This document shows positions 1 through 64,000 of a stretch of 64,000 nt of DNA, piece by piece. Position numbers and translations under genes: made by a program. The stretch is from the NCBI GenBank assembly GCA_000756795.1, contig CCSI01000001.1, positions 558,001-622,000 on the forward strand, read 5' to 3'. This DNA comes from Qipengyuania vulgaris. GTDB lineage: Bacteria; Pseudomonadota; Alphaproteobacteria; Sphingomonadales; Sphingomonadaceae. The notes below the pieces were generated by a model, which was given only the letters and a program-made list of their open reading frames with translations, was not told the DNA's origin and made no database searches. Positions within the stretch are counted from its first letter, which is position 1, and the number at the start of each line of letters is the position of its first letter.

Positions 1-806
1 AGCACGTCGCGGTCGCCGCTCCAGCGCTCGGTGCCAAGGATTTGCAATCCGTCGCGCTTGACGGCCTCGCCGCCGCGAATGGAGTTCGCGCCGCCATCGG
101 CAACGAATACCGCATCTATGCCGCCGCGCTGGCGAAGCCTTCCGCCCGCGCTCACCACCGAAGTGTTCGTGCGCGAATAACGCTCGCTGGCGACGAAACT
201 GCCGCCATGTGCAGACAGCGCCGTGCGCAGGGCTGCTTCGGCGCGGTCGCCATATTCGCCATCGGGCGCGAGGATGGCGAAATCGTCCGCGCCATTGTCG
301 CGCGCGTATTCGACGCTGCGGGCGATGGACTGTTCGGGGATATGTCCCATCACGAAGACGCCGGGACCGGCCACGCTCGTATCGTTGGAAAAGCTGATGA
401 TGGGCACGCCGGCAGGAGCGGCCTCGGCGCGCACCGAAACGACATTGCTGCCGAGAAGCGGGCCGAGGATGAGCTTGTTGCCATCGGCCAGCGCCTGACG
501 CGCGGCTGCCTGCGGACCCTGCGCTGTGTCATAGGTGGTGATGCGCAGGTTGCTCGCCTCGGTGTCGAGGATGGCCATGGTGGTCGCATTGGCAATCGAC
601 TGGCCGACCTCGCCGTTCTGGCCCGACAGTGGCACCAGCAGGGCTACCCGGTGAAGACTGTCCTGCGGGAGGCCGGAAGGGCCGGGATCGGGCGTGGGTC
701 CGGTAGTGGGCGCTTCACCGCCCTTGGGAATAATCGAACAGCCCGAAAGCAGGACCGCACTTGCGGCCATCATCATGTTCCGGCGGGTGAAAAATGCGCG
801 CTTCAT
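1..806 (-). CDS. Penicillin-binding protein activator-type lipoprotein (partial, C-terminus off the left edge)
   Basis: The minus strand is open from an ATG at 806 to the window edge (268 codons). The protein begins with a basic stretch, a hydrophobic segment and a lipobox (LLSGC), so it is probably an outer-membrane or periplasmic lipoprotein. The rest reads as a type-1 periplasmic-binding fold: VALLVPLSGQNGEVGQSI near residue 50, then ILGPLLGSNV, GVPIISFSND and DDFAILAPDGEYG. This is the pattern of the LppC/LpoA-like family that assists peptidoglycan synthases. LpoA of E. coli activates PBP1A; that role here is inferred from the family. The gene is divergent from rsmI, the same pairing as lpoA-rsmI in other proteobacteria, which supports the call. 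The C-terminus cannot be judged. Confidence 0.85.
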   Translation of the reverse strand, partial: MKRAFFTRRNMMMAASAVLLSGCSIIPKGGEAPTTGPTPDPGPSGLPQDSLHRVALLVPLSGQNGEVGQSIANATTMAILDTEASNLRITTYDTAQGPQAAARQALADGNKLILGPLLGSNVVSVRAEAAPAGVPIISFSNDTSVAGPGVFVMGHIPEQSIARSVEYARDNGADDFAILAPDGEYGDRAEAALRTALSAHGGSFVASERYSRTNTSVVSAGGRLRQRGGIDAVFVADGGANSIRGGEAVKRDGLQILGTERWSGDRDV

Positions 807-844
807 TCTTGCCGCGTCCTGTATTGCTAGTCCATGGGGGGCAG

Positions 845-1699
845 GTGAGCGATACCGCCCAACCTTCACAAGACCGCCTTACACCCGGTCTCTATCTCGT
901 TGCCACCCCTATCGGCAATCTTGGCGATATCACCATGCGCGCCGTGGACATCCTGTCACGCTGCGACGGCGTGGCCTGCGAGGATACGCGGGTTACGGGC
1001 AAGCTTTTGAAGCATCTCGGCATTTCCAAGCCCATGTGGCGCTATGACGACCACAGCGAACATCGCGACCGTTCCCGGCTGGTCGACTCGATGCGGACCC
1101 GCGCCGTGGCGCTGGTGAGCGATGCGGGAACGCCGATGATTTCGGACCCGGGATACCGGCTGGTGAACGACTGCCGCGCCGAGGGGATACCGGTGACGAG
1201 CCTGCCCGGCGCATGTGCGGCGGTAGTCGGCCTCACGCTGTCGGGATTGCCGAACGATCGTTTCCTTTTCGCAGGTTTCCTGCCGTCGAAGGAGAAGGCG
1301 CGCCGCGAAACGCTGGAGGAATTGGCGAATACCGACGCGACACTGCTGTTCTACGAGACCGGACCGCGTCTCCTGAAATCGCTGGCTGCGCTGAAGGAAC
1401 TCATGCCCGAACGCGAAATCGCCGTGGCGCGCGAACTTACCAAGCTGCACGAGGAATGCCGCCGCGGCCTCGCCGACGGACTGATGGCCTATTACGACGC
1501 CAATCCGCCCAAGGGTGAAATCGTCCTGCTGGTCGGCCCGCCCGAGGCCCATGCGCCGAGCGACGCCGATGCCGACACCATGCTGCGCGAGGCGATGGCA
1601 ACGATGAAGGCGAGCCAGGCCGCGGCGCAAGTCTCGAAGGCCACCGGCCTCGACCGCAAGACGCTCTATGCCCGCGCGATGGAGATGAAGTCCGAATGA
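845..1699 (+). CDS. rsmI: 16S rRNA (cytidine1402-2'-O)-methyltransferase RsmI
   Basis: RsmI methylates the 2'-OH of C1402 in the decoding centre of 16S rRNA, using SAM. The 285-residue product matches the family length. It has the tetrapyrrole-methylase fold signatures ATPIGNLGD (residues 20-28), CEDTRVTGKLL, SDAGTPMISDPG and LPGACAAVVGLTLSG, and FAGFLPSK further on. The frame is open from an ATG at 794, but a GTG at 845 preceded by a G-rich stretch puts the start at the usual place before LTPGLYLVATP, and it avoids overlap with the divergent lipoprotein gene. The stop overlaps the yraN start (ATGA), so the two genes are translationally coupled. Confidence 0.93.
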   Translation: MSDTAQPSQDRLTPGLYLVATPIGNLGDITMRAVDILSRCDGVACEDTRVTGKLLKHLGISKPMWRYDDHSEHRDRSRLVDSMRTRAVALVSDAGTPMISDPGYRLVNDCRAEGIPVTSLPGACAAVVGLTLSGLPNDRFLFAGFLPSKEKARRETLEELANTDATLLFYETGPRLLKSLAALKELMPEREIAVARELTKLHEECRRGLADGLMAYYDANPPKGEIVLLVGPPEAHAPSDADADTMLREAMATMKASQAAAQVSKATGLDRKTLYARAMEMKSE

Positions 1700-2046
1700 A
1701 GCGCCAACTGGCCGAACGCAGCGGCCGCGACGGCGAGACCCGTGCGGCCTTCTGGCTGCGGGCCAAGGGCTGGCAAATCCTCGACAGCCGCGTGAAGACA
1801 CCGGCTGGCGAAATCGACCTCGTGGCGAGGCGCGGCAAGCTGGTCGCCTTCGTCGAGGTAAAGTGGCGCAAGAAGCGCGATGAACTCGACCACGCTATCG
1901 ACGAGCACCGCCTCTCGCGTGTCGCCGCTGCCGCCGAAGCCGTGGCGCATCGCTATGCAGGCGAGGGCGAGGACATCCGCGTCGATGTAATCCTGCTTGC
2001 ACCCGGCGCCTTCCCTCGCCACATCGCCAACGCCTGGCAACCGTGA
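1696..2046 (+). CDS. yraN: YraN family protein (UPF0102, endonuclease-like fold)
   Basis: This 116-residue protein of unknown function belongs to the UPF0102/YraN family, whose members adopt a restriction-endonuclease-like fold. The visible core is GEIDLVARRGKLVAFVEVKWRK around residues 37-58, carrying the D...E-x-K residues of PD-(D/E)XK nucleases. The N-terminal GRDGETRAAFWLRAKGW matches the family's helix. It overlaps rsmI by 4 bases, and rsmI-yraN is a common pair. Its cellular role is not established. Confidence 0.88.
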   Translation: MKRQLAERSGRDGETRAAFWLRAKGWQILDSRVKTPAGEIDLVARRGKLVAFVEVKWRKKRDELDHAIDEHRLSRVAAAAEAVAHRYAGEGEDIRVDVILLAPGAFPRHIANAWQP

Positions 2047-2069
2047 TGATTGGGACTCAACCTCTCAAT

Positions 2070-2161
2070 CCGTTCGGGCTGAGCTTGTCGAAGCCCTGCA
2101 CTTTCTTCTAGCGCGGCGTCAAAAGTGAAGAACAGCCCTTCGACAAGCTCAGGGCGAACGG
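2070..2161. repeat. Sphingomonad intergenic inverted repeat
   Basis: Two near-complementary arms lie between yraN and gshB: 2070-2099 and 2134-2161. They share the core GAGCTTGTCGAAG in opposite orientation, separated by about 34 bases. The element can fold into a long imperfect stem. I recognise the core as a dispersed repeat common in Sphingomonadales; that recognition is from knowledge, while the dyad is seen directly. Confidence 0.8.
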
Positions 2162-2170
2162 AGACAGGGA

Positions 2171-3139
2171 ATGGCACTTCGAGTTGCAGTACAGATGGAC
2201 CCGCTCGAAAGCATTAACATCGCGGGCGACAGCAGTTTCGCGCTGATGCTGAGCGCGCAGGAGCGTGGGCACGAGGTGTGGCACTACGACGTCGGCAGCC
2301 TCGCATGGCAGAGCGACGGCACGCCATCGGGCAAGATTACCGCCCACGCAGCGCCCGTCACGGTGCAGCGGGTCGAGGGCAACCACTTCACGGCTGGCGA
2401 GCGCCGCCGCATCGACCTCGCGCAGGATATCGACGTCGTGCTGATGCGGCAGGACCCGCCGTTCCACCTTGGCTATATCAGCGCTGCCTTCCTGCTCGAC
2501 CGGCTGAAGGGCACGACGCTGGTCATCAACGACCCGCGCGAAGTGGTGAATGCGCCCGAAAAGATGTTCGTGCTCGACTATGCGCGGTTCATGCCGCCGA
2601 CCATGATTGCCCGGCATCTCGACGATTTGAAAGCCTTCCAGAAAGAGCATGGCTCGGTGGTGGTGAAGCCGCTTCACGGCAATGGCGGCAAGGCGATTTT
2701 CCGGCTCGATGCGGATGGCACGAATTTGTCCGCTTTGAGCGAGGTATTCGACCTCACCTGGCCCGAGCCGCACATGCTCCAGCCCTTCCTTCCCGAAGTC
2801 AGCGAAGGCGACAAGCGTATCGTGCTTGTCGATGGCGAATTCACTGGCGCAATCAACCGCTTCCCAGGCGAAGGTGAGTTTCGTTCGAACCTCGCGCAGG
2901 GCGGCCATGCGGAGTGTGCCAGATTGACGCCACGCGAGGAGGAAATCTGCGCGGCGATGGGCCCGGAGCTTAAGAAACGCGGGCTGGTCTTCGTCGGTAT
3001 CGATGTCATCGGCGGCAAGTGGCTGACCGAAATCAACGTAACTTCGCCGACCGGCATCGTCGCCATCGACAAATTCAACGGCACCGACACGCCGGCACTC
3101 ATCTGGGACGCCATCGAGCGACGTCACGCGGCGATGTAG
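2171..3139 (+). CDS. gshB: Glutathione synthetase
   Basis: GshB is an ATP-grasp ligase that joins gamma-glutamylcysteine and glycine to make glutathione. The 322-residue length fits the prokaryotic family. The N-terminal domain starts AVQMDPLESINIAGDSSFAL, and LMRQDPPFHLGYI follows. The ATP-grasp core contains VVVKPLHGNGGKAIFRL, QPFLPEVSEGDKRI and the metal-binding WLTEINVTSPTG. The ATG at 2171 follows GGAGACAGGG. It is convergent with xerC, with no intergenic bases between the two stop codons. Confidence 0.95.
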   Translation: MALRVAVQMDPLESINIAGDSSFALMLSAQERGHEVWHYDVGSLAWQSDGTPSGKITAHAAPVTVQRVEGNHFTAGERRRIDLAQDIDVVLMRQDPPFHLGYISAAFLLDRLKGTTLVINDPREVVNAPEKMFVLDYARFMPPTMIARHLDDLKAFQKEHGSVVVKPLHGNGGKAIFRLDADGTNLSALSEVFDLTWPEPHMLQPFLPEVSEGDKRIVLVDGEFTGAINRFPGEGEFRSNLAQGGHAECARLTPREEEICAAMGPELKKRGLVFVGIDVIGGKWLTEINVTSPTGIVAIDKFNGTDTPALIWDAIERRHAAM

Positions 3140-4039
3140 TCAGTCGTCACGCTCGCGCGGGTGGGCGCTGCGATAGGTGTCGAGCAGGCTGGCCGCATCG
3201 ACCTTGGTATAGATTTGCGTCGAGCCGAGGCTCGCGTGGCCGAGCAATTCCTGCAGGCTTCTCAAATCCGCTCCTGCACCCAGAAGATGCGTCGCGAAGC
3301 TATGCCTGAGGGCATGGGGAGTGGCCGTATCGGGCAAGCCCAGCGCACGACGGGCGCGGGCGGTGGCCTTCTGGACGACGCCTTGCGACAGGCTGCCGCC
3401 CTTGATGCCGCGGAACAGCGGTTGGTCAGGAGCGAGCGGCCAAGGGCATTTGCGGACATAGGCATCCACCGCCTCACGGATGAGCGCGACCAGCGGGACG
3501 ACGCGCTGCTTGTTGCCCTTACCGGTGACGGTCAGCGTCTCGCCGAGTGGGAGAACGCTCCCAGGTAGCGAAAGCGCCTCGGAAATACGCATTCCCGCGC
3601 CGTAGAGCAGCAGCAGCACCGCGCGGTCGCGTGCGCCGACCCAATCGTCTCCGGCCAGTGCTTCTACGGTCTCGGCGAGGCCCATGGCATCGTCGGGCGA
3701 GACTGGGCGGGGCAGGCCCTTTTTCAGCCGCGGACCGCGCAAGCGCGGGGCCTCGGTGACTTCATGCCCGGCTTGCGCCCTGGCGAAGCCAATAAAGGCC
3801 TTGAGCGCCGACAATTCGCGCGCGGCAGAGGCATTCGACAGACCGTCGTTGCGGCGCGAGGCAAGATGGGTGCGCAGCTTGCCGGTGGAAATGGTCGCGA
3901 CTTGCTCGAATTCTCCGATTTCCAGACGTGTCAGGAGCCGCTCGGCCGCCTTGTGATAGGCGCGCACTGTGTGTGGCGAGCGCCTGAGACCAAGCGCCAG
4001 ATGGTCGTGCCATGCGCCGAGGACATCTTGCCGGCTCAA
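3140..4039 (-). CDS. xerC: Tyrosine recombinase XerC
   Basis: XerC acts with XerD at dif to resolve chromosome dimers. At 299 residues it has the N-terminal SAM-like core-binding domain and a C-terminal catalytic domain. The catalytic set is complete: Arg in GAGMRISEAL, Lys in GKGNKQRVVPL, HxxR in HALRHSFATHLL, His in LLGHASLGST and Tyr in TQIYTKV. No ATG fits; the apparent start is TTG at 4039, whose TTGA overlaps the hemW stop. This implies coupling with hemW. Confidence 0.9.
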   Translation of the reverse strand: MSRQDVLGAWHDHLALGLRRSPHTVRAYHKAAERLLTRLEIGEFEQVATISTGKLRTHLASRRNDGLSNASAARELSALKAFIGFARAQAGHEVTEAPRLRGPRLKKGLPRPVSPDDAMGLAETVEALAGDDWVGARDRAVLLLLYGAGMRISEALSLPGSVLPLGETLTVTGKGNKQRVVPLVALIREAVDAYVRKCPWPLAPDQPLFRGIKGGSLSQGVVQKATARARRALGLPDTATPHALRHSFATHLLGAGADLRSLQELLGHASLGSTQIYTKVDAASLLDTYRSAHPRERDD

Positions 4040-5202
4040 CTGCTGACCAGCTCCGTCGCCACCAGCTCGCCCAGCAGCGCGTCGAGCAGGGGCATTCCGG
4101 CATCGGTGACGATGAGCCGTGCGCCGTCCTGTTGGACAAGGCCGAGATCGCGGTAGAGCGCGAGCTTGCCAGCGTCGATCAGGTGGTCGCTCGTCACACC
4201 GAAGCGTTTACCCAGCGTGGCGAGGTCCACGCCTTCCGCCAGCCGCAGCCCCATCAGCAGCGCTTCGGACGCCTGCTCGTTGCTGGTCAGCAGGCGGTGT
4301 TCGGCGATGCCGTCACCTTGGCTTTCGACGGCGCTCAGGAAATTCTCCGGCTTTTTGTGCCGCGTCGTCGCCACGCCGCCGCGCCGTCCGTGCGCGCCGG
4401 GGCCGATGCCGTGATAGTCGAGATAGCGCCAGTAGGTGAGATTGTGGCGGCTTTCCTCGCCGGGGCGGGCGTGGTTGCTGATTTCATACGCCGGAAGGCC
4501 CGCCGCTGCGGTCATTTCGCGGGTGAGAGCGAAGAGGTCGGCAGCAGGGTCGTCGGCAAGCGGGTCGAACACCCCGCGCCTTACATCAGTGGCAAAGCGC
4601 GTCGCCGGCTCGATGGTCAGCTGGTAGAGCGACAAATGCGAAGTCCCGAGCGCCAGCGCCTCCGATAGTTCCTGCCGCCACTCGTCCTCAGTCTGGTCGG
4701 GGCGGGCATAGATCAGGTCGATGGATACACGGTCGAACAGCTTCTGCGCGGTCTCGACGGCCGCAAGCGCCTCCTCGACACCGTGAAGACGTCCGAGGAA
4801 TTTGAGCACATCGGGGCGCAAACTCTGCACGCCGAGCGAGACGCGGTTGATACCCGCGCTGGCGAGGTCGGCGAAATTGGCTGCCTCGACCGAAGACGGA
4901 TTGCCCTCCAGCGTGATTTCGATGTCCTCCGCGAAGCCCCACAGCGTCTCGGCTTCGCGCAAGAGTGACGCCACCAGTGCAGGCGGCATCAGCGAAGGCG
5001 TTCCCCCGCCAAAAAAGATACTTACGAGCGGTTCTTCACTCCGCGTCGCAGCATGTTCGGCGCGCATGTCGGCCAGCAACGCGGCCTCCCATGCGGCCAT
5101 ATCTGTGCGCTCGCGGACATGGCTGTTGAAGTCGCAATAGGGGCATTTGGCGAGGCAGAATGGCCAGTGGATGTAGAGCGAACGGACCAAGCGCGGCTTC
5201 AC
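4036..5202 (-). CDS. hemW: Radical SAM heme chaperone HemW
   Basis: HemW is a HemN-like radical SAM protein that binds and delivers heme; older annotations call it coproporphyrinogen III oxidase. The 388-residue product has the [4Fe-4S]/SAM motif CLAKCPYC at about residues 16-23, then FFGGGTPSLM, the glycine-rich SAM site, and GVQSL. It has the C-terminal HemN domain. The start is GTG at 5202, just after TTGAGGT. The gene is divergent from the CAP-domain gene and overlaps xerC. Confidence 0.9.
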   Translation of the reverse strand: MKPRLVRSLYIHWPFCLAKCPYCDFNSHVRERTDMAAWEAALLADMRAEHAATRSEEPLVSIFFGGGTPSLMPPALVASLLREAETLWGFAEDIEITLEGNPSSVEAANFADLASAGINRVSLGVQSLRPDVLKFLGRLHGVEEALAAVETAQKLFDRVSIDLIYARPDQTEDEWRQELSEALALGTSHLSLYQLTIEPATRFATDVRRGVFDPLADDPAADLFALTREMTAAAGLPAYEISNHARPGEESRHNLTYWRYLDYHGIGPGAHGRRGGVATTRHKKPENFLSAVESQGDGIAEHRLLTSNEQASEALLMGLRLAEGVDLATLGKRFGVTSDHLIDAGKLALYRDLGLVQQDGARLIVTDAGMPLLDALLGELVATELVSS

Positions 5203-5227
5203 CTCAAATTAAGCACAGCCGCGTCAT

Positions 5228-5818
5228 ATGTGCGGCATGGACGGGTCGAAAATCATCATCGCGGCAGGCGCCGCATTCGCCGCGCTATGTGCCACGGGTA
5301 TCACCGTGGCCGCAAGCGCAAGGGACGCTTCTTCCGCGGGCAGGTACGAAACGCGGGCCAAGCACGATAACCGCATGAGCGACCGTATGGCCGTGCGGAT
5401 GCTCGACGCGCATAACCGCGAGCGTGTCCGCCTTGGCCTGCCCAAGCTGAAATGGAACCGTGCGCTGGAGCGCGAGGCGAAGCAGTGGGGGCATGAACTC
5501 GCACGGCGCGGAAGGCTCGAACATGCCGACCAGCGCACCCGCAATTCGACCGGCGAGAACCTCTGGATGGGCAGCCAGGGCCAGTGGGATGCCATCGTCG
5601 GAATCGACATGATGATCGACGAGAAACAGCACTACACCCATGGCAATTTCCCCGAGATTTCGCGCACGGGCAAATGGGCCGATGTGGCGCATTACACGCA
5701 GATCGTGTGGCGCGACACGAAGGAAGTCGGCTGCTCGGTGGTCAACGAGCGCGGATGGGACGTGCTCGTCTGTCGCTACTGGCCGGCGGGCAATGTCTGG
5801 GGCCAGAAGGCCTACTGA
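5228..5818 (+). CDS. CAP-domain (SCP/PR-1-like) secreted protein
   Basis: The 196-residue protein has an N-terminal hydrophobic segment (about residues 8-28) that looks like a signal peptide or anchor. A CAP domain follows: MLDAHNRERVRLGLPKLKWN, then WGHELARRGRLEHAD, STGENLWMG, GHYTQIVWRDT-like HYTQIVWRDTKEVGC and VCRYWPAGN. The two Cys near the end are the usual CAP disulfide pair. The function of bacterial CAP proteins is mostly unknown. A second in-frame ATG at 5237 is an equally possible start. Confidence 0.85.
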   Translation: MCGMDGSKIIIAAGAAFAALCATGITVAASARDASSAGRYETRAKHDNRMSDRMAVRMLDAHNRERVRLGLPKLKWNRALEREAKQWGHELARRGRLEHADQRTRNSTGENLWMGSQGQWDAIVGIDMMIDEKQHYTHGNFPEISRTGKWADVAHYTQIVWRDTKEVGCSVVNERGWDVLVCRYWPAGNVWGQKAY

Positions 5819-5827
5819 GCTTTTTCG

Positions 5828-6457
5828 CTATTTGGCGAACTGTTCGGCAACCAGCTTGGCAAAGGCATCGGCGCGGTGGCTGATGGCGTGCTTTTCTTCT
5901 GGAGCTATCTCGGCGAAGGTATGTTCGCGGCCCTTGGGCACGAACACCGGGTCATAGCCGAAGCCCATTTCCCCGCGCGGCGGCCAGGTAAGCGTGCCGG
6001 GGGCGGTGCCCTCGTAAACCGCCTGTTCGCCATCGGGCCACGCCAGCGCGAGCACGCAGTGGAAGGCGCAGGAGCGGTCGACGTCGGCGCCTTTCTGCTG
6101 GAGCATCCCCTCGACCTTGCCCATGGCCATGTACCAGTCGCGGCCCGGATCGCCCTCGAAATGCTGCCGCTCGGCCCAGTCGGCGGTGTAGACACCGGGG
6201 CGGCCATCCAGAGCATCGACCGACAAGCCGCTGTCGTCGGCAAGGGCAGGGAGGCCCGAGGCCTCCGCCGCCGCCCGCGCCTTCAAGAGCGCGTTCTGGA
6301 CGAAGGTGGTCCCGGTTTCCGGCGGTTCGGGCAGGCCCAGCGAACCTGCGGAGATGCACTTCACCCCGTAAGGGTCGAGGAGCGCGGAAATCTCCTTCAG
6401 TTTGCCCGCATTATGCGTGGCAATCACGAGGCTGCCCGAACCGATGCGGCGTGTCAT
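5828..6457 (-). CDS. rdgB: Non-canonical purine NTP pyrophosphatase RdgB/HAM1
   Basis: RdgB hydrolyses dITP, ITP and XTP to monophosphates and so keeps deaminated purines out of nucleic acids. The 209-residue product shows the family signatures: [13 protein letters not shown] near residue 10, [38 protein letters not shown] and [10 protein letters not shown]. The start overlaps the rph stop by 4 bases (ATGA). rph-rdgB-hemW is a frequent order in alphaproteobacteria; here the CAP gene has been placed between rdgB and hemW. Confidence 0.95.
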
Positions 6458-7170
6458 TTGCGCGTGGCCTCGTCCTGCGCGCGGAAGATGTCGGCGCAGC
6501 CCATTTGCGCGAGGCGGAGCAGGCGCAGGAAGGCTTCCTCGTCATAGGGAGCGCCCTCGGCGGTCGCCTGCGCCTCGGCAATCTTGCCGCCTTCGATGAG
6601 CACGAAGTTCGCATCCGCATCGGCGTTGCTGTCTTCGGGATAGTCGAGGTCGAGCACTGGCGTGCCCTTGTAGATGCCGCAGGATACGGCAGCGACCTTG
6701 GCGGTGATCGGGTCTTCCACGATATCGCCCGACTTCATCAATTCGTTGACGGCAAGCCGCAGCGCGACCCATGCGCCCGAAATCGAGGCGGTGCGGGTGC
6801 CGCCATCGGCCTGGATGACGTCGCAATCGAGGGTAATCTGACGCTCGCCGAGCTTCTTGTGGTCTACCACAGCGCGTAAGCTCCGTCCGATAAGACGCTG
6901 GATTTCTTGCGTTCGTCCGCTCTGCTTGCCCTTGGCGGCCTCGCGCTGTCCGCGGGTGTGCGTGGCGCGCGGGAGCATCGAATATTCGCCCGTGACCCAG
7001 CCTTCGCCTTTGCCGCGAAGCCACGGCGGAATGCGTTCTTCGACGCTTGCCGTGCACAGTACCCTGGTCTCACCGAAGCTGATGAGGCAGCTGCCCTCGG
7101 CGTGCTTGGTGTAACCGGTCTCAATGGTGATAGCGCGCATTTCATCGGGCGCGCGTCCTGAAGGTCGCAT
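6454..7170 (-). CDS. rph: Ribonuclease PH
   Basis: RNase PH is a phosphorolytic 3'-5' exoribonuclease that trims tRNA precursors. The 238 residues match the family length. Recognisable blocks are [12 protein letters not shown] at the N-terminus, [44 protein letters not shown] and [17 protein letters not shown], followed by the [17 protein letters not shown] metal/phosphate region. The ATG at 7170 is preceded by GGAGAAATC. It is divergent from hrcA. Confidence 0.96.
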
Positions 7171-7255
7171 GATTTCTCCAATGCAGTCGAATCTCTGGAG
7201 AGCGGGTTAGGCGCAAGGCCCTTGAGGCCGCAAGGGGAGTGGTTAGATAGGACAC

Positions 7256-8299
7256 ATGAATTCACCGCCGCTCACCGATTTGTCCGACCGCGCCCGCGAG
7301 ATTTTCCGGCTCGTGGTCGAGGGATATCTGGAGAGCGGCTCTCCCGTCGGTTCGAAGGCCCTGGCGGGTGAGGGCGGGGTTAACCTCTCGCCTGCCTCCA
7401 TCCGCTCGGTGCTGGCGGAATTGGAGCAGCGCGGACTGCTTGCCGCACCGCACACCAGCGCGGGTCGCATGCCGACCGACAGCGGCCTCAGGCTCTTCGT
7501 CGATGCCATGATGCAGGTGGCCGAACCGACCGCCGAGGAACGCGCGGCCATCGAGCAGCGTATCGCGCAGCCCGGGCCCATCGAGCGCGCGCTGGAGCAG
7601 ACCAGCGCGCTCCTGTCGGACCTTTCGGGCGCTGCGGGCATGGTCATGGTGCCTCGCCGCGAGCCGCGGCTTGCGCAGGTTTCGCTCACCGCGCTCGATG
7701 CCGACCGCGTATTGGCCGTGCTGGTGGGCGAGGACGGGCAGGTCGAGAACCGGATCCTTCCGCTTCCCGCACAGGCGCTCGGCACTTCGCTCGAACAGGC
7801 AAGCAATTTCCTCACCGCCAAGGCTGCGGGACGAACGCTGGCCGAGGCAGCCGCGCTGGTCGAGCGCGAGATTGCCAGCGAGCGCAGCGCACTTGACGAG
7901 GCCAGCCGCGACCTCGTCGCCAAGGGTATCGCCTTGTGGTCGGAGGACGCTTCCCACCGCCCGGTGCTCATCGTACGCGGGCAGGCGAACCTGCTCGACG
8001 AAAGCGCGCTGGCCGATATCGACCGCGTGCGCTCGCTGCTCGACGACCTCGAGAACAAGCAATCGGTCGCGAGCCTGCTCGAGAATGCGCGCGAGGCCGA
8101 GGCCATGCGCATTTTCATCGGCAGCGAGAACCGGTTGTTCTCGCTTTCGGGCTCCTCCGTCATCGCTGCGCCCTATCGCGACGCAGCAGGAAAAGTAGTC
8201 GGCGTGCTCGGTGTCATCGGCCCGACTCGGTTGAATTACGCGCGGGTCGTCCCCATGGTGGATTTCACGGCCCGATCGCTGGGCAAGAGAATAGGCTGA
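7256..8299 (+). CDS. hrcA: Heat-inducible transcription repressor HrcA
   Basis: HrcA represses chaperone operons by binding CIRCE elements. The 347-residue protein has an N-terminal winged helix (ARE IFRLVVEGYLESGSPVGSKAL, then LSPASIRSVLAELEQRGLL and HTSAGRMPTDSGLRLFVD) and a GAF-like dimerisation domain ending in VGVLGVIGPTRLNYARV. It is immediately followed by grpE. I found no CIRCE element (TTAGCACTC-N9-GAGTGCTAA) upstream of it, grpE or dnaK. A short dyad, CCCTTG-N6-CAAGGG, lies at 7219-7236 upstream. Confidence 0.94.
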   Translation: MNSPPLTDLSDRAREIFRLVVEGYLESGSPVGSKALAGEGGVNLSPASIRSVLAELEQRGLLAAPHTSAGRMPTDSGLRLFVDAMMQVAEPTAEERAAIEQRIAQPGPIERALEQTSALLSDLSGAAGMVMVPRREPRLAQVSLTALDADRVLAVLVGEDGQVENRILPLPAQALGTSLEQASNFLTAKAAGRTLAEAAALVEREIASERSALDEASRDLVAKGIALWSEDASHRPVLIVRGQANLLDESALADIDRVRSLLDDLENKQSVASLLENAREAEAMRIFIGSENRLFSLSGSSVIAAPYRDAAGKVVGVLGVIGPTRLNYARVVPMVDFTARSLGKRIG

Positions 8300-8313
8300 C
8301 AGGGTTTTTCCAA

Positions 8314-8916
8314 GTGACCAACGAGAACACGAACGAACCGCAGGACAAGGCGGTCGATGAAGAAGTAGCGCGCGAGATGGAAGGCGTGCCCGAGCACCTG
8401 CGCGACGATGGCGGCGAGGATGAAGATGCCGCCGAGGAAGCGCTCGACGATGCATTGGCGAGCCTGCGCGGTGATCTCGAGAACGCCAAACAGGAAGTGC
8501 TCTATGCGCGCGCCGAGACGCAGAACGTGCGCCGCCGCATGGAGAAGGACGTGCAGGATGCGCGCAACTATGCCGCGACCGGTTTCGCCCGCGATATCCT
8601 GAGTGTGGCCGACAATCTCACGCGCGCAATCGAGGCGGTTCCGGCCGAGCAACGCGAGGACGAGAAGCTGAAAGGCTTCATCGCCGGTATCGAGGCGACC
8701 CAGCGCGAGCTGGAAAAGGTCTTCAAGCAGAACGGCATCACGCGCATCGCCGCCAAGGGCATGCCGCTCGACCCCAACCAGCACCAAGCGATGATGGAAA
8801 TCCCGACCGCCGATGCAGAGCCGGGCACCATCGTGCAGGAAATGCAGGCCGGTTACATGATCAAGGACCGCCTCCTGCGCCCGGCCATGGTTGGCGTGGC
8901 GAAGAAGCCGGACTGA
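8314..8916 (+). CDS. grpE: Nucleotide exchange factor GrpE
   Basis: GrpE releases ADP from DnaK. The reading frame is open far upstream inside hrcA, so the start must be chosen. GTG at 8314, 14 bases after hrcA, gives a 200-residue protein of normal length; an ATG at 8377 is the alternative. An acidic N-terminus precedes a long helix (about residues 45-90) with YARAETQNVRRRMEKD and FARDILSVADNLTRAI. The C-terminal beta domain has GMPLDPNQHQAMMEIPT and GYMIKDRLLRPAMVGVAK, which match the GrpE signature. Confidence 0.93.
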   Translation: MTNENTNEPQDKAVDEEVAREMEGVPEHLRDDGGEDEDAAEEALDDALASLRGDLENAKQEVLYARAETQNVRRRMEKDVQDARNYAATGFARDILSVADNLTRAIEAVPAEQREDEKLKGFIAGIEATQRELEKVFKQNGITRIAAKGMPLDPNQHQAMMEIPTADAEPGTIVQEMQAGYMIKDRLLRPAMVGVAKKPD

Positions 8917-8941
8917 TTTTCAAGACATCGGGAGAGAGACG

Positions 8942-10693
8942 ATGAGGACTGCCCTTTTCACGAGCGCGGTCCTCGCCGCCTTTGCCTTTGCCATGCCGCT
9001 CGCCGCGCAGGAGACTGCCGACGAGCGGGTGATGGCGCTCGCCGACGAGTATTACGATTACAACCTTGCGCAATACGGGATGACCGAGAGCGAGGGCGGC
9101 AACACCGAGTGGGGTGACCGCCTGTGGAGCGTCACGCCCGGGGCGCAGCGGGCGCGGGCAGCGCGCTATGCGCAAATCCTCGCGAGGCTCGAAGCAATCG
9201 ACGGCGCAGCCCTGTCGGAGGAAGCGCGGACCAATGCGCTGGTCCTGCGCACGCTGCTCGAAAGCGATATTGGCGATGCGCGTTTCTCCGAGTGGGAGAT
9301 GCCGCTCAACAGCGACAGCAATTTCTGGTCCTACCTCGCCGGGCGGACAGGCTTTGCTACGGTCGAGGATTACGAGAATTACATTGGCCGAATGCGCGAT
9401 TTGCCGCGCTATTTCGCCGAGCAGACTGCCAATGCAGAGGCTGGCCTCGCACGCGGCTTCAGCGTACCGCGCGTGACTCTCGAAGGGCGTGATGCCTCGA
9501 TCGAGGCCTATGTCGTCGACTTTGCCGAAATGAGCCCGTTCTGGACGCCCTTCGACCAGATGCCCGAGCGGTTTTCGGCTGAAGACAAGGCGCGGCTGAC
9601 GGCGGCAGGCAAGGCTGCCATTTCCGAGAGCGTGACGCCCGCCTATCGCGACCTGCTCGATTTCTTCCGCAACACCTATTTGCCGCAGACGCGCATTACG
9701 CTCGGCGCGAGCGAATTTCGCGAGGGCGAGGCTTATTACGCCCAGCAGATCCGCCAGTACACGACGCTCGACCTGACGGCGGAGGAAATCCACCGGATCG
9801 GCCTCGATGAAGTCGCGCGCATCACCGCCGAGATGGAAAAGGCCAAGGAAGATGCGGGCTTCACAGGCACCTTGGCCGAGTTCATCGCCTTCCTGCGAAC
9901 CGACCCGCAATTCGTCGCCGATACGCCCGACGATCTGATGGGTGTCGCTGCCTATACCGCCAAGCGCGTCGATGACAGGCTGGACGACTACTTCGGTTTC
10001 CTGCCGCGCTATCGCCATGGCCTGCGTCCGGTCGACCCGGCTATTGCGCCCTTCTACACGGCCGGCCGCGGCGGGCTGGAATATTGCCAGATCAACACGC
10101 ACGACCTGCCCTCGCGTCCCGTCTACAACATCCCTGCGCTGACCATGCATGAATGCGCTCCGGGCCATTCCTTCCAGGCCGCAATTGCGCTGGAGCAGGA
10201 CGACGCGCCGCGCTTCCGCCGCCAGACCTATTTCTCCGGTTTCGGCGAGGGCTGGGGGCTCTATGTCGAATATCTCGGCAATGAGATGGGCATCTACCGC
10301 ACGCCCTATGAGCGCTTCGGCCAGCTATCCTACGAGATGTGGCGCGCCGCGCGGCTCGTCATCGATACCGGCATCCACCACTATGGTTGGAGCCGCGAGC
10401 AGGCGGTTGACTACCTCTCCAGCCACACCGCCCTGTCGGACCGCGAAGTCGGCACTGAAATCGACCGCTACATCAGCTGGCCGGGGCAGGCGCTGGCCTA
10501 CAAGCTCGGCGAAATGACCATTCGCCGCGAACGGGCGAGGGCGGAAGAGGCGCTGGGCGATGCGTTCGACATTCGCAAATTCCACGATGTGGTGCTGTCA
10601 TTGGGCTCGGTCCCGCTGCCGGCGCTGGAGGCGCGCATCGATAGCTTCATTGCGGATGGCGGGCAGGGATTGCCCGGAGTGACCTACGATTGA
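8942..10693 (+). CDS. DUF885 family secreted protein (putative metallohydrolase)
   Basis: The 583-residue protein starts at ATG 8942 after GGGAGAGAGACG. It has a clear signal peptide ending LAAQ at about residue 22, so it is exported. The body matches the DUF885 family seen in many sphingomonads and xanthomonads. It contains a zinc-binding-like MHECAPGHSFQ motif (about residue 402) and a nearby FGEGWGLYVEYLG segment providing a candidate second Glu. This arrangement recalls M32-like or gluzincin peptidases. The substrate is unknown and no enzymatic function is established for most members. Confidence 0.8.
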   Translation: MRTALFTSAVLAAFAFAMPLAAQETADERVMALADEYYDYNLAQYGMTESEGGNTEWGDRLWSVTPGAQRARAARYAQILARLEAIDGAALSEEARTNALVLRTLLESDIGDARFSEWEMPLNSDSNFWSYLAGRTGFATVEDYENYIGRMRDLPRYFAEQTANAEAGLARGFSVPRVTLEGRDASIEAYVVDFAEMSPFWTPFDQMPERFSAEDKARLTAAGKAAISESVTPAYRDLLDFFRNTYLPQTRITLGASEFREGEAYYAQQIRQYTTLDLTAEEIHRIGLDEVARITAEMEKAKEDAGFTGTLAEFIAFLRTDPQFVADTPDDLMGVAAYTAKRVDDRLDDYFGFLPRYRHGLRPVDPAIAPFYTAGRGGLEYCQINTHDLPSRPVYNIPALTMHECAPGHSFQAAIALEQDDAPRFRRQTYFSGFGEGWGLYVEYLGNEMGIYRTPYERFGQLSYEMWRAARLVIDTGIHHYGWSREQAVDYLSSHTALSDREVGTEIDRYISWPGQALAYKLGEMTIRRERARAEEALGDAFDIRKFHDVVLSLGSVPLPALEARIDSFIADGGQGLPGVTYD

Positions 10694-10699
10694 GGAGCG

Positions 10700-11104
10700 C
10701 TAGTACTTGTCAGTGAAGCGCGGGCCATCCGTGCGGCCAGGGGCCTGCTCGAGGATTTCGAAAACCGCGTTTTGCAGCGCGCGGACCCGCGGCTCCACTT
10801 CGATCTTGCGAAACCACCGCCTGATGACCGGCTTGCGAGGGTCGAACTGGATTAGGAAGCCGCTGTCCTGCTCGTTGCACACGCCGTACATCAGCGCGTA
10901 GCCCTCGTTCGGGACATCGCAATACCAGCCCCAGTCTTCCCCGATCAGCTCGACCTCGCCGAAACCGCGTTCCCGCAATCCGTCGGCGATGTGGCGAGCG
11001 AGCGCATAGCCGTGCATCGTGTCGGAATTGGCCAGTTCCTCGTCACGCTCATGGCGCGGGAACTGGGTCGAGTCGAAGACGATGAGGTCGTCCAACTGAT
11101 GCAT
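10700..11104 (-). CDS. Conserved hypothetical protein
   Basis: I do not recognise this 134-residue protein. It has no signal peptide or membrane segment. It contains an aromatic-rich stretch, EDWGWYCDVPNEGYALMYGVC, and a basic patch KPVIRRWFRKIEVEPRVRAL. An in-frame ATG at 11125 exists, but the ATG at 11104 (MHQLDDL) is preceded by AGAGGG at good distance and is preferred. It is convergent with the DUF885 gene. Confidence 0.6.
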   Translation of the reverse strand: MHQLDDLIVFDSTQFPRHERDEELANSDTMHGYALARHIADGLRERGFGEVELIGEDWGWYCDVPNEGYALMYGVCNEQDSGFLIQFDPRKPVIRRWFRKIEVEPRVRALQNAVFEILEQAPGRTDGPRFTDKY

Positions 11105-11171
11105 ATTCAAACCCTCTCGGTCCACTGTCGCAAGAGCGATAGCAGGGACCGGTTAATGCAGCGTGCGAGTT

Positions 11172-11966
11172 TCAACGGCAGCGTGAACGGTCGTTGAGAT
11201 AGGGCTCGAGCGCATGCCTGCGGTCGTCGGCCCAGAGGCCGTAAACCCGATCTTCCTGCACCGGGCTGACCGCATATTCTGTGGCGCGCTTGAGGAAAGC
11301 GCGACCGTCGGCCGGACAGAATGACAATCGGTTGGAGACATCGAGGAAGGTGGTCACCGAGGCATATTCGGCCTGGCGTGTGAGTTCCTCCTCGCGCTTT
11401 TCGCGAGCCCTTTCGCGGGCAATCTCGTCGGTCCTGTCCGAGGTTCGGCTCAAGTCCTCCTCGCGCCTCAATCGCGAGGCTTCCGCTCTTATCACGCGCG
11501 AATCCGGAGGCGCGTAGGCAGCAAGGCCGGGCGCTGCGACACCGCGATTGTCTTTCGCCCGCTCGACCACTTCTAGTTCCGAGCCGGGGCCGACCGCCAT
11601 ACCGACAGCCACAGCGCCAATCGCAGCGGCTTTCGCTGCAACCTGAGCATCGCTCTCGAATGCGGGCGCTTGCGACAACGGCTCGGCGAGCAACAGCGTG
11701 ACCAGCATCGCAGCGTCGAACTCGTCCTCGACCAGTTCCTGCAATTCGCAGGGAAACAAGAGCGAAGCCTTGTCTGCCAATGCGATTTGTCGCTGGTTGG
11801 CGACACATGCGATTTCTTCGACCGAAAGCGTGGGAATGGTGGCCTTGGCGTGGGCAAAAGCATCTTCGACCAGCGCTTTGCGGTCAGGAAGCCCTTGCGC
11901 GGAAATCGGAAGAGCCGACCCCGTGGCCATGGCTAGGATGCCGAATACAGCCAGACCTGCTTTCAC
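11172..11966 (-). CDS. Hypothetical exported protein with charged helical middle
   Basis: No family is recognised. GTG at 11966 is preceded by AGGGGAAA and gives 264 residues beginning with a signal peptide that ends near ISAQG. An ATG at 12032 would add 22 residues in front and spoil the signal peptide. After a cysteine pair (IACVANQ and LLFPCEL) the centre is rich in Arg/Glu (about residues 170-210), consistent with a coiled coil. Two more Cys lie near the C-terminus. It probably works in the periplasm. It follows the vgr-related gene on the same strand. Confidence 0.55.
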   Translation of the reverse strand: MKAGLAVFGILAMATGSALPISAQGLPDRKALVEDAFAHAKATIPTLSVEEIACVANQRQIALADKASLLFPCELQELVEDEFDAAMLVTLLLAEPLSQAPAFESDAQVAAKAAAIGAVAVGMAVGPGSELEVVERAKDNRGVAAPGLAAYAPPDSRVIRAEASRLRREEDLSRTSDRTDEIARERAREKREEELTRQAEYASVTTFLDVSNRLSFCPADGRAFLKRATEYAVSPVQEDRVYGLWADDRRHALEPYLNDRSRCR

Positions 11967-12028
11967 GAAACTTTCCCCTGGTGCCGGTTTCATTTTGTCG
12001 AGCGAACCTTGCATGACGATGAATGCGT

Positions 12029-12487
12029 TCACCCGGTCGCCCCGGGAAACCTGACCAGCAAATCATAGGCGGAGACATCGGGCGCCCCCGCTAGCTTCAC
12101 TCCATTCCTCAGCCAGAACGCGTGCTTCACGATTTCGGCCTGCTGCTCGATGCCGTAGCGATCGAGCGACCAGCCGGGCTTTAGGCTGTAATCATAGCGT
12201 GCCCATGGCATGCGGCGGGTAACGAGATACCACTCGCCCTTGGTCTGGACCTGCCAAACATGCACCAGCTCGTGGATGAGCAGGCCCTGCCGGATGATGC
12301 TGACTTGCGAGAAATCGTCGCAATAATTCTTCGACGAGGGGTGGAAATGCAGGTGGCCGCGCGGAGCCATGGTGATGCGGCGGGGCTGGAAGGGAAACCA
12401 CTTGCGCCGCTTTATCGTGATCCGCGAATAGTCGATGGCATCGCCAAACACGGTGCGCGCCAAGACAATTTCGCCCGGGGTCAGCAC
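12029..12487 (-). CDS. Vgr-related protein with HExxH motif
   Basis: This 152-residue protein matches what sphingomonad genomes label 'vgr related protein'. It begins LTPGEIVLARTVFGDAIDY from a GTG at 12487. It has LHFHPSSKNYCDDF and a HELVHVWQ motif at about residues 73-80, the HExxH pattern of zinc peptidases, similar to the DUF4157 domain found with effector proteins. No T6SS or toxin genes are nearby, so the name should not be read as a function. Whether it is a peptidase is unproven. Confidence 0.65.
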   Translation of the reverse strand: MLTPGEIVLARTVFGDAIDYSRITIKRRKWFPFQPRRITMAPRGHLHFHPSSKNYCDDFSQVSIIRQGLLIHELVHVWQVQTKGEWYLVTRRMPWARYDYSLKPGWSLDRYGIEQQAEIVKHAFWLRNGVKLAGAPDVSAYDLLVRFPGATG

Positions 12488-12564
12488 CCGCTCCCCGCCC
12501 GCCGCGCATTTGGGCGGGACGGGCTCATCATGGCTTTCTACCCCCAGATTGTCGGCGAGCTTGT

Positions 12565-13047
12565 TCAGCGCTCGTCCCCGGCACCTTGGACGGCAACCGG
12601 CGCGGTCATGGTCTCGCCGCTCGCGAAAGTGAGGGTCATCTCGACCGTGCTACCCGAAGTGACACTGTCGTCGAGGTCGAACGCCATGACATGCATTCCG
12701 CCAGGTGCGAGGCTGCTCGTTTCTCCCGGCGCCACGTCGATGCCCGACATGCCTTCCATCATCATTTTGCCGTCCATCTCCATGGACTGGTGCAGTTCTG
12801 TCCGGCCAGCGCCATCGATACCGACCGCCGAGATGGTCAGGGGCATTTCGCCCGGGTTGGTGATATCGAAATAGGCCGCTGCCGGATTGCCGCTCACCGG
12901 GGGCAGGACCAGGCGCGCATTCTCGATTATTGGCGCAGTATCAACGGCGGCAACCGCGGTTTCCTCCGCTTCTTCCCCGTCGGCACAGGCTGTCAGCGCG
13001 AGGGCGGCAATTGCGGGCAGGGCAAGAAGGCGACGGCCGAAATTCAT
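12565..13047 (-). CDS. Copper chaperone PCu(A)C family lipoprotein
   Basis: PCu(A)C proteins bind Cu(I) in the periplasm and help build the CuA site of cytochrome oxidase. The 160-residue product has a signal peptide with a lipobox (ALTAC, Cys near residue 21). The cupredoxin-like domain carries the Cu(I) ligands His and Met in ELHQSMEMDGKMMMEG and HVM in GGMHVMAF, the H-Mx-HxM pattern of the family. No cytochrome oxidase genes are adjacent in the window. Confidence 0.88.
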   Translation of the reverse strand: MNFGRRLLALPAIAALALTACADGEEAEETAVAAVDTAPIIENARLVLPPVSGNPAAAYFDITNPGEMPLTISAVGIDGAGRTELHQSMEMDGKMMMEGMSGIDVAPGETSSLAPGGMHVMAFDLDDSVTSGSTVEMTLTFASGETMTAPVAVQGAGDER

Positions 13048-13095
13048 CGAAAAACTCCTGTATTCGTTCGTGTAAAAAACTAGCGACCCGCATCC

Positions 13096-13123
13096 CTTGT
13101 GCCAAGGAAAAGCGCTCCTATAT
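13096..13123 (+). promoter_or_regulatory. Putative RpoH (sigma-32) promoter of dnaK
   Basis: CTTG at 13096-13099 is followed after exactly 17 bases by CCTATAT at 13117-13123. This matches the alphaproteobacterial heat-shock promoter pattern CTTG-N17/18-CYTATNT. It lies about 100 bases upstream of the dnaK ATG and points towards it. Confidence 0.55.
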
Positions 13124-13224
13124 CGCCCCTGTAATACACCGTTTTATCGAGCTGCCGACCGGTTTTGCCACTCGCGGGAAACCAGCTGCGCAGCGTCCAA
13201 TGACTTGAAACAGATGGGGAAACC

Positions 13225-15156
<1,932 letters not shown>

Positions 15157-15176
15157 GACGCCTGATGAAAACTGCT

Positions 15177-15208
15177 CCCCCACCGGTGCCAAGGCGCTCC
15201 GGTGGGGG
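15177..15208 (+). terminator. GC hairpin between dnaK and dnaJ
   Basis: CCCCCACCGG (15177-15186) pairs perfectly with CCGGTGGGGG (15199-15208) across a 12-base loop. Only a weak T stretch follows (GTTTTA), so it may be a partial terminator or an mRNA-processing or stability structure that lowers dnaJ relative to dnaK. Confidence 0.6.
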
Positions 15209-15231
15209 TAAGTTTTAGGGCGGGGATTGCA

Positions 15232-16356
15232 ATGTCAGCTACCGAAATCGATTTTTACGAACTGCTCGGCGTCAGTCGCGATGCCGACAGCGCGACCATC
15301 AAAAGCGCCTATCGCAAGCTTGCGATGAAGCACCATCCGGACCGCAATCCGGGCTGCAAGGACAGTGAGAACACTTTCAAGGCCATCAGCGTCGCCTACG
15401 ACTGCCTGAAGGACCCGCAGAAGCGTGCGGCCTACGACCAGTATGGCCATGCCGCCTTCCAGAACGGCGGCGGTCCGGGCGGAGCGCATGGCAATGCGGA
15501 CTTCGGCGATATCGGCGACATTTTCGAGACCATTTTCGGCTCGGCCTTCGGTGGTGGCGGCGGGCGTGCCCGTCCGCGGCGCGGGGCCGACCTTCGCTAC
15601 GACATGCAGATTGATCTCGAAGAGGCCTTCCACGGCAAGTCGAGCGAAATCGAAATCGAGGTCAGCAAGGCCTGCGACACCTGCCACGGCTCGGGCGCGC
15701 AGCCGGGCACCCATGCCCGCACCTGTAACCTTTGCGGCGGGCAGGGCAATGTGCGCGCGAAACAGGGCTTCTTCGTGGTCGAGCGGCCATGCCCCAATTG
15801 CCACGGCGCGGGCGAAGTCATTACCTCACCTTGCCGCGACTGTCGCGGCGAAGGGCGGGTGGACGTACCCCAGAAGCTTGAAGTCGACATCCCGCCAGGC
15901 GTCGATACCGGCACGCGCATCCGCCTGTCCGGCAAGGGCGAAGCAGGACCGCGCGGTGCACCCGCTGGCGACCTCTACATCTTCGTCCATGTAAAACCGC
16001 ACGAGATTTTCCAGCGCGAGGGGACCACGCTCGCGACGCGCGTTCCGATCAGCTTCACCAAGGCGGCGCTGGGCGGTTCGATAGAAATCCCCGGCCTCGA
16101 CGGCGAGGAACTGACGCTCGAGATCCCAGCAGGCATCCAGTCGGGCAAGCAGCTGCGCCAGCGCGGCGCGGGCATGCCCGTCCTGCAGGGCCGCGGTCGC
16201 GGTGACATGGTGGTCGAGATTGCCGTCGAGACCCCGACCAAGCTTTCCAAGGAACAGCGCGCAATCCTCGAACAGTTCCGCGAGTTGGAAACGGGCGACG
16301 AATGCCCGCAGTCCAAGAGCTTCTTCGAGAAAATCCGCACCGCTTTCGGCGCTTAG
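15232..16356 (+). CDS. dnaJ: Chaperone protein DnaJ
   Basis: DnaJ stimulates the ATPase of DnaK and delivers substrates. ATG at 15232 gives 374 residues; an upstream in-frame start at 15202 would add 10 atypical residues. The J domain has the HPD motif in KHHPDRNPG. A Gly-rich linker (FGGGGGRARP) follows, then four zinc-finger repeats: CDTCHGSG, CNLCGGQG, CPNCHGAG and CRDCRGEG. The C-terminal substrate-binding domains are complete. Confidence 0.97.
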   Translation: MSATEIDFYELLGVSRDADSATIKSAYRKLAMKHHPDRNPGCKDSENTFKAISVAYDCLKDPQKRAAYDQYGHAAFQNGGGPGGAHGNADFGDIGDIFETIFGSAFGGGGGRARPRRGADLRYDMQIDLEEAFHGKSSEIEIEVSKACDTCHGSGAQPGTHARTCNLCGGQGNVRAKQGFFVVERPCPNCHGAGEVITSPCRDCRGEGRVDVPQKLEVDIPPGVDTGTRIRLSGKGEAGPRGAPAGDLYIFVHVKPHEIFQREGTTLATRVPISFTKAALGGSIEIPGLDGEELTLEIPAGIQSGKQLRQRGAGMPVLQGRGRGDMVVEIAVETPTKLSKEQRAILEQFRELETGDECPQSKSFFEKIRTAFGA

Positions 16357-16359
16357 CTA

Positions 16360-18675
16360 CTACGCTAGGCGCTCGATCACCTCGCCGCGTATCTGCTCGA
16401 TTAGAGCCGCAGAACAGCGGAACGTCTCGGCTTCTTCATCTAGTATCGCCAGGAAGGCGCGGCGCTTGAATTCTCGGGCGGTAATATCCTCCGTGTCACC
16501 GCGCGCGGTCGAGAAGACGAGGTCTATCATCCGCTCGGCCCCGTGGAGGCGGCCCCACAGGTAATCATTCTCTCTGTAGGCGCGGCTGAAGAAAGCGCCG
16601 AAATTGTAGAATTCGGTGCCGCGCAAGGTGGCCGCCGTGCCGCCGTCGCGGATGCTCTTGGCGTCGTCGGGGCTGATGCGGTCGACTTTTACGGGGTCGA
16701 ATTCGGTGAGGCCCTCGTTGCGCAGCAGGGGCAGGGTGGCGACATCGTAAAATGGGAAACCGAGATAGGCGAAGAGCATGCGGCGCTTGAGATTGGCAGG
16801 CATCTCGGCCAGCGCCTCGGCCAGCATTTCTTCGGCCCGGTCGTCGATTTCGGGGAGCAGGCGTTTCTTTTCAATATGGTCGAGCATTGCCGCCGGGTCG
16901 GCCATGACATGGCCCGCGATTTCCGCGAATTCTTCTCCCAGTGCGCTCGCATTCTCCTTCTCGAAATAGAGCGCGAGAATTTGGAATATCGCATCGCGGC
17001 CTTTTTCAAGCGCGTCGTCGGGGATTTCGGGGTCGGCCTCCCAGTCTCGTGCGAGGCGGCGCGCCAGCAGGCGCAGGCGGCGGATGCGAAAGCCGATGTC
17101 GTGCTCGCGGAAGAAGGTGATGGCCTCTGGCGTGGCGCCGCCCTTGGGGTCGGAGAGGGTTTCCAGCCCGCGTCGGTTCAACTCGCCGCGCAACACTTCG
17201 GAAACCGGCGAATGGTCGCGCAAATGCAGCGAAGGGGCAGCTTCCCATGCCAGCTTGGCCAGCCGTGTCACGATGCCGCTTTTCTTCGACTGCGCGTAAG
17301 AATGGAAGGCGTATCCCGCTTGCTCGGCGGCCGCCTGCTGCGCTTTTTGCCGCCACGCCTTGAGGCGCTTGGGCGTCGGGTTGTCTAAGAACAGCGTGTA
17401 GCCGAACAGTTTTTCCACCGTCCGTTCGACTTCGGGCCGCAGCGCCATGACGATGCGTCCGAGCCGTTCGGCCTCGCGGCTCTGTTCTTCCAGCTGTTCG
17501 AGGTTATCGCGGATGGGCTGTTCGCGCGGGATGGTGGAGAGAGAGCCGAAAATGGCGGTGAAGAAGCCCACGTCCTCCTTGCCGCGCGCATGGCGTTCGC
17601 TGAAGCGGTCGGGCTTGGGGTCGACATAGACGAAGCGGCGGTCGACCTCGCGCTGGGCAGGGCGGCCACGCAGCGCGGCCATGGCCCCGCCGAAGGGCTT
17701 GTTGACCAGCACCGAACCGTCGATCAGCGAGACGTCTTCCACCCCGTCGCGCATGACGTGGACTGGCATGATGCGGTCGAGAAATTCGTCGCGGCTTCGC
17801 CATTCACGGTCCGTGTCGGCTGATAGCTGCTCGATCTCGCCGATTTTCAAGGGAGGAAAGGCGCCCGGGAAGCTTGCAGTCGCGCGGGCCGCGAAGACCA
17901 GTTCGAGCGGGTTCGCCAAATCTTCGCCACCGCTGCGCGGCGTCTTGCGGCGCATGGTAATCGGCAGGCGGTGTTCGCTGTCCTCGACCACCGGGGGGCT
18001 GTTGAGGTGGAGCAGTTCGAGATAGCCGTGGAAGTCGGTTGTCGTAACGAACAGGTCGAGCGGATGGCCCGGCGGCAGTAGGGGAGCCTCCGCCTCGGTA
18101 TCGGCCATGGCGGTAAACGCACGCTCAAGGAGTTTGGAGAAACCCAGCCCTGAAAAAGGCGGTTCGAACCAGCGGCCGCGGATGAGGTGCGAAACCTTGC
18201 GCCGCACCTCGTCGCGCGTTTCAGGGGCGACTTCGGAGGAAATTTCGTTGCCCGGCCTGCTCAGCAACCAGTTGGCGAGCGGCTGCGCCCAGAATTTCCC
18301 TCCCGACCAGCGCAATTTCGCATCAGGGTCAGTCAGTTCATCGACATCGGCGACTTCCAGCCAGAGGTCGGTCAGCGGCTCGAGGCTTTGGCCCGAGAAG
18401 ATTGCCTGCGCGAGGAAGACTGCGTTGATGCCGCCCGCGCTCGCACCGCTCATGATATCGGGCAGGACGCGCAGGCGCAGGTCGTGTTCTTCCTCGATAT
18501 GTTCGAGCAGTTCGCGATAGACCTGGTGGACCCCGCCGCGCTCCGGGCCGTGGCACAGAAAATCGCGGCTTGCGCGCGCCAGCTGCCACAATTCGCGTGT
18601 GACGCCATGCATATAGACTGCCAGGCTCACCCCGCCGTAGCAGACCAGTGCAATCCTGAGTTCCTTCTGCCGCAT
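16360..18675 (-). CDS. Patatin-like phospholipase family protein
   Basis: The 771-residue protein opens with a patatin-like domain: RIALVCYGGVSLAVYMHGVT, then the nucleophile Ser in SGASAGGINAVFLA and the catalytic-dyad Asp in LIDGSVLVNKP. These predict lipid acyl hydrolase activity. The long C-terminal part (about residues 400-771) is mostly helical and charged, with no domain I recognise. It has no signal peptide. The frame stays open antisense to radA as far as 19698, but the ATG at 18675 is the natural start before the conserved domain. It is convergent with dnaJ, with stops three bases apart. Confidence 0.85.
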   Translation of the reverse strand: MRQKELRIALVCYGGVSLAVYMHGVTRELWQLARASRDFLCHGPERGGVHQVYRELLEHIEEEHDLRLRVLPDIMSGASAGGINAVFLAQAIFSGQSLEPLTDLWLEVADVDELTDPDAKLRWSGGKFWAQPLANWLLSRPGNEISSEVAPETRDEVRRKVSHLIRGRWFEPPFSGLGFSKLLERAFTAMADTEAEAPLLPPGHPLDLFVTTTDFHGYLELLHLNSPPVVEDSEHRLPITMRRKTPRSGGEDLANPLELVFAARATASFPGAFPPLKIGEIEQLSADTDREWRSRDEFLDRIMPVHVMRDGVEDVSLIDGSVLVNKPFGGAMAALRGRPAQREVDRRFVYVDPKPDRFSERHARGKEDVGFFTAIFGSLSTIPREQPIRDNLEQLEEQSREAERLGRIVMALRPEVERTVEKLFGYTLFLDNPTPKRLKAWRQKAQQAAAEQAGYAFHSYAQSKKSGIVTRLAKLAWEAAPSLHLRDHSPVSEVLRGELNRRGLETLSDPKGGATPEAITFFREHDIGFRIRRLRLLARRLARDWEADPEIPDDALEKGRDAIFQILALYFEKENASALGEEFAEIAGHVMADPAAMLDHIEKKRLLPEIDDRAEEMLAEALAEMPANLKRRMLFAYLGFPFYDVATLPLLRNEGLTEFDPVKVDRISPDDAKSIRDGGTAATLRGTEFYNFGAFFSRAYRENDYLWGRLHGAERMIDLVFSTARGDTEDITAREFKRRAFLAILDEEAETFRCSAALIEQIRGEVIERLA

Positions 18676-18747
18676 TAAAAATGCTTGTGCACAGCGCGCG
18701 GGGCAAAGGCAATTGCGTTCTTCAAATGTTCTGTTAGTGAAACGCGC

Positions 18748-20112
18748 ATGGCGAAACCGAAGAAACGCTATGTCTGCCAGGCCTGCGGGTCTGTTTCCCA
18801 CCGTTGGCAGGGCCAGTGCGCCGATTGTGCGGAATGGAACACTCTTGTCGAGGATGCGCCCGCGACCGTCTTTTCCTTGAAGCATGACTTGTCGAGCGGG
18901 GGCAGGGCGGTCGAGTTCGTCGATCTCGACAAGCCGGGCGAAATGCCCTTGCGCCAGAAGACGGGTCTCGCCGAATTCGACCGCGCATTGGGCGGTGGCC
19001 TCGTGCCGGGCAGCGCCATCCTGATGGGCGGCGACCCGGGAATCGGTAAATCTACGCTCTTGCTGCAAGCAGCAGCCAAGGTCGCACGCGAGGGGCACAG
19101 CGTGGCCTACGTGAGCGGCGAGGAAGCCTCGGGGCAGGTCCGTATGCGCGCCGCGCGGCTTGGGCTGTCGGATGCTCCGGTGAAGCTGGCTGCGGCCACC
19201 GGTGTGCGCGATATCCTTACCACGCTTGGCCAGATGGAAACGCCAAAATTCCTTGTCATCGATTCCATCCAGACGATGCATTCGGACACTATCGAAGGCG
19301 CTCCCGGCACAGTCAGCCAGGTGCGCGGCTGCGCGTTCGAGCTTATCCGCTACGCCAAGGAAAACGGCGTCGCGTTGGTGCTGGTCGGGCATGTCACGAA
19401 GGACGGCAATATCGCCGGCCCGCGCGTGCTCGAACACATGGTCGATGTGGTGATGAGCTTCGAGGGCGAGCGGAGCCACCAGTATCGCATCCTGCGCGCG
19501 CTGAAGAACCGGTTCGGTGCAGTCGACGAAATCGGCGTCTTTGCCATGGCGGGCGACGGCCTGGAAGAGGTCGAGAACCCTTCCATGCTGTTCCTCTCCG
19601 GACGCGAGCAGCCGATGGCGGGCAGTGCAGTCTTCCCGGCGATGGAAGGCACGCGGCCCGTGCTGCTCGAGATACAGGCGCTCATCGTGAAGCTGCAATC
19701 GGGTGCGACGCCGCGCCGTGCCGTGGTTGGGTGGGACAATGGTCGCCTCGCCATGTTGCTCGCTGTGCTCGAATCGCGCTGCGGGCTCTCGTTCAGTTCG
19801 GCCGAGGTCTATCTCAACGTCGCGGGCGGCTATCGCCTCTCCGACCCAGCCGCCGATCTGGCTGTCGCAGCGGCACTGGTGAGCGCTCTTGCCGACAAGC
19901 CCTTGCCCAACCGAAGCGTCTGGCTGGGCGAAGTCAGCCTAGCCGGAGAAGTGCGTCCGGTGGCCCATGGCGGGGTGCGCCTGCGCGAGGCGGCCAAGCT
20001 CGGCTTCGACAAGGGGTTCGGCCCGTCCGATACGAAGAACGGCTCGTCAGGCCTCGATTATAGCCAGCTGGGACAATTGGCAAACCTCGTTGACCGGGTG
20101 ATGAGCAGTTAA
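18748..20112 (+). CDS. radA: DNA repair protein RadA
   Basis: RadA is a RecA-like hexameric helicase that drives branch migration during recombination. From ATG 18748 it has 454 residues: an N-terminal zinc finger (CQACG...CADC), Walker A GGDPGIGKST, Walker B-like FLVIDSIQT, the family-specific LKNRFGAVDEIG motif, and a C-terminal Lon-protease-like domain. The frame extends 21 codons upstream, but those residues are not conserved in character. It is divergent from the patatin gene, and an intrinsic terminator follows the stop. Confidence 0.96.
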   Translation: MAKPKKRYVCQACGSVSHRWQGQCADCAEWNTLVEDAPATVFSLKHDLSSGGRAVEFVDLDKPGEMPLRQKTGLAEFDRALGGGLVPGSAILMGGDPGIGKSTLLLQAAAKVAREGHSVAYVSGEEASGQVRMRAARLGLSDAPVKLAAATGVRDILTTLGQMETPKFLVIDSIQTMHSDTIEGAPGTVSQVRGCAFELIRYAKENGVALVLVGHVTKDGNIAGPRVLEHMVDVVMSFEGERSHQYRILRALKNRFGAVDEIGVFAMAGDGLEEVENPSMLFLSGREQPMAGSAVFPAMEGTRPVLLEIQALIVKLQSGATPRRAVVGWDNGRLAMLLAVLESRCGLSFSSAEVYLNVAGGYRLSDPAADLAVAAALVSALADKPLPNRSVWLGEVSLAGEVRPVAHGGVRLREAAKLGFDKGFGPSDTKNGSSGLDYSQLGQLANLVDRVMSS

Positions 20113-20114
20113 TA

Positions 20115-20147
20115 AACCCCAAACCCATAGGGGTTAATTGGGTTTTT
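20115..20147 (+). terminator. radA terminator with two alternative hairpins
   Basis: AACCCC (20115-20120) can pair with GGGGTT (20130-20135). Alternatively AAACCCA (20121-20127) pairs with TGGGTTT (20139-20145), which runs into a T tract ending at 20147. The two stems share bases and exclude each other. The cvpA ATG follows immediately at 20148. Confidence 0.65.
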
Positions 20148-20699
20148 ATGACGGGTTTCGATTTTCTTGTTCTGCTGATCGTGGGCGTCGCAGCCACGGG
20201 CGGTTACATGCGCGGCTTCCTGCAGGAAGTGCTGTCGCTGGGCTCGTGGATCCTTGCGGGCTTCGCCATCCGCTACATGCACACGCCGCTGACCATCGTG
20301 CTGCAGGATTATATCGGCAAGAATGTCACCACTTCGGTGCTGTCGTTCACGCTCCTTCTGCTTATTCCCTATGCCGCAATGAAGGTGATTGCGAACAACG
20401 TCGGCATGGCTTCTCGCAATTCGGTGCTCGGCCCCATCGACCGCATCCTTGGCGTTGGCTTCGGCGCGCTCAAGGGCCTGGTCATCGCGATTATCGGTTT
20501 TTCGGTCCTGGTCCTTGGCTACGATTCGGTCTGGGACTACCGCGGCCGCCCGGTCTGGATTACGACGGCCAAGAGCTACGAACTGGTCGATGCTGGCTCG
20601 CGCTCGCTCGTCGAAGTGCTGGCGCAGCGAAGGGCACGGCTTCTGGGCGAGCAGGCAGCCGAACGCGAGGCCCAGGAAGCAGAAGCTGCAGCGGAGTGA
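20148..20699 (+). CDS. cvpA: CvpA family membrane protein
   Basis: The 183-residue inner-membrane protein has four hydrophobic segments (about residues 4-22, 28-44, 62-82 and 100-122), then a charged Arg/Glu/Ala-rich cytoplasmic tail. The N-terminus MTGFDFLVLLIVGVAATGGY and RGFLQEVLSLGSWI match the CvpA/colicin V production family. Its exact role is unclear in most bacteria. The stop overlaps the next start (GTGA). Confidence 0.88.
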   Translation: MTGFDFLVLLIVGVAATGGYMRGFLQEVLSLGSWILAGFAIRYMHTPLTIVLQDYIGKNVTTSVLSFTLLLLIPYAAMKVIANNVGMASRNSVLGPIDRILGVGFGALKGLVIAIIGFSVLVLGYDSVWDYRGRPVWITTAKSYELVDAGSRSLVEVLAQRRARLLGEQAAEREAQEAEAAAE

Positions 20700-21124
20700 G
20701 CGGTCAGTCGAAGGCTCCTCTTTATTCACCGCAAATGCTGGCGCTCGCGGTGGAACTGGCGCAATACCCACCAAATCCCGAAGCGCGATTCCAAGGCGAG
20801 GCCCGCTCGTCCACCTGTGGCAGCACTCTTGCGGTTTCTTTCGATGAGGATTTCTCGCGTCTTGGCCTCAGGGTGACGGCCTGTGCCGTCGGTCAGGCGT
20901 CTGCGGCCATATTCGCACGCCATTGCAGGGGTAAATCGAAGGCCGATATTGCCGCCGGTGCCGATGCGATTGGCGCCTGGCTCCGCGGCGATGCACAACT
21001 ACCCGACTGGCCCGACCTCCACCTCATCGAGCCAGCCCGGGACTATCCCGCCCGTCATGGTGCGATACTCCTGCCGTGGAAGGCTGCGCTGGACGCGCTT
21101 TCCTCAGGCGAAGAGGAACGCTAA
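20696..21124 (+). CDS. NifU/IscU-like iron-sulfur cluster scaffold protein
   Basis: The frame is open through cvpA; a GTG at 20696 overlapping the cvpA stop gives a 142-residue protein. It resembles the NifU N-terminal (IscU-like) scaffold fold. LYSPQMLALAVELAQYP lies at the N-terminus, a Cys in SSTCGSTLAVSFD, and Cys residues in VTACAVGQASAAIF and ARHCRGK. Three Cys are thus in scaffold-like positions. Such stand-alone proteins are common next to cvpA in sphingomonads. Cluster transfer is inferred from the family. Confidence 0.8.
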   Translation: MSGQSKAPLYSPQMLALAVELAQYPPNPEARFQGEARSSTCGSTLAVSFDEDFSRLGLRVTACAVGQASAAIFARHCRGKSKADIAAGADAIGAWLRGDAQLPDWPDLHLIEPARDYPARHGAILLPWKAALDALSSGEEER

Positions 21125-21165
21125 GCCGCACCCATAAAAACCATACGAGACGGGAGTTGAGGGAC

Positions 21166-22812
21166 ATGGCAGGGGCAACAGCCTTGCAAAGGGAACCGAC
21201 CGACAAGGAGATCAAGCTTGTCATCGGTGCCAGCAGCGCAGGCACCATTTTCGAATGGTACGATTTTTTCATCTACGGCACCTTGGCCTACATCCTGAAG
21301 GACGCCTTCTACGACGTCGACAATGAGGTGCTGGGCCTGCTGCTGGTCTGGTCGACTTTCGCCATCGGCTTCGCCTTCCGTCCCATCGGCGCCATCCTGT
21401 TCGGCTTCCTCGGCGACAGGCTGGGGCGCAAATACACCTTCCTCGTCACCGTGACATTGATGGGCATTGCGACAGCGGGCGTGGGCTTCATTCCGACAGT
21501 GGCGACCATCGGCATCGCCGCGCCGATTATCGTCATCCTCCTGCGCATCATCCAGGGTCTGGCCCTCGGCGGCGAGTATGGCGGTGCGGCCATCTATGTG
21601 GCCGAGCATGCCCCGCCCGAAAAGCGTGGCTTCTACACGAGCTTTATCCAGGCGAGCGTCGTTGGCGGGTTCGTCCTGTCGATTATCGTCGTGATTGCCT
21701 GCCGCTTGCTCATCCCCGAGGACGACTTCATCGCCTGGGGCTGGCGTATCCCGTTCCTGCTCTCGATCCTGCTGCTCGTAATCTCGTTGTGGATGCGTCT
21801 GAAGCTTTCCGAGAGCCCGGTGTTCAAGGCGATGAAAGAGGCAGGCGAGACAGCCGGCAATCCCTTCATCGAAAGTTTCACCTATCCCGGCAACAAGCGG
21901 CGTATCTTCGTCGCGCTGTTCGGTGTCGCGGGCGTCCTGACGGTCATCTGGTATACGGCGTTCTTCTACGGCCTGTCCTTCCTTCGCGGGCCCATGCGTT
22001 TGGATACGCAGCTGACCGAATGGATCATGCTGATTGCCGGCCTCATCTCGATGAGCTTCTACATCTTCGTCGGCAAATGGTCCGACCGCGTGGGACGCAA
22101 GAAACCGCTCGTCATCGGTGCACTGGCGACGCTCTTCTTCCTCTTCCCGATTTTCTGGGGCCTGGGTGCGCTGGCCAATCCCGGCCTGTCCGAAAGCGCA
22201 CGCGCCGCGCCTGTGGTGGTCAGTGGTCCCGAGTGCGAATACGACCCCTTCGCAGACGTGCAGGCGACAGAGTGCGGGCGCACGCTGTCGGGACTTTCAG
22301 CACTCGGCATCGAGTACACCGTCGAGGAAAGCAACGCGCTAGCTGTAACGGTTGGCGGCGAGCCGGTGACTGGCGACTTTTCTGGCGAACCTGCAGCCTC
22401 CAAGGCAGCGCTCCAAGGCGTGCTTGAGGAGCGCGGGTACAACTTCGAAACCCAGAACCCCGGCCTTGGCACCATTGTCGGAATCATCGCGCTCTTGTGC
22501 TGCCTCGGCATGCTGTCCGCGCTTACCTACGGCTCGGTCGCCGCGCTCTTGACCGAGATGTTCCCGGCCAAGATCCGCTACAGCTCGATGTCCATCCCCT
22601 ACCATATCGGCGCGGGCTACCTCGGCGGCTTCCTGCCACTCATCGCAGGCTACATCGTCGCGGTGACAGGTAATCCCTATTCGGGCCTGTGGTATTGCTG
22701 GGCGGTCATGGCGTTCGGTCTGGTCGTGGCATGGTGGGGCCTGCCCGACGGCCCGCCGCGCGATTTCGAGGACTCCGGCCATGCGCCGCCCGTGAGTCCT
22801 GCAATCCCGTGA
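21166..22812 (+). CDS. MFS transporter, metabolite:H+ symporter (MHS) family, with large loop insertion
   Basis: The 548-residue polytopic protein carries MHS signatures: AGTIFEWYDFFIYGTLA near the N-terminus, GDRLGRKYTF between TM2 and TM3, and RIIQGLALGGEYGGAAIYV. The family imports organic acids and osmolytes with protons; the substrate cannot be told. A soluble stretch of about 95 residues (about 336-432, with two Cys in ECEYD and TECG) lies between late membrane helices, longer than usual. The start is ATG 21166 after GAGTTGAGGG. The stop overlaps the alr start (GTGA). Confidence 0.85.
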   Translation: MAGATALQREPTDKEIKLVIGASSAGTIFEWYDFFIYGTLAYILKDAFYDVDNEVLGLLLVWSTFAIGFAFRPIGAILFGFLGDRLGRKYTFLVTVTLMGIATAGVGFIPTVATIGIAAPIIVILLRIIQGLALGGEYGGAAIYVAEHAPPEKRGFYTSFIQASVVGGFVLSIIVVIACRLLIPEDDFIAWGWRIPFLLSILLLVISLWMRLKLSESPVFKAMKEAGETAGNPFIESFTYPGNKRRIFVALFGVAGVLTVIWYTAFFYGLSFLRGPMRLDTQLTEWIMLIAGLISMSFYIFVGKWSDRVGRKKPLVIGALATLFFLFPIFWGLGALANPGLSESARAAPVVVSGPECEYDPFADVQATECGRTLSGLSALGIEYTVEESNALAVTVGGEPVTGDFSGEPAASKAALQGVLEERGYNFETQNPGLGTIVGIIALLCCLGMLSALTYGSVAALLTEMFPAKIRYSSMSIPYHIGAGYLGGFLPLIAGYIVAVTGNPYSGLWYCWAVMAFGLVVAWWGLPDGPPRDFEDSGHAPPVSPAIP

Positions 22813-23846
22813 CAAGTCTCCCGCCGCCAACCCTGCGCCTCGATATCGACCGGGATGCGCTTGCCGCAAACTGGCGCGCGCTCGATCGGATGTCGGGCGC
22901 GGCGCGGGCAGGGGCGGCGGTGAAGGCGGATTGTTATGGCCTCGGTGTGAAACACTGTGTGCCGGTGTTACGCGATGCGGGATGCCGCGATTTCTTCGTC
23001 GCGCATTGGAGTGAGGTCGCGCCGGTAATCGAGCATGTCGAGTCCTCTCAGGTAGCTGTGCTGCATGGGCCGCTCGACGCTGCCGAGGTTGCTTATGCGC
23101 GAGAGACAGGCGTGGTGCCGGTCATCGACTCTGTCCGGCAAGCAAAGCTCTGGACCGAGGGCGGGGGAGGGGCGTGCCACCTGATGGTAGATACGGGCAT
23201 CAACCGGCTCGGGATTTCACGGCACGAGATTTCCGAGCCTGTGGTGCAGGCGCTCGAGGTGCAGGTGCTGCTGAGCCACCTCGCCTGCGCGGACGAAGAC
23301 AGCGCGATGAACGCGCGTCAGCTGGCCGCATTCCGCGATATCCTCCCGAGCATTGAACACCGCGAGGCCAGCCTTGCGAACAGCGCAGGCATTGCTCTGG
23401 GCGCAGACTATCATTTTAATCTGACACGTCCCGGGCTTTGTCTCTACGGCGGTGTCCCGCGTCCGGAACTAGCCGGAGAAATCCGGCAGGTGGCCTATCC
23501 CAAGGCGGCCATCATACAGACCCGCCAACTCAGCGCGGGCGAATGTGTCGGGTATAATGCGACGTTTACCGCGCAGCATGACATTCGCGTGGGTGTCCTC
23601 TCGCTTGGTTATGCCGACGGCATCCTGCGCGCATGGGGCGGGGCGCACTTCGTAGCCGATGAGAAGCGACTTCCCATTCTCGGCAAAGTGTCGATGGACA
23701 TGATCGTCGTCGACCTGACCGACGCGCCCGAAATCGGCGAGGGCGACTGGCTCGAGCTGCCCTACAACCTCCCCGATGCTGCGCAGCAAACCGCTGTTTC
23801 ACAATATGAACTGCTGACGGTACTGGGCAACCGCTTCCAGCGCTGA
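22809..23846 (+). CDS. alr: Alanine racemase
   Basis: Alr is a PLP enzyme that makes D-alanine for peptidoglycan. The 345-residue product starts at GTG 22809, overlapping the transporter stop. The PLP lysine is in AAVKADCYGLG, where family members usually have A-x-G after the Lys-Ala pair. The second base, Tyr, is in GECVGYNATF. Other matches are HLMVDTGINRLGI, NSAGIALG, RPGLCLYG, LSLGYADGI and GKVSMDMIVVDLTD. Confidence 0.92.
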   Translation: MTSLPPPTLRLDIDRDALAANWRALDRMSGAARAGAAVKADCYGLGVKHCVPVLRDAGCRDFFVAHWSEVAPVIEHVESSQVAVLHGPLDAAEVAYARETGVVPVIDSVRQAKLWTEGGGGACHLMVDTGINRLGISRHEISEPVVQALEVQVLLSHLACADEDSAMNARQLAAFRDILPSIEHREASLANSAGIALGADYHFNLTRPGLCLYGGVPRPELAGEIRQVAYPKAAIIQTRQLSAGECVGYNATFTAQHDIRVGVLSLGYADGILRAWGGAHFVADEKRLPILGKVSMDMIVVDLTDAPEIGEGDWLELPYNLPDAAQQTAVSQYELLTVLGNRFQR

Positions 23847-23860
23847 AACGCATGTTGCGC

Positions 23861-23873
23861 TGCACATTGTGCA
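23861..23873. promoter_or_regulatory. TGC-rich dyad upstream of phaR
   Basis: TGCACA-T-TGTGCA is a perfect palindrome at 23861-23873, flanked by further TTGC/GCAA steps and lying 45 bases before the phaR start. PhaR proteins bind TGC-rich DNA and often control their own gene, so autoregulation is an inference. Confidence 0.4.
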
Positions 23874-23917
23874 AATGCTAAGGCTTCTTGCAACGCACAA
23901 TGGGGAGATAAAGCGAC

Positions 23918-24472
23918 ATGGCAAAGCGGACCGCCGAAGGCGAACCGATCATCATCAAGAAATACGCCAACCGGCGGCTCTACAACACCGATACCTCGAG
24001 CTACATTACGCTCGACGATCTGGCGAAGATGGTCCGTGACAATGTCGATTTCCAAGTGCTCGACGCCAAGACGGGCGAGGACATCACCCACACCATCCTG
24101 ACGCAGATTATCGTCGAGGAAGAAAGCCAGGGCGGGCAGCCGATGCTGCCGGTCAGCTTCCTGCGCGACCTCATCTCCATGTATGGCAATTCGATGCAGT
24201 CGATGATGCCGAGCTACCTTGAAGCGAGCATGGCCAATTTCCGTAAGAACCGCGAACAGCTGCAGGCAGCCTTTGCCAAGGGTATCGAGGCGAACCCGCT
24301 CGCCAAGATGGCCGAGGCGAACCTCAAGATGATGCAGAACGCGGCCGAGGCCTTCATCCCGGCGACCCACAAGACCGTCGATTCCGCCAAGAAGGAATCC
24401 GATGGCGAGCTGGCCGCCATGCGCGAACAGATGGCCGCCATGCAGAAGAAGCTGGACGAGCTTAGCAAATAA
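23918..24472 (+). CDS. phaR: Polyhydroxyalkanoate synthesis repressor PhaR
   Basis: PhaR is a DNA-binding repressor that also binds PHA and controls phasin and granule genes. The 184-residue product has the N-terminal DNA-binding domain IIIKKYANRRLYNTDTSSYI and VLDAKTGEDITHTILTQIIVEEE, followed by PHB-accumulation-regulatory segments and a C-terminal coiled coil (about residues 160-184). No PHA synthase or phasin gene is in the window. A TGC-rich dyad lies upstream. Confidence 0.93.
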   Translation: MAKRTAEGEPIIIKKYANRRLYNTDTSSYITLDDLAKMVRDNVDFQVLDAKTGEDITHTILTQIIVEEESQGGQPMLPVSFLRDLISMYGNSMQSMMPSYLEASMANFRKNREQLQAAFAKGIEANPLAKMAEANLKMMQNAAEAFIPATHKTVDSAKKESDGELAAMREQMAAMQKKLDELSK

Positions 24473-24519
24473 TTGCATCGGCGCGCCCGCCGACCAACAG
24501 CCAAGATACAGGAATTCCC

Positions 24520-26061
24520 GTGGCCAACATCCGCCATGCATTGAACGCCCGCCGTGCCGACGATTTCGCGGCCTGGTACCAGGAAGTCATCTCCGCTGCC
24601 GAGATGGCGGAGGAATCGGGGGTGCGCGGCTGCATGGTCATTCGCCCGTGGGGCTTCGGCATCTGGGAACGCATGCAGCGCCTGCTTGATGACCGCATCA
24701 AGGCGACCGGCCACGAGAACGCCTATTTCCCAATCTTCATCCCGCTCTCGAATTTCGAACGCGAGGCGGAGCACGTCGAAGGCTTCGCCAAGGAAATGGC
24801 GGTCGTCACGCACCACCGCCTGATTGCAGGCAAGGACGGCGGGCTGGTCCCCGACCCCGTAGCCAAGCTGGAAGAGCCGCTGGTCGTGCGGCCGACCTCC
24901 GAAACCATCATCGGCGACGCCATGGCGCGCTGGGTGCAGAGCTGGCGCGATTTGCCGCTGAAGCTCAACCAGTGGGCCAATGTCGTGCGCTGGGAAATGC
25001 GCACCCGCATGTTCCTGCGCACGAGCGAATTCCTCTGGCAGGAAGGCCACACCGCGCACGCAGACGAGGGCGAGGCGAAGGACCATACGCTCACCATGCT
25101 CGAAGTCTATCGCGCCTTTGCGGACGAGGACCTCGCGCTGGCGGTCGTGCCCGGCGAAAAGCCTGAGAACGAGCGCTTCCCCGGCGCGGTCGAGACCTGG
25201 TCTATCGAGGCCATGATGCAGGACGGCAAGGCGCTGCAGGCCGGCACCAGCCATTACCTCGGCACGAACTTTTCCAAGGCTTCGGGCATCAAGTACCAGA
25301 ACAAGGAAGGCGGAGAGAGCCTCTGCCATACTACGAGCTGGGGTGTCTCCACCCGCATGGTCGGCGGCGTCATCATGACCCACGGCGATGACGACGGCTT
25401 GCGCCTGCCTCCGAAGATTGCGCCGCAGCAGGTGGTCATCCTGCCGATGCTGCGCGACAAGCCGGAAGACGAAGCGCTCATCGAGTATTGCGAGGCCCTG
25501 CGCGCGACGCTCGCCAGCCAGCAGGTACTGGGCGAGCCGCTGCGCGTGCTGCTCGATACCCGCCCCGGCAAGGCGGCGCAGAAGCGCTGGGACTATGTGC
25601 GGAAAGGTGCCCCCGTCATCGTCGAGGTCGGTGGCCGCGACATGGAGAACGGCGTCGTCTCGATGCTGCGCCGCGACCGCCTGTGGGACATGGAAACCGG
25701 CAAGTCCGCCTTCCAGACCCCTACGCGCGAAGTTGCCGGGCAGACCATCCCCGATGTGCTCGCCGATATGCAAAACGCGCTGCTCACCGAAGCTGCAGAG
25801 CGGCGTGATGCCAACATCACGCGCGGCGTCACCGATTTCGCCGAGGTCGAAAAGCACTTCGCCGCCTCGCGCTATCCGGGTTGGGTCGAGGTCCAGTGGT
25901 CGAAGCCGACCGGCGCGGCGCTGGAAAAGGTCGTCGAGCGGCTGAAGGAGCACAAGCTCACCATCCGCAACGTACCGATGGAGAGCCTGCCGGTGGACGG
26001 CGCGTGCATCTTCACCGGCGATCCTGCGACCGAACGCGTCCTGCTGGCAAAGGCTTACTGA
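24520..26061 (+). CDS. proS: Prolyl-tRNA synthetase, archaeal/eukaryotic-like type
   Basis: ProS charges tRNA-Pro with proline. The 513-residue product has class II motifs: VVRPTSETIIGDAMARWV (motif 1 region), RWEMRTRMFLRTSEFLWQEG (motif 2) and HTTSWGVSTRMVGGVIM (motif 3). An anticodon-binding domain follows. The C-terminal extension and lack of the bacterial INS editing domain place it with the archaeal/eukaryotic-like ProRS, rather than the 440-residue form common in other alphaproteobacteria. The GTG start at 24520 follows AGGAA. The C-terminal ending LLAKAY is typical of the type. Confidence 0.93.
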   Translation: MANIRHALNARRADDFAAWYQEVISAAEMAEESGVRGCMVIRPWGFGIWERMQRLLDDRIKATGHENAYFPIFIPLSNFEREAEHVEGFAKEMAVVTHHRLIAGKDGGLVPDPVAKLEEPLVVRPTSETIIGDAMARWVQSWRDLPLKLNQWANVVRWEMRTRMFLRTSEFLWQEGHTAHADEGEAKDHTLTMLEVYRAFADEDLALAVVPGEKPENERFPGAVETWSIEAMMQDGKALQAGTSHYLGTNFSKASGIKYQNKEGGESLCHTTSWGVSTRMVGGVIMTHGDDDGLRLPPKIAPQQVVILPMLRDKPEDEALIEYCEALRATLASQQVLGEPLRVLLDTRPGKAAQKRWDYVRKGAPVIVEVGGRDMENGVVSMLRRDRLWDMETGKSAFQTPTREVAGQTIPDVLADMQNALLTEAAERRDANITRGVTDFAEVEKHFAASRYPGWVEVQWSKPTGAALEKVVERLKEHKLTIRNVPMESLPVDGACIFTGDPATERVLLAKAY

Positions 26062-26073
26062 GAATCACCTGCT

Positions 26074-26140
26074 CCCCAGCGAAGGCTGGGGCCTCAGGCA
26101 GCATAGGCTCGTCCGAAGGAGGTCCCCGCCTCCGCGGGGA
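26074..26140. terminator. Two GC-rich hairpins after proS
   Basis: CCCCAGC-gaag-GCTGGGG lies at 26074-26091 and TCCCCGC-ctcc-GCGGGGA at 26123-26140. Neither has a T tract. They resemble dispersed palindromes found between genes in sphingomonads and may act as terminators or mRNA 3' ends. Confidence 0.5.
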
Positions 26141-26184
26141 AACAGGCGCTTGTATTACTTGTGTTTCGCGGCAAGACTGTGGGC

Positions 26185-27546
26185 ATGAGAAAGCTCATCC
26201 CGCTTGTCGCCCTTCTCGCCACACCACTCGCTGCGCAGAGCACGACGCCAATACCTGAAGACCCCGCAGCAAGTGTCTCGCAGGAGCGCCTGCGTGCCGA
26301 CATCGACACGCTGGTCGGCTTCGGCACGCGGCACACATTGTCCGAGCAGGACAATCCCGAGCGCGGCATTGGCGCGGCGGTCGACTGGGGCCTCGCCGAA
26401 TTCGGTCGCATTTCGGAAGGCTGCAACGACTGCCTGACCATCGTGGCGCCCGAACGCATCGAGGAAGGCAATCGCCTCCCGCGCCCGACGCGAATTCGCA
26501 ATGCCGTCGCCATCCAGCGCGGCACGGAGCGGCCCAACGAGGTCGTCATCGTGCAGGGCCACATCGACAGCCGAGCGAGCGATGCGATGGATTGGGAGAG
26601 CGACGCGCCCGGCGCGAATGATGATGGTTCCGGCACGGTGCTCGTTCTGGAAGCAGCCCGCGCGCTCACCCAGCGGCGTTATCCTGTCACCATCGTCTAC
26701 GCGCTGCTCTCGGGCGAGGAACAGGGTCTCTACGGAGGCCGCCTGCTGGCAGACTATGCCGAGGAGCAGGGCTGGCAGGTCAAGGCCGTGCTCAACAACG
26801 ATGTCGTCGGCAACAGCTGCGGCAGCGACGGTTATTGCGACCCCGACCACGTACGCGTCTTCTCCGAAGGCCCGCGCGCCGACCTCACCGATGCCATCCG
26901 CTCCGCCCAGCGCCGCGAGGGTGGGGAGAACGACAGCCCCAGCCGCAACCTCTCGCGCTGGCTCGACAACCTTGCCGACGAAACCGAAGGCGGGCTCGAC
27001 GTGCGCCAGATATGGCGCGTCGACCGCATGGGCCGCGGCGGTGACCAGATACCCTTCATGGAGAAGGGCTTTCCCGCGATCCGCATCGCCGTGGCGGTCG
27101 AGGACTACGAACACCAGCATCAGGACCTGCGCGTCGAAGATGGCGTGACCTATGGCGACACGGCGGACGAGATGGACTTCGCCTATCTCGCCAAGGTAAC
27201 CCAGTTCAATATCCGCGCGCTCGACAAACTGGCCCGCTCGCCCGCGCCGCCAGCCTCCAGCGCCGAGGCTGCCGTGCAGACCTTCACCGACATCAGCTGG
27301 AGCGAAGTGCCCGGCGCGATCGGCTACACCGTCTGGCAGCGCCGAACCGACGAGCCTTACTGGCGCGAGGAGCCGGTAATCGAAAACATCGTCGCCACCA
27401 ACGCCCGCCTCGAAGGCATTCGCGGCGACGACTGGATTTTCGGCGTCAGTGCAACGGGCGAAAGCGGCGTGATGAGCCCGGTCTCCAGCGCGGTCCCCGC
27501 AGGACAATTCGAACCCATTCCGGTGGAAGAGGATGACAGCGAGTAG
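26185..27546 (+). CDS. Secreted M28-family metallopeptidase
   Basis: From ATG 26185 the product has 453 residues and a signal peptide ending LAAQ near residue 18. The M28 zinc ligands are visible: His in VQGHIDSR, bridging Asp in GANDDGSGT, Glu pair in LLSGEEQGLYG, Asp in NNDVVGNSCG and the late His in EDYEHQHQD. These predict a di-zinc aminopeptidase. The last 100 residues (ISWSEVPGAIGYTVWQRR) look like a fibronectin III-type fold. It acts outside the cytoplasm; the substrate is unknown. Confidence 0.88.
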   Translation: MRKLIPLVALLATPLAAQSTTPIPEDPAASVSQERLRADIDTLVGFGTRHTLSEQDNPERGIGAAVDWGLAEFGRISEGCNDCLTIVAPERIEEGNRLPRPTRIRNAVAIQRGTERPNEVVIVQGHIDSRASDAMDWESDAPGANDDGSGTVLVLEAARALTQRRYPVTIVYALLSGEEQGLYGGRLLADYAEEQGWQVKAVLNNDVVGNSCGSDGYCDPDHVRVFSEGPRADLTDAIRSAQRREGGENDSPSRNLSRWLDNLADETEGGLDVRQIWRVDRMGRGGDQIPFMEKGFPAIRIAVAVEDYEHQHQDLRVEDGVTYGDTADEMDFAYLAKVTQFNIRALDKLARSPAPPASSAEAAVQTFTDISWSEVPGAIGYTVWQRRTDEPYWREEPVIENIVATNARLEGIRGDDWIFGVSATGESGVMSPVSSAVPAGQFEPIPVEEDDSE

Positions 27547-27558
27547 GTCCGTCCCCAT

Positions 27559-29862
27559 ATGGGAGGCATGAAAAAACAGAACAGAACTGGCAGGCCGCAG
27601 GGCTTGCCGAGTAAAGAACAGATAATCGAATTCATCCAGAGCTCCGACCGTCCTGCAGGCAAGCGCGAAATCGCCAAGGCCTTCGGCATCAAGGGGCAGG
27701 AAAAAATCGCGCTGAAAAAGCGCCTCAAGGACATGGCCGAGGAAGGCCTCATCGACGGCAAGAAAACCGCGTTCCACAAGATGGGCGGGCTGCCGAAGGT
27801 GACCGTATTGAAGGTCGTCGAAATCGAGGATGGCGAGCCAGTAGCAGTTCCCGAAAGCTGGGATGCGGACGCGCCGAACAAGCCGCCGCGGCTCGTGGTC
27901 AAGGAAAGCAAGAAGGTCGCGGCGCTGAAACGCGGTGACCGTTTCCTTGCCCGCACCGAAGAGCGCGGGAAGGGCTGGATTGCCCACCCGATGAAGAAGC
28001 TGCCAGCGCGTACCGAGGGCCTGATGGGCGTCGTCGAGTTGGACGGTAGCGGCAAGCCATGGCTCGCGCCGGTGGACAAGCGAGTACGCAATTCCTCGCC
28101 GATCGGCGACCTCGGCGAGGCGAAGGAAGGCGAGCTGGTGCTGGCCGAGCCCATGGGCAAATCACCCCGCGCCAAGGTGAAAGTGGTCGAGGTCATCGGC
28201 GACCCGCTGGCGCCCAAGAGCTTCAGCCTCATTGCCATCGCCAAGCACGGCATCCCGCACATCTTCCCGCCCGAAGCACTGGAAGAAGCGCAGGCAGTGG
28301 CCGAACTCCCGCTCAGCGAAGACAAGCGCGAGGATTTGCGCGACGTGCCCATCGTCGCCATCGACCCAGCCGATGCGCGCGACCACGACGACGCCATCTG
28401 GGCCGAGCCCGACGGGGAAGGTGGCTACAAGGCCATTGTCGCGATTGCCGATGTGTCGTTCTACGTTCGCCCTGGAGGCAAGCTCGACCGCGAGGCGCGG
28501 AAGCGCGGCAATTCGGTCTATTTTCCCGACCGCGTTGTGCCGATGCTGCCCGAAATCCTCTCCGCCGATGTCTGCTCGCTGGTCGAGCACGAGGACCGCG
28601 CGGCGATGGCCTGCCACATCCGCATCTCGCCTGAGGGCAAGGTGACCAAGTGGCGCTTTACCCGCGCCATCGTGCGGCTCGCGGCGAATATTGCTTACGA
28701 GGATGCACAGAATGCCATCGATGATGGCAGCGCGGACGAAACGCTCAAGAACCTGTGGGGCGCGTGGAAGCTGCTGTTCAAGGCCCGCGAAGCGCGCGAC
28801 CCGCTCGACCTCGAACTGCCCGAGCGTCAGGTGCGCCTCAATGACGAGGGCGTGATCGAGGAAATCGCCGTGCGCGAACGCCTCGATGCGCATCGCGTGG
28901 TCGAGGATTTCATGATTGCCGCCAATGTCGCGGCGGCCAAGGCGCTGGAAGAGAAAGCCGCGCCGGTGGTCTACCGCATCCACGAGACGCCGAGCCGCGA
29001 GAAGCTGATGGCGTTCAAGGAATATCTCGCCAGCCAGGGCAAGAAATTTGCCATGGGGCAGGTCATCACGCCCGGCCTGTTCAACCGCATGCTGAAAGAC
29101 ATTGTAGACCCGGCGGAAAAGGCGCTCATCATGGAGGCCGTGCTGCGCAGCCAGACGCAGGCCTATTACGGGCCGGCGAATGCGGGGCATTTCGGCCTCG
29201 CGCTTGGCAGCTACGCGCATTTCACCTCGCCCATCCGCCGCTATGCCGACCTTCTCGTCCACCGCGCGCTGGTCGATGCGTACAAGCTGGAACAGCCCAA
29301 GCCCAAGGGCAACATCCCGGACGCCTCGGGTCTTTCGGACCGCGACCGCACGGCGCTGAACCAGATTACCGACGCCATCAGCCAGACCGAACGCCGCGCA
29401 ATGGAGGCCGAGCGCGACACCATCGACCGCTATGTCGCGGCATGGCTCTCAGGCCGCGTCGGCGAGGTATTCCACACCCGCATAACCGGCGTTCAGGGCT
29501 TTGGCTTTTTCGCCACTATCGAGAACCTCGGCGGCGATGGCCTCGTGCCTGTCTCCACCCTCGGACGCGACTACTTCCGATATGACGAAGGCGCGCGAGA
29601 ACTAGTCGGCGAGAACACGGGCAAGACCTATGCGGTCGGCGATCGGTTGAAGCTGAGGCTGGCCGAGTCCAACGCGCTCACCGGTGCACTCAAATTCGAG
29701 CTGCCCGACAGTGATGGTGCACCCATCGAAAAGCGCGGAGACCGACCGCCGCCGAAGAAAAAGCACTTCAAGAAAGGACAGGGCGCACCGCGCCAGAAAC
29801 ACGCCCAGGGCCAGCGCGGCCGTCCTAAGAACATCCGCCACCAAGGCCGTAAGAAGAAATAG
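27559..29862 (+). CDS. rnr: Ribonuclease R
   Basis: RNase R is a processive 3'-5' exoribonuclease that degrades structured RNA. The 767-residue product has an N-terminal winged-helix region (KREIAKAFGIKGQEKIALKK), cold-shock domains, the RNB catalytic core with the metal-binding DPADARDHDDAI, HFTSPIRRYADLLVHR, and a C-terminal S1 domain. It ends in a very basic tail (RPPPKKKHFKKGQGAP). The ATG at 27568 is a possible alternative start; GGGAGG sits too close to it to be its ribosome site. Confidence 0.95.
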   Translation: MGGMKKQNRTGRPQGLPSKEQIIEFIQSSDRPAGKREIAKAFGIKGQEKIALKKRLKDMAEEGLIDGKKTAFHKMGGLPKVTVLKVVEIEDGEPVAVPESWDADAPNKPPRLVVKESKKVAALKRGDRFLARTEERGKGWIAHPMKKLPARTEGLMGVVELDGSGKPWLAPVDKRVRNSSPIGDLGEAKEGELVLAEPMGKSPRAKVKVVEVIGDPLAPKSFSLIAIAKHGIPHIFPPEALEEAQAVAELPLSEDKREDLRDVPIVAIDPADARDHDDAIWAEPDGEGGYKAIVAIADVSFYVRPGGKLDREARKRGNSVYFPDRVVPMLPEILSADVCSLVEHEDRAAMACHIRISPEGKVTKWRFTRAIVRLAANIAYEDAQNAIDDGSADETLKNLWGAWKLLFKAREARDPLDLELPERQVRLNDEGVIEEIAVRERLDAHRVVEDFMIAANVAAAKALEEKAAPVVYRIHETPSREKLMAFKEYLASQGKKFAMGQVITPGLFNRMLKDIVDPAEKALIMEAVLRSQTQAYYGPANAGHFGLALGSYAHFTSPIRRYADLLVHRALVDAYKLEQPKPKGNIPDASGLSDRDRTALNQITDAISQTERRAMEAERDTIDRYVAAWLSGRVGEVFHTRITGVQGFGFFATIENLGGDGLVPVSTLGRDYFRYDEGARELVGENTGKTYAVGDRLKLRLAESNALTGALKFELPDSDGAPIEKRGDRPPPKKKHFKKGQGAPRQKHAQGQRGRPKNIRHQGRKKK

Positions 29863-29915
29863 CCGGAACGCGGGGAGGGGCCTTTCCATTGAATGGGCAA
29901 AGGAGGAAAACACCC

Positions 29916-30431
29916 ATGCTCATTCCAGGAAAGCCTGTCCCTGACCTCGACTTGCCGCTGACCATCGATGCGCGCTTCGAGTTGTCGAAGCAAAGCCCCG
30001 ATGCCTTTACCATGCTGGTCTTCTATCGCGGAAAGCATTGCCCGATTTGCAAGAAATACCTCGAGGAACTCGGCACGAAGCTCAGCAAGTTTACTGAGAA
30101 GGGCATTAATGTTTTCGCAGTCTCGATGGACAGTCCCGAACGGGCCGCAGTGAGCCATGAGGAATGGGAAACGGGCGACCTGCCGCTGGCCCATTCGATG
30201 ACCGAGGAAAAGGCCCGCGAATGGGGCCTCTACATTTCGGAAAAACGCGAGGGCAGCGAAGAGCCCGATACGTTCAGCGAACCCGGCCTGTTCCTGGTGA
30301 AGCCAGACGGAACCTTGCACTTCGCGGTGGTGCAGAACGCGCCCTTCACGCGGCCCGATCTCGACGATTTGCTTAGCGGGCTGACCTTCACGCTGGAGAA
30401 CGACTATCCGACGCGCGGAACGCTGACCTGA
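29916..30431 (+). CDS. Peroxiredoxin-like (AhpC/TSA) protein
   Basis: ATG 29916 is preceded by a near-perfect AAGGAGG at 29899-29905, and the product has 171 residues. The thioredoxin fold contains LVFYRGKHCPICKKYLEEL, where the redox motif is CPICKK instead of the usual peroxiredoxin P-x3-TxxC. It is probably a peroxiredoxin-like thiol oxidoreductase of the cytoplasm. It is convergent with the universal stress gene. Confidence 0.8.
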   Translation: MLIPGKPVPDLDLPLTIDARFELSKQSPDAFTMLVFYRGKHCPICKKYLEELGTKLSKFTEKGINVFAVSMDSPERAAVSHEEWETGDLPLAHSMTEEKAREWGLYISEKREGSEEPDTFSEPGLFLVKPDGTLHFAVVQNAPFTRPDLDDLLSGLTFTLENDYPTRGTLT

Positions 30432-30435
30432 CGCC

Positions 30436-30888
30436 TCAGGCCAGTTCGTCGAGCTGTTCTTTGGAGAGCGTTCCGGGGATAAGGTAAAGCGGGCAGGGCA
30501 GGAAGGACGCGCGCGCGGCGAAATGCGCCACCAGAGGGTCCTTCCCCCCGTCCTTCGATGTCCCCAGCACCAGCGCGGCGATTTCCCCGTGATCGTCGAG
30601 ATATTGGGTAATGACATCGGCGGGCGAACCGGGTTTCACGGTGATAACCGGCATTTTGCCCATCTCGCCAAAGATTGTTCCAGCTGCGCTGTTCGCCATC
30701 ACCTCTGCACGGTCGCGCGCTTCCTGTTCGATGGTGGCCTGCACGCCGCCAAAGGCATTGAAGGTCTGCTGCGGGACCAGCGCGAGGATATGCACCGAAC
30801 CGCCCGTCTTCATGGCGCGCAGCGAGGCGAAGCGCAGCGCGTGTTTCGCCTCCTCGGTTTCGTCCATCACGACGAGGTATATTCGCAT
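30436..30888 (-). CDS. Universal stress protein (UspA family)
   Basis: ATG at 30888 gives a 150-residue single Usp domain: [21 protein letters not shown], then [28 protein letters not shown] and [20 protein letters not shown]. The canonical ATP-binding G-x2-G-x9-G-S/T is only partly met ([12 protein letters not shown]), so nucleotide binding is uncertain. The long upstream-open frame is antisense to pdhC and is not coding. It is divergent from pdhC. Confidence 0.87.
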
Positions 30889-31018
30889 AGGTCCGGCCCT
30901 CTCCTGTGGGCACGGGTTACAAGCTAATTCGTATTCTGTGCAAGGACCTTGCGGCCCCGCGCCAAATTGGCCAAGGACCCACCCAAACAATTCCCAGCGA
31001 GGACGTAACGTAAAAAAC

Positions 31019-32308
31019 ATGCCCACGCCGATAAAGATGCCCGCCCTGTCGCCCACCATGGAAGAGGGCACGCTCGCCAAGTGGCTGGTGAAGCCGGGCG
31101 ACACCGTTTCCGCAGGCGACATCATGGCCGAAATCGAAACCGACAAGGCGACGATGGAATTCGAAGCAGTGGACGAAGGCACGATTGCCTCGATCATGGT
31201 CGATGAAGGCACCGAGGGCGTGAAGGTCGGCACGGTAATCGCCATGCTCGCCGAAGAGGGCGAGGATCTGGACGAAGCTGCCAAGGCGGCTCCGTCGGGC
31301 GGTGAAGCGAAGGCCGAAGAAGCGCGCGAGGAAAAGGTAGAGCAGGAAGAGAAGCGCACCGAAGCGCCTGCTCCGGCTCCCGCTCCCGCCGCTGCCAAGA
31401 GCGATGATGGCAACCGCATCAATGCTTCCCCGCTCGCTCGCCGTATTGCCGAGCAGAAGGGTCTCGACCTTTCGACCATCACCGGATCGGGCCCGAATGG
31501 CCGTATCGTGAAGGCCGATGTCGAGGATGCGAAGCCCAGTGCTGCTCCGGCGAAGGAAGCCGCCGCCGCTCCCGCACCCGCTCCGGCCAAGCCCGCCACC
31601 ATGGGCGGCGACCTCGATGCGCCTTTCGAAGCGCAGAAGCTCAACAATGTCCGCAAGGTCATCGCGCGCCGCCTGACCGAGGCGAAGCAGACCATCCCGC
31701 ACATCTACCTCACCGTGGATGTGCGCCTCGACGCGCTGCTCAAGCTGCGCAGCGAACTCAACAAGAGCCTCGAAGCGGATGGCATCAAGCTGTCGGTCAA
31801 CGACCTGCTCATCAAGGCGCAAGCCCGCGCGCTGCAGCGTGTGCCGCTGTGCAATGTCAGCTTCCAGGGCGACGAGCTTTACCAGTACACGCGCGAGGAT
31901 ATCTCGGTCGCCGTGGCCGCGCCTTCGGGCCTGATCACTCCGATCATTCGCGACGCGGGCCGCAAGGGCCTCGCGCAGATCAGCACCGAGATGAAGGAGC
32001 TTGCGGGCAAGGCTCGCGACGGCAAGCTGCAGCCGCATGAATTCCAGGGCGGCACCGCCTCGCTCTCCAACCTCGGCATGTTCGGCACCAAGCAGTTCGA
32101 CGCAGTGATCAATCCGCCGCAGGCGATGATCCTCGCCGTCGGCGCGGGCGAGCAGCGTCCTTACGTGATCGACGGCGCACTTGGCGTCGCCACCGTGATG
32201 AGCGCCACCGGCAGCTTCGACCACCGCGCGATCGACGGCGCAGACGGCGCGCAGTTCATGCAGGCCTTCCAGCAGCTGGTCGAGAACCCGATGGGACTGG
32301 TGGTTTGA
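31019..32308 (+). CDS. pdhC: Pyruvate dehydrogenase complex E2, dihydrolipoamide acetyltransferase
   Basis: E2 transfers acetyl groups from E1 to CoA. The 429-residue product has one lipoyl domain ([20 protein letters not shown], lipoyl Lys in [10 protein letters not shown]), an Ala/Pro/Glu linker, an E3/E1-binding domain ([17 protein letters not shown]) and the acyltransferase core with the catalytic His and Asp in [14 protein letters not shown]. The start is ATG 31019 after GAGGA. E1 genes are not in the window; lpdA lies downstream. The next gene starts 8 bases after the stop, with its ribosome site overlapping the stop. Confidence 0.95.
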
Positions 32309-32315
32309 GGTCAAA

Positions 32316-33128
32316 ATGGACCTGCGCCAGAGAATTCAGAAGCTGATCGACGAGGATGCAGATCTGACGGTCAGATCGCTCTCATTGAGGGCAGGCCTGT
32401 CTGACAGTGCGTTAACCAAGTATCTCAATGGTCAGACTAACTCTCTGACGGTGGAGAATCTCGAGAAGATTGCCGGCGTCTTGGAATGCACTGCGAGTGA
32501 ATTGCTCCACAAGGAAGCCGATGTGGGGGCGGCCAAGGTTTCGGACCAGTCTTCGGTTCCCGCTGCGAGACTACGGGAAGCCAGAGCTAATGCTGGATTC
32601 GACCATGCTAACGCCGCGGCAGAAGCGATGGGTGTCCCAGTCGCAACCTATTTGGCGCATGAAAATGGTAGCCGGGGGTTCCCCGCTGGACGCGCTCAGC
32701 AATACGCATCCTTCTTCGGTGTAGCGCCCGAATGGCTGTTGTACGGTACGAAGGAAGTTCGAGAACCCCTCATCCGCGTCACGGCCATGCCTGCCGACAC
32801 CAACCCCTATGGCGGGGTTTTCGGCGGGTGGCTGATGAGCCAGATGGCGCTTGGCGCGGGCTCGCTCGCGAGCCGCGAGGGGAAGGGCAAGGCGGTGGTC
32901 GTCTCTGCCACGGATTTCGCCTTCCCCGGCGCAATGCAGGTGGGCGACGAACTCTCGGTCTATTGCGAGATCGCGGCGAGGGGCAACACCTCGCTCACCA
33001 TCAATGCCGAAGCCATCGCCCGCGAACGCAATGGCGAGGCCGAAACCAAGGTAGCGCGGGGCACGTTCAAATTCGTACTGCTCGATGAGAACAATCGCCC
33101 CCGCGCGGTCGGCGAGCGGTGGGCATGA
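32316..33128 (+). CDS. Two helix-turn-helix domains fused to a YciA-like acyl-CoA thioesterase (hotdog) domain
   Basis: The 270-residue frame is open without break. Residues 1-65 form an XRE-like HTH (LTVRSLSLRAGLSDSALTKY, LEKIAGVLECTASELL). Residues 84-143 form a second domain as in phage-type repressors (LREARANAGFDHANAAAEAM, YLAHENGSRGFP, FGVAPEWLLYG), where an S24 peptidase normally follows. From residue 149 the protein is a hotdog: RVTAMPADTNPYGGVFGGWL and DFAFPGAMQVGDELSVYCEI. The YciA catalytic Asp position (MSQMD) reads MSQMA. The gene follows pdhC by 7 bases with GAGGT as ribosome site. Rows of the N-terminal half are about 45-63% GC against about 75% in the hotdog half. A regulator sensing acyl-CoA is an inference. 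Confidence 0.8.
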   Translation: MDLRQRIQKLIDEDADLTVRSLSLRAGLSDSALTKYLNGQTNSLTVENLEKIAGVLECTASELLHKEADVGAAKVSDQSSVPAARLREARANAGFDHANAAAEAMGVPVATYLAHENGSRGFPAGRAQQYASFFGVAPEWLLYGTKEVREPLIRVTAMPADTNPYGGVFGGWLMSQMALGAGSLASREGKGKAVVVSATDFAFPGAMQVGDELSVYCEIAARGNTSLTINAEAIARERNGEAETKVARGTFKFVLLDENNRPRAVGERWA

Positions 33129-33294
33129 GCGCTGTCCTACACATGACCCCTCGTGGCATGGTGCCCGCATGACCCACTCCGCGCCACACCCGAATACCTA
33201 TTCCGTTTCCCCTCACGCGCCTGAACCGCTTTTTAGCGCCAGGACCGTGTTCCATCCGTTCCATCCTGTCGGACAAACCGAAGGCTAAATCCAA

Positions 33295-34707
33295 ATGGCT
33301 ACCAATTACGACGTCATCGTTCTCGGCTCCGGACCCGGCGGCTATGTCGCGGCGATCCGCTGCGCGCAGCTGGGCCTGAAGACCGCCATCGTCGAACGCG
33401 AGCTGCTCGGCGGCATCTGTCTCAACTGGGGCTGCATCCCGACCAAGGCGCTCCTGCGCTCGGCAGAGATCCTGCACTATGCCCAGCATGCCAAGGACTA
33501 CGGCCTGAAGATCGCTGGCGAGATCGAGGCCGACCTCGAAGCGGTGGTGAAGCGCAGCCGCGGGGTGGCAAAGCAGCTCAACCAGGGCGTCACGCACCTG
33601 ATGAAGAAGAACAAGATCACGGTGCATATGGGCGAGGGCACGCTGACCGGCCCGACCAGCCTCACGGTGAAAGGTGAGAAGGGCGAAGAGAAGCTCACCG
33701 CCAAGCACGTGATCGTCGCCACTGGTGCGCGCGCTCGCGACCTGCCCTTCGCAAAGGCCGACGGCAAGCGCGTGTGGACCTATCGCCATGCGATGACCCC
33801 GCCCGAAATGCCGAAGAAGCTGCTCGTGATCGGCTCGGGCGCGATCGGGATCGAATTCGCCAGCTTCTACAACGACATGGGCTGCGACGTGACCGTGGTC
33901 GAAATGCTCGACCGGATCGTGCCGGTGGAAGACAAGGACGTCTCCGCCTTCCTCGAAAAGAGCCTGACCAAGCAGGGCATGACCATCATGACCGGCGCGG
34001 GTGTCGAGGACATCAAGGTCTCCGACAAGGGCGTGAAGGCCAAGATAAAGGCCAAGGACGGCAAGGTCTCCGAGACCGAATTCACCCACTGCATCACCGC
34101 CATCGGCATCGTTCCGAACACCGAGAACGTGGGCCTGGAAAAGCTGGTCGAGATGGACCGCGGCTTCATCCAGATCGACGACTATGGCCGCACCAAGTCC
34201 AAGGGCCTCTGGGCCATCGGCGACTGCACGCCGGGCCCCTGGCTGGCTCACAAGGCGAGCCACGAGGGCGTCACTACCGCCGAGGCCATCGCCAAGGAGC
34301 TGGGCAACAAGGATGTCCATCCGCATCCGCTCGACCGCGGCAACATTCCGGGCTGCACCTATTGCCATCCGCAAATCGCCAGCGTCGGCTTGACCGAGGC
34401 GAAGGCCAAGGAAGCGGGCTACAGCGTCAAGGCAGGCACATTCCCCTTCATCGGTAACGGCAAGGCCATTGCGCTGGGCGAGGCGGAAGGCTTCGTGAAG
34501 ACCGTGTTCGATGCGAAGACCGGCGAGCTGCTCGGCGCGCACATGGTTGGCGCCGAAGTGACCGAGATGATCCAGGGCTTCGTCGTCGGCAAGACGCTGG
34601 AGACGACCGAAGCGGAGCTGATGAACACCGTCTTCCCGCATCCGACGATCAGCGAAAGCATGCACGAGAGCGTACTTGCGAGCTACGGGCGCGCACTCCA
34701 TATTTGA
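33295..34707 (+). CDS. lpdA: Dihydrolipoyl dehydrogenase (E3)
   Basis: E3 reoxidises the dihydrolipoamide of E2 with FAD and NAD+. The 470-residue product has the FAD motif VIVLGSGPGGYVAAIRCAQL, the redox disulfide in GGICLNWGCIPTK, the NAD motif LLVIGSGAIGIEFASFY, the second FAD contact in GLWAIGDCT and the C-terminal His-Glu pair in FPHPTISESMHES. It is separated from the HTH-thioesterase gene by 166 bases in which I see no gene. Confidence 0.97.
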   Translation: MATNYDVIVLGSGPGGYVAAIRCAQLGLKTAIVERELLGGICLNWGCIPTKALLRSAEILHYAQHAKDYGLKIAGEIEADLEAVVKRSRGVAKQLNQGVTHLMKKNKITVHMGEGTLTGPTSLTVKGEKGEEKLTAKHVIVATGARARDLPFAKADGKRVWTYRHAMTPPEMPKKLLVIGSGAIGIEFASFYNDMGCDVTVVEMLDRIVPVEDKDVSAFLEKSLTKQGMTIMTGAGVEDIKVSDKGVKAKIKAKDGKVSETEFTHCITAIGIVPNTENVGLEKLVEMDRGFIQIDDYGRTKSKGLWAIGDCTPGPWLAHKASHEGVTTAEAIAKELGNKDVHPHPLDRGNIPGCTYCHPQIASVGLTEAKAKEAGYSVKAGTFPFIGNGKAIALGEAEGFVKTVFDAKTGELLGAHMVGAEVTEMIQGFVVGKTLETTEAELMNTVFPHPTISESMHESVLASYGRALHI

Positions 34708-34737
34708 TGCGCTTTTGAGGGGGAGGGTGAGTAAGCA

Positions 34738-36594
34738 GTGACTGGTTTCCTGACCCTCGCCTTCCTCATCCTCGTCGCCGGTGTGGTGGCAGTACCGCTG
34801 GCCAGCCGCTTCGGCCTAGGCTCGGTGCTCGGCTACCTCCTCGCTGGCATGGCCATCAGCCCCCTCCTGCTGGGCCTCAATGTAGACGTCGAGGCGTTGC
34901 AGGTTTTTGCCGAATTCGGCGTTGTGATGATGCTGTTCATCATCGGGCTGGAGATGGAGCCCAAGCGCCTCTGGGCCATGCGCGGCAAGCTGCTCGGGCT
35001 TGGCGGAGGGCAGGTGCTCCTCACCACGCTCGCCATCACTGGCATCGCCCTCATCGACCAGCAGCCGTGGCAGACGGCGCTTGCCATCGGCATGGTTCTG
35101 GCGCTCTCCTCGACCGCGATCATTGTCCAGACCTTGACCGAAAAGAACCTCATGAAGAGCGAGGGCGGGGAGGCCAGTTTCTCGGTCCTGCTGGTGCAGG
35201 ATGTCGCAGTCATCCCCATCCTCGCGCTGTTGCCCCTGCTTGCCATGCCCGAGCTCTACAGCGCCGGGGCAGGGCATGGAGACGGAGGCCACGGAGGTCT
35301 CGACCTCACCGCCAACATGCCCGTCTGGCTTGCGGCGATATCGCGCATCGGAGCCGTTGCGGCTGTGGTCGCCATCGGCATTTACGCGATCCGCCCGCTG
35401 TTCCGCTACATCGCGGCGGCGAACCTTCGCGAACTGTTCACCGCCGCCGCCCTGGTGGTCGTCATCGGGATTGCCCTGCTGATGAGCCTCGTTGGCTTGT
35501 CACCCGCTCTGGGCGCCTTCGTGGCGGGGGTGGTCCTCGCCACGAGCGAATATCGCCACGAACTCGAAAGCGACATCAACCCGTTCAAGGGCCTGCTGCT
35601 CGGCCTCTTCTTCATCACTGTCGGTGCTGGCATCGACTTCGTGCTTGCGGCCGAGATGTGGCAGGATGTCGTCTTCTGGGCGAGCGTGACCATCGCCGCC
35701 AAGTTCGCCGTGCTGCTCTTAGTTGGTTGGCTCTACGGTCTGCGCAAGCAGGCTCTCTGGCTCTTCGCTCTCAGCCTCCCGCAAGCTGGCGAGTTCGCTT
35801 TCGTCCTCATCGCCTTCGCGGTCGGGAATGCCGTCCTGCCTCAGGCGCTGGCCGATGAATTACTGCTCATCGTCGCGCTGACGATGCTGGTCACGCCGTT
35901 GCTCTTCATCCTCTACGACAAGGTGATTGCCCACGCCTATTGCACTGATGGCGATGGGCGTGAGGCCGATACCATCGAGGAAGAGAACGAAATCATCATC
36001 GCCGGCCGCGGGCGCATGGGCGGGATTATCGACCGCATGCTGCAGGCGGCGGGCTACTCGACCACGGTCATCGACTACGACAGCAAGCAACTCGAAATCG
36101 TGCGCAAGTTCGGCTTCCGCACTTACTTCGGCGATGCGACAAGGCCTGACCTGCTCCATTCGGCAGGCATCGAGAAGGCGAAGCTGCTAGTGGTGGCGCT
36201 CGACGAACGCGAGCAAATCGACCGCTTGGTGAAGCACGTCGTGAAGAATTACCCGAAGGTGCACATCACCGCGCGCGCCATCGACCGCAACCACGTCTAC
36301 GAATTGTGGGCCTACGGCTGCCGCGATGTCATCCGCGAGACCTATGACAGTAGCCTCCGCATGGGCCGCTCTGCGTTCGAGGCATTGGGCATGGACCGCC
36401 AACAAGCGATGGCTGCCCGCGACGCTTTCGAGGAAATGGACCGTCGTTTCATGCCTGAAGTGGCCAATCTGTACCGGCTCGACATCCCCTATCACGAGAA
36501 CGAGCCGCTGATGGAAAAGGTTAAGGAACTGCGCAAGGAATGGGACCCCGTCCTGCGCGAGCAGATGGACGAAATCCTCAAGCGCGGTTCCTGA
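34738..36594 (+). CDS. CPA2-family K+/H+ antiporter with RCK/TrkA-N domain (KefB/KefC-like)
   Basis: The 618-residue product starts at GTG 34738. The N-terminal 390 residues are about 12 membrane helices with GLGSVLGYLLAGMAISPL, LFIIGLEMEPKRLW, ALSSTAIIVQTLTEK, LLVQDVAVIPIL and LSPALGAFVAGVVLA. Then comes a Rossmann TrkA-N domain, IIIAGRGRMGGIIDRML, and DATRPDLLHSAGIEKAKLLV. Glutathione-gated K+ efflux is known for KefB/C; gating here is not established, though gshB is in the same window. Confidence 0.9.
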   Translation: MTGFLTLAFLILVAGVVAVPLASRFGLGSVLGYLLAGMAISPLLLGLNVDVEALQVFAEFGVVMMLFIIGLEMEPKRLWAMRGKLLGLGGGQVLLTTLAITGIALIDQQPWQTALAIGMVLALSSTAIIVQTLTEKNLMKSEGGEASFSVLLVQDVAVIPILALLPLLAMPELYSAGAGHGDGGHGGLDLTANMPVWLAAISRIGAVAAVVAIGIYAIRPLFRYIAAANLRELFTAAALVVVIGIALLMSLVGLSPALGAFVAGVVLATSEYRHELESDINPFKGLLLGLFFITVGAGIDFVLAAEMWQDVVFWASVTIAAKFAVLLLVGWLYGLRKQALWLFALSLPQAGEFAFVLIAFAVGNAVLPQALADELLLIVALTMLVTPLLFILYDKVIAHAYCTDGDGREADTIEEENEIIIAGRGRMGGIIDRMLQAAGYSTTVIDYDSKQLEIVRKFGFRTYFGDATRPDLLHSAGIEKAKLLVVALDEREQIDRLVKHVVKNYPKVHITARAIDRNHVYELWAYGCRDVIRETYDSSLRMGRSAFEALGMDRQQAMAARDAFEEMDRRFMPEVANLYRLDIPYHENEPLMEKVKELRKEWDPVLREQMDEILKRGS

Positions 36595-36684
36595 CCGGGC
36601 AGGTTGCCGCAAATCTTCACCGGTTCACCGTTCGGTCGGGCGCCAAACCCGGTCTCAAGCATTTATTGCTTGAGGAGATTTGCG

Positions 36685-36864
36685 ATGGAATACGAAATTC
36701 TGGACGAGCCGCAGGGTATCGACGAGGACGACGAAGCCACGCGTGACGGCGGGCTGGTCGAGGACCATATCGCGCTGAAGAACCAGTCGAGCGTGAAGCC
36801 GCAGGATTATCCGATGGATGACCGGCGGGATTCGTATCTGATTACGCCTCAGCAGGAGGAGTAA
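36685..36864 (+). CDS. Small acidic hypothetical protein
   Basis: A 59-residue acidic protein starting at ATG 36685 with GAGGAG 9 bases upstream. It begins MEYEILDEPQGIDEDDEA and ends in LITPQQEE; there is no signal peptide or membrane segment. I do not recognise a family. It is the last chromosomal gene before the island. Confidence 0.6.
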   Translation: MEYEILDEPQGIDEDDEATRDGGLVEDHIALKNQSSVKPQDYPMDDRRDSYLITPQQEE

Positions 36865-36896
36865 CTCGTTAAAACAGGGTGGGATTGTCCGTTGGA

Positions 36897-36965
36897 CACC
36901 TGCGGTTCGGCCTTCGGCCGTCTCCGGCGCTTTGCGCCTCCGACTCCGAACCCGGTGGGTTTTTT
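36897..36965 (+). terminator. Branched hairpin followed by T tract
   Basis: GGTTCGG (36904-36910) pairs with CCGAACC (36946-36952) and encloses two perfect hairpins, CGGCC-tt-CGGCCG-type at 36908-36920 and GGCGC-ttt-GCGCC at 36926-36938. CACC (36897) and GGTG (36954) can extend the outer stem. Six T's follow at 36960-36965. It reads as an intrinsic terminator for the small acidic gene, unusually a three-way structure. The rest of 36865-37178 holds the island attachment site and integrase arm repeat and no gene. Confidence 0.55.
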
Positions 36966-37011
36966 CCTCACGCATATCCGCCACCATCACCCGCTCTTTC
37001 GAGCGGGAGTT

Positions 37012-37027
37012 GCTGGCGGACAGGGTG
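37012..37027. other. Left attachment site of the island (attL)
   Basis: GCTGGCGGACAGGGTG occurs here and again at 47481-47496, where it is the 3' end of the tRNA-Ser gene including the CCA and two more bases. The 16-bp identity stops on both sides. It is the displaced tRNA end left by integration. Confidence 0.85.
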
Positions 37028-37149
37028 TCCGCCTAGCTCTTGTTTCTGCTGATTCCCGCATGGCGCTAGCTGTTCCTTAAACCCCTCATAACCTTGTGCC
37101 TCCATGTCGCATGCCGTAGCCAGCGGTTGCGACCTAGCCCGCAATCGAT

Positions 37150-37166
37150 GTGGGAAAAATTGTGGG
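37150..37166. repeat. Left 17-bp inner repeat (probable integrase arm site)
   Basis: GTGGGAAAAATTGTGGG is found here and identically at 47408-47424. Each copy itself contains two GTGGG steps. The copies lie 122 bases inside attL and 56 bases inside attR, as expected of arm-type binding sites. Confidence 0.65.
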
Positions 37167-37178
37167 GTAATGTGGTAA

Positions 37179-38366
37179 ATGGCGGGACTTAATAAACTAA
37201 CCGACAAGCTGGTGAGCAGTTCGCGACTGGAGCCGGGATCATATCAGGATGGCGGCGGCCTCTTCTTGAAGGTCTCGCCGAAAGGCACGAGGAGCTGGGT
37301 TGTGAGGTTGCAGGGACCTGGCACTATCGTAGACGGAAAGACCGTCCGGAAGGACTTCGGGCTAGGTCCTTACCCTTCGGTATCGCTCCAACAGGCAAGA
37401 GAGAAAGCCGCCGAATATAGGGCGCTGGTTGCTGACGGCGTGAACCCGCGCCATGCGCGCAATCGGGCCTTAGAAGAACCGACCTTCGCTGATGCAGCCA
37501 AGTCGGTTTATGACGAAAACAAGGGGGAGTGGAAGAACGCCAAGCATCGGGCGCAATGGTGGTCCACACTCGAAACCTACGCCTTTCCAACCTTGGGGGC
37601 GATGAAGGTTAGCGCGATTGATACCGACCACGTTTACGAGGTCTTGCTGCCTATCTGGACTGCCAAGCCGGAAACGGCCCGCCGCCTTCGCCAGCGAATT
37701 GTGATGGTCCTCGATTGGTCTCATGCAAAACGCTATCGAGAGCAGCCATTGTATATAGCCGCAGTGAATAGGGCGCTTCCGAAGGTGAAGCGGAAGGTGC
37801 GACATCATCCGGCGATGCCCTATTCCGAAATCGCCGACTTCCTGCCCAAGTTGAGGGCAACGGAGACCATGGCGCGATTGGCTCTTGAAGCTGCGATATT
37901 GACCGCGACGCGCTCCAACGAAGTCCGCATGGCGGAATGGAAGGAACTGGACCTCGATAAGGGACTGTGGGCGATCCCTGCGTCACGAATGAAGGCGGGG
38001 CAGCCTCATGTGGTGCCTCTGTCGGCTCAGGCGGTGCGGGTGTTCAAGCGGGCAGTCGAACTGAAGACTATGGGGCAGCAATACGTTTTCGCAGGCGCGC
38101 GCCATGGCAAGCCACTGTCTGATATGGCTCTGGTCAAAGTCATGCGTGATTTCGAACTGGAGGCGGTCCCTCATGGGTTTCGCTCCAGCTTTCGCGATTG
38201 GGTGTCCGAGGAGACCGATTACGTGGGCGACCTAGCTGAGGCTGCCTTGGCTCACACAATCAAGAACAAGACCGATGCAGCATACCGTCGCGGCAAGTTG
38301 CTAGAGAAACGGCGGACCCTGATGCAAGAGTGGGCCGATTACTGCGAGGGCTTACCTGCCGATTGA
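37179..38366 (+). CDS. int: P4-type tyrosine integrase
   Basis: The 395-residue integrase has the N-terminal DUF4102 arm-binding domain (SYQDGGGLFLKVSPKG, RKDFGLGPYPSVSLQQAREK), a core-binding SAM-like domain, and the catalytic domain. Catalytic residues are Arg in LTATRSNEVRMAEW, Lys in SRMKAGQPHVVPLS, HxxR in VPHGFRSSFRDW, His in LAHTIKNKTDAAY and the Tyr of that segment. It should cut at the tRNA-derived att sites. The ATG at 37179 follows the arm-repeat by 12 bases, so the integrase could repress its own promoter. Confidence 0.95.
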   Translation: MAGLNKLTDKLVSSSRLEPGSYQDGGGLFLKVSPKGTRSWVVRLQGPGTIVDGKTVRKDFGLGPYPSVSLQQAREKAAEYRALVADGVNPRHARNRALEEPTFADAAKSVYDENKGEWKNAKHRAQWWSTLETYAFPTLGAMKVSAIDTDHVYEVLLPIWTAKPETARRLRQRIVMVLDWSHAKRYREQPLYIAAVNRALPKVKRKVRHHPAMPYSEIADFLPKLRATETMARLALEAAILTATRSNEVRMAEWKELDLDKGLWAIPASRMKAGQPHVVPLSAQAVRVFKRAVELKTMGQQYVFAGARHGKPLSDMALVKVMRDFELEAVPHGFRSSFRDWVSEETDYVGDLAEAALAHTIKNKTDAAYRRGKLLEKRRTLMQEWADYCEGLPAD

Positions 38367-38615
38367 GCACTGCCTAGCTACTTCGGCTTGGGAAATAATC
38401 GAACCGCTGAGGCTCGCTTCCGTGAATCGGGGGCGGGCCTTTCTTCGTTTTTGCCGGAAAAGCAAATTCGCCATGCCAGGGGCCGCATAGTTATCCCCGA
38501 ACAATTCGAGAACAAGCTAGGCGGTGAGTCGCGGTGCGACTATAGTAAATGGCAGGTGACGCGCTGATAAAGGCGTTGCTCAGGTTGTGATTACCACAGG
38601 CAAAGGGAATGGCAA

Positions 38616-38807
38616 ATGAAAAATCAGGGTCTCAAAACCATCGACCAGTTTTGCGGCGACCATGCGCTTTCTCGTGCGACTTTCTATCGCATGTTGAAGC
38701 GCTCGGAGATTGAGGCGGTGAAAGTAGGAGCCGCAACGAGAATCACGCCTGCACAGGAAGCCGCTTGGTTGGCATCCCTGCCGGTTGTGAGCGGGGCGGC
38801 GGCTTGA
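38616..38807 (+). CDS. AlpA/excisionase-like helix-turn-helix protein
   Basis: The 63-residue protein has a MerR-type short HTH: LKTIDQFCGDHALSRATFYR, then MLKRSEIEAVKVGAATRI. This fits AlpA-like regulators and excisionases of P4-type islands, which control int and excision. It stands 249 bases after int; that gap shows no gene. A stem-loop follows at 38828. Confidence 0.75.
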   Translation: MKNQGLKTIDQFCGDHALSRATFYRMLKRSEIEAVKVGAATRITPAQEAAWLASLPVVSGAAA

Positions 38808-38827
38808 TCGCTAACCCCACAAGCGAA

Positions 38828-38855
38828 GACCCCCGCTCGTGGAGGAGCGAGGGTC
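38828..38855 (+). terminator. Hairpin after the AlpA-like gene
   Basis: GACCC-cc-GCTC at 38828 pairs with GAGC-ga-GGGTC ending 38855. The form CCCCGCT...AGCGAGGG recurs at 42902 within the island. No strong T tract follows. Confidence 0.5.
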
Positions 38856-38972
38856 AAACTATCCGCTTGGAAGCAAACGGCAACAGCATAGGCAGTATAG
38901 CGGAACTTTCCGTAAACGTACAGCCTAGTTCGTGCGCTTCCTCGCGGTTCCCAACCATTGCGAGGACAAATC

Positions 38973-39134
38973 ATGAACGAGATAATTTCAACGTATCCAC
39001 CTGAATATGATGACCACGAATTTGACGGCGGCATTGACCGCCTGACATTCACCTTCGGCGAGGCGCTCAGCCTTGCCTCTGGTTATATTTCCAGCATCAG
39101 CACGGCACGCATGCCGATTGGTGGTGCTGCATGA
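38973..39134 (+). CDS. Small hypothetical protein (53 aa)
   Basis: ATG 38973 follows GCGAGGACAAATC, giving a reasonable ribosome site, and the frame ends in TGA that overlaps the next ATG (ATGA at 39131). The product is acidic at the N-terminus (PPEYDDHEFDGGID) with a hydrophobic middle FTFGEALSLASGYI. No family recognised. The coupling to four further genes supports translation. Confidence 0.6.
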   Translation: MNEIISTYPPEYDDHEFDGGIDRLTFTFGEALSLASGYISSISTARMPIGGAA

Positions 39135-39325
39135 TTGCTTTCGATGAACAGCGAAATGCCGCGCTGCAAATTCTCCAGTGCGAGTCCCGCCTAACCCGCA
39201 AGGCCGGGTCTTTCCTCGGTCAGTTGGCAGTCGATGCCAGCCCGATGACAGAAAAGCAGCTCCTATGGTTCGGGCAGCTTGCCGAGCGTGCGGGTGTGGA
39301 AGTGGAGGGCCTTACTCATGGGTAA
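39131..39325 (+). CDS. Small hypothetical protein (64 aa)
   Basis: It begins MIAFDEQRNAALQILQ, then MTEKQLLWFGQLAERAGV, resembling short phage/island proteins in which a helical pair precedes a primase gene. It overlaps the previous gene by 4 bases and the next by 8. No function assigned. Confidence 0.6.
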   Translation: MIAFDEQRNAALQILQCESRLTRKAGSFLGQLAVDASPMTEKQLLWFGQLAERAGVEVEGLTHG

Positions 39326-39656
39326 CGATAATCCTCACTACGCACGCGGCACGGCTGCGGGTTCTAAGGGGCATAGCGCGGAAGCGAAGGCCAATAGCGA
39401 GGCTGCGGCCAGTGAAGTCACAAAGGACCTGGGGCGGCGACATAAACAAGTCGTGGAAGCCTTCGAGACCTATGGCGTATCCGGAGAGATACCGGAAACC
39501 ATCGCCAACGACCTCGATCTGCCAGTGCATGTTGTCCGCCCTCGTTGCGGTGAACTCCGAAAGCGCGGGTTGCTCTACGAAGTTGGAAAGCGTCCGGGCC
39601 TCATGGGCTGCAATGTCATGGCCTACTCGACAATCAAGCCGGATGAAGCCGCATGA
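39318..39656 (+). CDS. Hypothetical protein with winged-helix-like segment
   Basis: From ATG 39318 the product has 112 residues. The N-terminal third is Ala/Ser/Lys-rich and probably disordered. Residues 40-100 (QVVEAFETYGVSGEIPETIA, LPVHVVRPRCGELRKRGLLYEV) read as a winged helix of the type that controls phage gene expression. The start lies in the previous gene; the stop overlaps the next start (ATGA). Confidence 0.6.
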   Translation: MGNDNPHYARGTAAGSKGHSAEAKANSEAAASEVTKDLGRRHKQVVEAFETYGVSGEIPETIANDLDLPVHVVRPRCGELRKRGLLYEVGKRPGLMGCNVMAYSTIKPDEAA

Positions 39657-39841
39657 TTGGCGGCGATGTAATCCTTTCACGGGAAGGGGCGGACTATCTG
39701 GTCCGCCTCGACCCTCCCGATCCTAGCGGCATCCACGAAACCGAACGACGCTTTTCCGATATTCGAGACGCGCGCGGGGCGATGGGCGGAATGAGGCTCG
39801 TCCTCGGTCGGCGAAAAGTCGATTTAACGGGGGAGCTATAG
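39653..39841 (+). CDS. Small hypothetical protein (62 aa)
   Basis: A 62-residue protein with beta-rich character (VILSREGADYLVRLDPPDPS), overlapping its upstream neighbour by 4 bases and ending 2 bases before the primase gene. No recognisable family. Its place in the coupled run before the primase suggests a replication-related role, which is inference only. Confidence 0.55.
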   Translation: MIGGDVILSREGADYLVRLDPPDPSGIHETERRFSDIRDARGAMGGMRLVLGRRKVDLTGEL

Positions 39842-39843
39842 CT

Positions 39844-40923
39844 ATGGGCGTGTTCGCCGAATGGCAGCCCGCCTATGCGGAAGCTGGGCTGATTACCTTA
39901 CCCCTTGATGAGAAGAAGAAGGGGCCGCCAGGTTGGAATAAAATGGGCTTGCCTCGCTCGGCGCGTCTGGCTGCAGACAATGATAGGTGCGACATATTCG
40001 GTGTCCTCACCGGGCGCGGCAGGCGTAAGGGCGTTCAACATCCCGGCGTTACCGTCATAGACTATGACGGAACTTGCGAAAAGTCGCTCGCGGATCTGAT
40101 TGGCATACATGGCCGTCCGGGTGCGCTTATCCGGACGGCGAGTGGCAAATGGCATCTCTACTACAGGAACAGTGGTGAGCGTCGGAAAATTCGCATCCAT
40201 GGAAGGGGGAAGGGAGATCCTCTCGTCGACCTTTGCGGGTTTGGCGGATACGTCGCTGCGCCGCCGTCTCGCCTAGGCGCTGGTTCGTATGATTTTGTGG
40301 AGGGGTGTTTCGACGACATCGCTCACGGGAACCTTCCGAAGCTGGTCGGCCTGCGCTCCGACCATTACGTCAACAGCGTCTTCAATCCGCTTGCCTTGCA
40401 GGCTGAGCCTGACCTTTCGGCTCGCAACAAGACCCTCTTTGAGTCTGCCCTCCAGTTCCTCGCAGCCACACCGGATTTACAGGCCATGTCTATTCATCTC
40501 GACATTTTGAATAATGACTTCCCGAAATCACTCCCCGTTTCCGAGTTGGATGTCGTGAAGGCAAACGCTTGGAAAAAGCAGGTTGAGAACCGTAATGGCT
40601 ATGCAGCGCCATACACTCAGCTCGATAATCGAACCCTCGACGCGATAACGGCACACCGAAATGCTAAGGTTTTCTTGTCGATATTCATGCACATCAAACG
40701 GCACTGCGGTGGGCGGCGCATCTTCTTCGTCGCGAACAAAATGTCACGCGCGATAGGTTGCAAGGACGAGGTTGTTTCAGCGGCCCGAAAATTTTTTGAG
40801 GACATTGGGGCCATAGTCCTAGTGGCCGAGCACACTAATACCCGCCCCGCCGTTTACCGTTGGTCGTGGGTTCCGGAGCAAACCGCCCTCGAAGAGTTGC
40901 TTGAACTGGATTTGAGCGCGTGA
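39844..40923 (+). CDS. PrimPol-type DNA primase/polymerase
   Basis: The 359-residue product has an N-terminal archaeo-eukaryotic primase (bifunctional primase/polymerase) domain. Motif I is VIDYDG (Asp73, Asp75), motif II SGKWHLYY (Ser100, His104) and motif III Asp129 in DLCGFGGYVAAPPS. The last 100 residues (FLSIFMHIKRHCGG, KMSRAIGCKDEVVSAARKFF) look like a winged helix. No helicase domain follows, so the island would need a host helicase. It is the only replication enzyme in the island. Confidence 0.85.
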   Translation: MGVFAEWQPAYAEAGLITLPLDEKKKGPPGWNKMGLPRSARLAADNDRCDIFGVLTGRGRRKGVQHPGVTVIDYDGTCEKSLADLIGIHGRPGALIRTASGKWHLYYRNSGERRKIRIHGRGKGDPLVDLCGFGGYVAAPPSRLGAGSYDFVEGCFDDIAHGNLPKLVGLRSDHYVNSVFNPLALQAEPDLSARNKTLFESALQFLAATPDLQAMSIHLDILNNDFPKSLPVSELDVVKANAWKKQVENRNGYAAPYTQLDNRTLDAITAHRNAKVFLSIFMHIKRHCGGRRIFFVANKMSRAIGCKDEVVSAARKFFEDIGAIVLVAEHTNTRPAVYRWSWVPEQTALEELLELDLSA

Positions 40924-41000
40924 TTGGTCATCCTCCCCTCAGTCCCCCTCTCCCCGGTTGGTTATATTACTACCCCTTTTAGGGGGGGCCAAAATTATGG

Positions 41001-41058
41001 GTCACTTTTGCGCCCCGCTGGCTTCGCGGGGGTCAGCGTCACACCATGTCACGTGACA
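41001..41058. promoter_or_regulatory. GTCAC repeats and TGTCACGTGACA palindrome
   Basis: GTCAC occurs at 41001, 41038 and 41048, the last within the perfect 12-bp palindrome TGTCACGTGACA (41047-41058). A CCCCGC/GCGGGG hairpin lies between (41013-41031). The palindrome is 14 bases before the next gene start and could be an operator; an origin function after the primase gene is only a possibility. Confidence 0.4.
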
Positions 41059-41072
41059 GTTACGGAGGGCTT

Positions 41073-41522
41073 ATGAGCAAGCCGGAAAAACAAACACAAT
41101 TCGTCACCGACACCTCCGGCAATCTTGCCCGTCCAGCGCTACGTCGGAAGTCCACGATCGTTGACCGCTGGGTGCGTGAAGGTGGCCCCTTGTTTCATCC
41201 CGAGGCGCGGCTTGGCATCGAGCGGTGCGAACGCCTCTGGGCAGCGCAACCGACACTCGGCAAGCTTACGGCCTCCTATGGTGAGCATCGCCAAGGTGGA
41301 GCGCGGTCATTCGAAGAGCGTATTGAGGGCAACGCAGCCGATGAACTGCGGGAATTGTCCGGCATGTTCCCCTCGGCAAGCTGGCGGGCATTTGATGCCA
41401 TGGTGCGCGATGGCGAGAGCGCAGGCAAGGCAGCTCGCTTCGTCAAGGTTCCGGCAGGGCAAGCCAGCATGTTATTGCAGGCCATCGTGGGGCAGATTGC
41501 AACCATCGCGGCGCGGCGGTGA
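41073..41522 (+). CDS. Island hypothetical protein, possibly DUF6456-like
   Basis: ATG 41073 is preceded by CGGAGGG, giving 149 residues; an upstream ATG at 41046 lies within the palindrome. The pattern of a short charged opening, LFHPEARLGIERCERLWAAQ, LSGMFPSASWRAFDAMVRDG and a C-terminal helix AGQASMLLQAIVGQI recalls the DUF6456 domain of alphaproteobacterial phage regulators. The similarity is judged by eye and is weak. Confidence 0.55.
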   Translation: MSKPEKQTQFVTDTSGNLARPALRRKSTIVDRWVREGGPLFHPEARLGIERCERLWAAQPTLGKLTASYGEHRQGGARSFEERIEGNAADELRELSGMFPSASWRAFDAMVRDGESAGKAARFVKVPAGQASMLLQAIVGQIATIAARR

Positions 41523-41705
41523 TGACCGTTTAATATCGGCGGGATAACGGGTGGCCGGGTCTTTTTGGGCCGCGTAAATACGGGGCAACTACGGGGCTGC
41601 GGGGTTTCGTTTTCAAACGGTGAATATAGGGTCTTGGACGAATTGAAGGTCGTGCTAAGCATGCATTGGACCTGCGCTGGCTGAGAGTAGTTGTGGAGAA
41701 TCTTA

Positions 41706-42029
41706 GTGCGCCTGCGAAACCTTCCGATTGCGCTCGGCGCGAGTTTCTTGGTGCCCGCCGTTGCTGCGGCATCTGACAAGGACCAAGAAAAGTTCGACGC
41801 AATGAACGCATGCTTCGCCTCTAAGGCTGCCGAACTCAATGATCACGACACTCCACTGGACGACCTAGCCGACGTCATAATTGGAATGTGCTGGATAGAC
41901 GTCAACGAGCATCGGAGGCGCTGGACTAACGATTGGGGAACAGCTTGGTCAGGCTTCGTCGGCCCCTATTTCGTCTTGCAAGTGAAGGCGAAGGCCAAGG
42001 AGGCTATTTATTCCTTCCGGAACGGTTGA
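41706..42029 (+). CDS. Hypothetical exported protein
   Basis: GTG 41706 with GGAGAA 7 bases upstream gives 107 residues; TTG 41691 is an alternative. A signal peptide ends near AVAAA. Two Cys (MNACFAS and GMCWIDV) may form a disulfide. No family is recognised. Its 3' end overlaps the convergent next gene by 26 bases. Confidence 0.55.
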   Translation: MRLRNLPIALGASFLVPAVAAASDKDQEKFDAMNACFASKAAELNDHDTPLDDLADVIIGMCWIDVNEHRRRWTNDWGTAWSGFVGPYFVLQVKAKAKEAIYSFRNG

Positions 42030-42315
42030 GCGGCCTCTCACTCTGCAATGCTTCGAGGTTCTGACGAATGGAGCGCTTATATCGCTTCCAGCCGTAGGTG
42101 CTGTCCTGTTTCGCCATGATGTAAACTGCCAGGAGCATTCCTATCGCCGCCCACATTCGCGGAAACTTTAGGAAGACCAGCCCTTCGGTGAACAAAAGGG
42201 CGATGAAAACATAAACGCTGATTTGCCACGCATACTCCGTTGGGCTTAGTGGCTTCGGTTTGTAGCCTTCCGCTCGGCGTTGAGCCTCTTCCAGAAGCTG
42301 TTCGTTGTCCTTCAT
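42004..42315 (-). CDS. Small membrane protein
   Basis: From ATG 42315 the product has 103 residues. Two adjacent hydrophobic segments (about residues 30-48 and 54-68) form a membrane hairpin, flanked by basic C-terminal residues (YGWKRYKRSIRQ). GTG 42324 is another possible start. No function is recognised. Confidence 0.55.
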   Translation of the reverse strand: MKDNEQLLEEAQRRAEGYKPKPLSPTEYAWQISVYVFIALLFTEGLVFLKFPRMWAAIGMLLAVYIMAKQDSTYGWKRYKRSIRQNLEALQSERPLNRSGRNK

Positions 42316-42350
42316 CCGCCTCACCTAACATTCGAATTGAGAATGAAAAA

Positions 42351-42385
42351 GGCCCCCGCTGATTATGACGAAAGGCTACAGGGCT
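42351..42385. repeat. 35-bp island repeat, copy 1
   Basis: This copy agrees at 29 of 35 positions with the copy at 42902-42936. Its stem is degenerate compared with copy 2. Both share CCCCGCTGATTA and GGCTACAGGGCT. Confidence 0.55.
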
Positions 42386-42472
42386 GAAAGGTATGCGTTA
42401 AGGTATTGTCGCCCTAATCTGGGCGCTGCTAGCCTGTCCTGATGGACCTTAGATTGAGGGGTTTGGGTCAGA

Positions 42473-42670
42473 GTGAATGGGGATAGCGACCGTGATGATC
42501 TGATTAAGGCTGCCTTTGTATCAGGCGGGTGTGTCGCGATAGGCTGGCTTTGGGACCCATGGTATAGTGGAAGTGCCATGGCAAAGCTGTTTGATCTGCT
42601 GCTGACGTGGGGTGGAGGCTTTATACTCGTTGGCAGCCTCATTCAGCTCTACAACGGCCAACGGAAGTGA
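42473..42670 (+). CDS. Small membrane protein (65 aa)
   Basis: Starting at GTG 42473, the protein has two hydrophobic stretches (about 14-30 and 40-58: FDLLLTWGGGFILVGSLI). No family recognised. It is followed directly by another two-helix membrane protein gene. Confidence 0.5.
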   Translation: MNGDSDRDDLIKAAFVSGGCVAIGWLWDPWYSGSAMAKLFDLLLTWGGGFILVGSLIQLYNGQRK

Positions 42671-42671
42671 G

Positions 42672-42917
42672 GTGCATGATGCAGGCCTCTTAACGACGGA
42701 GGGGGCATTGGAAGACATACTGATGGGGGTATGGTTCGTGGGCTTTATGGCCGCGATGCTGGTCTTTTGGGCAATTCCTTCTTGGAAGGCTCCAAGCCCG
42801 TGGGTCCTTGTGACGGCACTCCAAGCCTTAATGCTCGCCACCGTATGGCCCATGTTCCTCTTACTCTATTTGATGGAGCGGGCTGCCGACGACAAGAAGA
42901 AGCCCCCCGCTGATTAG
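42672..42917 (+). CDS. Small membrane protein with two helices
   Basis: The frame is open from 42612; GTG 42672 would start one base after the previous stop, while TTG 42708 is best placed after GGAGGGG and ATG 42723 is also possible. Two helices (VWFVGFMAAMLVFWAI and VLVTALQALMLATVW) are followed by a charged tail ending DKKKPPAD. The start is uncertain. Confidence 0.5.
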   Translation: MHDAGLLTTEGALEDILMGVWFVGFMAAMLVFWAIPSWKAPSPWVLVTALQALMLATVWPMFLLLYLMERAADDKKKPPAD

Positions 42918-42936
42918 AGCGAGGGGCTACAGGGCT
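42902..42936 (+). terminator. 35-bp island repeat copy 2, hairpin over the stop codon
   Basis: AGCCCC-cc-GCT (from 42901) pairs with AGC-ga-GGGGCT across GATTAG, which contains the stop codon of the preceding gene. It probably ends transcription of that gene. It repeats at 42351 in decayed form and resembles the hairpin at 38828. Confidence 0.55.
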
Positions 42937-42949
42937 TTAGGGGGCTGCC

Positions 42950-43213
42950 CTAGTATCTGGAAACCTTCACCGTCTTACGTGCTGCAACTATGGCGCGGCG
43001 CACCTTGGCAATCGGGAAGGCGATGACTTCGCACTGCTTCGGTTCGGCTTGGCGGCATTCGTCCATCGCCTCGACAGCCTCGCGCTGTATCTCGCGCGCC
43101 AGCCTTAGTGCCTCATGGACGGTAACGGAAAGCTGGGTGCCTTCCTGAATGTCGATTAGAATGCGGTCGCCGTTAAACTTGGCGGCGGTGGGAACGGTTG
43201 CTACAAGTTGCAT
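42950..43213 (-). CDS. Hypothetical protein (87 aa)
   Basis: From ATG 43213 (MQLVATVPTAAKF) the 87-residue protein has a beta-rich N-terminus, a helix HEALRLAREIQREAVEAMDE and a basic C-terminal segment IAKVRRAIVAARKTVKVSRY. It may bind nucleic acid; no family recognised. It is divergent from the gene at 43354 across two identical palindromes. Confidence 0.55.
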   Translation of the reverse strand: MQLVATVPTAAKFNGDRILIDIQEGTQLSVTVHEALRLAREIQREAVEAMDECRQAEPKQCEVIAFPIAKVRRAIVAARKTVKVSRY

Positions 43214-43304
43214 AAGTCTGGCCCTTCGTGAGAGGGTTGGAACAGGGCCGGGTTGAGGTTGCCGCCTCACTCGGCCCGCTTTGGCTTCATCGCCTTAGCT
43301 GCAG

Positions 43305-43350
43305 CGTTACGTAACGGCTTGCATTTGGTCTGTCAATTCGTTACGTAACG
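43305..43350. promoter_or_regulatory. Two identical 12-bp palindromes (operator pair)
   Basis: CGTTACGTAACG occurs at 43305-43316 and 43339-43350, centres 34 bases apart, in the spacer between divergent genes. The second copy ends 3 bases before the ATG at 43354, so a bound protein would block that gene's start. Confidence 0.6.
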
Positions 43351-43353
43351 AAA

Positions 43354-43551
43354 ATGGTAATGACGAACGCAGAGCGCCAAGCGCAATATCGCAAACGACT
43401 GAAAGAGGGTGTCGATGGTACACTCGCCTATGAGGTCGATGTCCTGAAGAAGCAGGTTGCCCATTTGGAGCAGGCTCTGAACGAGGTAAGGGCGCACGTA
43501 GGGAAGCCAGAGATCCAGCTTCCTAAGTCAGCACACAAGCCTCCCGGCTAA
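43354..43551 (+). CDS. Small coiled-coil protein (65 aa)
   Basis: MTNAERQAQYRKRLKEG is a motif found at the start of many short phage and island proteins. A leucine-spaced helix LKKQVAHLEQALNEVRAHV (about residues 31-49) predicts a coiled coil. The basic opening could contact DNA. It is preceded by two perfect palindromes. Confidence 0.6.
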   Translation: MVMTNAERQAQYRKRLKEGVDGTLAYEVDVLKKQVAHLEQALNEVRAHVGKPEIQLPKSAHKPPG

Positions 43552-44075
43552 CTGCCAGCTTTCGTGTCGGTCATTTCTTGCTGCAGGTAATCATCTACCT
43601 GGGTTGAGCAAGCCCGCATGAAAACCGAGGCCATTTGAGTCCCCGGTGCCATGTAGGAGGGGGTGTCCTCGAAGGCCTCATCCCCCCAACTGCCTGACGG
43701 ATTGCCCTCGGCATCGTACTCGATCAGGCTTCGAACAATATACGATCCACGGTCACAATTCATCTCGTAAAGCGTTTTGGTTTCCCGATGGGTAACCGTT
43801 TCGTCTTCGCTGTGGTCCTTGACCAGCCATGCAAGGCGGGCAGTCCTCGGGCCGCGAATTGCTGTCCCATCCACCGACCACTTGGAGCCGCTTGAAGTAG
43901 TCGTGGCATACATCATATCTGGAAGCGTAGCGGCTGGCGCTGGAACGGGAGGTAGAGAGACCTCAATTGGCTCTTCCTCTGTATCGACGATATCGTAACG
44001 TTGCCAAAGGTAGTATCCCCCCAAGCCAGCCAGCGCGAGGAGTATAATCCAAGTGCCGTCATCATTCTGTGCCAT
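43548..44075 (-). CDS. Membrane-anchored hypothetical protein
   Basis: The 175-residue protein has one N-terminal membrane helix (WIILLALAGLGGYYLW), a Pro-rich linker and an extracytoplasmic domain with Cys in YEMNCDRGSY and FMRACSTQV. The domain layout resembles the surface-adhesin-E-like proteins of proteobacteria, by eye only. The 3' end overlaps the end of the convergent gene by 4 bases. Confidence 0.55.
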   Translation of the reverse strand: MAQNDDGTWIILLALAGLGGYYLWQRYDIVDTEEEPIEVSLPPVPAPAATLPDMMYATTTSSGSKWSVDGTAIRGPRTARLAWLVKDHSEDETVTHRETKTLYEMNCDRGSYIVRSLIEYDAEGNPSGSWGDEAFEDTPSYMAPGTQMASVFMRACSTQVDDYLQQEMTDTKAGS

Positions 44076-44134
44076 AATCCCCCCTAAAAGAGGTCTTAGA
44101 TAGCCTCAGATTGCCTCAAGATTCAATCTAGGGC

Positions 44135-44404
44135 ATGCTTCGGTCTATGGACCCACTAGAAAACGCGACTGGCGCTGGCAGTCTTATTTCCAATCCCTCG
44201 ATGGTGATTGTATCGGTTGGGGCCATCGCTGGCCTGATTGCTGCTGCTCGATGGATGGAGGCAAGCCGGTCAATCGACACTTCCGGTCAGGTCGTGAAAG
44301 GGCCGGATAAGTGGGCGCTCAAGGAAGCGGCAATGTGGACCGCGATTGCGCTCTTCGTCGTATGCGGCGGCTTCCTCCTTGGCCGACTTACTGGTGAATT
44401 TTGA
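44135..44404 (+). CDS. Small membrane protein, first of coupled nuclease module
   Basis: The 89-residue product has two hydrophobic helices (about residues 22-40 and 68-86) joined by a charged linker RSIDTSGQVVKGPDKWA. ATG 44147 is an alternative start. The stop overlaps the next start (TGATG). No family recognised. Confidence 0.55.
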   Translation: MLRSMDPLENATGAGSLISNPSMVIVSVGAIAGLIAAARWMEASRSIDTSGQVVKGPDKWALKEAAMWTAIALFVVCGGFLLGRLTGEF

Positions 44405-44523
44405 TGCGTGAATGGGGTCAGGTAAGCCCGCAAGAGGCTCGCAAAATCCGCAAAGAGTTCGCAATGTGGGTAACGCTTCACATCTCGGTGCTTCTATATT
44501 TCGCCAATGGCCTGACAAAATGA
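44404..44523 (+). CDS. 39-residue membrane microprotein
   Basis: Too short for ordinary gene calls, this frame begins in the previous stop (TGATG at 44402) and its TGA overlaps the nuclease start (ATGA at 44520). The product has a charged N-terminus (SPQEARKIRKEF) and one hydrophobic helix (MWVTLHISVLLYFA). The overlaps on both sides argue for real, coupled translation. Confidence 0.5.
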   Translation: MREWGQVSPQEARKIRKEFAMWVTLHISVLLYFANGLTK

Positions 44524-44945
44524 GGTCGCTGCAACTTGCAGTCACTGGGCTTGGTATCGGTGTTGGGCTTGGCGTGGCAGCCGTTGCTTGGTCGCCCTCA
44601 CCAACCTCATACGAAGTCTGTGGTGCTATCCGATCCAATTGCGTTGTCGATGGAGATACGGTCTGGCTCGATGGCACGAAGATACGCATCGCGGACATAG
44701 ACACGCCGGAGATTGGCAGCCCTAAATGCGATGCCGAATATGCTCATGGCATTCGGGCGCGTAATCGGCTGGCTGAGCTGATGAACGCAGCGCCCTTCGA
44801 GGTCCGCACAATCGGCAGTCGGGACGAAGACAGGTATGGCCGTAAGCTGCGGGTGCTGGTGTCTGGCGGTCGGTCGCTTGGGGATGTGCTGGTTAGCGAG
44901 GGGCTGGCGAGAACGTGGACAGGCAGGAGGGAGCCGTGGTGCTGA
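44520..44945 (+). CDS. Exported SNase-type (thermonuclease-like) nuclease
   Basis: The 141-residue product has an N-terminal hydrophobic segment (residues 4-24) serving as signal or anchor, then a staphylococcal-nuclease fold. Catalytic and calcium residues are visible: Asp in VVDGDTVWL, Arg, Asp and Glu in KIRIADIDTPEIG and Arg in DRYGRKLRV. Three Cys are present. It should cleave DNA or RNA outside the cytoplasm. It overlaps both neighbours. Confidence 0.85.
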   Translation: MRSLQLAVTGLGIGVGLGVAAVAWSPSPTSYEVCGAIRSNCVVDGDTVWLDGTKIRIADIDTPEIGSPKCDAEYAHGIRARNRLAELMNAAPFEVRTIGSRDEDRYGRKLRVLVSGGRSLGDVLVSEGLARTWTGRREPWC

Positions 44946-45268
44946 GGCGTTTCTTTCCGCCCCGTCGCGATGGTATGCTGGAGCATTATGACGAGGAGAG
45001 CGTGGAAGCGTGGTTGGAGGCGCTTGGTCCTAAAGAGCGCAAGGAAGCAGCTTCTGAACGCCGGGATTATTGGAACTTCCGACTTTGGACAGATGAAGAT
45101 TTGGCCGAACTCGTTTCGCGCGACCGAAAGAATGCCAACCACCGCCTTGCAGAAATTGAAATCAGGCGGCGGGAAAGCTGGCAGACTCCAGCCCGCTGGT
45201 CGCTGGTAGTATCGACTGCGGCCTTTTTAGTCTCCTTGGCAGCGCTTCTAGTGAGCATTTCCAAATGA
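44936..45268 (+). CDS. Tail-anchored hypothetical protein
   Basis: GTG 44936 (or GTG 44939) follows GGAGGGAGCC and overlaps the nuclease stop. The 110-residue product is charged and helical (ESVEAWLEALGPKERKEAAS, RDRKNANHRLAEIEIRRRES), with a C-terminal membrane helix LVVSTAAFLVSLAALLV. This fits a cytoplasmic domain held at the membrane. No family recognised. Confidence 0.6.
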   Translation: MVLRRFFPPRRDGMLEHYDEESVEAWLEALGPKERKEAASERRDYWNFRLWTDEDLAELVSRDRKNANHRLAEIEIRRRESWQTPARWSLVVSTAAFLVSLAALLVSISK

Positions 45269-45420
45269 GCGGCACGTCTAAATACCTCTTGGCGAAAACG
45301 TCGACGCCTAAACACTCTACCTGTGATTTGTCCGACACTTGCCCGATTGACCGCCCGAACAACTATCCAGTATCCTACACTTATCACTCAATTATCGGGT
45401 GAGTCTTTCGGGAGGTAGTA

Positions 45421-45729
45421 ATGCGTAAATCGACATGGTTTTTCTTGTTTCCCGCTCTCGCGATGGCCGCAACTCCGGCCTTTGCAGGTCAGTGGTGTGA
45501 TGGATACGGAGAAACGGTTCAGGAGGCTACCGATGCCGCTTGGGCTGCCGCTGAAAAATACGTTGCCTCAAGAGGCAAGGGTTGCGTTTCGGGCCAAGTG
45601 CAAAAACCGGTTAAGGTAGGCGACCTTTGGCACGTGCAGGTGCTCGCACACAATCAAAACGGCTCGTGCGGCCACAAGAGTGACGAGCAAAAGGCGCTTC
45701 AAGGGGCCTTAAAAAAGTGGGGTTTCTAG
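45421..45729 (+). CDS. Small secreted protein
   Basis: The 102-residue product has a signal peptide ending AFAGQ and a GGGAGG ribosome site. The mature part is small with four Cys (QWCDGYG, GKGCVSG, NGSCGHK), probably disulfide-bonded, and an Ala-rich helix. It has its own terminator at 45759. No family recognised. Confidence 0.6.
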   Translation: MRKSTWFFLFPALAMAATPAFAGQWCDGYGETVQEATDAAWAAAEKYVASRGKGCVSGQVQKPVKVGDLWHVQVLAHNQNGSCGHKSDEQKALQGALKKWGF

Positions 45730-45758
45730 CCCGTTAACACGGCTATCCTGAGAAGGAA

Positions 45759-45789
45759 GGTCCGCGCTTAGTCGCGGGCCTTTTTCTTT
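45759..45789 (+). terminator. Rho-independent terminator
   Basis: GGTCCGCG pairs with CGCGGGCC across CTTAGT, followed by TTTTTCTTT. It ends the secreted-protein gene and may also serve the convergent gene. Confidence 0.8.
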
Positions 45790-45796
45790 GGAGCAG

Positions 45797-46024
45797 TCAC
45801 TGCCCTAGCCCCGGCCCAATTCGCTTCGGGCGCTTGCCGCATCGTTCACACTTTAGGCGCATGGCGAGTCCCTCCAGGCTGTAGACTTTCCAGCCTCTCG
45901 CGAGGATTGCCGCTAGCAGGTCGTGCGGGTCCATCATGACGACGCGCCCACACGCGCAATCCACCCTCAGCTTGTATTTATGGCGGGCATAGTCTGCGAG
46001 GCTGTCGAGGCGCTTGGAACTCAT
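45797..46024 (-). CDS. Small zinc-ribbon-like protein
   Basis: From ATG 46024 (MSSKRLDS) the product has 75 residues. Two Cys pairs, CACG and CERCG, could bind zinc. The region between them is helical (PHDLLAAILARGW). Basic residues suggest nucleic-acid binding. The frame is open 17 codons upstream but no better start is seen. Confidence 0.55.
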   Translation of the reverse strand: MSSKRLDSLADYARHKYKLRVDCACGRVVMMDPHDLLAAILARGWKVYSLEGLAMRLKCERCGKRPKRIGPGLGQ

Positions 46025-46237
46025 GTGTAGAACATGACAGGAACAGGTGAGTCGGGGAAGCCTCAGCAAGCGCATTGACTTTCGCCAAATTGTATGCTAC
46101 TCAAGCGCCATCTTTGAGAGTTCACACTCCATCGTCGCGAAACAGAAGGGCTGGTTGCATGGGCGAAGAACGCACCTTGGGTTACGCAATCCGATGACGG
46201 ACGTTCTACCTTTCCCACCCGGCTTCACGGTGCGCTG

Positions 46238-46657
46238 ATGGCTGAGGGTCGGAAAATCGATGGTAAGTTCGCGCCCGGTAACGATTTTGGCGGTCGAACT
46301 CCCGGTGCACGCAATCGCACAACGCTGGCAATCGAAGCACTTCTGGGAGGCGAGCACGAGGCTTTAACCCGCAAGGCAATCGACAAGGCTCTGGAGGGCG
46401 ACACCCAGGCTCTCAGACTTTGTCTCGACCGAATTGCTCCCGCTCGCAAAGATTCGCCAGTTGCCTTTCAGCTGCCAGCTATCCAGACGGCAGAGGACGC
46501 GGTTGCTGCTTCGTCGGCCCTTTTGGCAACGGTGGCGGCTGGAGAGATCACACCCGATGAAGCGGCCCGCGTCATGCAACTGCTAACTGCTCACAAGGTC
46601 TTGGTGGAAACCTGTGACCTAGAAAGCCGCATTGCAGCACTTGAGAACGCAAGATGA
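46238..46657 (+). CDS. DUF5681 domain protein
   Basis: The 139-residue protein has the DUF5681 pattern: KFAPGNDFGGRTPGARNRTT, TRKAIDKALEGDTQALRLCL and LDRIAPARKDSPV. The family is frequent in prophages and islands of alphaproteobacteria; its role is unknown. The C-terminus LESRIAALENAR resembles the N-terminal motif of the four small proteins that follow. The stop overlaps the next start (ATGA). A 14-codon frame ends in TGATG at its start. Confidence 0.8.
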   Translation: MAEGRKIDGKFAPGNDFGGRTPGARNRTTLAIEALLGGEHEALTRKAIDKALEGDTQALRLCLDRIAPARKDSPVAFQLPAIQTAEDAVAASSALLATVAAGEITPDEAARVMQLLTAHKVLVETCDLESRIAALENAR

Positions 46658-46812
46658 GCGCACTCAAGGGAAGAGTGGAAGCCTTGGAAAAGGGGCGGGG
46701 GTGCCTGAATGTAGGCGACCTTCTCGACAACCTCGCTGGCGAAACTCTGCGCGATGCGCTGCCCATCAACCCGGCATTGCAACGCTTCCTGCAAGACCTG
46801 CCGAGGAGTTAG
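46654..46812 (+). CDS. Island microprotein 1 (RhxxLE family)
   Basis: A 52-residue frame with ATGA overlap to the DUF5681 gene. It starts MSALKGRVEALEKG, then NVGDLLDNLAGETLRDAL. The N-terminal amphipathic helix with RVEALE is shared with the next three products. Confidence 0.55.
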   Translation: MSALKGRVEALEKGRGCLNVGDLLDNLAGETLRDALPINPALQRFLQDLPRS

Positions 46813-46815
46813 GGT

Positions 46816-47019
46816 GTGGGCCATCTCGGCAAAAGGCTGACCGCGTTGGAGCGCTCAAACCCGCAATCGAAAGTTCACCCGCATTTGAAGCGGTGGCTCG
46901 GTGTCGAGCTGACAGAGGAAGAGCGGCTAGTGGCTGAGTGCTACATTGAGCCGGATTTTGACGAAGTGAACTGGGAAGATTTTTCGCCGGAGGTGAGGGA
47001 ATGGTTCGGAAGGGACTAA
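46816..47019 (+). CDS. Island microprotein 2 (RhxxLE family)
   Basis: A 67-residue acidic protein from GTG 46816, 3 bases after the previous stop. It begins GHLGKRLTALERSN and continues ELTEEERLVAECYIEPDFDE, NWEDFSPEVREWF. The N-terminal RLTALE helix links it to its neighbours. No known family. Confidence 0.6.
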   Translation: MGHLGKRLTALERSNPQSKVHPHLKRWLGVELTEEERLVAECYIEPDFDEVNWEDFSPEVREWFGRD

Positions 47020-47207
47020 TTCAACGGGTGAAAGCTTTGGAGGTGGCAGACCCCTCCGGCTTCAAGCCTTATGTGCAGGTCATCCAAGAGGTGGGACAGA
47101 CCGAAGAGCAGGCCATTGCTGCATACGAAGCCAATCACGGCCCATTGAAGGCCGATGCCAATATTCTGCTAGTCGTCATTGTCGAACCAAAGGTGGCACA
47201 TGCATAG
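47001..47207 (+). CDS. Island microprotein 3 (RhxxLE family)
   Basis: A 68-residue protein starting inside the previous gene (19-base overlap). It has LIQRVKALEVADP, then QEVGQTEEQAIAAYEANHGP and a hydrophobic strand ILLVVIVEP. The middle is similar in layout to microprotein 4 (AxxxYxxxxGP). Confidence 0.6.
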   Translation: MVRKGLIQRVKALEVADPSGFKPYVQVIQEVGQTEEQAIAAYEANHGPLKADANILLVVIVEPKVAHA

Positions 47208-47382
47208 GCTGGGGCCGCGCCTCGGTAGATTGGAGAACCGGACAGGCTTGGCGGACAGGCGACCTACCGTTCTTGTCGGCCCCGGTGAATGTGCGGAAAC
47301 CAAGCTGGCGGATTGGCAAGAACGGTATGGCCCGTGCAATGCTGAGCCGATGGTGATTCGGCTCGTGGCGCGTGGCGCATAA
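47200..47382 (+). CDS. Island microprotein 4 (RhxxLE family)
   Basis: From ATG 47200 the product has 60 residues: LGPRLGRLENRTG, then KLADWQERYGPCNAEPMVIRLV. It overlaps microprotein 3 by 8 bases and is the last gene before the right island end. Confidence 0.55.
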   Translation: MHRLGPRLGRLENRTGLADRRPTVLVGPGECAETKLADWQERYGPCNAEPMVIRLVARGA

Positions 47383-47407
47383 TTTCGATTACAGAGTTGC
47401 GTTAAGT

Positions 47408-47424
47408 GGGAAAAATTGTGGGAA
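47408..47424. repeat. Right 17-bp inner repeat (probable integrase arm site)
   Basis: Identical to the copy at 37150-37166 and in the same orientation, 56 bases inside the right attachment site. Confidence 0.65.
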
Positions 47425-47480
47425 AGAAAATACTTTTTCGACCCCGTAACCTAGCGTAATCAATTTCTTAGTAGGGTAAA

Positions 47481-47496
47481 GCTGGCGGACAGGGTG
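47481..47496. other. Right attachment site (attR) in the tRNA-Ser 3' end
   Basis: GCTGGCGGACAGGGTG, identical to 37012-37027. It covers the CCA end, discriminator and acceptor 3' strand of the tRNA gene, so integration leaves the tRNA intact. Confidence 0.85.
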
Positions 47497-47572
47497 GGAT
47501 TCGAACCCACGAAGGGCTTGCACCCTTGCCGGTTTTCAAGACCGGTGCATTCAACCGCTCTGCCACCTGTCC
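47483..47572 (-). tRNA. tRNA-Ser (anticodon UGA)
   Basis: The 90-base gene on the minus strand has acceptor stem GGACAGG/CCTGTCC, discriminator G and an encoded CCA. The anticodon loop CTTGAAA lies between CCGGT and ACCGG, giving anticodon TGA. A long variable arm with AAGGGTGCAAGCCCTT identifies a class II serine tRNA. The T arm carries GGGTTCGAATCCC. Its 3' end is the target site of the island. Confidence 0.95.
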
Positions 47573-47700
47573 GCTGAGCGAAACGCGGGCTAGCCAAAGC
47601 GGAAGGAAATGTCACCCGTATTATCGGAACTTGCGCAGGGTCTGCCGCGTAAGCCACTCATGACACTTGCCATTCAGCTTCAGCCTGCAACAAAAGACAA

Positions 47701-48720
47701 ATGAGCCTTCGCAAACTCCTCCTCGTCGCCAGCGCCGTCATGCTCGGCCTGCCTGCCGCACCCGCCATGTCGCAGGATATGTCCTTCGACGCCTATCTCC
47801 AGCTTCTGATAGCGAGGGCGAGGGCAGAGGGCGTCAGCGAAAGTACGCTCCAGCGGATGACGGCCGGGCTCGAACCAAACCGCCGCGTCATTGAGCTCGA
47901 CCAGTCGCAGCCCGGCTCGTCCAGCAGCCCGGGCTATCCGCCTCTCGCGCCCTACATCCGCACCCACGTTGATGATGCCCGCATCAATGGCGGTCGCCGC
48001 GAATTTGCCAACTGGCGCAGCACTATTTCCGCAGTCGAACGCGAATATGGCGTGCCGGGCGAAATTATCGTCGCCATCTGGGGGCATGAAACCGCCTATG
48101 GCCGCGTCAAAGGCGGATTCGACCTTTCGCAAGCCCTCGCCACCCTCGCGTGGGAGGGCCGCCGCCGCGAGCTGTTTTCGAGCGAATGGGTCGACCTCAT
48201 GAAGGTCGCCGACAAGGGCTATTCTCGCTCCGAGCTCAAGGGCAGCTGGGCGGGCGCTTTCGGCAACCCGCAATTCCTGCCCAGCGTTTACCTCCGCCTC
48301 GCCACCGATGGCGATGGCGATGGCCGTGCCGACATCATGAACAACAGCGCCGACGCGCTCGCATCGATCGCGAACTATTTCCGCGATGCAGGTTGGCGGG
48401 AAGGCCAGCCGTGGGGCGTACGGGCCTATGTCCCTTCGGGTTTCGATGTCGACCGCTACAAGACCGAACTCGTCGGCCCTGTCTGCCCCCGCGTCCACGA
48501 GCGTCACAGCCAGTACAAGACCGTCGCGGAATGGAGAGCGCTGGGCATCCAGCCGCAACGGCCCTTGCCAGAAAACACGCTGGTCAGCCTGTTCCAGCCC
48601 GATGGACCGGGGACACCGGCATGGCTTCTGACGAGCAATTATCGCGTCATTCTCGAGTACAACTGCTCGAACTATTACGCGATGAGCGTGGGGCTGCTGG
48701 CGGACGAAATCGTGCGCTGA
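47701..48720 (+). CDS. MltB-type lytic murein transglycosylase
   Basis: The enzyme cleaves peptidoglycan to anhydro-muropeptides in the periplasm. The 339-residue product has a signal peptide ending APAMSQ. The SLT_2 domain shows the catalytic Glu in AIWGHETAYGR, then GGFDLSQALATLAWEGRR, GSWAGAFGNPQFLPSVYL and DGDGDGRADI. It is the first chromosomal gene right of the tRNA. Confidence 0.93.
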   Translation: MSLRKLLLVASAVMLGLPAAPAMSQDMSFDAYLQLLIARARAEGVSESTLQRMTAGLEPNRRVIELDQSQPGSSSSPGYPPLAPYIRTHVDDARINGGRREFANWRSTISAVEREYGVPGEIIVAIWGHETAYGRVKGGFDLSQALATLAWEGRRRELFSSEWVDLMKVADKGYSRSELKGSWAGAFGNPQFLPSVYLRLATDGDGDGRADIMNNSADALASIANYFRDAGWREGQPWGVRAYVPSGFDVDRYKTELVGPVCPRVHERHSQYKTVAEWRALGIQPQRPLPENTLVSLFQPDGPGTPAWLLTSNYRVILEYNCSNYYAMSVGLLADEIVR

Positions 48721-48838
48721 AACCTGCGGTGGATAGGCGCCGGGGCCACTCGCCAAGTGTCGCCGCGCTGGTTATAGCTCTGGGCGAATTCAACTCTCGA
48801 TAGGGACGCGCCGCCGCAAGGGCGGTGCCGTACGCTGC

Positions 48839-50005
48839 TTGCGACCGAAATTTCGAAGACTAGCCGCTTCTTGCGCTGCCGCTGCTTTCTTGGGCGCGCC
48901 TGCCTGGGGGCAGGATGATGAAAAGCCCATGCCTCCCGAAGCCGAGGTCGCGCCGATTGCCTTCCTCTTCGACGTGACTAGCGGACAGGTCCTCTTTGAG
49001 CGCGAGGCGGACAGGCGTTTCATGCCGGCCTCCATCACCAAGGTGATGACGACCTTTCTCGCCTTCGAATGGCTTGAAGAGGGCAGGATTGCGCAAGGTC
49101 AACACTTCTCCATCCGGCCCGAGGTCTGGAAGGAGTGGAATAATGTCGGTTCGACCATGTTCCTGCCGCATGATGCGCGCGTTTCGGTGGACGACCTCGT
49201 GCATGGCGTGACCACGGTAAGCGCCAATGACGGCGCGGCTGCGCTCGCCGACGGGGCGGCAGGCTCGATCGAGGAATGGGTCGCCGCCATGAACGAAAAG
49301 GCCGAGCAAATCGGCATGCGCGACAGCCGTTTCGGTACGCCCAATGGCTGGATGGACGAAGGCCGCACATTCACCACGGCGCGCGACCTGACCACGCTCG
49401 CCACAGCCATGCTCCGGCGGCATCCTGCGAAATACCGCCATTTCGTCGGGCATCGCGAATTTACCTACAACGAGATAACCCAGCCCAATCACGACCCCAT
49501 CAGCGGTGTCGTGCCCGGCGCGGACGGCATCAAGACGGGTTTCACCAACCAGGCTGGCTTCGGCTTTCTCGGCTCGGCTGAACGCAATGGGAGGCGTCTC
49601 GTGATGGTCGTGGCGGGCAGTCCCCGCGCACGCGACCGCAATCGCGCTTCCCGCGACCTCATTGAATGGGGCTTCTCCGCATTCGAGCAGCACCGCCTTT
49701 TCGCCCCCGAAGTTCCGGTAGCCTTGGCCGAAGTACAGGGTGGCTCAAGCCGCGAGGTGGCGCTTGTCGCCGCAAATGGCGTCTATGTCGATTTGCCACG
49801 CGGATCGACCGGCGATGTGACGGTGAAGGTCGACTACGAGGGTCCCTTGCGCGCGCCCATCGCCAAAGGAGAACGGGTCGCGACGCTATCGGTCTCCATC
49901 GACGGCATGCCCGACTATACCATCCCGCTCTTCGCCCGAGATGATGTGCGACAGGCGGGATTTGCCGACCGTATCCTCAATGGCCTCATGGGATGGCTGG
50001 CGTGA
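48839..50005 (+). CDS. D-alanyl-D-alanine carboxypeptidase (PBP5/6-like, DacA/DacC type)
   Basis: The enzyme trims the terminal D-Ala of peptidoglycan stems. The 388-residue product has a signal peptide ending WGQ. Catalytic motifs are SITK (PASITKVMT), SAN (VSANDGAAA) and KTG (DGIKTGFTNQAG). A C-terminal beta domain ends in an amphipathic helix, DRILNGLMGWL, that tethers such proteins to the membrane. The apparent start is TTG 48839, with no clear ribosome site, so the N-terminus is uncertain. Confidence 0.92.
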   Translation: MRPKFRRLAASCAAAAFLGAPAWGQDDEKPMPPEAEVAPIAFLFDVTSGQVLFEREADRRFMPASITKVMTTFLAFEWLEEGRIAQGQHFSIRPEVWKEWNNVGSTMFLPHDARVSVDDLVHGVTTVSANDGAAALADGAAGSIEEWVAAMNEKAEQIGMRDSRFGTPNGWMDEGRTFTTARDLTTLATAMLRRHPAKYRHFVGHREFTYNEITQPNHDPISGVVPGADGIKTGFTNQAGFGFLGSAERNGRRLVMVVAGSPRARDRNRASRDLIEWGFSAFEQHRLFAPEVPVALAEVQGGSSREVALVAANGVYVDLPRGSTGDVTVKVDYEGPLRAPIAKGERVATLSVSIDGMPDYTIPLFARDDVRQAGFADRILNGLMGWLA

Positions 50006-50643
50006 CCCGCGGAAAGTTCATCGCTTTCGAAGGTGGGGAGGGTATGGGCAAGTCGACCCAGGCTCGCCTCTTGCAATCTTCATTGGCGGAGCGCGGTATC
50101 GAGGCGGTGCTGACCCGTGAACCTGGCGGCACGCCCGGCGCAGAGGCGATCCGCGAAATGCTCCTGCATCCCCCCGGCGAAGGCTGGGGTGCCGAAGCCG
50201 AGGCCCTGCTGTTCGCTGCGGCTCGCGCGGACCATGTGCACCGGCTCATCAGGCCGTCGCTCGATGCGGGCAAATGGGTGATTTGCGACCGCTTCGTCGA
50301 TTCAAGCAGAGCGTATCAGGGCTATGCAGGCGAATTGGGCGACGAGAAGGTGAGGGCACTCCATGAAATCGGCAGCCGCGGGCTTTTACCCGACCTCACC
50401 ATCGTCATCGGCGCCGACAGCGAGGAAGTCGGCAAGCGTCTTCGCGCTCGCGATGGGGATACTTCCGATGCGATAGGCGGGCGGGACGAGGAGTATCACG
50501 CCAGCGTCAATGCAGCTTTCGACGCATTCGCCCAATCCGAGCCTACGCGTTTCGCTCGGGTCGACGGGACAGGTTCTGTGGAGGAAGTGCAGGCCCGCGT
50601 GATGGCTGCCATTTCGCCCCTCTTGGGTGGCGAAGGCGCGTGA
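50002..50643 (+). CDS. tmk: Thymidylate kinase
   Basis: Tmk phosphorylates dTMP to dTDP. From GTG 50002, overlapping the carboxypeptidase stop (GTGA), the product has 213 residues; ATG 49993 would add three. Motifs are the P-loop FEGGEGMGKST, TREPGGTPGAEAIRE, the DR(Y/F) motif CDRFVDSSRAYQG and the lid region KRLRARDGDTSDA. It heads a coupled run with holB and metG. Confidence 0.95.
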   Translation: MTRGKFIAFEGGEGMGKSTQARLLQSSLAERGIEAVLTREPGGTPGAEAIREMLLHPPGEGWGAEAEALLFAAARADHVHRLIRPSLDAGKWVICDRFVDSSRAYQGYAGELGDEKVRALHEIGSRGLLPDLTIVIGADSEEVGKRLRARDGDTSDAIGGRDEEYHASVNAAFDAFAQSEPTRFARVDGTGSVEEVQARVMAAISPLLGGEGA

Positions 50644-51587
50644 GCCTCGTCGGCCATGATGCCGCATGGCAATCGTGGCGCAGCGCCATGTCCGGCACGC
50701 GCATGCACCATGCATGGCTGCTTGCGGGGAAGAAGGGGCTGGGCAAGGCTACCTTCGCGCAGGCTGCTGCACGCGAGTTGCTCGGCGCGACAGGAAAGGG
50801 GGAGCATCCCGACATCCTCACCCTGACCTATGGCCCGAAGAACAAGGACGAGGCCAGGAAGCGTGACGACGGCAAGCCATACGAGCTCGCACGCGGCATC
50901 AAGGTTGACCAGGTCCGCGACATCCAGCGCCGGCTGAACACGCGTCCGACCATGGGGGACAAGCGCGTCGTCATCATCGATCCGGCAGACGATATGGAAG
51001 TCTCGGCCTCGAACGCGCTGCTGAAAAGCCTCGAGGAGCCGCCGCAGGGGACCTATTTCCTCCTCGTCGCTCACAGTCCCGCACGCTTGCTGCCGACCAT
51101 TCGCTCGCGCTGCCGCACGGTCCGTTTTCCCGCCATCCCGCACGAGGAGATGGACAATCTGCTCCGCCGCCTCGCGCCCGAAGCCGACATCGCCTCGCGC
51201 GATGCTGCTATTGCCGCTGCCGCCGGGTCGCCGGGTGCGGCGCTGTCCTTCCTCGATTTCGACCTCGGCAAGTCGGCACAGTTGATGCGCCGCATCGTCG
51301 AGGAGGGTGACCGCGACTTCGGCCTGCGCGGCCAGCTTGCTGGCACAATCGGGGCAAAGCAGAACATCCCGCGGCTCCAGGCCGTGCTCGACCTTGCGCG
51401 CGCCATCCTTGCCGAGCGTATCGAAAGCACGACCGGCGACCCGCGCAAGCTGGTCGATACGCATGCTGAGCTTGTGCGCCTGACAGCCGAGCAACCGACC
51501 TATAATTTCGACCCCGGATTGCTCGGCATGGAAATCGGGACCTTGCTCGCGAGTGCAGGCGCGGCTAGCGAGCGCGGCAATGGCTGA
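50640..51587 (+). CDS. holB: DNA polymerase III delta' subunit
   Basis: Delta' is part of the clamp loader. The GTG start at 50640 overlaps tmk by 4 bases. The 315-residue product has a P-loop-like LLAGKKGLGKATFAQA, HPDILTLTYGPK, KVDQVRDIQRRL, VVIIDPADDMEVSASNALLK and SLEEPPQGTYFLLV, and the arginine-finger SRC segment IRSRCRTVRF. tmk-holB-metG-tatD is a conserved operon order. Confidence 0.94.
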   Translation: MSLVGHDAAWQSWRSAMSGTRMHHAWLLAGKKGLGKATFAQAAARELLGATGKGEHPDILTLTYGPKNKDEARKRDDGKPYELARGIKVDQVRDIQRRLNTRPTMGDKRVVIIDPADDMEVSASNALLKSLEEPPQGTYFLLVAHSPARLLPTIRSRCRTVRFPAIPHEEMDNLLRRLAPEADIASRDAAIAAAAGSPGAALSFLDFDLGKSAQLMRRIVEEGDRDFGLRGQLAGTIGAKQNIPRLQAVLDLARAILAERIESTTGDPRKLVDTHAELVRLTAEQPTYNFDPGLLGMEIGTLLASAGAASERGNG

Positions 51588-53139
51588 CCCTTATTACATC
51601 ACCACCGCGATCCACTATCCCAACGGCAAGCCGCATATCGGCCATGCCTATGAAACGATTGCGGCCGACGTCATCGCACGCTTCCAGCGGCTGATGGGCC
51701 GCGACGTGCGCTTCCAGACCGGCACCGACGAGCACGGGCTCAAGATGGCGCAGAAAGCGCGCGACCTCGGCAAGACCCCGCGCGAACTGGCCGACGAGAT
51801 GTCGGGTGCGTTCAAGGACCTCTTCGACCGGCTCGACATCACCTACGACCGCTTCATCCGCACCACGGACGCGGACCACCACAAGGCGAGCCGCGCCATC
51901 TGGGAAGCGATGGAGGCCAAGGGCGACCTCTACCTTGACCGCTATGAAGGGTGGTACTCGGTCCGCGACGAGGCCTATTACGACGAGAAGGAACTGAAGG
52001 AAGGGCCGGACGGCGAGAAGCTGTCGCCCCAGGACACTCCGGTCGAATGGACCGAGGAGGAGACCTGGTTCTTCCGCCTGTCGAAATATGCCGAGCCGCT
52101 GCTCGAACTGCTGAACAAGCCCGGCTTCCTCGAACCGGCGAGCCGCCGCAACGAGATGATTGCCTTCGTCGAGGGCGGGCTCAAGGACCTCTCGGTCAGC
52201 CGCACCAGCTTCGACTGGGGCGTGAAGGTCCCCGGCGCCGACAACCATGTGATGTATGTCTGGGTCGACGCGCTGACCAATTACATCACCGGTGTCGGCT
52301 ATCCCGATGGCGGCGAGATGTGGGACAAATACTGGCCCGCCAGCCTTCACCTCATCGGCAAGGACATCGTCCGTTTCCACACCATCTACTGGCCCGCCTT
52401 CCTGATGAGTGCGGATATTCCCGTGCCGCAGCAGGTCTTCGGCCATGGCTTCCTGCTCAACCGCGGCGTCAAGGAATCAAAGTCGGCAGGCAATGTCACC
52501 GACCCCAATGAGCTGGTCGATTTGTTCGGCGTGGACTCCTTGCGCTACTTCCTGATGGCTGAGGTAGTGTTCGGAAAGGATGGTAGCTATTCCGCCGAAG
52601 CGCTTGTAAACAAGGTAAATGCGGAACTGGCGAACAGCTTCGGCAACCTCGCCCAGCGCACGCTGTCGATGATTCACAAGAACATGGACGGTAAGCTGGA
52701 AGACTTTACGCCCAACGGCGATGACAAGACCTTGCTCGCCACCGTGCAGGAAGCCTGCCGCGACATCTTGCCGCGCGAATTTGAGGCGCTGAATTTCAGT
52801 GTCGGCATCGAGGCCTGGCTGAAGGCGGTGTTCGCCTGCAATGCCTATGTCGACGAGCAGGCGCCGTGGGGCCTCAAGAAGACCGACCCCGAGCGCATGA
52901 AGGCCGTCCTCCAGACGCTCTTCATCGCCATTCGCGAGCTCGCCATCGCCATCCAGCCCGTCGTGCCCACCAAGTCGGCTGCCGTGCTCGACCAGCTTGG
53001 CGTCACGCCTGAGCGCCGCACTTTTGCCGACCTGTCGGATGAAGGCTGGTTCGGGGCGCTCGTTTCCAGCGGTTTCGTGGTAGAAAAGCCGACACCCGCT
53101 TTCCCTCGGCTCGAAATGCCCGAAGAAGAGGCCGTCTGA
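51580..53139 (+). CDS. metG: Methionyl-tRNA synthetase
   Basis: MetG charges tRNA-Met. From ATG 51580 the product has 519 residues, overlapping holB by 8 bases. Class I motifs are HIGH in GKPHIGHAYETI and a KMSKS variant in GVKESKSAGN. It is the shorter form without the C-terminal tRNA-binding OB domain. FQTGTDEHGLKMAQKA and WVDALTNYITGVGY are further matches. The stop overlaps tatD (TGATG). Confidence 0.96.
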   Translation: MADPYYITTAIHYPNGKPHIGHAYETIAADVIARFQRLMGRDVRFQTGTDEHGLKMAQKARDLGKTPRELADEMSGAFKDLFDRLDITYDRFIRTTDADHHKASRAIWEAMEAKGDLYLDRYEGWYSVRDEAYYDEKELKEGPDGEKLSPQDTPVEWTEEETWFFRLSKYAEPLLELLNKPGFLEPASRRNEMIAFVEGGLKDLSVSRTSFDWGVKVPGADNHVMYVWVDALTNYITGVGYPDGGEMWDKYWPASLHLIGKDIVRFHTIYWPAFLMSADIPVPQQVFGHGFLLNRGVKESKSAGNVTDPNELVDLFGVDSLRYFLMAEVVFGKDGSYSAEALVNKVNAELANSFGNLAQRTLSMIHKNMDGKLEDFTPNGDDKTLLATVQEACRDILPREFEALNFSVGIEAWLKAVFACNAYVDEQAPWGLKKTDPERMKAVLQTLFIAIRELAIAIQPVVPTKSAAVLDQLGVTPERRTFADLSDEGWFGALVSSGFVVEKPTPAFPRLEMPEEEAV

Positions 53140-53915
53140 TGCTTGTCGATAGCCACTGCCATCTCGAATACGAAGGGCTGGTCGAGAACCAGTCCGACGT
53201 GCTCGATCGCGCGCGCGGGGCAGGGGTGGGGGCCTTCCTCAACATCTCGACCAAGCGTGCCGAATGGGGTCAGGTGGTGGGGACCGCGAATGCCAAGCCC
53301 GATGTCTGGGCCAGCGTCGGCATCCATCCGCACAATGCCGATGCGCATCCCGACCTGACCCGCGAAGAACTGCTCGAGGCGACGCGGGACCCGCGCGTCA
53401 TCGGTATCGGCGAGACCGGTCTCGACTATTATTACGACAAGTCCGACCGCGCCGAGCAGCAGCGCCTGTTCCGCATCCACATCAATGTCGCGCGCGAGAC
53501 GGGTCTTCCGGTTATCATCCACACACGCGATGCCGAGGGCGATACTCTCGCCATCCTCGCCGACGAGATGGGGAAGGGGGGATTTCCCGCGCTCATCCAC
53601 TGTTTTACCGCTTCGGCAGAGTTTGGCGAGAAGGTGCTGGAACTCGGCCTTTCGATTTCAATCTCGGGCATCGTGACCTTCAAGAACGCGAAGGACCTTC
53701 AGGACGTCGCCAAAAGCGTGCCGCAGGACCGTTTGCTCGTCGAAACCGACAGCCCCTTCCTTGCGCCGGTCCCGCATCGCGGAAAGCCGTGCGAACCGGG
53801 GTTCGTGCGCGATACCGCCAGCTTCATCGCCGATTTGCGCGGGGAAACGCTTGAAGAGTTGGCGGAATACACCACGCGCAATTTCTACACGCTGTTCAGC
53901 AAGGCGGCTTCGTGA
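53139..53915 (+). CDS. TatD-family metal-dependent deoxyribonuclease
   Basis: The 258-residue TIM-barrel hydrolase shows metal ligands HxH in DSHCHL, Glu in IGIGETGLDYYYD, His in VIIHTRDA, His in LIHCFTAS and Asp in VETDSPFLAPVPHRG. It is the YcfH-like branch found next to metG and holB. DNase activity is known for some relatives; here it is inferred. Confidence 0.93.
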   Translation: MLVDSHCHLEYEGLVENQSDVLDRARGAGVGAFLNISTKRAEWGQVVGTANAKPDVWASVGIHPHNADAHPDLTREELLEATRDPRVIGIGETGLDYYYDKSDRAEQQRLFRIHINVARETGLPVIIHTRDAEGDTLAILADEMGKGGFPALIHCFTASAEFGEKVLELGLSISISGIVTFKNAKDLQDVAKSVPQDRLLVETDSPFLAPVPHRGKPCEPGFVRDTASFIADLRGETLEELAEYTTRNFYTLFSKAAS

Positions 53916-54679
53916 AGCTCATCATGCTTGGCTCGGGCACGTCGACCGGCGTGCCGCGCGTCGGCAATGACTGGGGCTCCTGCGACCCGCACGAACCGAA
54001 GAACCGCCGCACGCGCGTTTCCATCATCGTCGAGAATGATTCGGGCCAGCGCATCCTCGTCGACACCTCCACCGATTTGCGCGCCCAGCTGCTCGCCAAC
54101 AACATCCCCAAGGTCGATGCGGTGTTCTGGACGCATGACCATGCTGACCACTGCCATGGCATCGATGATTTGCGGGTGATGCGCTACGACCGGAGCAATC
54201 CCATGCCCGGCTTTGCTGGCCGCGTGACATGCGAGAGGTTGCGGCGGCGCTTCGACTATGTCTTCGAGGGCCAGTTCGGTTATCCAACCATCGTGGATTT
54301 GCGAGAAACGTCGCAAGCCCAAATGGTTGCCGGGTTTTCGTTCGATGATGTCGAGATGCCGCATGGCCCGGTCAAAAGCACCGGTTTCCGCTTCGAGGCC
54401 GACGGCAAGAGCATCGTCTACGCCACCGATTTCAGCGAAATTACCCCGGCAATGGTCAAATGCTTCAAGGGCTGCGACTTGCTTGTCGTGGATTGCCTGC
54501 GCGAGCGGCCGCATCCGACGCATGCGCACCTTGAGATGGCGCTCGACCTTGCGCGCCGGGTCAAGGCCAAGCGGACGGTACTCACGCATCTGGACAAGTC
54601 GATGGATTACGCCACGATAGCTGCCAAGGTGCCCAAGGGTGTCACGGTCGGCTATGATGGATTGGAGGTCGCAGTATGA
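53912..54679 (+). CDS. MBL-fold metallo-hydrolase (PhnP-like)
   Basis: The 255-residue product from GTG 53912 has the metallo-beta-lactamase fold: LGSGTSTGVPRVG, the zinc motif THDHADHCHGI, YATDFSE and VLTHLDKSMDY. This subfamily resembles PhnP phosphodiesterases and often follows tatD. No phosphonate genes are present, so the substrate is unknown. Confidence 0.9.
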   Translation: MKLIMLGSGTSTGVPRVGNDWGSCDPHEPKNRRTRVSIIVENDSGQRILVDTSTDLRAQLLANNIPKVDAVFWTHDHADHCHGIDDLRVMRYDRSNPMPGFAGRVTCERLRRRFDYVFEGQFGYPTIVDLRETSQAQMVAGFSFDDVEMPHGPVKSTGFRFEADGKSIVYATDFSEITPAMVKCFKGCDLLVVDCLRERPHPTHAHLEMALDLARRVKAKRTVLTHLDKSMDYATIAAKVPKGVTVGYDGLEVAV

Positions 54680-54861
54680 ATATGGATGGCGGGACGATTG
54701 CCTGGGCGGCGATGATGAGCGCGCTGGTCGTGGCTTATGTGGTTGGGATGAGGCGCGACCCGAGTTTGAACAGCACAAAGCTTATCAAGATGGCGGCTAT
54801 CTGGGTCGCGATCATCGTCGGGGCGTATTTGCTGGTGAGTACGCTGACCGGAATGTCTTGA
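54676..54861 (+). CDS. Small membrane protein (61 aa)
   Basis: It overlaps the MBL gene by 4 bases (ATGA). The product has two hydrophobic helices (about 8-25 and 38-57: MAAIWVAIIVGAYLLVS) and a short basic loop. Its place in the operon is conserved-looking but no family is recognised. Confidence 0.65.
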   Translation: MNMDGGTIAWAAMMSALVVAYVVGMRRDPSLNSTKLIKMAAIWVAIIVGAYLLVSTLTGMS

Positions 54862-54884
54862 GATACTCCGCTAGCGTATTTAAC

Positions 54885-54898
54885 ATAATATATATTAT
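54885..54898. promoter_or_regulatory. AT-only 14-bp palindrome before mazG
   Basis: ATAATATATATTAT is a perfect palindrome in an AT-rich patch 42 bases upstream of mazG. It may include a -10 element or operator for mazG. Confidence 0.3.
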
Positions 54899-54939
54899 CC
54901 CTCCGGCATTTGAAACTGAGGCAATCGCTGAATTTACCC

Positions 54940-55701
54940 ATGTCTGACGAACTGGACCGCCTCCTCCGCATCATGGCTCGCTTGCGCGATCCCAAGCGCG
55001 GCTGCGAATGGGATACTGCGCAGGATTTCACGACCATCGCGCCGTACACGATCGAAGAAGCTTACGAGGTCGCGGATGCCATCGAGCGTTCCGACATAGA
55101 GGACTTGCGCGGCGAGCTCGGTGATTTGCTGTTCCAGGTCGTGTTTCACGCGAGGATGGCCGAGGAAGCGGGTCATTTCGCGTTCCACGATGTGGCGAAA
55201 ACCATCGCCGACAAGATGGAAGCACGTCATCCGCATATCTTCGGCGACGAAGGCGGCGTGATGGAAGAAGGCCGCTGGGAGGATTTGAAGGCAGCCGAAC
55301 GCAAAGCAGCGGGCACCGAGGGTGCGCTCGATGGTGTCGCGCTCGCATTGCCGGCACTCCTGCGCGCGCAAAAGCTCCAGAAGCGTGCTGCCCGGCACGG
55401 GTTCGACTGGCCCGACGTCACGGGGCCTCGTGATAAGGTTCTAGAAGAGATTAAGGAGCTTGCTGAGGCTCCTTCAGATGAAATCGAGGAAGAGGCTGGC
55501 GATTTCCTCTTCGCTGCCGTCAACCTCGTCCGGGCTTATGGCGTCGATGCGGAAGGTGCGTTGAGGGCGGCCAATGCCAAATTCGAGCGCCGTTTCCGGG
55601 CAATGGAAGAATTGGCGGGCGGTGACTTTGCGGAGCGCGACCTCGATGCACAGGAGGCTCTGTGGCAGGAGGTCAAGCGACGGGAGAAAACCGGCTTATA
55701 G
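54940..55701 (+). CDS. mazG: Nucleoside triphosphate pyrophosphohydrolase MazG
   Basis: MazG hydrolyses NTPs and dNTPs to monophosphates. From ATG 54940 the product has 253 residues with two MazG domains: the first with RDPKRGCEWDTAQDFTTI and EEAYEVADAIE plus ELGDLLFQVVFHARMA, the second with KVLEEIKELAEAP and EEEAGDFLFAAVNLVRAYG. The EExxE and ExxD metal motifs are present in both. It is convergent with hflX, overlapping by 6 bases. Confidence 0.95.
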   Translation: MSDELDRLLRIMARLRDPKRGCEWDTAQDFTTIAPYTIEEAYEVADAIERSDIEDLRGELGDLLFQVVFHARMAEEAGHFAFHDVAKTIADKMEARHPHIFGDEGGVMEEGRWEDLKAAERKAAGTEGALDGVALALPALLRAQKLQKRAARHGFDWPDVTGPRDKVLEEIKELAEAPSDEIEEEAGDFLFAAVNLVRAYGVDAEGALRAANAKFERRFRAMEELAGGDFAERDLDAQEALWQEVKRREKTGL

Positions 55702-56961
55702 GGTTTCGAACTGCCCCAGTTCCTTTGGATTGAGCCTGACGATGAAACGGCGGCGCGGGCCATCGTCGCCCTCACCCGCCTCATCCTCTTCGAGAACTTC
55801 CCCATGAGCGTGTAGCCACGCAATGCGCCGTCCATCGCTCGCGGCGAGTTCGAACTCGTGTACCGACGCGCGTGCAGTCAGCATTTCGCCGAGCTTCTGC
55901 AGCAAATCATCGACGCCCTCGCCGGTCATTGCCGAAACCGCGACGATGTCTTCGTTTGAAGCTGCCACGTCCCCCAATTCCTCGGCGCGTTCCTCGTCCA
56001 GAAGGTCCCACTTGTTCCAGACTTCGAGGATGGGGATGCTAGAGGTGCCCCCCTCCCCCTCGATGACCTCAAGTTCGGTGAGCACCCGCAAGACCTGCGC
56101 TTTCTGCGCATCGGCGGAAGGGTTCGACATGTCCCGGACATGGCAGATGACATCGGCCGCCGTGACTTCTTCCAGCGTGGCGCGGAAGGCGGCGACAAGC
56201 TGGGTCGGCAGGTCGGAGATGAAGCCGACTGTGTCCGACAGAATGGCCTTCTCGACCCCCGGCAGCCCGATGGCACGCATGGTCGGGTCGAGCGTGGCGA
56301 AGAGCAGGTCCTCGGCCATGACTTCCGCACCGGTCAGGCGATTGAATAGCGTTGATTTTCCAGCGTTGGTGTAGCCGACCAGTGCAACCACCGGCCAAGG
56401 CGCACGCTCACGCCGCTCGCGGTGGAGCGCACGGGTCTTGCGGACTTGTTCCAGTTCCTTGCGCAGGCGCCCCATGCGCTGGCGGATCATCCGGCGGTCG
56501 GCCTCGATTTGCGTTTCGCCCGGGCCGCCGAGGAAGCCGAAGCCGCCGCGCTGGCGTTCGAGGTGGGTCCAGCTGCGCACGAGGCGGCTCTGCTGGTAGT
56601 CGAGATGGGCAAGCTCGACCTGCAGGCGCCCTTCCGCCGTCGCTGCGCGTTCGCCGAAGATTTCGAGGATTAGGCCGGTCCGGTCGATGACTTTGCGGCT
56701 CAGTTTCTCTTCGAGATTGCGCTGTTGGATCGGGCTGAGCGCGCCGTCCACCACCACGAGTTCCGCCTCGTTCTGTTCGCAGGCGATACGGATGTTTTCG
56801 ACCTGGCCCGCGCCGAACAGCAGGTTCGGTTTGACGTCTCGCACGGGCAGCACGAAGCTGTCCTCGATTTCGATACCGATGGCGAGCGCAAGCCCTTCGG
56901 CCTCGCGCAGACGGCTGTCCGCGTCGAGGTCGTAGCGCATTCCCCTGATGTCGGGACACAC
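55696..56961 (-). CDS. hflX: GTPase HflX
   Basis: HflX is a ribosome-associated GTPase that splits stalled ribosomes. The 421-residue reading from GTG 56961 has the N-terminal HflX domain, the linker RSWTHLERQRGGFGFLGG and PGETQIEADRR, then G1 ALVGYTNAGKST, G3 DTVGFISDLP and G4 NKWD. The frame continues 19 codons upstream to a CTG at 57018 whose CTGA overlaps the hfq stop. Those residues (RGARALVV) look like conserved HflX sequence, so the true start may be the CTG. Confidence 0.93.
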   Translation of the reverse strand: MCPDIRGMRYDLDADSRLREAEGLALAIGIEIEDSFVLPVRDVKPNLLFGAGQVENIRIACEQNEAELVVVDGALSPIQQRNLEEKLSRKVIDRTGLILEIFGERAATAEGRLQVELAHLDYQQSRLVRSWTHLERQRGGFGFLGGPGETQIEADRRMIRQRMGRLRKELEQVRKTRALHRERRERAPWPVVALVGYTNAGKSTLFNRLTGAEVMAEDLLFATLDPTMRAIGLPGVEKAILSDTVGFISDLPTQLVAAFRATLEEVTAADVICHVRDMSNPSADAQKAQVLRVLTELEVIEGEGGTSSIPILEVWNKWDLLDEERAEELGDVAASNEDIVAVSAMTGEGVDDLLQKLGEMLTARASVHEFELAASDGRRIAWLHAHGEVLEEDEAGEGDDGPRRRFIVRLNPKELGQFETL

Positions 56962-57014
56962 GACAAGGGCCCGCGCACCGCGCGAGACCTCGCCAAGCAG
57001 GTCGTCGTCGAAAC

Positions 57015-57554
57015 TCAGTGGTCGTCACCCTCTTCCCAGTCCTCGGTCAAGTCGACCGGAGTGGCTGGCTGGATGGTCGAGACCGCATGCTTGTAGGCAA
57101 GCTGCACATAACCATCGCGCTCGAGCAGCATGCAAAACAGGTCATAGGCCGCGATAACGCCCTGCAGCATCACGCCGTTGACGAGGAACATGGTCACTTG
57201 TGCCTCCGCCTCGCGCACGCGGCTGAGAAACACGTCCTGCAGCAGGCGCTGCTTGGCATTGCTGCCCTGGCTGGCGAATTGCGCCGCATCTATGGGCTGG
57301 CCGGGCATGATGGTGCTGACCGCATGCTTGTAAACCAGCTGCGACTGCCCGTCCCGCCGCAGCAGGATGGAGAAATTGTCGAACCAGGTCACGATGCCCT
57401 GAAGCTTCACTCCCTTCACCAAGAAAACCGTAACGGGTGTCTTGTTCTTGCGCAGCAGGTTGAGGAATGCGTCCTGCAGGCTCGGCTGCTTGCCCTTGGG
57501 CGCGGCCGGTTTTTCCGGCCTGGGGCGAGCGGAAAGTGTGCGTTCGCCAGACAT
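57015..57554 (-). CDS. hfq: RNA chaperone Hfq with two tandem Sm domains
   Basis: Hfq binds sRNAs and mRNAs and helps them pair. This 179-residue protein contains two Hfq domains: residues about 26-83 ([50 protein letters not shown]) and about 104-161 ([50 protein letters not shown]). Ordinary Hfq is 70-100 residues and hexameric. The first copy keeps the canonical Sm1/Sm2 residues better. ATG 57554 follows AGGAGA. A basic Pro-rich N-terminus precedes domain 1. Confidence 0.95.
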
Positions 57555-57738
57555 CTTGCGTGTCTCCTAATTGTTGGCGGCCGCTTTGCGGTCCGCGATC
57601 TGGACGCTCCCACCGCGTCCGGGCACCGGACATTACGTCCGGATTTGAAACGCAATGTGCCGATTGGAGTGCCCGAGAGCAATAAATAATTAATTCTAAT
57701 GCCTTTGCGTGCAATTGCGCGCGCGTGAGATTGGCCGA

Positions 57739-59121
57739 TTACTTGCTCGAACTGCCCTTGCGTTCGGCCATGCCGAGGAGCTTCAATTTGCGGTGCAGGG
57801 CCGAGCGTTCCATCCCGATAAAGCTGGCTGTCTTGGAGATATTGCCCGAGAACCGGCGTATCTGGATGGCGAGGTATTCTCGCTCGAAACTCTCGCGTGC
57901 TTCGCGCAAGGGTGCGCCCATCAACGCAGCCATCCCGCTGTTGCCAGCCGCGCTGCCGCCTGAAATTTCCTCAGAGAGCATTTCGGCCTCGACGGTTTCA
58001 AGCTGGTCGCGCGGGGTCAGGATGATGGTGCGCTCCACAACATTACGAAGCTGGCGGACGTTGCCTGGCCAGTCATAGGCCTGCAGCGCAGCCATCGCTT
58101 CTTCGCTGATGGCGGGCGGGCGGATACCCTGCTCGGTGGCGTAACGGGCGAAGAAATATTCGGCGAGCGCGGGAATGTCGTCGCGCCGTTCGGCCAGCGA
58201 AGGGATTTCAACTGGAACCACATTGAGGCGGTAGAAGAGGTCTTCGCGGAACTTCTTATCTTCCATCTCCGCAGCGAGATCCCGCGCGGTCGATGAGACA
58301 ACACGCACATCCACGCCGATTTGTCGTGTCCCGCCTACGCGAACGAAGCTTTGCTCGGTCAGCACGCGCAGGATGCGTGCCTGCGTGGAGAGCGGCATGT
58401 CGGCGACTTCGTCGAGATAGAGCGTCCCGCCATCGGCTGTTTCCAGCAATCCAGGGCGGACCAGCTTGCCGTCGGCTTCCTCGCCGAACAGTTCTTCCTC
58501 GAAGCGTTCGGGTGTGATGCGCGCCGAATTGACGATGACGAAGGGTTTGTCGCCGCGCGTCGACCAACTGTGCAGCAGGCGCGCGGCCACCTCCTTGCCC
58601 GAGCCCGCGGGGCCACTGATGAGCACGCGGCTGCCGGTCTGTGCCACGCGCTTCAATGTAGCGCGGACATTGTTGATAACGGCCGAGTTGCCGGTGAACT
58701 CGCCCCCCTCGCCCAGTCCTTCGCGAAGGCGCGTATTCTCGCGGCGCAGGCGCTCGGTCTCGGTAGCGCGTTCGACGAGGTGGAGGAGGCGCTCGGCCTC
58801 GAAGGGCTTCTCGATAAAGTCCATCGCTCCGCGGCTGACAGCGCTGACGGCGGTGTCGATATTGCCGTGGCCGGAAAAAATGATGACGGGCAGTTCGGGC
58901 TCGCGCACCTTGATGGCGTCGAGCACTTCCAGCCCATCCATCTGGCTGCCGTGGAGCCATACGTCGAGCAGCACGAGGCTCGGTCGCTTCTCGTCGACCG
59001 CATCCAGCGCAGAGCTGCTGTCGGCGGCGGTGCGGCATTCATAGCCCTCGTCGCTCAGCACGCCTGCAACCAGCTCGCGGATGTCGCGCTCGTCGTCGAC
59101 GATGAGGATGTCCAGTGCCAT
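57739..59121 (-). CDS. ntrX: Response regulator NtrX
   Basis: The 460-residue regulator pairs with NtrY. It has a receiver domain (phospho-acceptor Asp in LVLLDVWLHG), an AAA+ domain with Walker A SGPAGSGKEVAA, Walker B GGTLYLDEVAD, and a Fis-type HTH at the end (NISKTASFIGMERSALHRKL). Where sigma-54 activators have GAFTGA, this protein has GEEADGKLVRPG, so sigma-54 activation is unlikely. This feature is known from other NtrX proteins. Confidence 0.95.
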   Translation of the reverse strand: MALDILIVDDERDIRELVAGVLSDEGYECRTAADSSSALDAVDEKRPSLVLLDVWLHGSQMDGLEVLDAIKVREPELPVIIFSGHGNIDTAVSAVSRGAMDFIEKPFEAERLLHLVERATETERLRRENTRLREGLGEGGEFTGNSAVINNVRATLKRVAQTGSRVLISGPAGSGKEVAARLLHSWSTRGDKPFVIVNSARITPERFEEELFGEEADGKLVRPGLLETADGGTLYLDEVADMPLSTQARILRVLTEQSFVRVGGTRQIGVDVRVVSSTARDLAAEMEDKKFREDLFYRLNVVPVEIPSLAERRDDIPALAEYFFARYATEQGIRPPAISEEAMAALQAYDWPGNVRQLRNVVERTIILTPRDQLETVEAEMLSEEISGGSAAGNSGMAALMGAPLREARESFEREYLAIQIRRFSGNISKTASFIGMERSALHRKLKLLGMAERKGSSSK

Positions 59122-59123
59122 AG

Positions 59124-61364
59124 TCAGCTTCCCGTTTTCTCTTCGGCAGGGGTGTCGGCGTCATCCTTGCGGACGCCATGGGGGTCGCGGGCAAAGCGCA
59201 GGGTGACCCGCGTTCCGCCGCCATCGACGGAAGAGAAGCTCATCTCCCCGCCGTGTTCTTCGACAATCTTGTTCACGATAGCGAGGCCGAGGCCGGTGCC
59301 CTTGGCGCGCGTCGTGACATAGGGTTCAAGGATGCGCTCGCGGTCTTGCGGCAGGCCGATACCGTTGTCGGTGACGGCGACCGTGATGGCCTCGTCGTCC
59401 TCGGTGACTTCGACGCCGATACGGCCCCGATAATCCTCCGGCGCGTGAGGCGTGCGGGCCTCGATGGCCTCGGCAGCGTTCTTGAGGATATTGGTGACCG
59501 CCTGGCCGAGTTGGTGGCGGTCGGCCTGGATCTTGAGCGGTCCCTCGACCTCGGTGCTCATTCCGTAATTTATTTCCGGATTGGCAACTTCCTGAAGGAA
59601 CAGCGACTGCCGGATGAGGTCCAGCGCATCCTCGGGCCGGAAGACCGGTTTGGGCAAGCGTGCGAAGCTAGAAAACTCATCGACCATTTTCCTGAGGTCA
59701 CCAACCTGCCGCACGATGGTGTTGGTCAACTCGTCGAACAGCTCGCCGTCCTGCTCGATTTGTTTGCGATAGCGGCGTTTCAAACGCTCGGTAGCCAGCT
59801 GGATGGGCGTAAGCGGGTTCTTGATCTCATGCGCAATGCGACGCGCCACGTCGGACCATGCGGCCTGGCGCTGGTCGAGAAGCTGGCGGGTGATGTCCTC
59901 GAAGGTAATCACGTGCCCGTCGCCTTCGCGCACGAGCTTGACGGCGAGCGTCATCAGCTCGCCCTGCCGTGTGTGGCTGACAACGCCGCGGTCGAGACCG
60001 GCAATCACCATGGCTGCAATTTGCGGAGCCATTTCGTCGAGAGTTTCGGGTTGCTTCCCGCACTGCCCGCCTTCGAGCAAGGTATTCTGCGCAGGTGCAT
60101 TCATGAGCAGGACGCGGCGGTCGCCGTCGATGGTGATGACACCCGCGCTGACCGATTCCAGCACAGCCTCGATGAAGCTGCGACGATCTTCCAGCTCGGC
60201 ATTGGCCGAGACGAGCGCGTCGGTCTGGCGCTCCAGCTGCGCGGTCATGCGGTTGAAGGCGCGGTTTAGGAGGCCGATTTCGTCGGCACCCGTACGCCCC
60301 TCTACCCGCATTCCGAAATTGCCTGCCCCAACCTTTCGCGCGGCAGCGACGAGGTCGGTAAGCGGCTCGACCTGCCGGTCGGCAAAGCGCAGCGCGAACC
60401 AGACGGCAAGGCCCACCAATGCGAGGCTGACGAAGAACAGTGCGAGGTTGAAGCGCAGCTGCAGTGCGCGGGCACGCGTGGTCAACTCGTCATAGGCGCC
60501 GGAGATTGAGCGGGCACGCTCCCAGCTGCGGAAACTGGCGCCCTCGGCATTGCGGGCGGTGTAGAGGTAGATGCCTGCCACGCGGTCGATCGGGGCAATG
60601 GCCTCGATACGCTCGGGACTACCCCGCACCGCGACTTGCTCGCCCCGGCGCAGACCGGGAAGGCTTTCCTCGGTGAAGGCGACCGGATCGCTGTCCCCGG
60701 AAACATTGTAAAGGACCGCGGTACGCGCGCTACCGTCGGGCATGGCTTGCAGGATGGCGCTTTCGACCACGTCGCGCGGACCGGCCTGGTATTCATAGGC
60801 GAGGAGGAAGTCGGGGTCGGTGACGGAAATGCGCTGGATATAGGCGTTCATGTCCATCGCCATGGAGATGGTCTCTTCGGCCAGATCGAGCTGGTTGTCC
60901 TCGTAATAGCTCTCGGCCAGCGCGTTGGCGTTCTCCATCAGCCCGCGCGAATTGTCGGAGAACCAGAAATCGACACCCGACTGGAACAGGACGGCGGCGA
61001 AGGCGGCGACGAGCAGGGTCGGGACCGCCGCGACCATCGAGAAGAAAAACACGAGGCGGACATGCAAGCGCGCCGTGCTGCCGGCGGCGCGTCTCAGTGC
61101 AAGCCTGCGACCTGCCAGAACGAGCAGCGCCATGGCCGGTATGAGCGTTCCGATCAGCAGGACCGCGACCTGGCTGCTGGGCAGGAGTTGCCCGTTCGGC
61201 GGGGCTGCGGAGAATGTCGCCCATGTCGTCGCAACCATTCCCAGGAAGGCAGCGACCGCGATGATTTCGATGAGCGAGAAAAGGTTGGCGCGGCGCGACG
61301 TCACGACGAACCTGCGCCACAGGCGCGGGCTGCGTCGGGTCTGGGGGGTGGCGGGGGATGCCAT
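59124..61364 (-). CDS. ntrY: Sensor histidine kinase NtrY
   Basis: The 746-residue membrane kinase has about three N-terminal hydrophobic segments, a periplasmic sensor region, another helix (about residue 310), a HAMP domain, a PAS domain (about 395-490), the phospho-acceptor His in RRIAHEIKNPLTPI, and an ATPase with DNGIGLPQD and GTGLGLAIV. It phosphorylates NtrX in response to nitrogen or redox signals in relatives. It is 2 bases upstream of ntrX. Confidence 0.94.
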   Translation of the reverse strand: MASPATPQTRRSPRLWRRFVVTSRRANLFSLIEIIAVAAFLGMVATTWATFSAAPPNGQLLPSSQVAVLLIGTLIPAMALLVLAGRRLALRRAAGSTARLHVRLVFFFSMVAAVPTLLVAAFAAVLFQSGVDFWFSDNSRGLMENANALAESYYEDNQLDLAEETISMAMDMNAYIQRISVTDPDFLLAYEYQAGPRDVVESAILQAMPDGSARTAVLYNVSGDSDPVAFTEESLPGLRRGEQVAVRGSPERIEAIAPIDRVAGIYLYTARNAEGASFRSWERARSISGAYDELTTRARALQLRFNLALFFVSLALVGLAVWFALRFADRQVEPLTDLVAAARKVGAGNFGMRVEGRTGADEIGLLNRAFNRMTAQLERQTDALVSANAELEDRRSFIEAVLESVSAGVITIDGDRRVLLMNAPAQNTLLEGGQCGKQPETLDEMAPQIAAMVIAGLDRGVVSHTRQGELMTLAVKLVREGDGHVITFEDITRQLLDQRQAAWSDVARRIAHEIKNPLTPIQLATERLKRRYRKQIEQDGELFDELTNTIVRQVGDLRKMVDEFSSFARLPKPVFRPEDALDLIRQSLFLQEVANPEINYGMSTEVEGPLKIQADRHQLGQAVTNILKNAAEAIEARTPHAPEDYRGRIGVEVTEDDEAITVAVTDNGIGLPQDRERILEPYVTTRAKGTGLGLAIVNKIVEEHGGEMSFSSVDGGGTRVTLRFARDPHGVRKDDADTPAEEKTGS

Positions 61365-61425
61365 CGTTGCGCACTTACATCGCTACTGTTGCAATTATGC
61401 AAGTATAAAAACGACGAAATGCGTG

Positions 61426-62841
61426 TCAGCGTCGCTGGACGAAGGTCTCCGGCCTGATGTCGAGCTCGCCCAGTTTCTTGCGAAGGGTGTTGCGATTGAT
61501 GCCGAGAAGCTCTGCCGCGCGCAGCTGGTTGCCGTTGGTTTCACGCAGCGCATGCTCGATGAGCGGCTTCTCGAATTCGGCGAGCGCTTCGTGGTAGAGC
61601 GAGCCATCGGCAGGTCGTTTTAGGTCCAGCCAAATAGCCAGGGGCGCCTCGAAAGCGTTGTCGCTCTCCCCTGCCCCACTGGCGACTGGCTTCGGCAGCA
61701 AGTCGCTGACGAGATCTGCGTCGATGACTTCATCGCGCGCCATCAGGGCGAGACGGAAGACATGGTTGCGCAATTCGCGCACATTGCCGCGCCAATCGTG
61801 GGCCGAGAGCGCGGCGACGGCCTCTTCGCTAACCGAATGCTGGGGCAGCCCCTCTTCCCGCGCTTGCCCGAGGAAGTGGCGGGTCAGGGCGCCGACATCT
61901 TCCCGGCGGTCGCGCAAGGGTGGGAGATGGAGGGGGACCACGTTGAGGCGATAGAAAAGGTCTTCGCGGAAGCGACCGTCGGCAATCATGGGTGCAAGGT
62001 CGCGATTGGTCGCAGCCACGATGCGCACGTCCACTCCGATTTCCTGCCGCCCACCGACCCGCCGGATGCGCCCCGACTGTAGTGCGCGCAGGAGGCGCGT
62101 CTGAGCCTCGGCGGGCATGTCGCCTATTTCATCGAGGAAGAGCGTGCCGCCATTGGCTTGCTCGAACTTGCCGATTTGCTGCGAATGCGCGCCGGTGAAG
62201 GCACCACGTTCGTGCCCGAACAGTTCGCTTTCGAGCAAGTCGTGCGGGATGGCGGCCATGTTGACCGCGACGAAAGGGCCGGTGCGGCGCGAGCCGAGCT
62301 GGTGAATGGCCTCCGCGACCAGCTCCTTGCCCGTCCCGCTTTCGCCGGTGACGAGCACGGTCAGATCGTTGCGTAGGACTCGCGTGATCATGCGATAGAC
62401 GTCCTGCATCGCCCGGCTACGCCCGATGAGCGGCAAATCGCCCCCCTCGCCCTCGCCTTCAGAAGCGCTGCTGCGCGGCGACTGCGCAACCGCCTGCTTC
62501 ACTGCCTGCGTCAGTTCGTCGAGGTCAAAGGGCTTGGGGAAATATTCGAATGCCTCGCTGTCGCTGGCGCGTACCGCGGTATCGAGCGTGTTCTGCGCCG
62601 AAAGCACGATGACCGGCATGGCTGGTGCCTTCTCGCGCACCGAGGCGATGCCATCCAGGCCGTCGCCATCTTCAAGCATGATGTCGGTCAGCATGACGTC
62701 GAAGCTTGCATCGGACAGCAGGGCGTCACGCCTCGCGATGCTTGCGCATGCGGTGATGTCGAAGCCTTCGTCGCGCAGCGCCTCCGTGATGACGGTTGCG
62801 ATTGCGCGGTCGTCCTCGACCAGCAGTACCTTGTGGCTCAT
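61426..62841 (-). CDS. ntrC: Nitrogen regulation response regulator NtrC
   Basis: NtrC activates sigma-54 promoters of nitrogen-assimilation genes. The 471-residue protein has a receiver domain (Asp in VMLTDIMLED), an AAA+ domain with Walker A GESGTGKELVAEA, an intact GAFTGA (HERGAFTGAHSQ), Walker B GGTLFLDEIGD, and a C-terminal Fis HTH NQLRAAELLGINRNTLRKKL. Its start overlaps the ntrB stop by 4 bases. Confidence 0.96.
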   Translation of the reverse strand: MSHKVLLVEDDRAIATVITEALRDEGFDITACASIARRDALLSDASFDVMLTDIMLEDGDGLDGIASVREKAPAMPVIVLSAQNTLDTAVRASDSEAFEYFPKPFDLDELTQAVKQAVAQSPRSSASEGEGEGGDLPLIGRSRAMQDVYRMITRVLRNDLTVLVTGESGTGKELVAEAIHQLGSRRTGPFVAVNMAAIPHDLLESELFGHERGAFTGAHSQQIGKFEQANGGTLFLDEIGDMPAEAQTRLLRALQSGRIRRVGGRQEIGVDVRIVAATNRDLAPMIADGRFREDLFYRLNVVPLHLPPLRDRREDVGALTRHFLGQAREEGLPQHSVSEEAVAALSAHDWRGNVRELRNHVFRLALMARDEVIDADLVSDLLPKPVASGAGESDNAFEAPLAIWLDLKRPADGSLYHEALAEFEKPLIEHALRETNGNQLRAAELLGINRNTLRKKLGELDIRPETFVQRR

Positions 62842-63911
62842 GACGGCTTCCTGTCTGCGACAGCGAGATTGATGCGGAAATGGGTGAGGCCGGCACGCTC
62901 GTCGCGTTCATGGGCGATGCGACCGCCCATGTCGCGCAGGAGCTTGCGGACGAGCGCGAGACCGAGGCCCTGCCCGTGCGGTTTGCCCGATACGAAGGGC
63001 TCGAAGGCATGGTCGCGCAAATGTGGCGGCAGGCCCGGCCCGGGGTCGGTCACGGTAATCTCGATGGGCAAGCGCGTCGCCTTGCCGAGACGAATGGCTG
63101 AAAACACGAGGCCACTGACAAAGCGTGTGCGGACGGAAACCCGCGCATCTTCGACATCCGAGCAGGCGTCGCAGGCATTGGCGAGCAGGTTGATGAGAAC
63201 CTGTTCGAGCGCGCCCTGGTCGGCCTCCACCGGCGGCAATGAGGGGTCGAACTCCTCGACCAGTTCGCAGCCATCGTCGCGGCCTGCCCTCACAGTGGCC
63301 ATGGCATTGCGGATGGCCTCGTGGAGATTGCACGGTCCGGTCTGCACCGAGCTGCGACTGCCCAGTTGCTGCATCCGGTCGATAAGCTGGGCAATGCGGT
63401 CGACCTCACCCTCGATCATCGTCGCCAGCGGGCGGTCACGTTCCGATGCGCGGCGGGCAATCAGCTGGCTGGCGCCACGAATGGCAGAGAGCGGGTTTTT
63501 GATTTCATGCGCGAGGACAGCCGGGGCGCGCAATTCGACGCGTTCCTCGTCGTCGCCGTCATTGCCTTCCTGCCCCAACTCGGAAAGCGTCACCACGCGC
63601 CAGCCGGGATGCGAATGCATCGGAGAGCTGGTGATATTCACCCGCCGTCCGCCCTGCCCCGTCGAAATGGCGATGCCGCGCACAATCATCTGCGCATCGC
63701 GCTTGGTCAGGCTTGCGCGCAGCCGCTCGTCGTCGATAACGATGGCCTCGCCAAGTTCCATGGTAGTGAGCTTGCCCGCACTGCGACCGAGCAATTCCTC
63801 GGCAGCTGGATTGGCTTCGATGATGCAGTCAGCCTCGTTCACGAGCAGCACGGCGAAAATCAGTCCGGAAATCTGCGCGGCGGCATCGGGCGCGCCCGGA
63901 CTGGCGCTCAT
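62838..63911 (-). CDS. ntrB: Nitrogen regulation sensor kinase NtrB
   Basis: NtrB phosphorylates or dephosphorylates NtrC, controlled by PII. The 357-residue cytosolic kinase has an N-terminal PAS domain (VLLVNEADCIIEANPAAEEL), the His motif VLAHEIKNPLSAIRG, and an ATPase with N-box LLANACDAC, DPGPGLPPH and GQGLGLALV. It overlaps both dusB and ntrC by 4 bases, so the three are coupled. Confidence 0.95.
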   Translation of the reverse strand: MSASPGAPDAAAQISGLIFAVLLVNEADCIIEANPAAEELLGRSAGKLTTMELGEAIVIDDERLRASLTKRDAQMIVRGIAISTGQGGRRVNITSSPMHSHPGWRVVTLSELGQEGNDGDDEERVELRAPAVLAHEIKNPLSAIRGASQLIARRASERDRPLATMIEGEVDRIAQLIDRMQQLGSRSSVQTGPCNLHEAIRNAMATVRAGRDDGCELVEEFDPSLPPVEADQGALEQVLINLLANACDACSDVEDARVSVRTRFVSGLVFSAIRLGKATRLPIEITVTDPGPGLPPHLRDHAFEPFVSGKPHGQGLGLALVRKLLRDMGGRIAHERDERAGLTHFRINLAVADRKPS

Positions 63912-64000
63912 GCGGCGCGCCGGTGCAGGAACGGCTCGTAGAACCGCTCCAATTCATCAAGGACTTCAGTAGTATCGTCGAGGAAGTTCACGCGGTTGCG
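63908..64000 (-). CDS. dusB: tRNA-dihydrouridine synthase, C-terminal end (partial)
   Basis: Only the last 30 codons are in the window: RNRVNFLDDTTEVLDELERF, then YEPFLHRRAA. The sequence is too short for a motif call. The identification rests on position: in alphaproteobacteria dusB (nifR3) precedes ntrB, and its stop overlaps ntrB (ATGA), as seen here. Confidence 0.65.
   Translation of the reverse strand, partial: RNRVNFLDDTTEVLDELERFYEPFLHRRAA

What the first reader, a model, noticed from the sequence alone, without database searches (positions are those of the whole stretch)
32316..33128. Two repressor-type HTH domains fused to an acyl-CoA thioesterase fold, inside the pyruvate dehydrogenase cluster
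One uninterrupted frame joins an XRE-like HTH, a phage-repressor-like HTH that normally precedes an S24 peptidase, and a YciA-like hotdog. The catalytic Asp position of YciA (MSQMD) is Ala here. The gene is 7 bases behind pdhC and ahead of lpdA. The N-terminal half has lower GC (about 45-63% per 60-base row counted by hand) than the hotdog half (about 75%), which suggests a captured repressor. A regulator that reads acetyl- or acyl-CoA and tunes pyruvate oxidation is a plausible, untested reading.
Basis: partly seen in the sequence, partly recalled or inferred. Interest (0 to 1): 0.8.

Follow-up and report, generated by a model that had tools for sequence, protein, structure and literature searches.

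The report
DNA-binding heads fused to dead thioesterase
In this bacterium, part of a virus-type gene switch is fused to an enzyme-like protein that lacks its usual catalytic residue and sits in the operon for burning pyruvate; related bacteria carry similar fusions with different DNA-binding parts, so this looks like a recurring way to build a gene regulator.

Summary
One 270-aa frame (32316-33128) joins two Cro/CI-type HTH domains to a YciA-type hotdog, 7 nt behind pdhC and ahead of lpd. The Asp-to-Ala change is real but clade-wide: 214 of 231 distinct loci (window included) lack the Asp, and the hotdog is still strongly conserved. The nearest relatives carry no HTH there, so no assembly error joined two neighbours.

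Eleven of 231 loci have an HTH in the slot between pdhC and the hotdog, and all 11 are fused in frame to the hotdog. In 162 loci the slot holds other small genes (63 clusters); I found none fused, and no cluster representative has a Pfam HTH. The heads differ (18-58% identity, one pair 84%); sister loci can carry heads of different groups. Parsimony gives 10 changes; counted by head groups alone, at least four captures. In the one pair testable, the head shows purifying selection (dN/dS 0.33).

Best reading: recurrent capture of DNA-binding heads that makes FapR-like regulators (head plus non-catalytic CoA-binding hotdog). Control of pdh itself is not supported: the pdhC promoter resembles that of unfused relatives and the heads differ. 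DNA and CoA-ester binding are untested.

The parts
32316..32525 (+). HTH1, Cro/CI-type (HTH_3; residues 1-70), N-terminal head
   Evidence: Pfam HTH_3 14-63; helices 3-64 in the model, block pLDDT 64-76 up to residue 60; GC3 of the whole HTH half 59 against 83 in the hotdog
32553..32756 (+). HTH2, phage-repressor-like (HTH_19; residues 80-147)
   Evidence: Pfam HTH_19 84-145; 58% and 54% identical to the HTHs of the Sphingomicrobium fusions L080 and L084; viral relative L312 continues into Peptidase_S24
32757..33128 (+). YciA/TE6-type hotdog (residues 148-270 and stop), catalytic Asp replaced by Ala178
30611..32308 (+). pdhC (dihydrolipoyl acetyltransferase); the native start is probably the ATG at 31019
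   Evidence: Pfam 2-oxoacid_dh, lipoyl and E3-binding domains; [12 protein letters not shown] start
33295..34707 (+). lpd (dihydrolipoyl dehydrogenase)
   Evidence: Pfam Pyr_redox_2 and Pyr_redox_dim
30940..30952 (.). palindrome GCAAGGACCTTGC upstream of pdhC, possible native control element
   Evidence: core present in fused window and in 37 of 160 promoters of the survey; exact 13-mer twice in the genome, the other copy inside a coding frame

Best explanation
A phage-repressor-type DNA-binding segment of foreign, lower-GC make-up was inserted into the gene slot between pdhC and a hotdog gene and fused in frame to the hotdog. The hotdog is a YciA-type acyl-CoA-binding domain that lost the catalytic Asp earlier in this clade but stays under strong selection, so it probably binds a CoA ester or makes an oligomer without hydrolysing in the usual way. 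The fusion yields a FapR-like protein: DNA-binding heads carried by an oligomeric hotdog, made from the pdh operon. The same construction arose repeatedly with different heads. Shown: architecture, recurrence, the all-fused rule, foreign composition, purifying selection in one pair. Inferred: DNA binding, oligomer, ligand gating. The DNA targets are probably specific to each lineage, not the pdhC promoter.
For: (1) HTH-hotdog fusions behind pdhC in 11 of 231 distinct loci. (2) Each HTH found in the slot is fused (11 of 11); in 162 loci with other cargo (63 clusters) I found no fusion, and none of 63 cluster representatives has a Pfam HTH. Fisher 1e-17 by loci, 2e-12 for 10 events against 63 clusters, still 1e-6 if only 4 captures are counted. 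(3) Ten parsimony changes on a 231-tip tree; sisters L080 and L163 (support 97) carry heads of different groups. (4) L187/L190 head dN/dS 0.33 with no frame break; Fisher p 0.016-0.034. (5) No start codon in the 16 codons before the hotdog in L185 and L191, and L190 has ACG where L096 has ATG, so the hotdog there is best read as made through the fusion. (6) GC3 of HTH parts 49-63 against 78-95 for the hotdogs, 11 of 11. (7) Precedent: FapR, HTH plus non-catalytic hotdog (passages).
Against: No DNA- or ligand-binding datum. The dN/dS test rests on one species pair, and on the tree an unfused locus (L219) falls in the same three-tip group as that pair. HTH2 is modelled poorly (block pLDDT 36-68). 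No new operator was seen in the pdhC promoter. The heads vary, so no shared regulon is expected. Soluble HTH tags may simply be tolerated better than membrane or secreted cargo. The window keeps one TTG before the hotdog, so an internal start is not excluded for it.
Confidence: 0.6

Rival explanations
1. Captured immunity repressor: the head is a non-inducible phage repressor; the hotdog oligomer replaces the S24 dimerisation part, and the pdh operon expresses it, giving immunity against related phages.
For: One viral relative of HTH2 (L312) is an S24 repressor; heads differ even between sister loci, as in an arms race; pdhC promoter not remodelled.
Against: The viral scan gave only 2 contigs with relatives (60% and 43% identity); of 63 slot-cargo representatives 1 has a weak hit to a defence family; the strict choice of the hotdog as partner is not explained.
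Confidence: 0.2
2. Neutral capture: foreign fragments land in the slot; those that keep the hotdog translated survive, and a small soluble HTH is a harmless tag.
For: The slot takes in many unrelated genes (63 clusters); the hotdog is what stays conserved; nearly all fusions are single-species in this sample.
Against: The split between fused HTHs and unfused other cargo; DUF559-type cargo, presumably soluble, was not found fused; dN/dS 0.33 in L187/L190; doubled heads in two loci (window, L159).
Confidence: 0.17
3. Acyl-CoA-gated regulator of the pdh operon itself.
For: Operon position; FapR precedent; the window's promoter does differ from its relatives at some bases, one of them in the outer pair of the palindrome.
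Against: Promoter close to that of unfused relatives; heads too diverse for one operator; 2 of the 55 genus genomes whose locus was fetched have a head.
Confidence: 0.1
4. Assembly or annotation artefact.
For: None found; the window genome is in 11 contigs and was not checked against reads.
Against: Recurrence in ten other genomes, at least eight of them 99-100% complete; the nearest relatives carry no separate HTH there.
Confidence: 0.02

Closest known systems
FapR (Firmicutes malonyl-CoA-responsive repressor)
   Same: N-terminal HTH plus C-terminal hotdog without catalysis; CoA-ester control is possible
   Different: DeoR-like HTH and a hotdog subfamily of its own in FapR (PMC516016 passages), against Cro/CI-type heads on a YciA-type hotdog here; FapR is one family, here the heads differ by lineage and are joined in one operon slot
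YciA / HI0827 acyl-CoA thioesterase (TE6)
   Same: Hotdog fold, 34-35% identity to 3bjk chains, shared FGGWLMSQM region
   Different: Catalytic Asp44 replaced by Ala, the Asp of GDIFGG replaced by Gly, and an N-terminal DNA-binding head
CI-like phage repressors with S24 peptidase
   Same: HTH2 type; L312 is a viral example
   Different: No S24 domain; the hotdog takes its place; two HTHs in tandem
CBS-DRTGG-hotdog proteins of Firmicutes
   Same: Hotdog joined to a regulatory domain (PMC516016 passages)
   Different: CBS domains, not DNA-binding heads of this type

Membership tests
YciA / TE6 thioesterase | YciA-type hotdog fold and sequence | tested here: met
YciA / TE6 thioesterase | Catalytic Asp (D44 of HI0827) | tested here: not met
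   Ala178; 214 of 231 loci lack Asp; D44 named as the key catalytic residue in PMC10560148 (passages)
YciA / TE6 thioesterase | Acyl-CoA hydrolysis, hexamer | not testable with these tools
   -
FapR | HTH plus hotdog in one chain | tested here: met
FapR | DeoR-like HTH | tested here: not met
   Pfam gives HTH_3, HTH_19 and HTH_31 (Cro/CI type) above cutoff and lists no DeoR model
FapR | FapR subfamily hotdog | tested here: inconclusive
   Best matches are YciA; FapR does not appear among the rows shown
FapR | Non-catalytic, malonyl-CoA-controlled DNA binding | not testable with these tools
   Only the loss of the Asp was seen
CI/S24 phage repressor | Cro/CI-type HTH | tested here: met
   Pfam, PHROGs repressors
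CI/S24 phage repressor | S24 peptidase domain | tested here: not met
   No S24 model among the Pfam hits of P0001; present in L312

The most novel reading that the evidence does not exclude
Sphingomonad pdh operons contain an assembly site for new transcription factors: a conserved, non-catalytic CoA-binding hotdog oligomer is armed again and again with swappable DNA-binding heads caught from phage and mobile genes, giving lineage-specific regulators gated by acetyl- or acyl-CoA. It would be a second way, independent of FapR, of turning a hotdog thioesterase into a gene switch.
Probability: 0.35. Interest if true: 0.88.

Novelty: new variant of a known kind. Interest (0 to 1): 0.72.

Why it matters
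A 2013 paper (PMC3536700, passages seen) calls FapR so far the only well-characterised family to have recruited the hotdog fold for a non-enzymatic role. Here a hotdog of another subfamily, in a central-metabolism operon, has repeatedly received DNA-binding heads at one fixed place, with the stages (no head, other cargo, one head, two heads, different heads on sister hotdogs) preserved in living species. That makes the birth of a metabolite-responsive regulator by domain capture directly testable, and it raises the question of what a thioesterase without its Asp does in the some two hundred pdh loci seen here.

Tried and rejected
Assembly artefact: rejected by recurrence. Two adjacent genes in relatives: rejected, the nearest relatives have no HTH there by the home-made model. 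Asp loss as a feature of the fusion: rejected, it is clade-wide. A new operator brought to the pdhC promoter: not seen (perfect inverted repeats of at least six-base arms only, 160 nt, 12 promoters printed of 173 found). The 13-mer of that promoter as a regulon mark: rejected, its only other exact copy in the genome lies inside a coding frame, frr by my reading of the translation. Slot as a defence island: 1 of 63 cluster representatives has a weak PADLOC hit, so not supported, though representatives and not all 176 ORFs were scanned. Fusions outside the family: 385 genomes of the class gave 18 with a match at 1e-36, and apart from the window the listed places begin at query position 57 or later, behind most of the HTH; a fusion with a very different head could be missed. 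FapR did not appear among the rows of the fold comparisons shown, nor by name in the 60 of 134 rows shown; this excludes nothing. Paper searches for a published HTH-hotdog fusion of this type or for the slot listed nothing that looked like it; only titles and abstract starts were seen (79 and 83 listed none). Papers opened, passages only: PMC10560148, PMC3536700, PMC516016.

Rows dropped and limits: of 310 loci, 4 (L032, L033, L035, L036) have no hotdog; 306 were collapsed to 231 by an identical 260-nt stretch of the hotdog; 5 of 231 lack pdhC in view. Of 60 genus genomes, 55 had their locus fetched; G037 had no match, G006, G039, G041 and G053 were not fetched. Of 71 genomes of the Sphingomicrobium-like genus, 61 loci were fetched. 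In the family search G233 was not fetched because its contig begins inside the hotdog, matches weaker than 5e-52 were not fetched, and the list of places was cut. Fused loci were named by hand before the cargo count. Some of the 63 clusters are probably out-of-frame ORFs of the same slot (for example that of L170), so 63 is an upper count. One slot locus (L061) had no ORF passing the filter. L250's HTH is weak (Pfam HTH_3 E 2e-4, just below cutoff; home-made model E 0.16). L076 begins inside its HTH, which only the home-made model sees (1e-8), not Pfam (as L079). Without these two the count is 9 of 9. A wider look for frames open at least 45 codons before the hotdog gave 13 loci beside the fusions; 11 have a separate ORF filling 87-101% of the gap, and L173 and L252 hold two cargo ORFs each, so these two are not excluded by that test. 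The tree is one FastTree run; its 10 changes count L096 and L190 apart (L219 intervenes) although their heads are 84% identical, and count the sisters L080 and L163 once although their heads differ. Head groups alone would allow as few as four captures.

Full report
WHAT IS THERE. The frame 32316-33128 encodes 270 residues: HTH1 (Pfam HTH_3), HTH2 (HTH_19) and a YciA-type hotdog. pdhC ends at 32308 and lpd starts at 33295. The predicted model folds HTH1 moderately (block pLDDT 64-76), HTH2 poorly (36-68) and the hotdog well (89-96 but for the last block); the hotdog matches HI0827, with its Asp44Ala mutant among the top rows. The nearest named relative by hotdog is Qipengyuania xiamenensis, 96%.

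IS IT CHANCE OR ERROR? In the genus (60 genomes held) 59 have the hotdog at E at most 1e-10; only the window aligns from residue 1, the next longest from residue 119. Of 55 genus genomes whose locus was fetched, one more, G048 (same contig as the MAG L079), carries a head, of a different XRE type and cut by the contig end. The nearest relatives (L074, L077, L067, L005) have a plain hotdog and other cargo.

THE ASP. In an alignment of 231 distinct loci the Asp position is A in 175, G in 38, V in 1 and D in 17. D against non-D needs 2 changes on the tree. Twelve other columns also separate the two types, among them the Asp of GDIFGG. D-type loci are few because the searches were centred on the window's type. 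In five loci (L138, L139, L261, L274, L276) two hotdogs stand in tandem at the pdh locus; in L261 the first is of the D type, so a duplication may have preceded the loss. The Asp-less hotdog stays under strong purifying selection: dN/dS 0.03-0.18 in 26 pairs, the fused window gene 0.03-0.16 against eight relatives. [quoted passage not shown]

THE SLOT. Of 231 loci, 226 have pdhC in view: the gap to the hotdog is under 60 nt in 50, 60-179 in 4 and at least 180 in 172. Of the 172, 162 hold one or more separate ORFs (176 ORFs, 63 BLASTP clusters at 1e-4, some probably out of frame), 9 are fusions and 1 holds nothing that passes the filter. In 148 loci with one cargo ORF, 60 starts overlap the pdhC stop in the same way (offset -4), 49 stops end next to the hotdog start (offset +1), and 119 are tight on both sides. 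Pfam gives a family to few of the 63 representatives (DUF559, a hotdog, DUFs and weak hits) and no HTH.

THE FUSIONS. Eleven loci: window (L068), L080 S. nitratireducens, L084 S. astaxanthinifaciens, L159 (two HTHs), L163, L185, L096 (= L187), L190, L191, L250, L076. The ten with pdhC in view are open from just behind its stop (start offset -1 to +7) into the hotdog. Pfam HTH hits are above cutoff in nine; L250 is just below; L076, whose contig begins inside the HTH, is seen only by the home-made model. That model found no other HTH in a slot (next best E 1.8). Other loci have frames open upstream of the hotdog, as expected in GC-rich DNA: 13 with at least 45 codons, of which 11 have a separate ORF filling 87-101% of the gap; L173 and L252 hold two cargo ORFs each and are not excluded by that test. 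So: HTH 11 fused of 11; other cargo none found fused in 162 loci.

INDEPENDENCE. On a FastTree of hotdog plus pdhC C-terminus (231 tips) the state changes 10 times. This is one quick tree and does not tell gain from loss. Heads fall into groups: window HTH2, L080 and L084 (54-58%); L159a/b, L163, L185, L076, L191 (36-52%); L096 and L190 (84% to each other); L250 and window HTH1 apart. L080 and L163 are sisters (97) with heads of different groups, so heads are swapped or were won separately. Against a simple count: L096 and L190 surely share one head origin, yet the unfused L219 falls among them on the tree. The number of captures therefore lies between about four (head groups) and ten.

ORIGIN AND CONSTRAINT. 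HTH parts have GC3 49-63 where hotdogs have 78-95 and pdhC 86-97. The viral scan gave two contigs with relatives of HTH2; L312 has Peptidase_S24. L187 against L190: HTH dN/dS 0.33, hotdog 0.11, pdhC 0.10; Fisher p 0.016-0.034 for the HTH. L185 and L191 have no ATG, GTG or TTG in the 16 codons before the hotdog. The window has one TTG there, so an internal start cannot be excluded for it.

MECHANISM. HI0827 is a hexamer with CoA sites at dimer interfaces (PMC10560148 passages). A fused head would be displayed in several copies, as FapR displays its heads on a hotdog dimer and takes a form that cannot bind DNA when malonyl-CoA binds (PMC3536700 passages). I infer the same logic; nothing here shows it. 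The promoter of pdhC does not look like a new target: the window's 160 nt match unfused relatives in 150 of 161 (L067), 140 of 162 (L077) and 131 of 163 (L074) aligned columns, and the palindrome core is kept, though its outer pair is changed in the window. Autoregulation inside the operon, distant genes, or phage operators remain.

VERDICT. Real, recurrent, and unusual. What it works like, as inferred: FapR. What it is: not FapR by head; not an intact YciA by active site; not a CI repressor by its C-terminal part. A new variant of the HTH-plus-hotdog kind, with a mode of origin that I found in none of the paper searches made.

Noticed in passing
between pdhC and hotdog in 162 of 231 loci (window position 32309-32756): A gene slot in the pdh operon that carries unrelated small genes (176 ORFs, 63 clusters), often with short overlaps at both ends; by eye mostly membrane proteins and SH3-like lipoproteins, by model a DUF559 group.
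   Followed up: partly
L062, L063, L064, L078 (G030, G027, G003, Q. nanhaisediminis): 5' remnants of the hotdog (18-42 codons) about 645 nt upstream of the full copy, with a lipoprotein-like gene between: traces of how cargo enters the slot.
   Followed up: partly
window 30940-30952: Palindrome GCAAGGACCTTGC upstream of pdhC; kept in 6 of the 7 unfused genus loci printed, the seventh with one changed base; in 37 of 160 promoters of the whole survey. Regulator unknown.
   Followed up: partly
L138, L139, L261, L274, L276: Two hotdogs in tandem at the pdh locus; in L261 the first is of the Asp type: possible duplication before loss of catalysis.
   Followed up: partly
38 of 231 loci, among them L171, L173, L185: A group with Gly at the Asp position (GQMGLACGSFASR), seen in the Sphingomicrobium-like genus g78.
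   Followed up: no
window 37179-38366: Tyrosine integrase (Phage_int_M, Arm-DNA-bind_3, Phage_integrase) 4 kb downstream of the fusion: possible edge of an integrated element.
   Followed up: no
L084, L158: between hotdog and lpd: About 1.4 kb of extra DNA with open frames also on the other side of the hotdog; the hotdog-lpd gap varies between species too.
   Followed up: no
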